Assembly (NCBI GenBank): GCA_945888515.1
Contig: CAMDAD010000010.1
Span: 1-39,607, forward strand
Reading direction: 5' to 3'
Length of the DNA: 39,607 bases
Source of the DNA: Akkermansia muciniphila
GTDB taxonomy: Bacteria; Verrucomicrobiota; Verrucomicrobiia; Verrucomicrobiales; Akkermansiaceae
Every line of letters begins with the position of its first letter. Within the stretch, counting starts at the first letter, position 1. Of this stretch, positions 1 through 39,607 are shown one piece after another. A program made the position numbers and the translations under genes. The notes beneath the pieces are model-generated. The model saw only the letters and a program-made list of their open reading frames with translations. It did not search any database and was not told the DNA's origin.

Positions 1-134
1 AGGCTGGTATGGCATCGGGCCGTTGGCCCTGTCTTCAGCCCCAACGGGGCGGCACATACCAGCCCAGGGCAACGCCCTGGGTCAACGGCCCCCACATCAA
101 TCAGCCCTGAAGGGGCGACACATCTTCCCCGCGC
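1..134 (+). repeat. Structured REP-like repeat, copy 1 (left end cut by window)
   Basis: First of two tandem copies with a 212-bp period. Visible structure: an outer stem GGCTGGTATG (2-11) with CATACCAGCC (55-64), enclosing two small hairpins, GGGCC-GTT-GGCCC and GCCCC-AAC-GGGGC. An 8-bp hairpin CCCAGGGC-AAC-GCCCTGGG follows, then a short GCCC/GGGC hairpin. All of the first three loops are GTT or AAC. Copy 1 differs from copy 2 at only 4 of 134 positions by eye. It ends with GACACATCT, 9 nt before the ATG of a truncated hsdS start. Such repeats produce spurious ORFs rich in GQRP/WGNAPG-like peptides. I read it as a non-autonomous structured repeat; the family name is an inference. Confidence 0.75.
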
Positions 135-194
135 ATGAGCCGTAAAACCAATACCACCGCCACGAAGGAAGAGGCAAAGCCTGCGCTGTTGCCT
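135..194 (+). pseudogene. Truncated duplicate of the hsdS 5' end
   Basis: These 60 bases encode a 20-residue peptide starting MSRKTNTTATKEEAKPALLP, which parallels the first 20 residues of the intact hsdS (MSRKTKTTATKEVATPALMP). After codon 20 the frame runs into the next repeat copy, so no specificity domain follows. By eye 8 of 60 bases differ from the intact hsdS start, against 4 of 134 in the repeat upstream. The two hsdS starts are therefore more diverged than the repeats that precede them. It could be the remains of a second hsdS allele or of an old partial duplication. Confidence 0.7.
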
Positions 195-346
195 GTCCTA
201 GGGCGTTGCCCCAGGCTGGTATGGCATCGGGCCGTTGGCCCTGTCTTCAGCCCCAACGGGGCGGCACATACCAGCCCAGGGCAACGCCCTGGGTCAACGG
301 CGCCCACATCAATCAGCCCTGAAGGGGCGACCCATCTTGCCCACGC
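193..346 (+). repeat. Structured REP-like repeat, copy 2, directly upstream of hsdS
   Basis: Second tandem copy. It begins with an imperfect hairpin CCTAGGGC-GTT-GCCCCAGG that joins the truncated hsdS fragment to the repeat. From 213 it repeats copy 1 almost exactly: outer stem GGCTGGTATG/CATACCAGCC, two GTT/AAC-loop hairpins, and the 8-bp CCCAGGGC/GCCCTGGG hairpin. The right end is GACCCATCT (329-337), followed by 9 nt and then the hsdS ATG at 347. The repeat therefore forms the immediate 5' context, and probably the 5' leader, of hsdS. I could not identify a promoter within it. Confidence 0.75.
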
Positions 347-1633
347 ATGAGCCGCAAAACGAAAACCACCGCCACGAAGGAAGTGGCAACGCCCGCGCTG
401 ATGCCGAAGCTGCGGTTTCCGGAGTTTCGGGATGCGGTGGGGTGGGAGACGACCCCGCTTGGCGAACTCGGTGCAATAGTGACTGGCAAAACTCCAAGCA
501 CGAAAGAAGACGATCTTTGGGGCGGCGAGATGCTTTTCATTACCCCCACGGACATCACAGAGGGGGAGAAATATCAGCACACGACTCAGCGCACAGTCGT
601 TGAGACTCGGGGCACAAAAGTGCTTCCACCGGGTAGCGTCGTTTACACCTGCATTGCCTCTATTGGGAAAATGGCTCTGACCGTTGTTCCAAGTGTTACC
701 AATCAACAGATCAATGCAGTTGTGCCAAACGGCAAGACGGCGAGGGAGTTCATTTATTACTCGCTGGCCAATCTTACGCCTTGGATCAAATCCATCCCGG
801 CGACCTCTACTCTGCCGATCATCAACAAGACTCAGTTTTCGGGGTTCATCATTCCGCACCCCGAAGACAAAGCCGAACAACAAAAAATCGCCGAGTGCCT
901 GAGTTCGGTGGACGAGCTGATGGCCGCGCAAGCGCGGAAAGTGGACGCGCTCAAGACCCATAAAAAAGGGCTGATGCAGCAGCTTTTCCCCCGCGAAGGC
1001 GAAACTCTACCCCGTCTCCGCTTCCCCGAATTCCAAAACGCCGGGGAGTGGGAGATGAAAACCATGGGAAGCATTGCTTCGTTTTCTTCAGGTGGGACGC
1101 CATCCAAAGACAACCCAGAGTATTGGAATGGAACCATTCCGTGGGTCAGTGCCTCGTCGATGTATGATCTAGTGATTCAGAAGGCAGACCATTATGTGAC
1201 GCCCCTTGCAATCGGCAACGGGACACGGATAGCCAAGAAGGGATCAATTCTGATTCTTGTTCGTGGAAGCATGTTGTTCAAACGCGTGCCAATTTGCGTC
1301 GCGGGAATCGATGTGACGTTCAACCAAGATGTGAAGGCTCTGGATGTGGACCCGTCCATCAACACTGGTTTCCTTCTTTATCAGCTTTCAGCTTTCCAAG
1401 CCCGCTTCCCCATCAATGAAACAGGAATTGGTGCTGGGAAGATTGAGCTAGAACATCTCAAAGAGTTTGAACTGTTCATCCCCGATGCACCCGAACAACA
1501 ACGCATCGCCGACTGCCTGAGCAGCCTCGACGCCCTGATCACCGCCGAAACCCAAAAGCACGAAGCCCTCAAGACCCACAAGAAAGGCCTGATGCAGCAG
1601 CTTTTCCCATCCCCGGAGGAGGTGGCGGTATGA
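347..1633 (+). CDS. hsdS: Type I restriction-modification specificity subunit HsdS
   Basis: Directs the methylase, and the nuclease if one is present, to a bipartite DNA target. The 428-residue length is normal for the family. Two target-recognition half-units are visible. Each opens with an LRFPEF motif (about residues 22-27 and 224-229) and ends in a conserved helix. The helices are nearly identical in the two halves, with EQQ.IA.CLSS.D.L followed by ALKTHKKGLMQQLFP (about 177-215 and 382-421). That repeated half-unit design is diagnostic of S subunits. The start at 347 matches the duplicated start at 135 and lies 9 nt after the repeat end. The partner hsdM lies about 1.1 kb downstream, separated by repeats and a transposase gene, an unusual spacing. 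No hsdR is in the window. Confidence 0.95.
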   Translation: MSRKTKTTATKEVATPALMPKLRFPEFRDAVGWETTPLGELGAIVTGKTPSTKEDDLWGGEMLFITPTDITEGEKYQHTTQRTVVETRGTKVLPPGSVVYTCIASIGKMALTVVPSVTNQQINAVVPNGKTAREFIYYSLANLTPWIKSIPATSTLPIINKTQFSGFIIPHPEDKAEQQKIAECLSSVDELMAAQARKVDALKTHKKGLMQQLFPREGETLPRLRFPEFQNAGEWEMKTMGSIASFSSGGTPSKDNPEYWNGTIPWVSASSMYDLVIQKADHYVTPLAIGNGTRIAKKGSILILVRGSMLFKRVPICVAGIDVTFNQDVKALDVDPSINTGFLLYQLSAFQARFPINETGIGAGKIELEHLKEFELFIPDAPEQQRIADCLSSLDALITAETQKHEALKTHKKGLMQQLFPSPEEVAV

Positions 1634-1662
1634 GCGCGGTTCTTTCGCAGAAACCTCGAGGA

Positions 1663-1692
1663 AACCATTTTCGTGGCGTCACGAAAATGGTT
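1663..1692. repeat. Perfect 13-bp inverted repeat just after hsdS
   Basis: AACCATTTTCGTG (1663-1675), a GCGT loop, and CACGAAAATGGTT (1680-1692) form a perfect 13-bp stem 30 bases past the hsdS stop. No T-run follows on either strand, so it is not a standard intrinsic terminator. It may act as an mRNA 3' hairpin for hsdS or be a mobile-element relic. Confidence 0.7.
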
Positions 1693-1743
1693 CCGCAAGT
1701 GATCACGCGGCGAAAACCGGCGGCGGGATTTTATCAGCGTTCC

Positions 1744-1931
1744 AGTAGTCAAGGAATCCTTGACTACTCAAACCGGAGGCGAAGCCGAGTTACCGAGGAT
1801 TCCTCGGCAACTGCGAGGTCAGTAGTGCAGGGCTTGTTCATCCCGCGCAGCCAAGGCAACCGTCAAGGAATCCTTGACAGTTCAAATCGAGCAACGGCGG
1901 AGGGGAACTGCCGAGGAATCCTCGGTAGTTC
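1744..1931. repeat. Cluster of four AGGA(A/T)TCCT-core palindromes
   Basis: There are four short palindromes with a one-base centre. (1) AGTAGTCAAGGA/TCCTTGACTACT, a 12-bp stem at 1744-1768. (2) CCGAGGA/TCCTCGG at 1793-1807. (3) GTCAAGGA/TCCTTGAC at 1862-1878. (4) CCGAGGA/TCCTCGG at 1911-1925, extended by GAACT/AGTTC to 1905-1931. Types alternate (TCAAGGA, CCGAGGA, TCAAGGA, CCGAGGA), so the cluster looks like a duplicated pair. Two copies are followed by similar TTCAAA.CG text. The first palindrome begins with GTAG, the tetranucleotide reported beside REP hairpins bound by RAYT enzymes. That link is suggestive only. Confidence 0.65.
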
Positions 1932-1984
1932 AAACGGGGGAGGAAACGCTGTGCTTGGAGTCCGTGGCATCGGCATCGGCATAG

Positions 1985-2242
1985 GTCGGGCTTTCAGCCC
2001 TCGGAATGCGTCGCGTTCGCGATTCCTGGGGCGATGCCCCAGGCTGGTATGGCTTTGGGCCTTTGGCCCTCCAAACCGACAAGCGCCCCAAAACGCAGAC
2101 GTGCCCGTCTTCCACACCGCGCTCTCGACGTTCGCACCGTGCTCCCGTCTTCCGCGCCAACGGCGCATCTCTATACCAGCCTGGGGCAACGCCCCAGGAT
2201 CACCGCAAGCAACCGCATGAGGGCTGAAGGCCCGACCCATCT
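1985..2242 (+). repeat. Structured REP-like repeat, copy 3, long form upstream of RAYT
   Basis: It is bounded by an outer inverted repeat, GTCGGGCTTTCAGCCCTC near 1985-2002 and GAGGGCTGAAGGCCCGAC near 2219-2236, with one mismatch. Inside are a perfect CCTGGGGC-GAT-GCCCCAGG hairpin (2025-2043), a CTGGTAT/ATACCAG outer stem, a GGGCC-TTT-GGCCC hairpin, a GCGCC-AAC-GGCGC hairpin and a CCTGGGGC-AAC-GCCCCAGG hairpin (2180-2198). Several stems differ in sequence from copies 1 and 2 but keep pairing (GCCCC/GGGGC became GCGCC/GGCGC; CCCAGGGC/GCCCTGGG became CCTGGGGC/GCCCCAGG). That is compensatory change, which supports selection on structure. About 80 extra bases sit between the inner hairpins. The element ends GACCCATCT, 9 nt before the RAYT ATG. 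Confidence 0.7.
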
Positions 2243-2251
2243 CACCGCGCC

Positions 2252-2704
2252 ATGCCACAATCGCTCTCCTATCTCCTGACGCACATCGTCTTTAGCACCA
2301 AAGACCGCGCTCCTGTGCTCGATGCCACTGTGCGCCCCGCGCTGCACGCCTATCTCGCAACGGTCGCCCGCAATGTGGAATGCGAATGTTTCCGTGTGGG
2401 CGGAGTGGCCGACCATGTGCATCTCGCCGTCCGTCTCTCGCGAACGATCACCATGGCCCAGCTCATCGAGGAACTGAAAACATCGTCCTCCAAATGGCTC
2501 AAAACCCAATCACCTGCATTGGCCTCCTTTGCGTGGCAACGCGGCTACGGTGCCTTTTCCGTGGGGCCGTCTGACCTGAATGACCTGCTCCACTACATCG
2601 ACACCCAAGAAGAACATCACAAAACAAGCACCTTCCAAGACGAATACCGCGCCTTTCTCACCAAATACGCCATCGAATACGATGAACGCTATGTCTGGGA
2701 CTGA
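2252..2704 (+). CDS. REP-associated/IS200-like tyrosine (Y1) transposase
   Basis: A 150-residue single-domain HUH transposase. The HUH motif is visible as DHVHL (about 54-58), and the likely catalytic tyrosine is in LLHYIDTQEEHH (Y115). The opening HIVFSTKDR and the closing YDERYVWD are typical of the IS200-like, REP-associated group. These enzymes nick and join single-stranded DNA at hairpin-flanked sites. No second gene (tnpB) and no classical IS ends are present, which fits a domesticated RAYT better than an IS. A structured repeat copy lies immediately upstream, and two more lie before hsdS. The stop is 21 nt before the hsdM start, so the two are probably co-transcribed. It appears intact, with no frameshift. 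Confidence 0.88.
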   Translation: MPQSLSYLLTHIVFSTKDRAPVLDATVRPALHAYLATVARNVECECFRVGGVADHVHLAVRLSRTITMAQLIEELKTSSSKWLKTQSPALASFAWQRGYGAFSVGPSDLNDLLHYIDTQEEHHKTSTFQDEYRAFLTKYAIEYDERYVWD

Positions 2705-2725
2705 TTCCCCAACCACACACTTTCA

Positions 2726-4339
2726 ATGACCGACACCAACCAAAAACAACTGGGCAACACCCTCTGGAGCATCGCCGACCAACTGCGCGGGGCCATGGAT
2801 GCGGACGACTTCCGCGACTACATGCTTTCGTTTCTCTTCCTGCGCTACCTCTCCGACAACTACGAGACGGCGGCGAAGAAGGAACTGGGCCGTGATTACC
2901 CCGATGTGGGCGATGACGCCCGCAAGGTGCCATTGGCGCTCTGGTATGCGGACAACGAGGACGACATCCCGGAGTTCGAGAAGCAGATGCGCCGCAAGGT
3001 GCATTACGTCATCAAGCCTGTGCACCTCTGGAACAGCATCGCCAACCTGGCGCGCACCCAGAACAGCGATCTCCTGATGACGCTTCAGGAGGGTCTCAAA
3101 TACGTCGAGACCGAGTCCTTCGAAAGCACCTTCAATGGCCTGTTCTCCGAGATCGACCTGAGTTCCCCCAAGCTCGGAAAGAAATATGAAGACCGGAACG
3201 CCAAGCTCTGCACCATCATCCAAAAGATCGCCGAAGGACTGGCGGAGTTCTCCACGGACATCGACGCGCTGGGCGATGCCTATGAATACCTGATCGGCCA
3301 GTTTGCCGCCGGGTCCGGCAAGAAGGCGGGCGAGTTCTACACGCCACAGCAGATTTCCGACATCCTCTCCGCCATCGTCACGCTGGACAGCCAGGAGCCG
3401 AAGACCGGCACCAAGAAGCGTCTGGAAAGCGTGATGGACATGGCCTGCGGCTCCGGCTCCCTGCTGCTCAACGTCCGCAAGAAGGTCAACAAGGCGGGAG
3501 GCACCATCGGCAAGATCTTCGGCCAGGAGAAGAACATCACCACCTACAACCTCGCCCGCATGAACATGCTGCTGCACGGGGTGAAGGACACGGAGTTCGA
3601 CATCTTCCACGGCGACACCCTGCTCAACGAGTGGGACATGATGCGCGAGGCGAACCCGGCCAAGAAGCCCAGCTTTGACGCCATCGTGGCCAATCCGCCA
3701 TTCAGCTACCGCTGGGAACCTACCGATTCTCTGGCCGACGACGTGCGTTTCAAAAGCCACGGTCTCGCTCCGAAATCCGCTGCCGATTTTGCCTTCCTGC
3801 TGCACGGCTTCCATTTTCTGAAAGACGAAGGCGTGATGGCCATCATCCTGCCCCACGGCGTGCTCTTCCGTGGCGGTGCCGAAGAACGCATCCGCACCAA
3901 GCTACTGAAAGACGGCCACGTCGATACCGTCATCGGCCTGCCCGCGAATCTCTTCTACTCCACCGGTATCCCGGTCTGTATCCTCGTGCTCAAAAAGTGC
4001 AAGAAGCCCGACGACGTGCTCTTCATCAACGCCGCCGAGCATTTTGTGAAAGGCAAGCGCCAGAATCAGCTCAGCAAGGAGCACATTCAGGTGATTATCG
4101 ATACCTACCAGCATCGGAAGGAGGCGCCCCGCTACTCCCGCCGGGTGGGCATGGAGGAAATCGAGAAAAATGACTTCAACCTGAACATCTCGCGCTACAT
4201 CAGCACGGCGGTGGGAGAAGAGGAAATCGATTTGGCGGCGACGAACCAAACATTGGTGGACATTGAGAAAACCATCAAGACGGCAACGGCCAAGCACAAT
4301 GAGTTTCTGAAAGAACTGGGGTTGCCTTCCTTGCCGTAG
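2726..4339 (+). CDS. hsdM: Type I restriction-modification methylase subunit HsdM
   Basis: N6-adenine methyltransferase subunit that modifies DNA together with HsdS. Length 537 residues, normal for the family. The N-terminal HsdM_N helical region spans about 1-150 (LGNTLWSIADQLRGAMDADD). The S-adenosylmethionine motif I is DMACGSGSLL (about 238-247) and the catalytic motif IV is NPPFSY (about 324-329), both intact. The conserved GEFYTPQQIS precedes motif I. Third codon positions are dominated by C or G (GAC, ATC, CTC, AAG), more strongly than in the housekeeping genes to the right, a hint of horizontal origin. The RAYT gene ends 21 nt upstream. The stop abuts the remnant of an unrelated peptidase gene. 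With no hsdR in view, it may serve as a solo methylase or pair with a nuclease gene left of the window. Confidence 0.95.
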   Translation: MTDTNQKQLGNTLWSIADQLRGAMDADDFRDYMLSFLFLRYLSDNYETAAKKELGRDYPDVGDDARKVPLALWYADNEDDIPEFEKQMRRKVHYVIKPVHLWNSIANLARTQNSDLLMTLQEGLKYVETESFESTFNGLFSEIDLSSPKLGKKYEDRNAKLCTIIQKIAEGLAEFSTDIDALGDAYEYLIGQFAAGSGKKAGEFYTPQQISDILSAIVTLDSQEPKTGTKKRLESVMDMACGSGSLLLNVRKKVNKAGGTIGKIFGQEKNITTYNLARMNMLLHGVKDTEFDIFHGDTLLNEWDMMREANPAKKPSFDAIVANPPFSYRWEPTDSLADDVRFKSHGLAPKSAADFAFLLHGFHFLKDEGVMAIILPHGVLFRGGAEERIRTKLLKDGHVDTVIGLPANLFYSTGIPVCILVLKKCKKPDDVLFINAAEHFVKGKRQNQLSKEHIQVIIDTYQHRKEAPRYSRRVGMEEIEKNDFNLNISRYISTAVGEEEIDLAATNQTLVDIEKTIKTATAKHNEFLKELGLPSLP

Positions 4340-4344
4340 TTTTC

Positions 4345-4488
4345 AAGGGGCATTTCATCGCCATTCTTGGTCAAGAGGGAGACAAGTATGTGACCGGCGA
4401 TCCCTTGCGCGGGCGGGAATTCTTGACAAGGGAAGAACTGGAGTAGCGGTATGAGTTCACCGGTTTTCACATGCGCATCAGACGCTGA
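4345..4488 (+). pseudogene. C-terminal remnant of a C39-like cysteine peptidase gene
   Basis: Starting 6 bases after the hsdM stop, one frame reads KGHFIAILGQEGDKYVTGDP, then LRGREFLTREELE, a TAG stop (4444-4446), RYEFTGFHMRIRR and a TGA. GHF (the His region), VTGDPL and YEFTGF match the typical end of peptidase C39-like proteins, where a Trp normally occupies the place of this TAG. There is no start codon and no Cys half. I read it as the stump of a host gene cut at the island edge and then mutated. The family assignment rests on motif memory only. Confidence 0.55.
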
Positions 4489-4671
4489 GGAGATCAATCT
4501 CCTGCGAACGCGTGGGGGATGTTCGGCATAGGATGCCGTCATCGCAATCACACGAAGGGGATGGACGCAAAGGATCGCTAAGATGGTGGAATGGTTCGGA
4601 TGGTGGTTTATGACCGAACCAAGCGTCCCCGGCCGGACCGCACGGAGAGACGGTCCCTGCCTCGCGAAATG
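4489..4671. other. Intergenic stretch with two inverted repeats
   Basis: No gene is seen. GGTTCGG (4593-4599) pairs with CCGAACC (4614-4620), and GGACCG (4635-4640) pairs with CGGTCC (4651-4656). A small AGGAGAT-CA-ATCTCCT hairpin overlaps the last bases of the remnant at 4488-4503. None has a T-run. They lie beyond the 3' ends of convergent transcripts (hsdM side and sixA side) and may serve as weak terminators. Confidence 0.4.
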
Positions 4672-5178
4672 TTAGTCCTCTTGGGACGGCTGATAGGCGG
4701 CGACGGGTTGCATCATGCGTTGGGGGATGACGAAGCGGAGGATGCCGGCGCGGCTGGGGGGCTTGAGTTCAATGAGGGAAAGTGATCCTTTGCGGATTTC
4801 CACGGCTCCTCCTTCCCCGTTCGTGACCCAGGCGATGAGTGAGGAAAAGTCCGGCTCGTGGCCGACGAGGCAGACGCGTTTGAACTCGGTGAATGCGGCG
4901 AGCTCGCGCAGGGCGATGTCCGGATGCATGCCGATAGAAAGCCACGATTGCACCACGGGACCGGGCAAGTGTGCCGATTCGCTAAAGGCTTCCGCGGTTT
5001 GTTTCGCGCGTAGGAGGGGGCTGGTGAGGATGATTTCTGGGAGCAAGCCTGCCATGCGCAAGTAGGTGCCGGCGCGGCGCGCTTGCTCCAGGCCTTTGGG
5101 AATCAGCGCGCGCTCGGAATCACCACCGGGGAGTCCGTGGGGTTCTGCTTTGGCGTGTCGCAGCAAAAGAATTTCCAT
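4672..5178 (-). CDS. sixA: Phosphohistidine phosphatase SixA
   Basis: A 168-residue histidine phosphatase of the phosphoglycerate-mutase-like superfamily. The catalytic LRHAKAE motif (His8) opens the protein, and the second conserved histidine is in LVGHEPD (about 105-110). Arg in TSPLLRAKQTAE is the usual phosphate-binding residue. SixA enzymes dephosphorylate histidine phosphotransfer or NPr-type proteins; the target here cannot be told. The ATG lies 10 nt after the fabG stop, so the two genes form an operon reading leftwards. The length matches SixA, and no extra domain is present. Confidence 0.9.
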   Translation of the reverse strand: MEILLLRHAKAEPHGLPGGDSERALIPKGLEQARRAGTYLRMAGLLPEIILTSPLLRAKQTAEAFSESAHLPGPVVQSWLSIGMHPDIALRELAAFTEFKRVCLVGHEPDFSSLIAWVTNGEGGAVEIRKGSLSLIELKPPSRAGILRFVIPQRMMQPVAAYQPSQED

Positions 5179-5188
5179 GGGCTTACCC

Positions 5189-5935
5189 TTACATGGTCAT
5201 GCCGCCATCTACGGCGAGTACCTGACCGGTGATGTAGCGGGCCTCGGCACTGGCGAGGAAGAGGACCGCGTGGGCGATGTCCTTGGGATCACCGAAGGAG
5301 GAAAGGGGAATTTTTGCCATGACTTCCTCACGAACTTTTTCGGGCAGCTCGCCCGTCATATCGGTGGTGATGAATCCCGGTGCCACCGCATTGCAGGTGA
5401 CGGCACGCCCGGCGAGTTCGCGGGCGACCGCTTTGGTAAAGCCGATCAGACCCGCTTTACTGGCGGAGTAGTTTGCTTGCCCGGCATTACCAATAAGCCC
5501 AATGACCGAGGCGATGTTGATGATGCGAGGGTCGGCGGCTTTCATCAGTGAGCGCATAAAGGCTTTGACGGTGTTAAAAGCGCCTTTTAAGTTGGTATCG
5601 AGCACGGTATCCCAGTCCTCTTCTTTCATGCGCATCAGCAGACCGTCACGCGTGACGCCGGCATTGTTGATGAGAATGTTGACCTGTCCGAAATCGGCAA
5701 GCACCTGTTTGCCCAATTCCTGCACGGCCTCGTGATCGGCGACGTCCACAGCGTAGGCCTTGGCGCTGCCGGGGAAGCGGGCGTTCAGCTCTTCGGCTAC
5801 CGCGCCGCAACTGGCGGCGCTACGACTGACGACTGCGACTTTTGCTCCCTGCTCTGCCAAGGCGATCGCGATGGCCTGACCAATGCCACGACCTCCGCCT
5901 GTGACAACTGCAACTTTTCCTTCAAGTGATGGCAT
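5189..5935 (-). CDS. fabG: 3-oxoacyl-[ACP] reductase FabG
   Basis: NADPH-dependent reduction of 3-ketoacyl-ACP in fatty acid elongation, cytoplasmic. A 248-residue classical short-chain dehydrogenase. The cofactor motif is TGGGRGIG (about 12-19), NNAG is at 90-93, and the catalytic Ser143 (NIASVIG), Tyr156 and Lys160 (YSASK) are all present. The C-terminus is the usual GQVLAVDGGMTM. The frame is open 33 codons further upstream, but MPSLEGKVAVVTGG is the standard family start, so I place the start at 5935. It is followed after 10 nt by sixA. A duplicate SDR role (another substrate) cannot be excluded. Confidence 0.92.
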   Translation of the reverse strand: MPSLEGKVAVVTGGGRGIGQAIAIALAEQGAKVAVVSRSAASCGAVAEELNARFPGSAKAYAVDVADHEAVQELGKQVLADFGQVNILINNAGVTRDGLLMRMKEEDWDTVLDTNLKGAFNTVKAFMRSLMKAADPRIINIASVIGLIGNAGQANYSASKAGLIGFTKAVARELAGRAVTCNAVAPGFITTDMTGELPEKVREEVMAKIPLSSFGDPKDIAHAVLFLASAEARYITGQVLAVDGGMTM

Positions 5936-6129
5936 GGCGAGATGTTGTCTATTTTCCGTATCGTCGTCAAAACATTCCTTTTGTGATCTTGCTTGGCTCA
6001 GTGGTATTTGACGTCTCACTTCGCGGAGTAACAAACGGCGCGCCTGCTGGGGCTGACGGTGAAAACGAGTGGACTGTCACGATCGATCAGTTCATTCAAA
6101 AAAACGACGGATCAGAGCGAGGCGATAAG
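5936..6129. other. Intergenic region upstream of fabG
   Basis: About 190 bases separate the GHL10 stop from the fabG start on the - strand. It must hold the fabG-sixA promoter. I see no box pair with good spacing, no terminator and no coding frame. Confidence 0.4.
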
Positions 6130-7548
6130 CTAGTCTCTGCGGCGGAGAACCACGGGCGCAGCGGCATTGCCGAAGCGATTGATGGCGGTGATAGCCACGG
6201 CATCACACAGAGGCAGCACGATGCTGTCGCTATTGGATGGGGCGATGCGAATGGTTCGCCATTGTTTGCCCTGGCATGACTGCACCACAATCTTATGTGT
6301 AGAAGTATCCTTCACTTGCCAGCGCACGGTGATTTTTTCCCCTTCGCGCGCGGAGCTGACGAGCGGAGCGGGCGGGGCGGCTTTGTTGATCCAAGGCATG
6401 GGCGGCACGAGGGCAGGGGCAGGATAGCTTATTTTCAATTGGTCATTGATGTTGTCACGATTCTGCATGAGTGACTTTACGCTCCAGTGCAGGTGGCCTG
6501 CGTGATTGTGACCGATGGTTCGGCTAAGCTGCAGTTGGTTGACGATCTCCGTCGCTTTGCGTCCTGGGTCTTCCGTGCTGCCGATCCGAGAAGAGGCGAT
6601 GCCTGGCCAGACGGGGCGGGATCCCTGTGCGCGCCACCATTCTAACAGAAGTGGAAAACTTTGTGGACCATCGATGCGCCAGTATAGCTGGGGTGCTAGG
6701 TAATCGCACCAACCATTTTTCAGCCATTTCTGCGCATCGCAGGCGAGATCCTCGTAGGCATTCAGGCTGGCGGTGGTGCCTGTGGGCACGCCCGGTTTCC
6801 AGATACCAAAGGGACTGATTCCCACTCTGGCCCATGGCTTGATGCGCTTCACGTTAGCGTAAAGTTGTTGCATGAAAGAATCCACGATTTTTCGACGCGC
6901 TTCATTACTGAGGCCATCAGGAAAGCGTTTGCCGCCTTGGGGGTAGGGGTAAAAGTAGTCGTCGAGATGAATGCCATCCACATCGTAACGCCGCAACACA
7001 TCGAGCATGGCGGTCATGGCGCGTGCACGGGAATCGGTGAGTGCTGGATCGCACCAAATGAGATTGCCATAGCCTTTCGTGAGATGAGCGGCGCTGCGGG
7101 TGATGTGAGAGGGGGAGGCACTGGCATTCGCGTTTGAGAGAGCACGAAAGGGATTGAACCATGCATGCACCTCGATCCCTCTGCGTTGCGCCTCGCGAAT
7201 GGTGAAGGCGAGTGGGTCATAGTTTGGCGATTTTCCCATGGTGCCCGTGAGCCAGGGTGACCAAGGTTCTGTGGCCGATTCATAAACGGCATCGCACTGC
7301 GGGCGGACCTGAAAGATCAGCGCGTTCATGTGAAGCGCCTGCATGCGATCGAGAATGGCGCGCATTTCCGCTTGTTGCTCAGAGGCACTGAGCTTGTTTG
7401 AGCTGGGCCAGTCGATGTTATAAATGACCGCGCACCAAGTGCCGCGAAATTCACGAGCGATGGCGGGCACGGCCTCGCGCGAGGGCACCAGCGGTTGCGC
7501 CAGTGCGCATGGCAGGAAAAAACAGAGTGTGAGGAATAGGCGATGCAT
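6130..7548 (-). CDS. Secreted family-10-like glycosylhydrolase (GHL10/YngK type)
   Basis: A 472-residue protein with a clear signal peptide (MHRLFLTLCFFLPCALAQ, predicted cut after ALA). The start of the catalytic domain, FRGTWCAVIYNIDWPSS, and the motifs NALIFQVRPQCDAVY, EVHAWFNPFR and VDGIHLDDYFYPYP are characteristic of the glycosylhydrolase-like GHL10 (DUF187) barrel. A fibronectin-like tail follows (about 385-472). Members are thought to act on peptidoglycan or polysaccharide; the substrate here is unknown. It lies alone between fabG, with a 194-base gap, and the envelope gene pair upstream. The start at 7548 gives the best signal peptide. Confidence 0.85.
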   Translation of the reverse strand: MHRLFLTLCFFLPCALAQPLVPSREAVPAIAREFRGTWCAVIYNIDWPSSNKLSASEQQAEMRAILDRMQALHMNALIFQVRPQCDAVYESATEPWSPWLTGTMGKSPNYDPLAFTIREAQRRGIEVHAWFNPFRALSNANASASPSHITRSAAHLTKGYGNLIWCDPALTDSRARAMTAMLDVLRRYDVDGIHLDDYFYPYPQGGKRFPDGLSNEARRKIVDSFMQQLYANVKRIKPWARVGISPFGIWKPGVPTGTTASLNAYEDLACDAQKWLKNGWCDYLAPQLYWRIDGPQSFPLLLEWWRAQGSRPVWPGIASSRIGSTEDPGRKATEIVNQLQLSRTIGHNHAGHLHWSVKSLMQNRDNINDQLKISYPAPALVPPMPWINKAAPPAPLVSSAREGEKITVRWQVKDTSTHKIVVQSCQGKQWRTIRIAPSNSDSIVLPLCDAVAITAINRFGNAAAPVVLRRRD

Positions 7549-7656
7549 GGTCGGCTCAAGTGCGACACTCTAACCTCACGATTCGGTTGTGTCGACGAAT
7601 CTCAGAACCAGAGTGGGCAGTGTGATCTCGCGGAGTCGAGGGGGAACTCAGGCGTT

Positions 7657-8334
7657 TTAAAACGCAGGGGCAATGATTAACTCGTCGCCGGCTTCGGGCG
7701 AAAAAGGTCCAATGCCCGGCAGGACATCGGCAATGGCTTCACCGCCCACGACCTCGCGCACTTTGACATTTCCGGCGATGCCGTCCTTGCGTCGAACGGA
7801 GAGCACGGTATCGACCGTGACATACTCTGGCATGACCAATTGAATCGTCACAAAAGACCCCGTATTGGGGTCATTGACGAATTCCATTACTTTCGCCATG
7901 AGCAGAGCTTCCTTGATCTGCCGGGCGCGCCGCAGCTCTTTGTCACTTTTTTCCAAATCGTTTTGAGCAATGAGTCCCGCTTCCTGCTTAGCGACGTTTG
8001 CTTCTTTTTCCTTGAGTTCCAGCTCCAATTGCAGAGCGGCATTGCGTTCCTCGATCTCGCGGAGTTTGGCGGCTTTTTCCTCCAATTCTTGATTGCTGTT
8101 TTGACCAAACGCCGAAGAGGTAGAAGGAAGGGATGATACGCCCATGTCGCGGAGTTGTTTCTCCGAGCGTAGGATGGCTTCTTCGCGATGGATTTCCTCC
8201 AGTTGTTTCCGGATGCGTGCGAGTTCAGAGGCGGGGGCGTCCTGGGTAAGACTGCGTTGCGTATGCCAGGTCCAGGCAAGCGCTCCGAGCAGGAGAGCGG
8301 TGGTGGCGGCGAGAAGCATTTTGATCGTGTCCAT
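7657..8334 (-). CDS. Membrane-anchored coiled-coil protein, unknown function
   Basis: 225 residues. An N-terminal hydrophobic segment (about 5-23) anchors it. Residues 35-150 are Glu/Lys/Arg-rich heptad-like sequence, a probable long coiled coil. The last 75 residues (EFVNDPNTGSFVTIQLVMP to the C-terminus) look like a small beta domain ending PGDEL-like (EAGDELIIAP). I know similar tails in verrucomicrobial envelope proteins but cannot name the family. It starts 42 nt after the stop of the OmpA-like gene and is probably in the same operon. The stop codon lies in a perfect 14-bp palindrome GCGTTTTAAAACGC (7652-7665). Confidence 0.7.
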   Translation of the reverse strand: MDTIKMLLAATTALLLGALAWTWHTQRSLTQDAPASELARIRKQLEEIHREEAILRSEKQLRDMGVSSLPSTSSAFGQNSNQELEEKAAKLREIEERNAALQLELELKEKEANVAKQEAGLIAQNDLEKSDKELRRARQIKEALLMAKVMEFVNDPNTGSFVTIQLVMPEYVTVDTVLSVRRKDGIAGNVKVREVVGGEAIADVLPGIGPFSPEAGDELIIAPAF

Positions 8335-8376
8335 GGCGTATGATTGCGGGTCAGTTGATAAAGAGAGCGAGGCGGA

Positions 8377-9498
8377 TCACTTCGGATTGATTTGCCATAC
8401 TTCACAGACCTGATTGCGTTCTGGCATACTACTAGAAAAACGATTGGTTTGGCCAAGGAATACCGCCTGCACGACCTGATTGCCTGGTTTGGCCAAATCG
8501 ATATTGCCCGCGACAACGGTGGCGCGGTCCGAGGATAAAACGCGGTTGCTATCCGCATTGCCGGTGGTGGATGCGTAGCCGACGACCAGGATCATCGCAC
8601 CTTCCGGTAGATTCGCTAGAGCATCACCCAAGGCCACCTTGTCGGCGGGATTGAGCTGGGAGGAACCGGAAGGGAAACGGATTTCTTTAAGGAAACTCGC
8701 TCGGTATTCCGTGGCGAAGTGATTGTATGCAGCAGAAATTTCAAGGTCCGGCTTGTTCTCCAATGCATTGAGTGCCTCAAAGAGGCTGATGGCCATGGGG
8801 AAAAGATCGGCTGCGGATTCGGCGAATAGCTTCGTCGGCGTGGGAGCAGGCGCAGGCGGTGGGGCTATGGGTTTGGCCATGGCTGCGGCAAGTTGCGCTT
8901 CGAGCTCGGCGATGCGAGATTTCGCCGCTGTCAGTTCTTCGAGAGAGGGGCGCTTGGCGTATTGTTCCATGCCGTTACGGGCTTCATTGAGCTGTGCACG
9001 CAGCATTTCACTGCTTGCTCCGTCGGCGATGGCTTTATCGAGCTGGGTCTGCGCTTTTCCCAGTTGGGAAGAGAGTGCTTGCCTTGCTTGTTCGGAAACC
9101 AGGAGAGTGTTGTTTTTTTCGGCGATGATGCTGTCTTTTTCCGCAAGCAAAGACCGGAAGCGGTCAGAGTAATTGGCCAAGGTAGCGGCGTCTTTGGTGA
9201 GGCGAGCAGCGATTTGCTCAGGGGAATCCATGCCCACGCCTTCGAGTGGTGGCAAGCCCTGTCGGGCGCGCTCGGCATTGACCGACGCCGTGCGTGATGC
9301 CAATTCCGCTTGTGCCGAGTAGAGGTCAGTCTGATCATTTTTTTTCTTCTGATTCAGGTTCATGGCGATCAGGAAACCGACCAGCAGCGCCACGGCTACG
9401 GATAACATCAAGGTGACGGATACGGGAGATTTTGTCGCTGGGGTCGCGACGGATGGAGTCGCGGTTTCTTCATGATGATGGGATTCGTTTTCGCTCAC
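8377..9498 (-). CDS. OmpA-like/MotB-like domain protein with coiled coil
   Basis: 373 residues starting with GTG (9498). The layout resembles MotB-type proteins: a short His-rich cytoplasmic tail (HHHEE), one membrane segment (about 27-46), then a coiled coil of roughly 60-200 rich in Ala/Glu/Lys, a proline linker (PIAPPPAPAPTPT) and a C-terminal OmpA-like domain. The domain is seen in IRFPSGSSQLNPADK, ILVVGYASTTGNADSN and LSSDRATVV. It probably binds peptidoglycan or a periplasmic partner from the inner membrane. No flagellar or ExbB gene is beside it. It is followed by a second membrane-anchored coiled-coil protein, so the two may form one envelope complex (inference). Confidence 0.75.
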   Translation of the reverse strand: MSENESHHHEETATPSVATPATKSPVSVTLMLSVAVALLVGFLIAMNLNQKKKNDQTDLYSAQAELASRTASVNAERARQGLPPLEGVGMDSPEQIAARLTKDAATLANYSDRFRSLLAEKDSIIAEKNNTLLVSEQARQALSSQLGKAQTQLDKAIADGASSEMLRAQLNEARNGMEQYAKRPSLEELTAAKSRIAELEAQLAAAMAKPIAPPPAPAPTPTKLFAESAADLFPMAISLFEALNALENKPDLEISAAYNHFATEYRASFLKEIRFPSGSSQLNPADKVALGDALANLPEGAMILVVGYASTTGNADSNRVLSSDRATVVAGNIDLAKPGNQVVQAVFLGQTNRFSSSMPERNQVCEVWQINPK

Positions 9499-9567
9499 GC
9501 GCGAAGATGTAACGGATTTTCACGGGGTCGTCCATGCGAAAGGCAATTTTCAAAAAAAGAAGATGAA

Positions 9568-10605
9568 ATGCGGCGGATTCCAGTGCATGGTGCTGCTGCG
9601 ATGGGGAAAAACTGGTTTCAATTCTGCGCAAAAGCGTCTCTTGTCTCAGTGTTGGTGTTGATTTTTGTGGGTGCCATTGTCAGGGTAACTGGCGCCGGAA
9701 TGGGATGCCCCGATTGGCCGACTTGCTGGGGCTGCCTGATTCCGCCCACTGCGGTGGAAGAAGTGGAATTTAAAAAGCTCGACATCGCGAAATTCCAGCG
9801 CAAAGCCGAGCGACTGGGGCGCGATCCGCAAACCATCACGATCGAGTCGCTGCGTGCGGAATTCAATCCGCGCCATGTTTGGACGGAATTCATCAATCGT
9901 TTGTTTAGTTTGCCCGTGGGATTGTTTTCCTTACTGACTTTCGTCCTGTCCTTTCGCAAGCGCAGGGAGGCGCCAATCGTATTCATCGGCTCCTTTGCCG
10001 CGTTGTTTTTGGTTTTGTTGAATGCGTGGATGGGAGCGCGGGTGGTGTATAGTGGTTTGGCGCCTGGGGTATTGACGGCTCATATGGCTTTGGCTTTCCT
10101 GCTGATTTTGGTGCAAACCTTCTTGATCTGGCGCACGGGCTCGGTCTCTGAGTGCCAGAAATTTTCCGATGACCGACAGCGCAAGCAACTCAGAAAATGG
10201 CTGATGGTATTGTTTGTGGTGGTATTAGCGGAAGGTGTGATGGGCTCGCAGGTGCGTGAGTTGACGGATGCTATGTCAAAGCATCTCTCTGTCTCGCGCA
10301 CGGAATGGGGTGGTGCCCTGGAGCGATCGTGGCTCTATCTCACACACCGGAGTTTCTCCTGGCTGATTGTGATCCTAGCGGGATATGCTTGGTGGTCGGG
10401 TAGAAAATATCGTTTTTCGCCGATGAACCTTTCGGAGATGCTCGTGCTCGGCATTGTCATGGCGCAAATGGTCTTGGGCGTGGTGATGTCGCAAATTCAC
10501 ATTTACGGTTGGGTGCAGGTGCTGCACGTCGGACTGGCTGCTCTCCTCGTGAGTAGCAATTTTTTCTGGATCCTGAGTTTGAGCCGAAAACCACAGAACG
10601 TTTGA
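9568..10605 (+). CDS. ctaA: Heme A synthase, COX15/CtaA family
   Basis: Oxidises the heme O methyl group to make heme A for cytochrome c oxidase; integral membrane protein. 345 residues with about eight membrane segments. Family signatures are AIVRVTGAGMGCPDWPTCWG near the N-terminus, RHVWTEFINR, LTAHMALAFLL, THRSFSW and VQVLHVGLAA, giving the four conserved heme-binding histidines in two half-domains. The frame is open further upstream, but that stretch overlaps the divergent GTG-started gene. ATG 9568 follows AAAGAAG and is preferred; ATG 9601 is a second option. No cox or ctaB gene is in the window. Confidence 0.88.
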   Translation: MRRIPVHGAAAMGKNWFQFCAKASLVSVLVLIFVGAIVRVTGAGMGCPDWPTCWGCLIPPTAVEEVEFKKLDIAKFQRKAERLGRDPQTITIESLRAEFNPRHVWTEFINRLFSLPVGLFSLLTFVLSFRKRREAPIVFIGSFAALFLVLLNAWMGARVVYSGLAPGVLTAHMALAFLLILVQTFLIWRTGSVSECQKFSDDRQRKQLRKWLMVLFVVVLAEGVMGSQVRELTDAMSKHLSVSRTEWGGALERSWLYLTHRSFSWLIVILAGYAWWSGRKYRFSPMNLSEMLVLGIVMAQMVLGVVMSQIHIYGWVQVLHVGLAALLVSSNFFWILSLSRKPQNV

Positions 10606-10691
10606 TGTTTTGGCGAGGCATGGCGCGCGCTAGCACGTCGAGTAGATGCAAGTTTGACAGAACGGGCGGATTGTGGCGTAATCATCGCGCT

Positions 10692-11693
10692 ATGAAATTA
10701 CCTCTGATTGGACTAGTGGCTACGAGCTTGTTTGCTTATGCACATCCCGAACACGCGACGCAACCTGGCAAAGACATCCCCCATGCGGCCACGGTCGGCA
10801 ATGGCGCATGGACATTCGAAACCGTTCCCGGTTGGGGTAAATTACCGGATGGCAAAAATCTCGGACCAACCCACGGTTCGGTGCTCAGTGGGGCGGACGG
10901 CAAAGTGTATTTCAGCACGGATGCGGCCATGTCCATCATCGTTTATGAAGCTGATGGCAAGTTTGTGAAAACGATCGCTCCCGAGTGTGTGGGGTTCCAC
11001 GCGATGGCGTTGCGCACGGAAGCGGGCAAAGAGGTGATTTACGGTGCTCAGTTGAAAAAAGGACGCGTCTGCAAAATCGATACCGATGGCAAGTTGTTGC
11101 TGGAGATCCCGAATGCGAATACTGCAGCGGTGCAGGGCGGATGGAATGGCCTCACAGCCGTGACGGTAGCTCCGGATGGTTCGATTTTTGCCGCGACTGG
11201 CTATGGCGCGCAGATGATTCACAAATTTGATGCCACCGGCAAACTCATCAAGTCCTTCGGAGGCAAAGGCGCGGGCAACGGGCAGTTTAATACCTGCCAT
11301 GGCTTGGCGATCGATACCCGCTTCGGCGCACCACGTCTGCTGGTAGCGGACCGTGGCAATCGCCGTCTGGTTCACACGGACATGGAGGGCGCTTTCATCG
11401 AGGTCCATGCCAAAGGGCTGCGTTTGCCCTGCATGGTGGACATTATGGGAGATTTTTGTGCTGTGGCAGAGTTGGAATCGCGCGTGACGATTCTCGGCAA
11501 AGACGGAGTTCCTGTTGCCTTCTTGGGCGACAATCCAGACAAAAAGCAATGGGCCAACTTCAAAGTGCCTGTTGCGGCCTGGAAGGAAGGCATTTTTACC
11601 GCACCCCATGGCCTGTGCTTTGATCAATCGGGCAACATTTATGTGCAGGACTGGAACGTGAGCGGTCGCGTGACCAAGCTCATCAAAAAGTGA
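10692..11693 (+). CDS. Secreted NHL/6-bladed beta-propeller protein
   Basis: 333 residues starting with a short signal peptide (MKLPLIGLVATSLFAYAHP). NHL-type blade repeats are visible: GADGKVYFSTD, APDGSIFAATGYGAQ, IHKFDATGKLIKSFGGKGAG, CHGLAIDTR..LLVADRGNRR and GLCFDQSGNIYVQDWN. It is close to the peptidylglycine-amidating-lyase-like propellers, but a catalytic role is not shown. It probably lies outside the cytoplasm. The start at 10692 gives the signal peptide; upstream codons in frame do not. A strong terminator follows the stop, so the transcript ends here. Confidence 0.75.
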   Translation: MKLPLIGLVATSLFAYAHPEHATQPGKDIPHAATVGNGAWTFETVPGWGKLPDGKNLGPTHGSVLSGADGKVYFSTDAAMSIIVYEADGKFVKTIAPECVGFHAMALRTEAGKEVIYGAQLKKGRVCKIDTDGKLLLEIPNANTAAVQGGWNGLTAVTVAPDGSIFAATGYGAQMIHKFDATGKLIKSFGGKGAGNGQFNTCHGLAIDTRFGAPRLLVADRGNRRLVHTDMEGAFIEVHAKGLRLPCMVDIMGDFCAVAELESRVTILGKDGVPVAFLGDNPDKKQWANFKVPVAAWKEGIFTAPHGLCFDQSGNIYVQDWNVSGRVTKLIKK

Positions 11694-11711
11694 CAGCTCC
11701 CACAGGAAAGC

Positions 11712-11742
11712 GCCACGGGATCAAGCATCCCGTGGCTTTTTT
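11712..11742 (+). terminator. Rho-independent terminator
   Basis: GCCACGGGA (11712-11720), a TCAAGCA loop and TCCCGTGGC (11728-11736) form a perfect 9-bp stem followed directly by six T. It sits 19 bases after the propeller gene stop and ends its transcript. It also shows that the next gene must start downstream of it. Confidence 0.95.
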
Positions 11743-11794
11743 ATGCGCATTTTTCTTTCCGCGCGCCAGTGTTTGGTGCATGTTCGTGAAGTCC

Positions 11795-13165
11795 ATGAAT
11801 GTTCGATTCCCTCACGCACGTCGACTGATTCAGTCGTTGCATCGTTCCGTGCTTTTCGTCATGGCATCCTGCGCATTGGTTTGCGGTCAAACGGCGGATC
11901 TTGGTGCACAATTGCTGGATGAGAACTTATGGAAGACGTCCCTCGCGCAAGTCGAGAAGACGTATCTCGTAAAGCGCCTGCCCGAGCAACTGCGGATGAT
12001 GGCCTTGCAGCGCGAGATGCTCAAGCGACAGGGATTTGATCCGGGGGAAATTCGCGATCATGCCTTTGTTTGGCTTTCGGCTCAGCACGACGGCTTGAGG
12101 GCGGAGGCTGGAGCTGTTCCTCTCTGGGGAGAGAAAGTAGGCGAGATCATCATCCGCGGCACGGCGGGAATGATTTCCACGATCAACATTTCGTTATACA
12201 ACCGTGGCGACGATGGCATGCTCAAGCCGGCGGAATTGCAAAGTCGATTCAACCAATGGAAAATGCGCTTGGATGAAAAAATCGGCACTCGCGCCGAAGT
12301 GCGCAAATCCACATCCGCCGTGGAGGTAGTGGCGTTTCAGTGGCGCAAGGGTGATACTGCGATTTTGTTAGAGTCCAGCGCGGCCACTCATGAAGGTCAG
12401 CAGCGTGCCGAGTTTTTGCGCATTCGCCTGGCTTCGTATGCCGCCGCTGACGGTAAAATCGCAGGTCGATCCACGCTGAAGGGGAATCTCGGAAGCAAGG
12501 CTGATGGTGATGTGTTTATCAAAAACATGCCGATGGTCGATCAAGGGCAAAAAGGGTATTGCGCGGTTGCCTCGATCGCTCGGGTGGCGAGTTATTACAA
12601 GCTAGATGTCGATCAACACGAGGTCGCACAATTGGCTAACACTTCTCAGCTGGGCACCAGTCCGGAGGAGATGGAGTTGGCTTTCAAGACGATTATTTCC
12701 AAACTGCACATTCGCACGACACAGCATTACGAATTCACTCAGCGCCAGTTCGATGCGGATGTGCGTGCCTACAATCAACTGGCGAAAAAACAAAACAAGC
12801 AGGAATTTAAGGCTCCGAAAGGATATGTGCTGATTCCGGCAGCTGTATGGATGCTGATGGATCCGGAGATTTTTGCTACGGTGAAGGGAGAGCAATCGGG
12901 TTGCAGGCGATACATGACGAAGATCGAAGAATACATCAATCAAGGCATCCCACTCTGTTGGTGCCTGCGCTTGGGCATGTTTCCCGAAAAAGGCATTCCG
13001 CAGGCGAGTGGCGGACACATGCGATTGATCATCGGTTACAATTCCCAGACTCAGGAAATCATTTACACCGATTCGTGGGGTAAGGGGCACGAATATAAAA
13101 AAATGGCACTGGCGCAAGCGTATGCGTGCAGCATTTCGTTGTATACGATGTCACCGACGCGGTAA
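11795..13165 (+). CDS. Secreted C39-like cysteine peptidase
   Basis: 456 residues from ATG 11795 (ATG 11780 is the alternative). An open frame reaches back to 11690, but the terminator at 11712-11742 rules out that start. The N-terminus is a signal peptide (about 1-31, ending ALVCGQ). Residues 30-240 show no known motifs. The C-terminal peptidase has the catalytic Cys in DQGQKGYCAVAS, the His in SGGHMRLIIGY and the third residue, Asp, in YTDSWGKG, the C39-like papain fold order. The role is unknown: it could process envelope proteins or act against competitors. It is transcribed separately from the propeller gene and is followed 19 nt later by acpS. Confidence 0.75.
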   Translation: MNVRFPHARRLIQSLHRSVLFVMASCALVCGQTADLGAQLLDENLWKTSLAQVEKTYLVKRLPEQLRMMALQREMLKRQGFDPGEIRDHAFVWLSAQHDGLRAEAGAVPLWGEKVGEIIIRGTAGMISTINISLYNRGDDGMLKPAELQSRFNQWKMRLDEKIGTRAEVRKSTSAVEVVAFQWRKGDTAILLESSAATHEGQQRAEFLRIRLASYAAADGKIAGRSTLKGNLGSKADGDVFIKNMPMVDQGQKGYCAVASIARVASYYKLDVDQHEVAQLANTSQLGTSPEEMELAFKTIISKLHIRTTQHYEFTQRQFDADVRAYNQLAKKQNKQEFKAPKGYVLIPAAVWMLMDPEIFATVKGEQSGCRRYMTKIEEYINQGIPLCWCLRLGMFPEKGIPQASGGHMRLIIGYNSQTQEIIYTDSWGKGHEYKKMALAQAYACSISLYTMSPTR

Positions 13166-13184
13166 ATTTTATGATTAGAATTTC

Positions 13185-13583
13185 ATGATGAATGTTTTTG
13201 GTATAGGAATCGATGTGGTGGAAGTGGGTCGCATCGCCTCATCCGTGGAGGAATTCGGGGAACGCTTTATCACTCGTATTTTTACCTTGCGTGAGCGCGA
13301 GTATTGCGCGGCAAAGTCTAAGCCGGAGCTGCACTACGCCGCGCGTTTTGCAGCGAAGGAAGCGGTGGCGAAGGCCTTGGGCACGGGGATCGGTAAAGAA
13401 ATCGGCTGGCTTGACATGGAAGTCGAGCGAGGCGCGAGCGGCGAGCCAATCATGCGCCTGAGTGGTAAGGCGCTGATGTTTTGTCAAGCGCATGACATCC
13501 ATGAGATCAAGATCAGCCTCACTCATGCGCGCGAGTATGCCGCGGCTAATGCCGTGGCATTATGCGGGGCGCAGAGTGTCTAA
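13185..13583 (+). CDS. acpS: Holo-[acyl-carrier-protein] synthase AcpS
   Basis: Transfers 4'-phosphopantetheine from CoA to apo-ACP. 132 residues. The magnesium-binding GIGIDVVEVGRI is at the N-terminus, and the second signature FAAKEAVAKALGTGIG is at about 55-70. SLTHAREYAAANAVAL near the end is also conserved. The start has two adjacent ATGs (13185 and 13188). The last 24 bases overlap the end of the convergent tetR gene. Confidence 0.93.
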   Translation: MMNVFGIGIDVVEVGRIASSVEEFGERFITRIFTLREREYCAAKSKPELHYAARFAAKEAVAKALGTGIGKEIGWLDMEVERGASGEPIMRLSGKALMFCQAHDIHEIKISLTHAREYAAANAVALCGAQSV

Positions 13584-14171
13584 GTAGGCGATCGCGGATC
13601 GCAAAAAACCGGAAACCACCGAGTAGCCACTGGATTTGGCATGCAGCTCTAGACCTATGCTCAGGCTCATGATCAAATGCGCTTCATCCGCAGGCTGGAT
13701 GGCGGGATGGACCATGCGATTCTGTTGACCGCGCAGCAAGGCCTCGCTGATGGATCGATGCCATTGCTGCTGAAGATCGTGCATCGTTTGGTGTAAGGTG
13801 TCATCGGACGGAGCGATGGATGGGATCAAGATGGCGAGCGGGTTGCCGAAAAATTCGCTGGCAGCAGTGGACTCCACGACACGGGATTGTTCGCGCAGAA
13901 TGCCTTTGATCGTTTGGATTGGATCCGTGGCATCGCGCAGGGGGCTCAGCCATTGCTCATCGAGTAGGGGAGGCAGCGTTTCCTTCATCCACTGTTGCGC
14001 CAGATCATCTTTCCCCGCGAAATGATGAAACAGTGATCCCTTGGTGATCCCTGAATTTTCGACGATTGCGTTGAGCCTAGCAGCTTGAAAGCCGAAGCGA
14101 CGAAATTCTTCGCCCGCACTCAGGAGAATACGTGCGCGGGTGGCGGTGGGGTTCTTTTTTCGCAAAGACAT
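13560..14171 (-). CDS. TetR-family transcriptional regulator
   Basis: 203 residues. The helix-turn-helix is at about 11-57, with ILLSAGEEFRRFGFQA, LNAIVENSGITKGSLFHHF and KDDL, a standard TetR DNA-binding domain. The C-terminal ligand domain is of the TetR_C type with a hydrophobic core. Its ligand is unknown. A palindromic CCAAC-TG-GTTGG lies 17 bases upstream of its ATG, a likely autoregulatory operator. No exporter gene adjoins it; the divergent neighbour is pgsA. Its 3' end overlaps acpS by 24 bases in convergent orientation. Confidence 0.9.
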   Translation of the reverse strand: MSLRKKNPTATRARILLSAGEEFRRFGFQAARLNAIVENSGITKGSLFHHFAGKDDLAQQWMKETLPPLLDEQWLSPLRDATDPIQTIKGILREQSRVVESTAASEFFGNPLAILIPSIAPSDDTLHQTMHDLQQQWHRSISEALLRGQQNRMVHPAIQPADEAHLIMSLSIGLELHAKSSGYSVVSGFLRSAIAYLDTLRPA

Positions 14172-14187
14172 GCGTTAATTTAGCATA

Positions 14188-14199
14188 CCAACTGGTTGG
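14188..14199. promoter_or_regulatory. Candidate TetR operator
   Basis: CCAAC-TG-GTTGG is an inverted repeat with a two-base centre, located 17 bases upstream of the tetR start in the tetR-pgsA gap. Operators of similar shape are common for TetR-family autoregulators. Binding by this protein is inferred, not shown. Confidence 0.5.
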
Positions 14200-14283
14200 A
14201 GGGAAGTGTTTTGTGAGACTTTCGATGAGGTGAGCCAATTCTTTGCTTGGATTCGTGGGGAGGAATGGCTACAGAAGGAATGT

Positions 14284-14883
14284 ATGACAGTAGCTAGCAA
14301 AATCACTCTGACGCGCCTCTTGATGGTGCCTGTATTTGTGGTGCTGGCCGTATACTACTCGCATAGCGTTCAGGAGGGACTGCCACAAGAGTGGATGCGC
14401 ATCGCGGCGCTGCTCGTATTTGTAACGGCGGCGGCATCGGATGCGGTCGATGGCTTTATCGCACGGCATTTCAATCAACGTTCGGCCTTTGGCGCGATGA
14501 TTGATCCGATTGCGGACAAGACCTTATTGCTGACCGGGATCATCACCTTGTCGCTGATTGACTGGGGCAGCAGCGGTTGGCGCATTCCCCTATGGTTCAC
14601 CGCGTTGGTGATCGTGCGCGATTGCGTGATCATCGGAGGAATCGGGATTTTATGGTATTGCAAGGTTTCGGTGAAAATCGATCCGCACTGGAGTGGAAAA
14701 GTGTGCACATTTTCTCAGATGCTCGCGCTTGGATGGGTGATGTTGCGCATGATGGCGATCAGTCCGATCTACGCATGCGCACTTGCAGGAGTATTTACCG
14801 TGTGGTCGGGGATCGCCTATGTGGCGCAGGGTTGGCGTTTGTTGCAGTCCGCCGATTTGCATCGCCCGGGATCTCATCACTAG
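14284..14883 (+). CDS. pgsA: CDP-diacylglycerol-glycerol-3-phosphate 3-phosphatidyltransferase
   Basis: Makes phosphatidylglycerophosphate, the first committed step to phosphatidylglycerol and cardiolipin, in the inner membrane. 199 residues with several membrane helices. The CDP-alcohol phosphotransferase motif is complete: DGFIAR, then G and two Asp in FGAMIDPIAD, in the D-G-x2-A-R-x8-G-x3-D-x3-D pattern. The frame is open to 14206, but MTVASKITLTRLLMVPVFVV at 14284, preceded by AAGGA about 8 bases upstream, is the usual start. A candidate TetR operator lies 85 bases upstream, so regulation by the divergent TetR is possible. Confidence 0.9.
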   Translation: MTVASKITLTRLLMVPVFVVLAVYYSHSVQEGLPQEWMRIAALLVFVTAAASDAVDGFIARHFNQRSAFGAMIDPIADKTLLLTGIITLSLIDWGSSGWRIPLWFTALVIVRDCVIIGGIGILWYCKVSVKIDPHWSGKVCTFSQMLALGWVMLRMMAISPIYACALAGVFTVWSGIAYVAQGWRLLQSADLHRPGSHH

Positions 14884-14983
14884 GATAATTTGGTTGTCGG
14901 AAGTCGAATGCTTGCGTAATGCTTGTCGTGCGACTTTCCGAGAAACACCCTCTGGTGACATCCTCTCCCTCGCCGGTGCCCGC

Positions 14984-15730
14984 ATGAAAACTCCTTATAT
15001 TCGCATCAAAAATTTGCATCAATCATTCGGAGATCGGGAAGTTCTTCGCGGGATTGATTTGGATATTTATCGTGGCGAAACTTTGGTAATTCTTGGGGCA
15101 TCGGGTTGCGGTAAATCGATCTTGGCAAAACACCTGCCGGGATTGCTGCGGCCGCTGGAGGGCGAGATTTGGGTTGGCGATGTCGATATCACGAAACTAC
15201 GAGAAAGAGAGATGGGACCGATCCGTCACCAAATCGGCATGATGTTTCAGGGAGGGGCTTTATTTGACTCGTTTACGGTATTCGAAAATGTGGCTTTTCC
15301 GTTGCGTGAAGAGTCTGACTGCAAAGAGGATGAGATTCATCGGCGGGTCAGTGAGGCCTTGGAGATTGTCAAGCTGGGAGCGCACGCAGATCAATTTCCC
15401 TCGGATATTTCCGGTGGTATGCGCAAGCGAGTTGCTCTGGCGCGTGCTGTGGTGGATGTGCCGGCCTGCATCATTTACGACGAGCCGCATGCGGGACTGG
15501 ATCCGATGACCGCTGATACCATCGATCGATTGATCAAGACCTTGCAGTCCGATCACGGCATCACCAATATCGTGATTACCCATGAAATTCGCAGTGTCTT
15601 TCGTATCGCCGATCGTGTGGTATTTATGAAACTGGGAAAGATCTACTGGGTGGGCTCACCGATGGAATTGCAAGCGACGAAGGATCCGTTTTTGCGTGAT
15701 TTCATCGAGGGCAATGCACAGGAGGATTGA
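14984..15730 (+). CDS. ABC transporter ATP-binding protein, MlaF type
   Basis: 248 residues, an ATPase of the Mla/Mce phospholipid-transport group. Walker A is GASGCGKS, the Q-loop with FQGGALFDSFTVFENVAFP is typical of MlaF, the signature is SGGMRKRVALARA, Walker B is CIIYDEPHAGLDP and the switch is ITHEI. The frame is open upstream into pgsA, but MKTPYIRIKNL at 14984 is the family start. No permease (mlaE) or substrate-binding (mlaD) gene is adjacent, so the partners must be encoded elsewhere. Its location after pgsA gives a phospholipid context. Confidence 0.88.
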   Translation: MKTPYIRIKNLHQSFGDREVLRGIDLDIYRGETLVILGASGCGKSILAKHLPGLLRPLEGEIWVGDVDITKLREREMGPIRHQIGMMFQGGALFDSFTVFENVAFPLREESDCKEDEIHRRVSEALEIVKLGAHADQFPSDISGGMRKRVALARAVVDVPACIIYDEPHAGLDPMTADTIDRLIKTLQSDHGITNIVITHEIRSVFRIADRVVFMKLGKIYWVGSPMELQATKDPFLRDFIEGNAQED

Positions 15731-15736
15731 GCGGTA

Positions 15737-16138
15737 TTAGTTGTCATCTATCCAGCGATGCATTCTACGAAACACCGTAAAGCCTGCAAGACTCCCTAAC
15801 ACATCGGCACAGAGATCCAGTGCGTCATTGCCTGAACGTTGAGGGATCCATGACTGGTGCCACTCATCGAGTGCTCCTGCGAGAGTCATTATCAACATCA
15901 CGCAAGCCAGCAGTTTCGCCCAATCGAGATGGCGATGGCTGATCCGATAGAGAAAGGCGGACAGAAGTCCAGAACCTCCGAAAAAGTAGCCGAAATGACA
16001 GGCTTTATCGAGATGGGGGATTTCCCAGCCGGTGTTGATTTCCACTGGGCCAGAGGAGAGTCGCCACAAGATGCCGAACCATGCGCAAAAGAATACCAAC
16101 CAGAGCAGAGCATGGCGGAGGGGTGAGGGCAATTTCAT
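15737..16138 (-). CDS. VanZ-like family membrane protein
   Basis: 133 residues with about four membrane helices. LDKACHFGYFFGGSGLL and ALDEWHQSWIPQRSGNDALDL are VanZ-domain signatures (the Asp/His/Glu-rich loops). VanZ was first linked to teicoplanin resistance, but most homologues have no known role. The frame extends to a TTG at 16150; ATG 16138 (MKLPSPLRH) is the better start. The gene lies 13 bases downstream of the antitoxin gene stop. Confidence 0.85.
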   Translation of the reverse strand: MKLPSPLRHALLWLVFFCAWFGILWRLSSGPVEINTGWEIPHLDKACHFGYFFGGSGLLSAFLYRISHRHLDWAKLLACVMLIMTLAGALDEWHQSWIPQRSGNDALDLCADVLGSLAGFTVFRRMHRWIDDN

Positions 16139-16150
16139 GGCGAAGCCCAA

Positions 16151-16438
16151 TCAGCGGTTGGGGGCGTCTTGGCGGCGGATCTCCTCTTCGAGTCGCTCGG
16201 CCAGCCATTGTTTCATCATCGACTGATAATTTAAGTAGCGCGAACGAGCGACACGTTTGATGCGGGAGAGCATGCGCGGATCGAAGCGCAAGGTGATGGT
16301 GGTGGATTCTCTTGAATCCGGCTCATGAACACAGCTCTGCATGAGTCGGGCATCGAGTTCGTGACCTTCCCAAAATTTGGCTTCGGCTTGCTCATCGGCA
16401 AACGCAGGGATCTGAGACCAGTGGGTGATCGTATTCAT
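16151..16438 (-). CDS. CopG-family antitoxin of a BrnT-type system
   Basis: 95 residues. The first third, with EAKFWEGHEL, matches the CopG_antitoxin opening, and the second half, with TTITLRFDPRMLSRIKRVA then YQSMMKQWLAERLEEE, is the ribbon-helix-helix DNA-binding part. It should neutralise the upstream toxin and repress the operon. ATG 16438 is 3 nt after the toxin stop, the usual toxin-first order for BrnT pairs. An independent BrnA name is possible, but the sequence fits the CopG_antitoxin family better. Confidence 0.85.
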   Translation of the reverse strand: MNTITHWSQIPAFADEQAEAKFWEGHELDARLMQSCVHEPDSRESTTITLRFDPRMLSRIKRVARSRYLNYQSMMKQWLAERLEEEIRRQDAPNR

Positions 16439-16441
16439 AAC

Positions 16442-16720
16442 TTATTTCATCGATGCATAGCGGCGCTCGTAAAAACGCATTTCGTTTTCAGTCATTTCCC
16501 GCGCGGCAATCACACGCGTGTTTTTTCCATCGGTCCAAAAACACAAAAACAATTGACGGCCACTTACGGTGCGCCCCAGAGCGTAGTAGCGGGATTCGCC
16601 ATCTTCGCGCTCCGCATCCGGAAGGAAGCGAACACCGAAGGGGTCTTCGAGAACTTCTTCTAGCTCTCGCGGCTTGAGGTCGCGGAGATCAAAGTGAACA
16701 TCAATGAGGTCGAGATCCAT
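16442..16720 (-). CDS. brnT: BrnT-like ribonuclease toxin
   Basis: 92 residues from ATG 16720 (MDLDLIDVHFDLRDLK). The BrnT fold signature is visible: ELEEVLEDPFGVRF, ESRYYALGRTVSGRQLFLCFW and NTRVIAAREMTENEMRFYERR. BrnT toxins are RelE-like RNases whose catalytic Arg/Lys residues lie in this region. The frame is open to 16864, but that part overlaps the neighbouring gene. The stop is 3 nt before the antitoxin ATG. The pair could stabilise this chromosomal stretch or respond to stress; activity is not shown. Confidence 0.8.
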   Translation of the reverse strand: MDLDLIDVHFDLRDLKPRELEEVLEDPFGVRFLPDAEREDGESRYYALGRTVSGRQLFLCFWTDGKNTRVIAAREMTENEMRFYERRYASMK

Positions 16721-16814
16721 AAGGAAAAATTGCGAGTCGCTACAAAAGTGATTGCGTATGAAGTTTCTTAGAAAACCGAGTGATGGGCCATCGAAGGAGA
16801 TGAGACGGGAATAC

Positions 16815-17162
16815 TTAAAATGATTTGGTAGCACCGAGGAAGCCCATGTAGGCGGCGAGAACACCGGCGCCGAGAGTCAACAAAAGTAACACGGGTGTGG
16901 GCATGATTTTTTTGCGTGCGAGCAAGGGAGCTACTCCGAGAAACAGCCATACCACCAGTTTGACTTTCCAGAAGTGTAATTCCATGGGTGGTTTTTTTAG
17001 CAGGGCAAATCCTGCCAACAGCAAAAGCACGAGAGAAATACCGTGCAACATGGATGCAAGTTTCCTGTGGGATTCCTGCGGTCCTAAAAGGATGGCACCC
17101 ATGGCGGTAAAAACACCGAAGGCACCTGCGATGTGAATGACTTTTAAGATCATCGGATTCAT
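16815..17162 (-). CDS. Small integral membrane protein, four helices
   Basis: 115 residues from ATG 17162 (17153 is an equal option). Four hydrophobic segments (about 4-24, 40-58, 65-82 and 90-110) are separated by short charged loops. HIAGAFGVFTAMGAILL and KLASMLHGISLVLLL recall small SirB- or DUF-type membrane proteins, but I do not recognise the family. It lies 56 bases downstream of the PBP gene and upstream of brnT on the same strand. Confidence 0.6.
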   Translation of the reverse strand: MNPMILKVIHIAGAFGVFTAMGAILLGPQESHRKLASMLHGISLVLLLLAGFALLKKPPMELHFWKVKLVVWLFLGVAPLLARKKIMPTPVLLLLTLGAGVLAAYMGFLGATKSF

Positions 17163-17218
17163 ATTCGGATTGAGACTAGCGGTGCACGGTGAAATGTCAA
17201 TGGCAAAGCGATAGCGCG

Positions 17219-18931
17219 TCAGTTGTCCAAGCGCGTGACGATATCCGACAAGAGTTGTTTTAGGCGGGACTCCTGTGTGATGACCTGCGGTTGATCGAAA
17301 CCAACCCAGATCGCGGTCGATCCTTTCGGACCGAGTCGCAATGTCCAAGCCTCGCGCTCGGAACCGGTGGCTCCCGTGAAAATATCGGAGCCTTTCGTTT
17401 GTTTGAGAACGTTCAGCCCGGACCGCGCTGCGGGTGGGCTGAGGGCGGAAAACAGAGAAGGCTCGTTTTTGAGGAGAATTTCATTTTCTGAATTGCGGAT
17501 CTCGCGGATCAGGAACGGGCGTGGGCGTTTTCCTTGATGGGCAAGAGTGGCTAGTCCGATCGCCATTTCCATCGGTGTGGCAGAAACAGCCCCGCGGTAG
17601 AGGTCTTCCGTAGAGGAAAAGGGACCGCTGAGGCCGCAGCGGCGAGCGATGCGCTCCACCGCTTCTGCTCCTATCGGGGTGCCGGTGCGCACCGGGCTAC
17701 CGGGATAAATCGTCCGACCACGTTGTGCGGCCGCGGCGGCGACAAAAGGCTCAAAGGCAGTGCCGAGATCGCGACGCGCGCTGTGCGTGCGATCGAAGGC
17801 GGAATGCTGGTAATCGCGACCACCGATCTGCGCGAGTATGGCGCCGGTCTTTGTTTCCAGAGTGACTGCTGTCATTTGCAAGTAGAGCGGATTGTCCTTT
17901 CCTTGATGCTCTGCGCGAGTGGGTGCGCGGTAGGATTTCTCTTTTTCGAGCGCGGTGAGGGCTTGCTGTAGTTCACCTTCCAAGCGCCGTTGCCACGGCA
18001 TGTCGAGAGTGGTGTAAATGGTGAGACCGCCAAGCTGGATCTCCTCCGCTGAAACAAGTTTGTTCACTTCTCTCACAACGGCTTGGATCGCGTAGGATCG
18101 TTCCGTCGTAATGTCTTCCGGTTTTGTGATCTTGAGCGGGAGGGAGATGATGCGTTGTTTGTCTTCCGCACTGATGAATTTCATAGCGATCATGCGATCG
18201 AGAACCTGGTCGCGCTGCGCTTTGGCGGCATCGAGATCGCGCCATGGCGAAAAAATGTGCGGGCCGCGAATGATGCCCATGAGCATCGCGCATTCGGCTT
18301 CGTTTAGTTCTCTGATGTGCTTGCCGAAATAGCTTTCTGCGGCGTCCTGCACGCCAAGGTGGCCCGCGCCGACACCGAAGTAGATGCGGTTCAGGTATCC
18401 CGCCATGATTTGCTGTTTTGTGTAGTGTTTTTCCACGCGCAGGGTCAGTGCGATTTCGAGAAATTTCCGGTGCAGTGATTTGGCGCGTATTTCATAGGTG
18501 TTGCGCGCGAGTTGCATCGACAGCGTTGAGGCTCCCTGAGTAAACTTACGGTCCTTGAGATTGCGGACCGTGGCACGCGCGAGTCCTCGTAGATGAACGC
18601 CCGAGTGAGTGAAAAATTCCGCATCTTCCCGCGCCTGCAGGGCCTTCACCAGAAACGGGGGTAGATCTTCGTAAGTGATGAGATCGATGTTCGATCCGAC
18701 AATCGCATCGATTTCATTGTTGTAGCGATCCAAGACACGATTTCGCTGAGGCAGCTTTCCGACTTCTTCGATGTCATAGCTGGCGGCGAGAGAGGCGTAG
18801 TAGAGACAAAACAACAAGGCGCCTACCGTGCCAGCGAGACCAATCCACAGCATCGCGCGCACGAGCATGTGGTATCGCGCGGGGATTTTTCTCAACCAAC
18901 GCGCCGGTGGATCCTGCGGTCGCCACGACAT
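17219..18931 (-). CDS. Class A PBP-like glycosyltransferase with degenerate transpeptidase
   Basis: 570 residues with an N-terminal membrane anchor (about 26-50). The GT51 glycosyltransferase domain (about 70-250) looks active: catalytic Glu in AREDAEFF (E102), QGASTLSMQLARN, and RKFLEIALTLRVEKHYTKQQI. The transpeptidase region follows the PBP1A order (GGRDY..SAFDR..SARR, then TPMEMA), but all its catalytic motifs are gone. The SxxK position reads T391-AF-E394 in LGTAFEPF, the SxN region is deleted, and KTG has become ATG (521-523). It should therefore polymerise glycan strands without crosslinking them. mutM lies 66 bases upstream on the same strand. Confidence 0.88.
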   Translation of the reverse strand: MSWRPQDPPARWLRKIPARYHMLVRAMLWIGLAGTVGALLFCLYYASLAASYDIEEVGKLPQRNRVLDRYNNEIDAIVGSNIDLITYEDLPPFLVKALQAREDAEFFTHSGVHLRGLARATVRNLKDRKFTQGASTLSMQLARNTYEIRAKSLHRKFLEIALTLRVEKHYTKQQIMAGYLNRIYFGVGAGHLGVQDAAESYFGKHIRELNEAECAMLMGIIRGPHIFSPWRDLDAAKAQRDQVLDRMIAMKFISAEDKQRIISLPLKITKPEDITTERSYAIQAVVREVNKLVSAEEIQLGGLTIYTTLDMPWQRRLEGELQQALTALEKEKSYRAPTRAEHQGKDNPLYLQMTAVTLETKTGAILAQIGGRDYQHSAFDRTHSARRDLGTAFEPFVAAAAAQRGRTIYPGSPVRTGTPIGAEAVERIARRCGLSGPFSSTEDLYRGAVSATPMEMAIGLATLAHQGKRPRPFLIREIRNSENEILLKNEPSLFSALSPPAARSGLNVLKQTKGSDIFTGATGSEREAWTLRLGPKGSTAIWVGFDQPQVITQESRLKQLLSDIVTRLDN

Positions 18932-18997
18932 GCTGGGATTCTAGCGGCAGATTCTCAGTCTGTAAAGAAGCGAGAAAAAGTGGATTCCTCTCCGCTT

Positions 18998-19816
18998 TCA
19001 GACCTGACACTTGCGACAAAAATACGTGCTGCGTTGTCCCTGGATGATTTTGTGGATCGCAGTGCCGCATTTCCGGCAGGGCTGTGCCTCGCGCTCATAG
19101 ACAAACAATTCCTGACGGAAATAGCCTGGCTCGCCGTTTTCTCGGAGAAAGTCGCGCAGTGTGGTGCCGCCCTGTGCAATGGAGTGGCGCAGCACGTTTT
19201 GGATCGAATCTACCAGTTTTCGCAGGCGAGGCAGGGTGAGTTTCGCGGCAGGAGTGGTGGGGCGGATGCCGGCGTGGAATAGCGATTCCGAGGCGTAGAT
19301 ATTGCCCACACCGACGACGATGGCATTGTCCATGATCGCGAGCTTGATTGGGCGCTGAAGATGGTGGAGCGCTCGTTTCAGAGTGATTGCATCGAAATGT
19401 TCGTCCAACGGTTCCGGTCCGAGCTTGGCGAAAAGCGGGTGGGTGAGGGGATCGTCTGCGATGCCGTGCGTGACGATCCCGAAACGCCGCGGGTCATGGT
19501 AGCGCAGCTGTTTTCCGGTCGAGAGCGTGAAGGCGATATGATCGTGCGTGCGGAACTCCGTGGCGGGATCCGCGATGCGCAGGCTGCCGGACATGCCGAG
19601 GTGGATGATCACGTGGTGACAATCTGTGAAATGGACGATGAGATATTTCGCGCGACGGGATACGCCGATGATCTTTTTCCCTTCGATCTCAGCGAGCGAG
19701 TCGGGCACAGGCTGCCTGAGATCGCGCCGGCGCACGATGACCTCTTTGGCGCACGCACCTTTCACGTGCGGCAAGATTCCCAGTCGGGTGGTTTCCACTT
19801 CAGGCAGTTCCGGCAT
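18998..19816 (-). CDS. mutM: Formamidopyrimidine-DNA glycosylase MutM
   Basis: Removes 8-oxoguanine and other oxidised purines and cuts the abasic site. 272 residues. The catalytic N-terminus PELPEVETTR follows Met. Lys57 in RRAKYL and the helix-two-turn-helix region VGVGNIYASE are present. The zinc finger is complete: Cys247, Cys250, Cys267 and Cys270. The frame is open upstream to 20080, but the PELPE start at 19816 is required for activity. The gene probably shares a transcript with the PBP-like gene, 66 bases further on. Confidence 0.95.
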   Translation of the reverse strand: MPELPEVETTRLGILPHVKGACAKEVIVRRRDLRQPVPDSLAEIEGKKIIGVSRRAKYLIVHFTDCHHVIIHLGMSGSLRIADPATEFRTHDHIAFTLSTGKQLRYHDPRRFGIVTHGIADDPLTHPLFAKLGPEPLDEHFDAITLKRALHHLQRPIKLAIMDNAIVVGVGNIYASESLFHAGIRPTTPAAKLTLPRLRKLVDSIQNVLRHSIAQGGTTLRDFLRENGEPGYFRQELFVYEREAQPCRKCGTAIHKIIQGQRSTYFCRKCQV

Positions 19817-19933
19817 CGGTGAGAGGGTAGTCGCGGAGTGGCGGATGAGCAATGGAGAATCTTGCGCAACGAGGGGATTACTGGTATAGAATTTTTTCCC
19901 GTGCGGCCGTATCCTTACACACCACCTCAGACA

Positions 19934-20269
19934 ATGGAAATCGATCCATTCGCCATGCGGCGTTCCCAGAAGCGCATCGGTTGGGCCGCCATTCTTTGTG
20001 CGTTTGGAGTCGTGCTGCCACCCTCGATAGGATTGGTCAGGGTTTTCATTGCGGGATTTAATACTTACAGCGAGCTTCAAAAAACGGGTAGTGCCGATCC
20101 TGCCGTGATGGCGGGAGAGGTCTCCGTGATGATCTTGTCGATTCTTTGGGGCCTTGTGATATCTTGTGTATTTTTGATCGCCATGATTGTGTGCTTGGTG
20201 AAATATCGCAGAAGGAGAAAGTGCTTGCGTGAGTTTGAAGAGGGACGGGCAACTGAACCAAAGTCATGA
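19934..20269 (+). CDS. Small MotA/TolQ/ExbB-like membrane protein
   Basis: 111 residues from ATG 19934 (MEIDPFAMRRSQKRIGW). There are two membrane segments (about 16-38 and 70-95). The stretch SADPAVMAGEVSVMILSIL.GLVISCVFLI resembles the core of the ExbB/TolQ proton-channel family, in which ADP..LAG.IS.AL is conserved. It is much shorter than ExbB, and no ExbD/TolR partner is nearby. The frame is open to 19838, but those codons overlap the mutM promoter region. The family call is tentative. Confidence 0.5.
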   Translation: MEIDPFAMRRSQKRIGWAAILCAFGVVLPPSIGLVRVFIAGFNTYSELQKTGSADPAVMAGEVSVMILSILWGLVISCVFLIAMIVCLVKYRRRRKCLREFEEGRATEPKS

Positions 20270-20369
20270 TGTTCCCTTCTGCTCTCTGGGGCGGGGCTTT
20301 TGTCAAATGGCATGAGTGTGCGCGATGTCACTTGTGTTTCCTTTGGTCTTCGCATAGGGTTTGTTGCGA

Positions 20370-22817
20370 ATGACTGAAGAAATCGATCGCGGGGAAAGCA
20401 GGCCGGCATGGGGTTCGTTTTGGGCGCTGATTGGGATGCAGGTGCAGAATTCGTTCACGGTCAGCATCATTAAATTTTTGCTCATTCCTCTGGGGGCGTG
20501 GTTGGCGCTCCAGAATCAGGGCGGTGAGTTGGCGAAACACACCGAGCACGTGGTGAGTTTGTTGTTGGTATTGCCCTACTTGTTGTTTTCCCCGGCGGCT
20601 GGTTGGATCGGGGATCGTTTTCCCAAAAGCTGGGTGATCAAAATTTCGGCTGTGGCGCAATGGGGTATCGTGATGCTGCTCATCGGCGCGATCTGGTTGC
20701 GTTCCTTGAATCTAGGCTTTGTCTGTTTTTTTCTCTACTCGCTGCAATGCTGTCTGTTGAGCCCAGCGAAACTAGGAGTGGTCAAGGAATTGGTGGGTTC
20801 ACGTCGTCTGGCCTTTGCCACCGGCGTGGTCGAGGGAACAGTCATTCTCGCCATTTTGGCGGGGCAGATCGCGGGCGGGATATGGTTCGATCATAATCTG
20901 ACCAGTTCTCACGATGGCTGGAATGCGGCGCTGGTGGCGTTGTTTTGGATCGCGGCGATTGCTTTGGCGGGGGCCATGATTGCCCAGCTTATTCATGGTA
21001 CGAAGTCGCAGAGCGCGGTGCCCTTTCGCTGTGAATTGTTGTTTCGTCATATCAAGGATTCCAAGGTGGTGTGGAGCGACAAGGAGCTGCGCATCTCGGC
21101 GGTGGGCACGGCTTTTTTCTGGGCCTTCGCCGGATTTGTGAACTTGGTGGTGATCGCGATCGCGAAACAGACGAGCAGTCAGGAACTGGGCACCGCGATT
21201 TCGAAGCTGATGTTTTTCGCCAGTCTCGGCATTGCTTCGGGGAGTATTTTTGCCGGTATGCTGAGCAAACGGGGCATCGAATGGTCGCTGGCACCGATTG
21301 GTTTGTTTCTGATGAGCGGCGCGTTGTTTGTGCTGTCGCAACTCGATACCCACAGTGCGGCGTTGCCGTATTTCCTGAGTTTTGCCGGTGCCGGTGCCGC
21401 GATGTTTCTGGTGCCCGTGAACACCTTCGTACAGGATCACCCGCCTGCGGAGAAACGCGGAACGGTCATTGCAGTTTCGAACTTTTTCAACAACCTCGGC
21501 GGGATTTCCGCCGTTATCATCCAGTTGGCGATGGTGCTCGCGGGCATGAGTGTGCAGTGGCAGTTTTTGTTGTTGGCGATTCTGACACTCGGCATTGCCG
21601 CCCTTGCCGCAAAGAAGTGGATGCCGGAGCTGTTGCGCGTGATCATTCTGCCGATCGTTCGTCTGATCTATCGGCTTCGTGTGATCGGCCATGAACACAT
21701 ACCGGAGAAGGGTGGCGTTTTATTGTTACCGAATCATGTCACCTGGGCGGATGCGTTTTTCGTCTCTGCGGCATGCCAGAGACCAGTGCGTTTTGTGATG
21801 TTCGATGGCTTCATGGGAGCGAAAGGAGTGGGTTGGTTTGCGCGATTGTTCGATACCGTGCCGATCTCGGCAAATCGCGCGAAAGACGCGATTCGTCTTG
21901 TCAGCGAGGCCTTGCAAGCGGGCGATGTCGTTTGTTTGTTTGCTGAGGGCGAACTAACGCGCACGGGCTGCCTGCAGGAGATCAAGCGCGGTTTTGAATT
22001 GATGGCGCGCAAAGCGGGCACACCCGTGATTCCCGTGTGGTTCGATGGCACATGGGGCTCGGTTTTCTCGTTCGAACGTGGACGTTTTTTCAAAAAAATT
22101 CCTTATCGGTTGCCCTATCCTTTGACGGTGGTAATCGCCGAGCCTATGAGCGCGACGGATGCTACAGCGGAGAAACTTCGCGGCTCGTTGCAGAAAGCGA
22201 GTGCCACGGCATTGGAGTGGCGCACCCGGTGTCATCGCAGAGATCAGAATCAGATGGCTCCCGCATGGATCAATGGTGTGCAGCTCGGTCATATCAATGC
22301 CTTGCAACGGAGAGAGGATATCGTCTTGTGGGAGAATGATCCCGTGGCGCAGGCGTTGACCTCCATCCACATAGGCTTCGCTCGTATCTACCGCAGTCGC
22401 ATTTTGACCGATACAGCCGATGTGCTAAGCGCTTCGACGCGAGTGGGTGGCAAGGCCACGCGTCAGATGCTGGTGGAGGCAGGAAATGATGCGACAGCGG
22501 GAGTGTTTTATGACTTTGAGTATCAGCCCGCGGTCCTCTCATCGAAAATTCTACACTGCGCTTGCTATGCGGTGGATGGAGTGGTTGTTTCGATGTCGAT
22601 GCCAGATCCTCCGTTAGGCGTGGCGACCAGCAACCATCAGGTGGGGTCGCGTTCAGGATCCGTCGGGTTATTATTACCAGGATTTTTTGTAGAAGCATCA
22701 GCTGACGGTCGATTAACCGTGCGCGGGCCCGCATTGGCGGAGTCTGGGCACCTGCTACCTCTGGGCTCGACGATCGATGAGCTTGGATTTCTCTTCTTGC
22801 CGAATCAATCATCATGA
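20370..22817 (+). CDS. MFS transporter - PlsC acyltransferase fusion with synthetase remnant
   Basis: 815 residues from ATG 20370 (a TTG at 20361 is in frame). Residues 1-420 form a 12-helix MFS domain of the LplT lysophospholipid-flippase type. Residues about 425-620 are a PlsC-type acyltransferase with the HX4D motif in NHVTWAD (455-461) and EGELTR (about 526-531). The last 190 residues have no P-loop, but VVVSMSMPDP, QVGSRSGSVGLLLPGF and GRLTVRGPALA match the middle of the acyl-ACP synthetase (Aas) adenylation domain. It seems to be an LplT-Aas chain whose ATP-binding part was deleted. Likely role: uptake and re-acylation of lysophospholipid. It overlaps the next gene by ATGA. Confidence 0.8.
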   Translation: MTEEIDRGESRPAWGSFWALIGMQVQNSFTVSIIKFLLIPLGAWLALQNQGGELAKHTEHVVSLLLVLPYLLFSPAAGWIGDRFPKSWVIKISAVAQWGIVMLLIGAIWLRSLNLGFVCFFLYSLQCCLLSPAKLGVVKELVGSRRLAFATGVVEGTVILAILAGQIAGGIWFDHNLTSSHDGWNAALVALFWIAAIALAGAMIAQLIHGTKSQSAVPFRCELLFRHIKDSKVVWSDKELRISAVGTAFFWAFAGFVNLVVIAIAKQTSSQELGTAISKLMFFASLGIASGSIFAGMLSKRGIEWSLAPIGLFLMSGALFVLSQLDTHSAALPYFLSFAGAGAAMFLVPVNTFVQDHPPAEKRGTVIAVSNFFNNLGGISAVIIQLAMVLAGMSVQWQFLLLAILTLGIAALAAKKWMPELLRVIILPIVRLIYRLRVIGHEHIPEKGGVLLLPNHVTWADAFFVSAACQRPVRFVMFDGFMGAKGVGWFARLFDTVPISANRAKDAIRLVSEALQAGDVVCLFAEGELTRTGCLQEIKRGFELMARKAGTPVIPVWFDGTWGSVFSFERGRFFKKIPYRLPYPLTVVIAEPMSATDATAEKLRGSLQKASATALEWRTRCHRRDQNQMAPAWINGVQLGHINALQRREDIVLWENDPVAQALTSIHIGFARIYRSRILTDTADVLSASTRVGGKATRQMLVEAGNDATAGVFYDFEYQPAVLSSKILHCACYAVDGVVVSMSMPDPPLGVATSNHQVGSRSGSVGLLLPGFFVEASADGRLTVRGPALAESGHLLPLGSTIDELGFLFLPNQSS

Positions 22818-23554
22818 GTGCCGAAATTGCCATTGTGTTGGGTTCGGGGTTGGGCAGTCTTGCCGATGCGTTATCGGTCGAGCGCGAAGTCTCTTTTGCG
22901 GAGGCGGGCCTGCCGTCATCGAAAGTGGCCGGGCACGCGGGGCGGTTTCTCTTAGGAAAGTGTTTTGGTCAGGAAATGTGGATCATGCAGGGGCGGGTCC
23001 ATTTGTATGAGGGACATCCGGCTCACGATGTCGCTGCGGGGGTGCGTTGGTTAGCAGGGCAGGGGGTAAAGCGATTGATCCTGACCAATGCTGCTGGTTC
23101 CTTGCGCGCGGGGTTTTCACCGGGAGAATGGATGATGTTGAGCGATCACATCAACCTCACGGGCACTTCGCCGCTAGAAGGTGGGGCGAATTTTATCGAT
23201 ATGAGTCAGGTCTACTCCGCGCCTTGGCGCGCGCGCATGCGCGATTGTGCGAAAAAACTCATGATGCCATTGCATGAAGGCGTCTATGCCGGTCTGCGCG
23301 GACCGCAGTATGAGACTCCGGCGGAAATCCGTATGCTCCAAGTCATGGGTGCTGACGCTGTCGGCATGAGCACGGTTCTTGAGGCTCTGCAAGCCAGAGC
23401 GCTTGGCATGGAAGTCATGGGGTTTTCCTGTCTGACGAATTGGGGCGCTGGTTTGTCCGCTGCCGGATTGAATCATTCCGAAGTGCTGCATACGGGGCAA
23501 TCCGCCGCAGCGCAGATGATGCGTCTGCTGCAAGTCTCAGTTGCCGATGAATGA
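22814..23554 (+). CDS. Purine nucleoside phosphorylase (trimeric class)
   Basis: 246 residues. Reversible phosphorolysis of purine nucleosides in salvage. GSGLGSL (about 11-17), GHAGRF, GRVHLYEGH, LTNAAGSL, GPQYETPAE and CLTNWGAG are the signatures of the trimeric, low-mass PNP family. The Asn in LTNWGAG fits preference for 6-oxopurines. ATG 22814 overlaps the stop of the MFS-acyltransferase gene in an ATGA, so the two are translationally coupled despite unrelated roles. Confidence 0.9.
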   Translation: MSAEIAIVLGSGLGSLADALSVEREVSFAEAGLPSSKVAGHAGRFLLGKCFGQEMWIMQGRVHLYEGHPAHDVAAGVRWLAGQGVKRLILTNAAGSLRAGFSPGEWMMLSDHINLTGTSPLEGGANFIDMSQVYSAPWRARMRDCAKKLMMPLHEGVYAGLRGPQYETPAEIRMLQVMGADAVGMSTVLEALQARALGMEVMGFSCLTNWGAGLSAAGLNHSEVLHTGQSAAAQMMRLLQVSVADE

Positions 23555-23623
23555 TGCCAAGTGAATTGGATTTCGTGAAAATTCTCTGTCAGATTGTTAC
23601 CTTCAGCGGCGTTATAGCATGAC

Positions 23624-25030
23624 GTGAATCAAACCCGTAAAATTCGTGGCCTACGATGGTGGATCGTAGGTTTGATCTTTTTGGCCGCTGTGCTGAATTA
23701 TGTCGATAGACAAACTCTCTCGGCACTGGCCCCTACCATTCAGAAGGATCTCGCCATGGATGATCATGACTACGCAGACGTGGTCAATATCTTCCTTGTG
23801 GCTTACACGATCGCTTACCTGATTTCGGGAAAAATTGTCGATCGCCTCGGAACACGCACGGGGACCCTCGTGTTTGTGATTTGGTGGTCGATCGCCAACA
23901 TGCTCACGGCGGCGGCACAGGGGATGCGCTCGATGAGTTCGTATCGATTTCTGTTAGGTCTGGGCGAGGCCGGTATTTGGCCGGCCGCATCGAAGGCGGT
24001 CTCCGAGTGGTTTCCGGCACGCGAGCGGGCGTTGGCGATCGGCTTTTATACCATGGGGGCGACCATCGGCGCTACCTGCGCACCCTACATCGTCATACCG
24101 CTGGCGACCTATTCCTATCATGAAGCGTGGCCGTGGTTACAGAATCTGTTAGGTCAAGGCACGGGCTGGCGATTGGCTTTTATCATCACAGGTGCGGCGG
24201 GTTTGTTCTGGTTGATTCCCTGGTTGTTTCTCTATCGCAAGCCACGCGAAAACCGTTTTCTTAGCTCGGACGAACTGGCGCTGATTGAAGATGGCGAGAC
24301 CGTGCAAGAGAATCTGCCAGTTGAGCCCTCATGGACATGGAAGCAGGTGCTGTGTTTTCGTCCGACCTGGCTTTTGCTGCTGGGCCGACTGATCACCGAT
24401 CCGGTATGGTATTTCTATCAATTCTGGTTCGCCAAATTTCTCAGTAGTGAGCGTGGCATTAGTCAGGAGCAGCTTACGATCACGTGGGTAATCTACGCAG
24501 CTGCGGGGGTGGGGAGCTTATTGGGAGGTTGGTGGTCCGGTGCGCTGATCAAACGAGGCAGCAACCCTGTGCAGGGGCGATTATGGGTGATGCTTGCCTG
24601 CGCCTGTATCGTTCCGCTTTCTCCACTGATCAGTATGGCGACGGGCTTGAATGCGACCTTGGCAATTACAGTCGTTACTATCATCGCATCTCTTGCGTGG
24701 CTGATCAACATCAGTTCTCTGGTCGTAGATGTCGTGCCGAAACATTCCGTGGGCACAGTGTTCAGTGTGGTGGCTGCTGGTTCGACCATTGGCGGCATCA
24801 TCATGAACACACTGGTCGCCAGCATGGTCTCGGGTCCATCAACAAAAGCAGCTGGTTTTCTCGATCAAGGAGTGCAGGCTGTGGCAGGCTTTCTCATCGA
24901 TGCCGTTCAGGGTCGTGGCTACGGTACGTGGTTCCTGATCATGGCATTTCTTCACCCGATTGCGCTGCTGCTGCTGTATTTCGGAAAAATCGGCAAATTT
25001 CACGACTTTGCGAAACCCCGCACACTCTAA
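23624..25030 (+). CDS. MFS transporter, anion:cation symporter (ExuT-like)
   Basis: 468 residues, 12 membrane segments, starting with GTG (no in-frame ATG upstream; an ATG at 23619 runs into a stop). NYVDRQTLSALAPTIQKD, GKIVDRLGTRTG and RFLLGLGEAGIWPAASKAVSEWFP are signatures of the ACS family that includes hexuronate and glucarate carriers. It is followed after 11 nt by the GH9-like gene, so an operon for uptake and breakdown of an acidic sugar is likely. The exact substrate is not shown. Confidence 0.88.
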   Translation: MNQTRKIRGLRWWIVGLIFLAAVLNYVDRQTLSALAPTIQKDLAMDDHDYADVVNIFLVAYTIAYLISGKIVDRLGTRTGTLVFVIWWSIANMLTAAAQGMRSMSSYRFLLGLGEAGIWPAASKAVSEWFPARERALAIGFYTMGATIGATCAPYIVIPLATYSYHEAWPWLQNLLGQGTGWRLAFIITGAAGLFWLIPWLFLYRKPRENRFLSSDELALIEDGETVQENLPVEPSWTWKQVLCFRPTWLLLLGRLITDPVWYFYQFWFAKFLSSERGISQEQLTITWVIYAAAGVGSLLGGWWSGALIKRGSNPVQGRLWVMLACACIVPLSPLISMATGLNATLAITVVTIIASLAWLINISSLVVDVVPKHSVGTVFSVVAAGSTIGGIIMNTLVASMVSGPSTKAAGFLDQGVQAVAGFLIDAVQGRGYGTWFLIMAFLHPIALLLLYFGKIGKFHDFAKPRTL

Positions 25031-25041
25031 CAGATACTCAC

Positions 25042-27330
25042 ATGACTCAGAATTCTTTATGGTTCGTTTGTCTCATGCTCGGCACGATGTCGATGCATGC
25101 CCAGCCCACGCCTGTGAAAATCGTCGCGGCGACAGCTAGTTCCGCGATGAAACAATACCCGGCCTCGCAGGCGATCGATGGTAAGATTTCAGATGCTTCG
25201 CGCTGGGTGAGCGAGGCGTCTGATCAAAAATCATGGCTGGAAATTCGGCTCGAAAAAACAACAACTCTGGCGGGCATTCATTTTCACAGTGGCTATGGGG
25301 AAAAAGATGCGGTGAGTGGACTGACAGTGCAGTTTTTATCGGCTAACAAGTGGGTTACCATTCCATCGGCGGTGGTGACTGCCAACAAAAATCCGAGTCT
25401 CGCGATTTCCTTTGATGCTTCGGTAGTGGTGGAGACGGATCGGTTGCGTTTTTTGATCGATGAGACCAAGGATGGCATGGCGAGAGTCAAGGAGGTCATG
25501 GTGTGGCCTGCCGGAAAAGGCGATCTACCCGCGATTCAGTTAACCACTACTTCGACCAAATCGATCCCCAAGGTGCCGCTGATCTATCTCAACCAAAGTG
25601 GATTTAATTTTGGTAAGCCTAAGCGTTTCACCGCACCGACGATAGCGGACGGCACTCGATTCATCGTACGCGCCGCGAGTGGTGGCCCCGCGCTATATGA
25701 GGGGGAAATCCGCCAACACATCGGCGACTTCACGGGATTCGATCTGATCACTGATCAAGAATACGTGGTGGAGGCTGGGGAAGCTGTTTCCGTGCCCTTT
25801 CGCATCGGCCACTACTGGTTGGAACGTGTGACCTATCAGAATGCGGTGAATTTCATGATCGATAGCCGACATCACGTAGGCAACGAGCGCGCCAAATGTG
25901 TGGGCTCCTTTGGTTGGCGCGATGATCATCATTTTGGTTGGGAACTCCACACCCTAGTGCCGCAGTATTTGTCGAATCCCAGTGCCTATGAGCGAATGCT
26001 CTCTCAGGTAAAGTATGAACAACCGCGCGATCCAACACTGTGGGGCGCATTGGAGCCTTATCAGGATGACGCGCCCGATATCGTGAAATTGATTCACTGG
26101 GGAGCGGATGTCATTGTCACCCAAAAGCTCGGCCACGAAATGCTCAAGTCCCAGCTCGCCTACTTTCTTTATGCCTGGCCGATGCTACAACCATACCTGC
26201 CTGCTCAAAACTACGAAGTGGTGAGTAAGTATGCCTTTGCGACATGGGATGATGAAAAAAAGGACCGCACTTACCCATATGATGAAAGTCCTGAAAACAA
26301 TCTGTTAGCCTTGAAGACAAAAATCGGCAGCACCAAAGGTTGCCTGCCTCCTGGTTTTTCCGTGCAGCCGAATCTTCTGATGCACGAGGTGGCAAAGCGC
26401 CAAAAGCGCGCTGATGCGATGTTGTATTTCGATGTCGCGTATCGACAGTGCGAGTGGATGATCCAGAACCTAGACTGGAACGATCCGCTGGTCACTAAAG
26501 GCCAGCGCATGAGCGAGTTTCTCACTATCACGGGGATGGCGCATTTTTTGAAAGAATATCCCGAGAAAGCGCCAAAAGGTCTCGTGCAAAAAATCAACGA
26601 CTGGGCTGATGTTGTGGTGCGTCGCTCGAATAATTTGTGGGATTTCCGCAAGCTCGATGACAAGGACGGATGGACTCCTATGGGAGAAAAGCCGACCATG
26701 TGGAACGAGCCAGGCAATGTCGTGGGACTTCCCTCGGCACTGATTGCCGCGATCCCATATATTCAAAACGAGGAAACCGCAGCACGGATGCGACAGTTGG
26801 TCTGGTCGCACATCGATCAGATGTTCGGCCGCAATCCGGCAGGCTTGCACTTCTCCTACGACGCACCGCGAGAAATCGAAGGTGTGGAGCATGGGTGGTA
26901 TCGTTTTTATCCTGGTGGTATTGGGCGACTGGCGAACGCGCGATTCGTCATCGATGGCAGTTGTAAGAATGCTCACTACCCCTACCATCCGCAGGTGGGC
27001 GACATCGGTTGGACGGAGGGCTGGATTCAGTTCAATTGTTGTTTCAATATTAGCCTCGCCTACCTCGCCTACGATGAAAACAAATTGCAACTGAAGCGTG
27101 AGGGCGGGGACGTGATCATTCGTCTGCAGGCTCCGCTCAACTTCGATGCGAAAACGATCGAGCGTGCTACTGTCATTGGCAGTGACGGCAGCGGTGCGGA
27201 AGTGACGATCGAACTTACTGAAGACGGACCGAACGCGCGCACGTTTTCGCGCAAGATGCCATTGCCCCAATCGAAAAAACTCGGAGTTCGCTATGGCTTC
27301 GGCTACCTCTCTGCCGAAGCTTCTTTGTGA
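25042..27330 (+). CDS. Secreted discoidin/GH9-like glycoside hydrolase
   Basis: 762 residues with a signal peptide (about 1-20, ending SMHAQ). Residues 24-156 form an F5/8-type C (discoidin) carbohydrate-binding domain, 176-258 a CelD_N-type Ig-like domain (VPLIYLNQSGF) and 270-680 an (alpha/alpha)6-like region. FGRNPAGLHFSYD and the Glu in GDIGWTEGWIQFN (E659) parallel the DYVLGRNP and catalytic NE region of GH9. The DAGD-like motif appears as GWRDDHHFGWE, so the active site may differ. The frame is open back to 24484 inside the transporter gene, but ATG 25042 gives the signal peptide. The 11-nt spacing makes it the second gene of the transporter operon. Confidence 0.65.
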   Translation: MTQNSLWFVCLMLGTMSMHAQPTPVKIVAATASSAMKQYPASQAIDGKISDASRWVSEASDQKSWLEIRLEKTTTLAGIHFHSGYGEKDAVSGLTVQFLSANKWVTIPSAVVTANKNPSLAISFDASVVVETDRLRFLIDETKDGMARVKEVMVWPAGKGDLPAIQLTTTSTKSIPKVPLIYLNQSGFNFGKPKRFTAPTIADGTRFIVRAASGGPALYEGEIRQHIGDFTGFDLITDQEYVVEAGEAVSVPFRIGHYWLERVTYQNAVNFMIDSRHHVGNERAKCVGSFGWRDDHHFGWELHTLVPQYLSNPSAYERMLSQVKYEQPRDPTLWGALEPYQDDAPDIVKLIHWGADVIVTQKLGHEMLKSQLAYFLYAWPMLQPYLPAQNYEVVSKYAFATWDDEKKDRTYPYDESPENNLLALKTKIGSTKGCLPPGFSVQPNLLMHEVAKRQKRADAMLYFDVAYRQCEWMIQNLDWNDPLVTKGQRMSEFLTITGMAHFLKEYPEKAPKGLVQKINDWADVVVRRSNNLWDFRKLDDKDGWTPMGEKPTMWNEPGNVVGLPSALIAAIPYIQNEETAARMRQLVWSHIDQMFGRNPAGLHFSYDAPREIEGVEHGWYRFYPGGIGRLANARFVIDGSCKNAHYPYHPQVGDIGWTEGWIQFNCCFNISLAYLAYDENKLQLKREGGDVIIRLQAPLNFDAKTIERATVIGSDGSGAEVTIELTEDGPNARTFSRKMPLPQSKKLGVRYGFGYLSAEASL

Positions 27331-27507
27331 TACGTCGACTTTTTTTATGAATCGTTAAATGATGAGCGTCTACGGAAATGGATGTATGTTCGCTGATCCA
27401 GCCACTGTCGCAGGCAAATTGCTTTGCGGAACGCTATGTGCTGCAGTCAATGATGATTCAACGGCATTCAAGAACATTCGCTGTGTCGCCAGCTCATTCT
27501 CTTCACC
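27331..27507. other. Intergenic region before the SGNH gene
   Basis: 177 bases. It contains one short + frame (27362-27511) that overlaps the next start by ATGA and is listed separately. No terminator or promoter pair is clear; there is a run of seven T at 27342-27348 without a stem. Confidence 0.35.
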
Positions 27508-27511
27508 ATGA
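27362..27511 (+). CDS. Possible 49-residue upstream ORF coupled to the SGNH gene
   Basis: From ATG 27362 the frame encodes 49 residues (MSVYGNGCMFADPATVAGK onward, ending ASSFSSP) and its TGA (27509-27511) overlaps the ATG of the SGNH gene in an ATGA. The exact overlap suggests translational coupling or a leader peptide. It has no recognisable motif, contains four Cys and may be chance. Confidence 0.25.
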   Translation: MSVYGNGCMFADPATVAGKLLCGTLCAAVNDDSTAFKNIRCVASSFSSP

Positions 27512-28176
27512 AAACATTCTTCGTTGTCTTAGCGTGTCTCACCACGAGTCTCTCACTTTTTGCGGAGGAAAAAGTCTGGCGCATTTTGCCTGTGGGTGAC
27601 TCGATCACGGAAGGTGGCGCCACGTTTGCGAATTACCGTGCGCCCTTGTTGCAAAAAATGCGCGATGCGAGAGCGTCTGTTCGTTATGTCGGATCGCGCC
27701 AAAGCGCTTCCCCATTCGGTCCGCTGGCGCATGAGGGATACGGCGGAAAAAACAGTCGATTCTTGCTCGATACCGTGCCTGTGCAACTGACCAAACACCC
27801 AGCCGATATCGTGCTGCTGCATGCCTGCCATAATCATTTTGCCGACCAAAAGCCCACCGCTGGAATTCTAGCCGATCACGAAGCAATGATCGCTGCGTTT
27901 CGAAAGATCAATCCAGAAATCAGAATCTATGTCGCACGTCCCATCTCTAGTGGTAAGTTACCGAAGTATTCCTATCTCCCAGCTCTGGGCGATGCTTTGG
28001 AGAAAATGGCGAAACGACTTCATACCGAAAAGCAGCCAGTGATCCTCGTCGATCAAACCACGGGCTTTGATCCCCACGCTGATACTATCGCAGATCTGGT
28101 GCATCCGAACGCCAGAGGCGCAGAAAAAATGGCACAGCGCTGGTGGGAAGCATTAAAGCCCTTGATGGCACCCTGA
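27508..28176 (+). CDS. Secreted SGNH/GDSL hydrolase
   Basis: 222 residues with a signal peptide (about 1-19). Block I is VGDSITEGG, with the nucleophile Ser32; block V is DLVHPN, with Asp196 and His199. The block III position reads HACHNHF in place of the usual GxND, with Asn109 in the right place. Such enzymes deacetylate or de-esterify polysaccharides. It lies 177 bases after the GH9-like gene and probably belongs to the same carbohydrate group. Confidence 0.85.
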   Translation: MKTFFVVLACLTTSLSLFAEEKVWRILPVGDSITEGGATFANYRAPLLQKMRDARASVRYVGSRQSASPFGPLAHEGYGGKNSRFLLDTVPVQLTKHPADIVLLHACHNHFADQKPTAGILADHEAMIAAFRKINPEIRIYVARPISSGKLPKYSYLPALGDALEKMAKRLHTEKQPVILVDQTTGFDPHADTIADLVHPNARGAEKMAQRWWEALKPLMAP

Positions 28177-28221
28177 AACCGCGGCGGATCGAGTCTGATT
28201 GAGCCATGAGGAATTTAACAA

Positions 28222-28250
28222 TTGTCGGGTGAGTATCGACTGGGTATCAT
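28222..28250 (+). promoter_or_regulatory. Candidate sigma70-type promoter
   Basis: TTGTCG (28222-28227), a 17-base spacer and TATCAT (28245-28250) match four of six and five of six consensus bases. It would drive the decayed small gene at 28290. Not tested by alignment. Confidence 0.4.
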
Positions 28251-28289
28251 CAGCGCATTCGTAAAGCAACTCACAGGCACTCGTGTCCT

Positions 28290-28773
28290 ATGCGAAAATC
28301 CGAACACAAACTTTCAGTTCCCGCTATGACATTCGCCGAGCATAAGTCGCGAGCTTGCATGGTATGGCTTTCGCTTTTTTTCTGCGGCATCCAGCAATTG
28401 CATGCGGGGATGACATCCTATGGCGTGGATGCTGTCGCAGGCTTTCGCTTGCGTGTGATTTCTGGCAGTCAGAGAGACATGCGATGTAAGACTCGCAGGG
28501 ATTGAGGCAATCAAAGAACGGATTTGGAATTATGCGCTAGAGCACAAAGGGGATGTGCCCGATGGACCGTTTGGTGTGGGGATTCCGTGGAAAGAGTGGC
28601 GCGCGCCGACGGGGGGCGTGTATAGTTATCTTGCGCGCAAGAGCATCGGTGGCGGCAGGGAGTTATTGCTTTATGAACCCACGGAAGCGGGGAGCAAACG
28701 GTTTGTGCTGCTCTGCGATGGCAGCATCGAGGAGTGGAGTGAATCCAAAATCTATCAAACGCTAGAGGACTGA
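28290..28773 (+). pseudogene. Frameshifted small secreted-protein gene, copy A
   Basis: The first frame (28290-28505) encodes an N-terminal hydrophobic stretch (MVWLSLFFCGIQQLHAG) that looks like a signal peptide. It then breaks. A second frame, open from 28459 to the stop at 28773, reads coding-like (IEAIKERIWNYALEHKGDVP, PFGVGIPWKEW, GVYSYLARKS, ELLLYEP, FVLLCDGSIEEW). That frame has no ATG, GTG or TTG before 28555, so its first part cannot be translated without a shift from the first frame between 28459 and 28502. The ending resembles the DG-containing tails of verrucomicrobial pilin-like proteins. The function is unknown. Confidence 0.5.
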
Positions 28774-28776
28774 GTG

Positions 28777-29072
28777 ATGGAGGCATTGGTAACAAAAAAA
28801 AACCGAGACGAGGCTGCAGTGTGGCCTTTTGGGTTGTCTTGGGATTGCGAGAGCCGTTTATGTATCTTGGCAAGGGGCGGAGCACATCGGATGCCGCAGA
28901 AACTGTGCTACTGGTATCACCCTTTGTGCAAAATGACCGAGTGGCTTACTTGCGTGTTGATGGCTCGAGGCGTGACGAAATGTTGCCCGCGAACAAACGT
29001 GGCGACGAGAAATTCCAAGACATGATCCGCGAGGGAATTTGGCCTAAAAACGAGCAGGCGCCAAGTCGATAG
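28777..29072 (+). pseudogene. Frameshifted paralogue of copy A, copy B
   Basis: From ATG 28777 one frame reads MEALVTKKNRDEAAVWPFGL; a second frame to 29072 reads PFMYLGKGRS, AETVLLVSP, VAYLRVDGSRRDEM. The second part parallels copy A (YL..+S, LLLYEP, FVLLCDGSIEEW), and WPFGLSW parallels GPFGVGIPW. The two frames must be joined by a shift near 28840-28860. A run of nine A at 28794-28802 is a further slippage site. I read this as a tandem paralogue of copy A that also decayed. Confidence 0.4.
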
Positions 29073-29114
29073 AAATCGTTACGCAAGGCAGGCGAAAGAG
29101 CTCGTGGGAAATGT

Positions 29115-30026
29115 GTGGAAATCATCTGGCTGATCTGCGATGCCTTGTGCGTGCAGTTGAAGTTTCGAGATCGGTGTCTAGTGTTTCCCCGTCGTCCACT
29201 GATCATGGGGATCGTGAATGCGAATGACGATTCGTTTTCGGCGGATGGGAGTTTGGAGAAAGATGTTTTGGTGGCCTTGATCCGTCAGCAGATCGCGCAG
29301 GGTGCCGATGTGATCGATCTCGGCGCGGAGAGTGCGCGGACGAATCGGGTGGCGATTTCTGTAGAGGAAGAGTTGCGACGATTCCGATTGGTGATGGAAT
29401 GGTGGACAGAGATTTGGCAGGCTGCGGAGCCGATCGATGCCCAACAAGTGTGGCCGCCAGTGCTCTCGGCAAATACCTGGCGTCCGGAGGTAGTGCGTGG
29501 GGTGTTAGAGATCGGTGCCGAATGGGTCAATGACATGAGCGGCTTGCCCGATGCGCAAAATGCGCGGCTGTGTGCCGATACCGGGGCTGCCTTGCTGATT
29601 ATGCACAGCGTGGGGGAGCCGAAGGTGCCGCATTTCCATCAAGAGTGGGAGGATGTGATGGCGTGCATGCTGCGGTTTTTCGAGGAGAAAATCGCTTTGG
29701 CGGAGTCGGCGAGTCTATCGAGCGAGTATCTGATGCTGGATCCGGGCATTGATTTTGCCAAACAGAAAGAGGACAACCTGACTGTCTATCGGAATCTAGA
29801 GAAACTAAAAGTGTATGGACGCCCATTGCTCATACCGGTCTCGCGCAAGACGGTAATAGCGGATGTGTTAGGCATTGCCGATCCCCGCGAACGCGATGCC
29901 GCAACCATGGCTTGCCTCACCTGGTGCCTGCAGCGCGGGGGGAATATTTTCCGAGTGCACAACGTCGAGGCGGCATCGCAGGTGGTGCGATGTTTGTTCC
30001 CGCTCCGAGAGGAATCTCCCATTTGA
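29115..30026 (+). CDS. folP: Dihydropteroate synthase (divergent)
   Basis: Condenses 6-hydroxymethyl-dihydropterin pyrophosphate with p-aminobenzoate in folate synthesis. About 303 residues if GTG 29115 is used; GTG 29151, shortly before LKFRDRC, is also plausible. Family motifs are present in order: IMGIVNANDDSFSADG, VIDLGAESAR, SANTWRPEVV..WVNDMSGL, LLIMHSVGEP, LMLDPGIDFAKQ, PVSRKTVIADVLG and FRVHNV. The usual NVTPDSFSDGG reads NANDDSFSADG here, a change at the pterin/pyrophosphate loop. The core Asn, Asp-Ser-Phe-Ser and the SRK motif are kept, so activity is likely. The upstream neighbours are decayed genes. Confidence 0.82.
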   Translation: MEIIWLICDALCVQLKFRDRCLVFPRRPLIMGIVNANDDSFSADGSLEKDVLVALIRQQIAQGADVIDLGAESARTNRVAISVEEELRRFRLVMEWWTEIWQAAEPIDAQQVWPPVLSANTWRPEVVRGVLEIGAEWVNDMSGLPDAQNARLCADTGAALLIMHSVGEPKVPHFHQEWEDVMACMLRFFEEKIALAESASLSSEYLMLDPGIDFAKQKEDNLTVYRNLEKLKVYGRPLLIPVSRKTVIADVLGIADPRERDAATMACLTWCLQRGGNIFRVHNVEAASQVVRCLFPLREESPI

Positions 30027-30505
30027 CATCATGAGATCAACTATGGTCAAAAACGTAAGAAGGTCTCTGCCTGATCTTTTGATTCCGTAGTGTGAACTGC
30101 GGGAGTTATGTCGGACAACATGCGCTTCGATCTTTGTGATACTCGTTATGAAAAGAAAGTGGTAAGGAATCCGAATCATGCTACTCCTGCGTCGACCGCT
30201 AGCATCGAAGTGATGACGTTCGGGGAAATCGTCTGCAAGTTGCCGGGAAATTTCTTCACAGTAATAGAGTATTGCGTGAGCCTCCCATTGGACTGCTGAA
30301 TGGCAGAGGATATCTCGCTATTGCCAAGCGTAATTCTCGAAGGTGATCCATTCCGCGGTGCCTGTATCAATTTCCGCTTCTCTGCGCGCCCGTTCTTCAT
30401 CGTCCTGGCCTCGGAGATTTGCGAGTCAAGGCGCTGCCAATCCCGACTGATCTTTCTCGGACAGCTGCGATTACTCGCAGCAGTCCCAAGCGTCTTCGCT
30501 TCTTA
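30027..30505. other. Gap between folP and serA
   Basis: About 480 bases without an intact gene. It holds the decayed - strand fragment (30180-30425) and two small hairpins downstream of serA: GCTGCGA-TTAC-TCGCAGC (30464-30481) and AAGCG-TCTT-CGCTT (30489-30502). Neither has a T-run, but together they may end the serA transcript. Confidence 0.45.
30180..30425 (-). pseudogene. Decayed gene fragment with in-frame stop
   Basis: On the - strand, one frame reads LRGQDDEERARREAEIDTG, TAEWITFENYAWQ, TAG (30318-30320), then RDILCHSAVQWEAHAILYY, CEEISRQLADDFPERHHFD. The text on both sides of the stop looks like protein (Trp, Tyr, Glu, Asp-rich). Another frame just upstream (SRDWQRLDSQIS) may be the preceding part after a frameshift. 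No family is recognised. It lies beyond the 3' end of serA. Confidence 0.4.
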
Positions 30506-32101
30506 TCAGAATGCCATGACAAAAACACGCAGGATGCCGGGCGTGTTGCGAAGTGTTTCTAGCAAGGAAACGGGTGGCTCTGAATCCACTTCGATCACCG
30601 TCACGGCGCGTGAGCGGTCGGCGGTGCGGGACAGGGCCATGTTGGCGATGTTCACCGAAGCTGCTCCGAGCAGCGTGCCTACGGTGCCTACCATACCGGG
30701 GCGGTCGTCATTTTCCACGAACAGGAACTGGCCGGAGACGTTGGTTTCCACGTTGTGGCCGGCGATGTGAACGATGCGCGGTTGGGTACCGAGGAAAGTT
30801 CCCGCGACCACAATTTCATCACTGCCTTTGATCACATCGACTTCGATAAGCTCGGTGTAAGGTGTTTGGATCGCGACAGAGGATTTCTGCACCTCCAGAC
30901 CGAAAGCTTTGGCAACCGCGGGAGAGTTAATGAGATTGACCTGCGATTCGTTACGGGCGGAGGACAGATAACCGGTGAGAACGGAACGAGTGATGAGCTC
31001 GGTGTCTAACTCGGCCACGGGGCCGGCGAAGGAAACGCGGATGGCATCGGCTTGACCGGGGCCGATCTTCGCGGCGAGCTTGCCCAACGCGCTGGCTAGG
31101 TCCATGTATTTGCCAACTTCGGCGATGGTTTTGGCATCGAGGTTGGGCATGTTCACAGCGTTGCGGATCTCGCCAGTGACGAGGAAATCACGCACTTGGT
31201 GGGCCACTTCGATGCCTACGTTTTCCTGTGCTTCTGCGGTGGAGGCTCCGAGGTGCGGGGTGAACACGGTTTTTTTTGCGGAGAATAGTGGGAAGTCGGC
31301 GGGTGGGGGCTCAACTTCATAGACATCGAGCGCAATCCCCGCAAGGTGGCCGGAATCCAAGGAGGCCTTGGCGGCGGCTTCATCGACTAGCCCGCCGCGC
31401 GCGCAGTTGATCACGAGCGCCCCCTGATTCATCAGGGCGAGGCGTGAGGCGTTGATGATGTGTTTGGTATCGTCGTTGAGTGGAATGTGTAAGGTCACCA
31501 CGTCGGCACCCGTGAGTGCCTGTTCGACCGTTTCCGCGAGTTCGACCTTGAGTGCTTGGGCACGTGCGGCAGTAAAAAACGGGTCATAGGCAATCACATG
31601 CATGCCGAAGGCTTGCGCGCGTTTGGCGAACTCCGTGCCGATGCGGCCCATGCCGAGAATGGCGAGCCTTTTGCCGTGAATCTCGCATCCCTCAAACGAC
31701 TTGCGATCCCACTTGCCTGCCACCATGGAGGCATGCGCTTGTGGGATGTTTCTGGCGAGCGAGAGCATCAATGTGAAGGCGTGTTCGGCGGTGGAAATGG
31801 TGTTGCCGCTCGGCGTGTTCATGACCACTACCCCGTGATCGGTCGCAGCTTGGCGGTCGATGTTATCCACACCCACTCCCGCGCGTCCGATCGCTTTCAA
31901 ATTTTTAGCGGCGGCAAAGACCTCGGCGGTGACCTTGGTCTGCGATCGCACGACGAGACCATGGTAGTCGCCGATGATTTTCAGTAACTCTTCCGGCGGC
32001 AGTCCGGTGTTGACATCGACTTGGATTTCTGGAGCGGAGGCGAGAGCTTCGACCCCTTTTTCTGAGATGGGGTCCGATACGAGAACGCGATAGTGTGCCA
32101 T
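30506..32101 (-). CDS. serA: D-3-phosphoglycerate dehydrogenase SerA
   Basis: First step of serine synthesis, 3-phosphoglycerate to 3-phosphohydroxypyruvate with NAD. 531 residues, the long type. The Rossmann motif is GMGRIGTEFAKRA (about 147-160), and the catalytic Arg is in NCARGGLVDE and the His in FTPHLGAST. An intervening ASB-like domain (about 325-450) and a C-terminal ACT domain (about 455-531, FVENDDRPGMVGTVGTLLG) follow, the usual sites of serine feedback. A single-gene unit on the - strand. Confidence 0.95.
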   Translation of the reverse strand: MAHYRVLVSDPISEKGVEALASAPEIQVDVNTGLPPEELLKIIGDYHGLVVRSQTKVTAEVFAAAKNLKAIGRAGVGVDNIDRQAATDHGVVVMNTPSGNTISTAEHAFTLMLSLARNIPQAHASMVAGKWDRKSFEGCEIHGKRLAILGMGRIGTEFAKRAQAFGMHVIAYDPFFTAARAQALKVELAETVEQALTGADVVTLHIPLNDDTKHIINASRLALMNQGALVINCARGGLVDEAAAKASLDSGHLAGIALDVYEVEPPPADFPLFSAKKTVFTPHLGASTAEAQENVGIEVAHQVRDFLVTGEIRNAVNMPNLDAKTIAEVGKYMDLASALGKLAAKIGPGQADAIRVSFAGPVAELDTELITRSVLTGYLSSARNESQVNLINSPAVAKAFGLEVQKSSVAIQTPYTELIEVDVIKGSDEIVVAGTFLGTQPRIVHIAGHNVETNVSGQFLFVENDDRPGMVGTVGTLLGAASVNIANMALSRTADRSRAVTVIEVDSEPPVSLLETLRNTPGILRVFVMAF

Positions 32102-32178
32102 GGCGCGAGAACGCTAATGGCGGTGTCATGGACTGTCCAGCGACAAAAGCGGCATGCCGCGCAAAAAGACAAATCGTT

Positions 32179-33471
32179 TCAGGTCAGCGATTCCTGATTC
32201 GCACAGACGAGGTCCTCCTGCACGGCTTCTGCCTCTTTGATTTTCTTTTCCCAGATGAAACGCCGGAACAATACTTTGATCGCGGCTGTGAGCGGCACCG
32301 CGAGCAGAGCGCCCACAAAGCCGCCGAGAATGACAGTCCAAAAGACCATGGAGAAAATGACCGTCATCGGGTGCAGTCCCACGGAGTCGCCCACGATTTT
32401 CGGTGCGGTGACCAGCGAGTTGATTTGTTGCACGACCACAAAAATAATGACCACACCGATCGTGTAAGACATGGGATCCAGTTGCCAGATGGCACCGCCC
32501 TTGGCGTGAAACCAGCCGATGATGCAGGCGGGAATGAGGCAAAGAATATTGCCGATGTAGGGAATGACTCCGAGAACTGCCATGAAAACCCCGATGAGAA
32601 AGCCATATGGGAGACCATAGAATGTCAGAGCGATACCAACCAGAATGCCGTCGATAAATGCCACCAATACCTGCCCGCGGAAGAAGGATATCAGATAGCC
32701 ATTGATTTCCTGAAGTGTATCGATCAGTCCGCTCTTAAAGTGAGAAGCGCGCAAGGGCACATAGTCGTGCCAATGCCGTTGAATGCTTGCGGAATCTTTG
32801 AGGAAAAAGAACAGATAGATGGGCACCATCACCAGACCTAACACAAAACCCAACAGGCCGATAATCTTGGAGGTGCCCAGTGTGGTCCATTCCCAGATAC
32901 GACCTTTGTAATCGTATAACAATCGGCCGGCACGGGTGTCCCAGAAAAATTCCATGGTCGTCGGCAACTTGCGCTTGGGGATTGGTTCGATCACTTTTCC
33001 TGAGTCATCGACCTCAGTCAGCGCCCAACCGATCACATTGCCATGCTGCTTGTTTTGTTGCTGGCGAAGAAAGGAAGCGATCGTTCGTGTGAGCGAGTCA
33101 TTTCCCTCCGATTCTTCCTGCTGCGCTGCGGTCGCGTTGATTTTATAAGTCAGCATAGCGCGCGCCTGACTGACACCCGGAAGGACTGCCAAGAGCAGCA
33201 ACATGCCCCCTAGTAACAACGCTGCATAGACGAGGATCACCGACTTCAGGCGCGAGAGTTTCCAACGTTCCAGACGTCGGACCAGGGGATCGAGCAAATA
33301 GGCCACGATACCTGCGATGATCACGGGGATGAGCACGGGTTGGAGAAAGCCGAACAACTTACCGGTTAGCCATATCAACCCGACCAACAATAGCCCCAGG
33401 ATGAGGATAGACACACCTGTAGCAGCATTCCACAGGGTGCGGACTTGGAAGGAAGTAGGGTAGTTTCTCAT
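32179..33471 (-). CDS. AI-2E/PerM family transporter
   Basis: 430 residues from ATG 33471 (MRNYPTSFQVRTLW); the frame extends to a TTG at 33534. About eight membrane helices. PVIIAGIVAYLLDPLVRRLER near the N-terminus and GILVGIALTFYGLPYGFLIGV, LGVIPYIGNI and VGDSVGLHPMTVIFS in the C-terminal half are PerM/AI-2E signatures. The extracytoplasmic loop region (about 110-200) is long and charged. The substrate is unknown; the family includes AI-2 exporters and ion antiporters. Confidence 0.88.
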   Translation of the reverse strand: MRNYPTSFQVRTLWNAATGVSILILGLLLVGLIWLTGKLFGFLQPVLIPVIIAGIVAYLLDPLVRRLERWKLSRLKSVILVYAALLLGGMLLLLAVLPGVSQARAMLTYKINATAAQQEESEGNDSLTRTIASFLRQQQNKQHGNVIGWALTEVDDSGKVIEPIPKRKLPTTMEFFWDTRAGRLLYDYKGRIWEWTTLGTSKIIGLLGFVLGLVMVPIYLFFFLKDSASIQRHWHDYVPLRASHFKSGLIDTLQEINGYLISFFRGQVLVAFIDGILVGIALTFYGLPYGFLIGVFMAVLGVIPYIGNILCLIPACIIGWFHAKGGAIWQLDPMSYTIGVVIIFVVVQQINSLVTAPKIVGDSVGLHPMTVIFSMVFWTVILGGFVGALLAVPLTAAIKVLFRRFIWEKKIKEAEAVQEDLVCANQESLT

Positions 33472-33588
33472 GCGCGACCACTTTGCTAGCAGAAAATGCG
33501 CCGCTGCCCATGAGAAAAATGAGAGCATTTTCAACTCACAGGAAATACCATTGCATCATGGACTCGTTCAGTAATAGATTGGCGGGGG

Positions 33589-34071
33589 ATGATAGGGATC
33601 GGATATGATGTGCATCGTTTTGCCGAGGGACGACCGCTGATACTTGGTGGCGTGGAAATTTCTCATACGCATGGGTTGGAAGGTCACTCGGATGCCGATG
33701 TGCTCTCGCACGCCATCGCTGATGCCGTATTGGGCGCTCTGGGCGAACCGGACATTGGACATTTTTTCCCACCGGGTGATCCAAGCTGCAAGGACATCTG
33801 TTCTCTGCGCATTTTAGAAAAAAGTCGTCAACGCTGTGAGGAGTTGGGCTATCAGTTGGTCAATATCGATGCCACCATCATTGCCGAAGCCCCGAAAGTG
33901 CTCCCGCACCGCGAGGCGATGCGCGCAGCGATCGGCGCCGCACTGGGACTATCGGCGGCGCGGGTTGGCATCAAGGCAACCACCAATGAAACCATGGGAT
34001 TTGTCGGCAGACGTGAGGGCATAGCGGCGATGGCCGTGGCCATGGTGCGCGCGATTTCCGCAGATGATTGA
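33589..34071 (+). CDS. ispF: 2-C-methyl-D-erythritol 2,4-cyclodiphosphate synthase IspF
   Basis: MEP isoprenoid pathway: forms the cyclodiphosphate with release of CMP. 160 residues, full length. The metal ligands are in GYDVHRF (Asp8, His10) and the conserved His of HSDADVLSHAIADA; the C-terminal ATTNETMGFVGRREGIAA is the family signature. The start ATG at 33589 follows a GGCGGGGG stretch. No ispD is adjacent. ftsH follows after 117 bases. Confidence 0.95.
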   Translation: MIGIGYDVHRFAEGRPLILGGVEISHTHGLEGHSDADVLSHAIADAVLGALGEPDIGHFFPPGDPSCKDICSLRILEKSRQRCEELGYQLVNIDATIIAEAPKVLPHREAMRAAIGAALGLSAARVGIKATTNETMGFVGRREGIAAMAVAMVRAISADD

Positions 34072-34188
34072 GGGGATTTTATAAAAATTTGCAAAAAACA
34101 TTTTCCTTTTCCCTTGTGTGGCGTAGGCTATCACCAGATCGACCGTCGTAAAACACTTTGCTGAGGGTCACACGTTTCCTCATTTATC

Positions 34189-36540
34189 ATGTCTGATTCA
34201 TCGCCTCAACCCCAAGACACTCGCGAGCCGAACCGCAATACTCCTGAACCTTCCGGGGTCAACTGGCGTTTGTTTGGTTTGCTGGGCGTTGCCCTTCTCG
34301 TCTTGACCATCGCTTATTTCAATACGGACTCTTTCAGTGGCAAGATAAAGCAACTCGGATACAGCGAGTTTCGCAATGCGTATGATCAAGGATTAGTCGT
34401 AACCGACGACGTTCGCCGACCTTTCGAGGTGGTGACTCGCGATAGTCTCTACATTGCTAGCGTGAACGGTTGGCTCAAGCCTGGTCCGGCACGTGATACC
34501 AACGGTGCGAAACAACGCAGCGCTTTTCAGGTGCCAGTGGATATCATCCTAAATCAGGATGTGCTCAACCGCGTGCTGGGAAGTGACTTGAAAATCACAC
34601 GCGCGGAAACCCTGCCTGCCCTGCCGGAAACGGGAGAAACACTCACACTGCAGGCCTTTCGGAAAGCACTGGCGGCGGGTGAAGTCGTGGTGAACGATAT
34701 ACAGTCGCCTCTCCGCGTGGTCATCGCCAAGGACAACTCAGCCGTGCTCGAAGGGGTGCGAGAGTGGCATCCGATCGTCGCATCCACGACACCGCTCGAT
34801 CCGAAGACGCTGACCCGTTTCGAGGTAAAGGTAGATACGCTGATGCAAAAGGAGGAACTCTCGGAGCTGCTCGCTGCTGGTGCCAAACGCACCAGCGTGA
34901 GCAATACTTTCGGGAACCTGATGATTAGCTTGCTCCCCATCATTCTCATCGTGGCGGTGCTGATATTTTTCTTCCGTCAACAAATGAAATCCGCAGGACG
35001 GGGGGCGATGAATTTCGGTCGTAGCAAGGCGCGTTTGCTGACGATGGATAAAAACAAAGTCACCTTTAAGGATGTGGCTGGCATTCAAGAAGCAAAGGAG
35101 GAGCTACAAGAAATCGTCGAGTTCCTGCGCGACCCAAAGAAATTTCAGAAACTGGGTGGAAGTATTCCCAAGGGCGTGTTGATGGTCGGTGCTCCGGGAA
35201 CGGGGAAGACTCTACTCGCGCGCGCGATCGCTGGTGAAGCGGATGTGCCTTTTTTCTCGATCTCCGGCTCGGACTTCGTCGAAATGTTCGTTGGCGTTGG
35301 AGCCAGCCGTGTTCGTGATATGTTTGAGCAGGGCAAAAAAAATGCACCCTGTTTGATCTTCATTGACGAGATCGATGCCGTTGGTCGCCATCGCGGGCAG
35401 GGCATGGGAGGCGGTAATGACGAACGCGAGCAGACCCTGAACCAGATGCTGGTGGAAATGGATGGCTTCGACACTCAAGAAGGCGTGATCATCATCGCCG
35501 CAACCAACCGACCTGATGTGCTGGATCCGGCACTCTTGCGTCCGGGTCGTTTCGACCGCCAAGTCACCGTCTCGCTGCCGGACGTGAATGGCCGAGAGGA
35601 AATCCTGCGCGTTCATGTGAAAAAAATCAAATTGCAGGCCGGTGTAGATCTCTCCCGCATCGCCAAGGGCACCCCTGGCTTTTCTGGTGCGGAGCTAGCC
35701 AATTTGATCAACGAGGCGGCTCTTCTTGCGGCGCGTCGCAATCTTTCTGCTGTTACACTCGATGAGCTGGAAGAAGCGCGTGATAAGGTCCGTTGGGGAC
35801 GAGAGAGGCGCAGTCTTGCGATGAGTGACAAAGAAAAAATTGGCACCGCCTGGCATGAGGCCGGCCACGCTTATCTGAATGTCATTCTCAAGCACTGCCA
35901 CCCGCTGCATAAAGTCACCATCATCCCACGCGGTCCGTATCTCGGGGCGACGATGTATTTGCCTGATGGCGATAAGTATTCCACTCAGAAAAAAGAAGCT
36001 CTCGATAGCCTCGTCATGACGATGGGTGGTCGCATTGCCGAACAATTCCACAGCGATGATATTTCCAATGGAGCTTCCGGAGACATTCGGCAGGCAACTC
36101 ATCTGGCTCGTCAAATGGTCTGCGAATGGGGCATGAGCGATAAGCTGGGAATGATCGGCTACAGCGAAACAGAGGGCAGTTCCTTCTTGGGGCGGGACTT
36201 TGGCAAGAGTCGCGATTACTCGGAAGCTACGGCTCAGGCGATCGATGCCGAAATTAAGATGCTGATCGACGATGCCTACGCGAAGGCTGAGAAGCTGCTC
36301 CGTGAGGGGCGCGACAAAGTAGAGTTGATCGCCATGGCTTTGTTAGAGTTTGAAACGCTAGATGCCAGCCACGTGCGTGACTTGGTGGAGTTTGGTGAAA
36401 TGAAAGACCCGCCACCTGCGCCCAAGCCGCCACCAGTTCCCGACGAACTCGCGAAAAAAGACGCAGCGAAGTCAGCGACGAAGGAGGAAAAACCAGACGA
36501 TGGTGCCATCCCCGGCGAAGTTGTGGGCGCTCCGGCGTGA
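34189..36540 (+). CDS. ftsH: ATP-dependent zinc metalloprotease FtsH, doubled ectodomain
   Basis: Membrane AAA protease that degrades unneeded membrane and cytoplasmic proteins. 783 residues. TM1 is about 25-45 and TM2 about 243-262. Walker A GAPGTGKT (334-341), Walker B FIDEID (391-396), the arginine-finger region RPGRFDR, the zinc site HEAGH (556-560) and the third ligand Asp632 are intact. The extracytoplasmic segment is about 195 residues, far longer than the roughly 70 of E. coli FtsH. It contains two copies of the same unit (about 56-146 and 152-238): FR.A...G.VV..D...P..VV recurs, then F.V.VD......L...L. The C-terminal tail is Pro/Lys-rich. Confidence 0.96.
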
Positions 36541-36571
36541 GTGAAGCTCAATTTTCTTTACCTATGATCAC

Positions 36572-36593
36572 AGCGCTGCCTGCAGGTGGCGCT
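36572..36593 (+). other. Hairpin between ftsH and the RF-1-domain gene
   Basis: AGCGCTGCC-TGCA-GGTGGCGCT can form a 9-bp stem with two G-U pairs in RNA. There is no T-run, so it is not a standard terminator. It may slow read-through or mark an RNA-processing site before the next start at 36622. Confidence 0.4.
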
Positions 36594-36621
36594 CGTGTCA
36601 TTTCAGGCGCTCTGCTATCTC

Positions 36622-37023
36622 ATGATTTCTCCCGAAAAAATCCTCGCACAGGAAAAACGCATGCTCGCACTGGGCATACGAGAGGAGGATTTGATCGAGA
36701 AGTTTATTCAAGGATCGGGTTCGGGCGGCCAGAAGATCAACAAGACCTCCTCCTGCGTTTATTTGAAACATGAACCCACCGGTGAGGAAGTGAAATGCCA
36801 ACGCGAGCGCTCGCGTGAACTGAATCGCTATCTCGCCCGCAAGGAATTGTGCGATCGACTCGATCAAATCCAAAACGGCACCCTTTCCCGCCGGCAGCAG
36901 GAAATCGAAAAAATCCGTCGTCAAAAACGACAGAAATCACGCAAGCAGAAACAGCGCATGGTTGCGGATAAGCGCAAGCAATCCGAAAAAAAGCAACAAC
37001 GCCGATCTGCTCCATCGGAATGA
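36622..37023 (+). CDS. RF-1-domain (GGQ) peptidyl-tRNA hydrolase-like protein
   Basis: 133 residues from ATG 36622 (MISPEKILAQEKR); a GTG at 36586 is in frame. The class I release-factor catalytic motif is in GSGSGGQKINKTSSCVYL, and a basic, Lys/Arg-rich C-terminal tail follows, as in ArfB/YaeJ-type ribosome-rescue factors or RF-like proteins. It lacks a codon-recognition domain. Likely role: release of peptides from stalled ribosomes. It follows ftsH on the same strand; both would serve protein quality control. Confidence 0.8.
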   Translation: MISPEKILAQEKRMLALGIREEDLIEKFIQGSGSGGQKINKTSSCVYLKHEPTGEEVKCQRERSRELNRYLARKELCDRLDQIQNGTLSRRQQEIEKIRRQKRQKSRKQKQRMVADKRKQSEKKQQRRSAPSE

Positions 37024-37071
37024 ACGCATGTTGATAAACCCATGCCGCGAAATGCGTAGTGGCTTCTATCG

Positions 37072-37977
37072 ATGAAACGTTTGCTCTTTTTGATTCCACT
37101 TTTCCTTCTGTCTTTTCCCTCCTTCGCGCAAAATGCCTTGCCCAAGTCGCGACCGATTCGTGCGGATGCACCTGCGGGCAAAACCTATGTCTACAAAGAA
37201 AGCGCAGGGAAGCCGCGCAACATGGAACTCTATTTCCCACCCGGACACGATGCGAAGAAGGCGAAGGTGCCTGGCATGATTCTCTTTCACGGAGGAGGCT
37301 GGAGCGGGGGAACACTATCGCAGTTTCGCATCGCATGCGCCTACTTTGCCAGTCGTGGAATTGTCTGTGCAACGGCGGAATACCAAATGCTCTCTGGTGC
37401 CGATGCGAAAAAGCTTCCCCCCGGCGTGACGAAGAAACGCGTTTGTGTCACCGATGCCAAAAGCGCCATACGATGGCTCAAACAGCACTCTGCCGAGTTG
37501 GGCATCGACCCGCAACGCATCATCACAGGTGGAGGTTCGGCGGGAGGTCACATCAGCGCACTGGCAACGCTGAATCCCGGACTCAATGACCCAGCAGATC
37601 CGAAAGACATCGATACCAGCGTGGTAGCGTATTTGTGGTTCAATCCGGCATTCGAACAAAGCGATGAGAAGGATGCGGAGATCGATATCCTGCGCCATGT
37701 AAAATCCGACCTCCCCCCCGCGATTTCGTTTTTTGGCGATAAGGATACGTGGAAAAAGGGTTGGGATACCGCGTTCGAAAAATGGCAGAAAGTGGGTAAT
37801 AAGAGTATCGATTACCAAATCGCAGTGGGGCAAACGCACAGTTTTTTCAACAAAGATCCCTGGCAAACCGTCACACTCATCGCAGCGGACCGGTTTCTGG
37901 TGAAGCAAGGCCTGCTCACTGGTGAGCCAACGTTGAAGGGGCCCGCCAACGGTGAAAAACTGATCCCTTCGCCTTAA
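37072..37977 (+). CDS. Secreted alpha/beta hydrolase (esterase)
   Basis: 301 residues with a signal peptide (about 1-20, ending SFAQ). The oxyanion motif is HGGGW (73-77), the nucleophile is Ser156 in GGSAGG, the acid is Asp223 or Asp225 in FGDKDTW, and the base is His256 in THSFF. This is the hormone-sensitive-lipase/acetyl-xylan-esterase-like pattern. It lies 14 bases upstream of the FAD oxidoreductase gene and probably shares a transcript with it. Confidence 0.88.
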   Translation: MKRLLFLIPLFLLSFPSFAQNALPKSRPIRADAPAGKTYVYKESAGKPRNMELYFPPGHDAKKAKVPGMILFHGGGWSGGTLSQFRIACAYFASRGIVCATAEYQMLSGADAKKLPPGVTKKRVCVTDAKSAIRWLKQHSAELGIDPQRIITGGGSAGGHISALATLNPGLNDPADPKDIDTSVVAYLWFNPAFEQSDEKDAEIDILRHVKSDLPPAISFFGDKDTWKKGWDTAFEKWQKVGNKSIDYQIAVGQTHSFFNKDPWQTVTLIAADRFLVKQGLLTGEPTLKGPANGEKLIPSP

Positions 37978-37991
37978 TATGCCATATCAAA

Positions 37992-39607
37992 ATGATTCGT
38001 TATTTTTTACTCGTTATTTTTTATATATCGTTTTTCTGTTCGCATACTCAAGCGATTGTTCCGGTTTATTTTACGCCAGTCACGGAGCGCAAAGCCACGA
38101 CACAGGAAACGGAGATTGTGGTGTATGGAGGCACTTCCGCTGGTTCCATGGCTGCCATCCAGGCTGCACGACTGGGGCGCAAGACGACACTTGTTTCCTT
38201 CAATCAACACGTAGGTGGTCTCACTTCGGGTGGCCTCACGGCTTCGGATCTCGGTGACAGCAAAAGCATTGGCGGTCTCGCGCTCGAATACTACCAGCGC
38301 CTCGGAGTGAAGACGGAGTTTAGCTCTGCCCATGCCGAGCGAGTTTTCCGCACGATGCTCGCCGATGCGGGAGTGAATGTGTTGTTAGGTCAACCGCTGG
38401 AATCGGTGATGATGAAGAATCAAGAGATCGTTTCTGCAACCTTTGCCACCGGACTGACGCTTGCGGGCAAGGTGTTTATCGATGCGACGTATGAAGGCGA
38501 TCTCATGGCCGCGGCGAATGTTTCTTATACGGTCGGACGCGAACCACGCGGCACTTACAACGAGTCGCTGGCTGGTCAGTCTCAGAACGTTTCGTGGAAA
38601 AACGTCTATCAATTTTGCCGACTGCCTATCAGTCCTTATCTGGTGGCCGATGATCCATCATCGGGTTTGTTACCGGAAATTTCTGCGCATAAGCTGGGTA
38701 AATCTGGTGATGGTGACTACCGCGTGCAGGCTTACAATTTCCGCATGAATCTCACGAACAAGGAAGACCGTATCCCGTTTCCGAAACCCAAGGATTACGA
38801 TCCAGCACGCTATGCATTGCTCTCGCGTTTTCTAAATTTCAGTACGGAGGTAACATGGGTGCTGAACTACACAGTCAAGCCGATGACCGATGGACCCGTG
38901 CAATTGCGCAATGGCGATTCAAATAATGCAGGCAGTTTCTCGACGGATCTAGTGGGTGGTAGTGACCGATGGCCCGATGGAACTTTCGAGCCCGTCACTT
39001 TTTCTGAAATGCCTCCTCCTCGTCGGGGTCTGTCTATGCCCTTGCTCGAGCTCTATCAGATCCGTGAGAAAATTTTTCAGGATCACGTCACTTATCAGCA
39101 GGGTCTTCTCTATTTTCTCGCCAATGAGAAAGGGGTGCCGATGACTCTTCGTGCGCGGGTGAATCAATTTGGACTTGACCCGAGAGAGTTCAAGGATACC
39201 GGCCACTGGCCTCATCAACTGTATATTCGTGAGGGTCGTCGTATGGTATCGGACTACGTGATGACGCAGGCGAATTGCGAGAAGGATTGCATCGCGAACG
39301 ACTCGATTGGACTGGCCTCTTATGCCATGGATTCGCATTTTTGCCAGCGAGTCGTGGTTGAGGAAAACGGCATAACCACGGTGCGCAACGAAGGTGGATT
39401 CGGGCACGCCTGCAAGAAGGGAGCTTATCCGGTATCGTATCGCTCCATTGTGCCGAGACAAACCGAATGCAACAATCTTTTAGTGCCTGTGTCGCTCTCC
39501 GCCTCGCACGCCGCCTTCGGATCGATCCGCATGGAGCCAGTGTTCATGATTCTTGGTCATAGCGCCGGAGTCGCTGCCGTATTGGCGATCGGCGAGAATC
39601 GTTCCGT
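37992..39607 (+). CDS. Secreted FAD-dependent oxidoreductase, truncated by window
   Basis: The frame is open from ATG 37992 to the end of the window (538 codons, no stop). It begins with a hydrophobic signal peptide (MIRYFLLVIFYISFFCSHTQA). The FAD-binding Rossmann motif is VVYGGTSAGSMAAIQAARLG, followed by HVGGLTSGGL. VFIDATYEGDLMAAANV, FRMNLTN and MEPVFMILGHSAGVAA are typical of the FAD_oxidored (PF12831) family abundant in Planctomycetota and Verrucomicrobiota. Members are found in polysaccharide-use gene sets; the reaction is unknown. It starts 14 bases after the esterase stop. Confidence 0.88.
   Translation, partial: MIRYFLLVIFYISFFCSHTQAIVPVYFTPVTERKATTQETEIVVYGGTSAGSMAAIQAARLGRKTTLVSFNQHVGGLTSGGLTASDLGDSKSIGGLALEYYQRLGVKTEFSSAHAERVFRTMLADAGVNVLLGQPLESVMMKNQEIVSATFATGLTLAGKVFIDATYEGDLMAAANVSYTVGREPRGTYNESLAGQSQNVSWKNVYQFCRLPISPYLVADDPSSGLLPEISAHKLGKSGDGDYRVQAYNFRMNLTNKEDRIPFPKPKDYDPARYALLSRFLNFSTEVTWVLNYTVKPMTDGPVQLRNGDSNNAGSFSTDLVGGSDRWPDGTFEPVTFSEMPPPRRGLSMPLLELYQIREKIFQDHVTYQQGLLYFLANEKGVPMTLRARVNQFGLDPREFKDTGHWPHQLYIREGRRMVSDYVMTQANCEKDCIANDSIGLASYAMDSHFCQRVVVEENGITTVRNEGGFGHACKKGAYPVSYRSIVPRQTECNNLLVPVSLSASHAAFGSIRMEPVFMILGHSAGVAAVLAIGENRS

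Follow-up and report, generated by a model that had tools for sequence, protein, structure and literature searches.

The repeats that stand in front of the type I specificity gene hsdS and of a nearby RAYT transposase gene in Akkermansia muciniphila are best read, at a probability of roughly two in three, as untagged REP/TIR-like RAYT arms that have lodged at the junctions of a type I restriction-modification (R-M) operon, with the gene edges duplicated. They lie in a window of 39,607 nucleotides (the whole stretch of DNA that was analysed), for which the first-pass annotation had claimed that the right end of the repeat sits exactly 9 nt before an ATG in all three copies. Direct reading confirmed this to the base, as GAC(A/C)CATCT ends 9 nt before the ATGs at 135, 347 and 2252. 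The observation is correct and its cause is largely ordinary, being a matter of duplication, lineage and a partly shared arm end: the constant nine-base gap is mostly inherited, through one duplication and through a hairpin arm beside the RAYT gene. The features concerned are the following (L, G and C numbers denote loci, genomes and contigs).

1..134, + strand: arm-pair element, copy 1, its left end cut off by the contig start, 97% identical to window 213-346; right end GACACATCT at 117-125, next nine bases at 126-134, ATG at 135.
135..193, + strand: duplicated hsdS 5' end (59 nt, not the full gene), sharing 53/59 positions with the 5' end of hsdS in locus L138; window 347-405 likewise matches the L138 sequence.
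194..346, + strand: arm-pair element, copy 2, read directly, its left border placed by reading; hairpins 250-254/258-262, 275-282/286-293 and 316-320/324-328 (stems counted across 14 leaders); right end GACCCATCT at 329-337, next nine bases at 338-346, ATG at 347.
347..1633, + strand: hsdS, type I R-M specificity subunit (PF01420, E 1.9e-48); the start region is the same in homologues.
1630..2220, + strand: open reading frame without a Pfam match (0 families), the end of which is element sequence.
1981..1999, - strand: right end of an inverted arm (GGCTGAAAGCCCGACCTAT), with no ATG at +9.
2035..2070, + strand: left, inverted part of the element upstream of the RAYT gene (92% match to the query).
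2144..2251, + strand: arm upstream of the RAYT gene; hairpins 2154-2158/2162-2166, 2180-2187/2191-2198 and 2221-2225/2229-2233 (stems counted across 14 leaders); right end GACCCATCT at 2234-2242, next nine bases at 2243-2251, ATG at 2252.
2252..2704, + strand: RAYT-type Y1 transposase gene (PF01797, E 1.5e-24; NF033573 above cut-off).
2726..4339, + strand: hsdM, type I R-M methyltransferase subunit (PF02384, PF12161; TIGR00497, E 7.2e-121).

The gene order is thus hsdS (347), RAYT (2252) and then hsdM. The Y1_Tnp domain by which a RAYT is recognized is present in 2252-2704, and the HsdR, HsdM and HsdS of a type I R-M system are all identified, HsdR on contig C23. The frame at 1630..2220 is probably what erosion has left of a gene, possibly DinD, that stood between hsdS and hsdM; L006 holds a longer version, likewise without a Pfam match.

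GACMCATCT was found three times in the window against 0.54 expected, and three occurrences were reached in 3 of 100 shuffles. A tandem unit of 212 bp, consisting of the element and 59 nt of hsdS (the start codon and the first ~20 codons), relates window 1-210 to 213-422, with 187/210 positions identical, and the ATG at 135 opens a frame of 71 amino acids whose ~20 first codons are the hsdS 5' copy. Because copies 1 and 2 are a single tandem duplication, the window contains two independent spacings, not three; the equality of the three distances stands, but their independence does not. Further units occur in the same genome on contig C23, which ends in them behind hsdR and carries hsdS 5' copies at L001 2931 and 3143; the copy at 2931 lacks an arm right end in front and is a counterexample inside the array. 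The original hsdS start, an ATG at L001 2683, is still present: it overlaps the hsdR stop and turns into element after about seven codons. Position 1 of the window is a contig break inside a tandem array, and a similar array closes C23. The two contigs, C23 and C10, probably adjoin each other across the array, a join that we infer.

The usual state of this junction can be seen in the homologous operons. An HsdM scan covered the best 80 of 544 relatives, which by their titles belong to Proteobacteria, Verrucomicrobia and other groups; 54 of these 80 loci allowed both the end of hsdR and the start of hsdS to be located. hsdS starts at or before the hsdR stop in 31 of these 54, typically as ATGAGCAGTAA, which leaves no room for an arm; in the remaining 23 the two genes are separated by 75 to 2755 nt. 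Given the overlap in 31/54 loci, hsdS of this operon family can do without an arm. Between hsdR and hsdS, the searched arm patterns are present in L121, L156 and L163 (the stretch itself was read in L156 and L163). An arm stands at +9 before hsdS in L121 and L163 and before a copy of the hsdS 5' end in L156 and L257; on reading, L156 has a duplicated hsdS 5' end, and its full hsdS does not follow an arm at +9.

We propose a sequence of events of which the duplication, the surviving start, the alignable arms and the variable spacings at RAYT and hsdM are the visible parts, whereas the order and the movement by the RAYT would be as follows. The arm before the RAYT gene is one of the two inverted arms that hug the transposase frame in several relatives. 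The arm before hsdS would sit where the hsdR stop and the hsdS start formerly overlapped; the original hsdS start survives behind hsdR, and the hsdS 5' end would have been duplicated beyond the element, restoring the gene. The unit would then have been tandemly repeated, which would have copied the spacing to the ATGs at 135 and 347.

On the RAYT side, each lineage keeps one distance from arm to ATG (9, 8 or 2 nt), and the lineages differ from one another. The right end lies 9 nt before the RAYT ATG in L005, in L117 and in the broken RAYT of L190 (and, by reading, in L006), 8 nt before it in L007 and L008, 2 nt in L009, L189, L194 and L196, and 39 nt in L042. Measured from the hairpin in 18 loci, the distances are 18, 18, 17, 17, 17, 15, 11, 11, 11 and 11 nt in ten of them, with 51, 55 and 148 nt among L296, L297 and L298; no arm hairpin was found upstream of the RAYT gene in the remaining five (L262, L010, L156, L300 and L002), the hairpin of L262 being altered. 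An inverted arm follows the RAYT stop by 10-15 nt in 8 of the 18 loci (L264, L261, L189, L194, L196, L295, L296 and L298), three of which had been found by the arm pattern. Such a locus has inverted arms on either side of its transposase gene. The window RAYT has the upstream arm only, as no inverted arm was found within 400 nt past its stop. Target-site duplication by the RAYT was considered but not adopted as a rule: direct repeats do flank many RAYT genes, but arms and gene edges had been counted together.

Each arm consists of three hairpins followed by GACCCATYY, and alignable three-hairpin arms precede hsdS and the RAYT gene as well as, elsewhere, hsdM and a KilA-N gene of other genomes. 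With a stem structure drawn from the same sequences on which it was counted, the three stems were paired in 99.6% of 250 cells across 14 leaders, a value that none of 500 shuffles reached, whereas slid versions of the structure paired at 24-60%. Compensatory changes point the same way, with 7 of 18 stem pairs altered on both sides (0/500 shuffles as many); the value for further pair types was matched in 34 of 500 shuffles. The hairpin form itself is conserved.

The nine bases between right end and start codon had been described as different, which is true of the window copies, but among more copies some of them resemble variants of one arm end. Part of the stretch appears to be the terminus of the arm, which reads CCCCGCGCC in those copies that are least degraded; in L121, L163, L257 and the hsdS copy of L156 the nine bases are CCCGCGC plus two more. 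Of 48 arms with the CCCTGAAGGGGC hairpin, 13 have CGCG within the nine bases, compared with 1 of 96 upstream nine-base blocks, indicating that in part of the copies the arm reaches nearly to the start codon. The other 35, to which the copy at window 317-346 and the one before KilA-N in L156 belong, lack CGCG, so that this explanation of the nine bases holds for some copies only. Eight of the 13 CGCG arms, all in G472, have no ATG at +9; two of the eight (L225 and L227) have an ATG frame of 115 and 98 amino acids, respectively, at +18, which we read as lying in the inverted partner arm. A candidate gene start at +9 in L001 (2783) was discarded, as its ATG comes from the inverted arm next to it and no gene begins there.

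How general the spacing is was assessed on 92 right ends, taken from loci that searches for RAYT, hsdM or the motif had brought up, with duplicates removed by 80 nt and with a bias towards R-M loci; L121, whose motif is GTCCCATTC, lies outside this pattern and was found separately. For 66 of the 92, no ATG frame of at least 80 amino acids begins within 60 nt. The first-start distances of the others are 9 (five cases), 2 (four), 12 (three), 8 (two), 18 (two) and ten single values, and an ATG of any kind stands at +9 in 11/92. The five frames at +9 are hsdS (two), RAYT (two) and KilA-N (one). Before hsdM the arm stands at +15 in L163 and +12 in L190, and in L006/L262 it lies 26 nt upstream of ATGACCGACA, which spells the start of hsdM at the end of the contig. 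The first-pass annotation had proposed to tabulate such distances in related genomes and to regard the spacing as chance if most copies lay, at random distances, far from genes or inside them; by that standard +9 is no rule, although it is the commonest value. Its suggestion of insertion at a set distance from start codons, here read as a choice of target, draws on the same five frames, and is rejected as very improbable on this survey, given the 66 right ends without a frame, the distances of 8 or 2 nt at RAYT genes and of 12 and 15 nt at hsdM, the few independent events behind the +9 cases, and the 31 homologous operons that offer no room for an element at hsdS. Even less credit is due to the idea that the right end is a promoter, its motif serving as a -10 box of leaderless genes and thereby fixing the distance to the ATG. 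An extended -10 motif (TGnTAnnnT) does end 5-8 nt before the start in 13 of 82 RAYT leaders, against 0.19 per eight positions elsewhere, but those 13 belong to distant RAYTs (47-57% identity), and no closer RAYT leader of the set has the motif at that place, on which ground this reading was set aside. The 13 (L023, L024, L025, L026, L027, L047, L048, L049, L051, L060, L064, L067 and L069) look leaderless, to judge from their sequences. Plain coincidence between the hsdS and RAYT lineages, both arriving at nine by chance, has a small share of the probability: the window has two independent spacings only, the RAYT lineages vary from 2 to 9, and 35/48 arms lack the shared CGCG end, but the nine-base stretches are in some cases related arm ends, and the two values may not be fully independent.

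A further alternative is a structured leader shared by the restriction system and the transposase, in which the arm would be a portable translation-control element for hsdS and RAYT, its hairpins and a short C-rich stretch setting initiation and selection keeping the distance of 9 nt. The structural half of this proposal holds up, since the three-hairpin arms are alignable, their stems are conserved through compensatory changes, the arm replaces the usual hsdR-hsdS overlap, and hsdS (L121, L163), its 5' copy (L156, L257) or the KilA-N gene (L156) follows at +9 elsewhere. The translational half fares worse. In 12 folded leaders the start codon showed no common pairing or exposure, the hsdS homologues overlap hsdR in 31/54 loci, other genes stand at 2, 8, 12 or 15 nt, neither the 5' copy at L001 2931 nor the full hsdS of L156 has an arm at +9, and conserved stems are also expected if the transposase reads the hairpin as DNA. 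The window RAYT leader folds better than its shuffles (z -3.18, 0/200 as good), its left arm pairing with the start-codon region, whereas the fold of the hsdS leader is not special (z -1.43, 15/200 as good). An RNA switch that hides the start codon was dropped because the pairing partner is not constant, differing with other borders and in relatives. We consider the leader unlikely overall, although two facts sit uneasily with plain descent: the hsdS-type arms at +9 in four genomes are 69-80% identical to the copy at 347, which could reflect selection instead, and descent from hsdS does not explain the arm at +9 before the KilA-N gene (PF04383) of L156. Somewhat less plausible still is a view of the arms as portable inter-gene modules, each bringing its own start-codon context and a duplicated gene edge, with hairpins that would retune the HsdR:HsdS:HsdM ratio; the edges in question are the hsdS 5' end, the hsdM 3' end and the hsdS 3' end.

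In the genome of the window itself, the right-end pattern without mismatch occurs at 7 places, all in this R-M region, with 11 further places at 1-2 mismatches compared with 4 in a backward control, which is not the high genome-wide copy number of REP sequences; in G472, by comparison, there are 75 places with up to two mismatches and 12 in the backward control. A similar pattern was present in 7 of 145 genomes of a family sample and in 31 of 384 of a class sample. In the family sample, the neighbourhood of type I R-M genes is richer in RAYT genes than chance would give. Among the matches listed, paired by eye, at least 8 of 155 RAYT matches are within 5 kb of an HsdM_N match (0.85 expected), and at least 6 without the own genome (0.81 expected); an hsdM or hsdS match lies in the 1-1.5 kb flank of 7 of 71 RAYT loci, two of them from the own genome. 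A literature search combining TnpA-REP and type I restriction found no paper, one on RAYT with REP elements and restriction-modification a single paper, and the association may be in print elsewhere.

Duplicated gene edges recur at further junctions of this kind. A second type I R-M locus of this genome, at the end of C29 and the start of C7 (G000; L002 2226-4584, L004 130-184), contains a further RAYT together with a YhcG/DUF1016 nuclease gene and a fourfold hsdM 3' end. Compared with the first copy, copies 2-4 are identical at 44-46 of 56-57 positions, and two of the four run straight into the start of the next gene. By reading, the hsdS 3' end recurs after the RAYT in L009 (1-2630), where element sequence seems to encode the C-terminal tail of a fused HsdM-HsdS frame. 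In L117 (5289-5807), a gene with AAA_33 and zeta-toxin matches lies between RAYT and hsdM.

Palindromic partners of RAYT genes have been described in two forms. PMC3733652 distinguishes REPtrons, with GTAG repeats, from TIRtrons, RAYT-like genes flanked by long inverted repeats; there, some TIRs lie at about equal distance from the transposase gene, TIR repeats are found as dimers and clusters too, and GGGGWSAS is a motif common to some TIRs. The main texts of PMC8266576 and PMC6006769 do not contain the words "restriction" and "start codon". Like a TIRtron or TIRYT, the present element has a Y1 transposase gene that in several relatives carries self-complementary, mutually inverted arms close to either end; unlike one, the window lacks an inverted arm after the RAYT stop, its arms read GGGGCGAC or GGCCCGAC (by eye) rather than GGGGWSAS, and they lie at R-M operon junctions. 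With the REPtron and REP-BIME of PMC8266576 and PMC3733652 it shares GC-rich palindromes near the RAYT, some of them in head-to-head pairs (L001 2783(+)/2831(-) and arms in G472). It differs from these descriptions in its arm of ~100 nt with three hairpins, in the confinement of the exact pattern to one region of this genome and in the tag: GTAG and CTAC each occur 0 times in window 1-346, window 1960-2251 and L001 2690-3300, and the hairpin is preceded by TCAG, TGAG or CGAG. In sequence, the window arms appear to be of the RAYT-with-palindromic-arms kind and not GTAG REPs. Their host is, in its hsdR, hsdS and hsdM homologues, one widespread type I R-M operon, which departs from the usual form in that arms break the hsdR/hsdS overlap and the hsdS 5' end is duplicated.

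In summary, the striking regularity of the nine-base spacing is now mostly explained, and the pattern that emerges is one of arms at type I R-M junctions with duplicated edges in several genomes. If the portable-module reading were true, genes and transposases could enter overlapping operons and leave both neighbours intact. Should the arms influence expression, the subunit balance of a restriction system would be set by them; otherwise they show how overlapping operons survive insertions.
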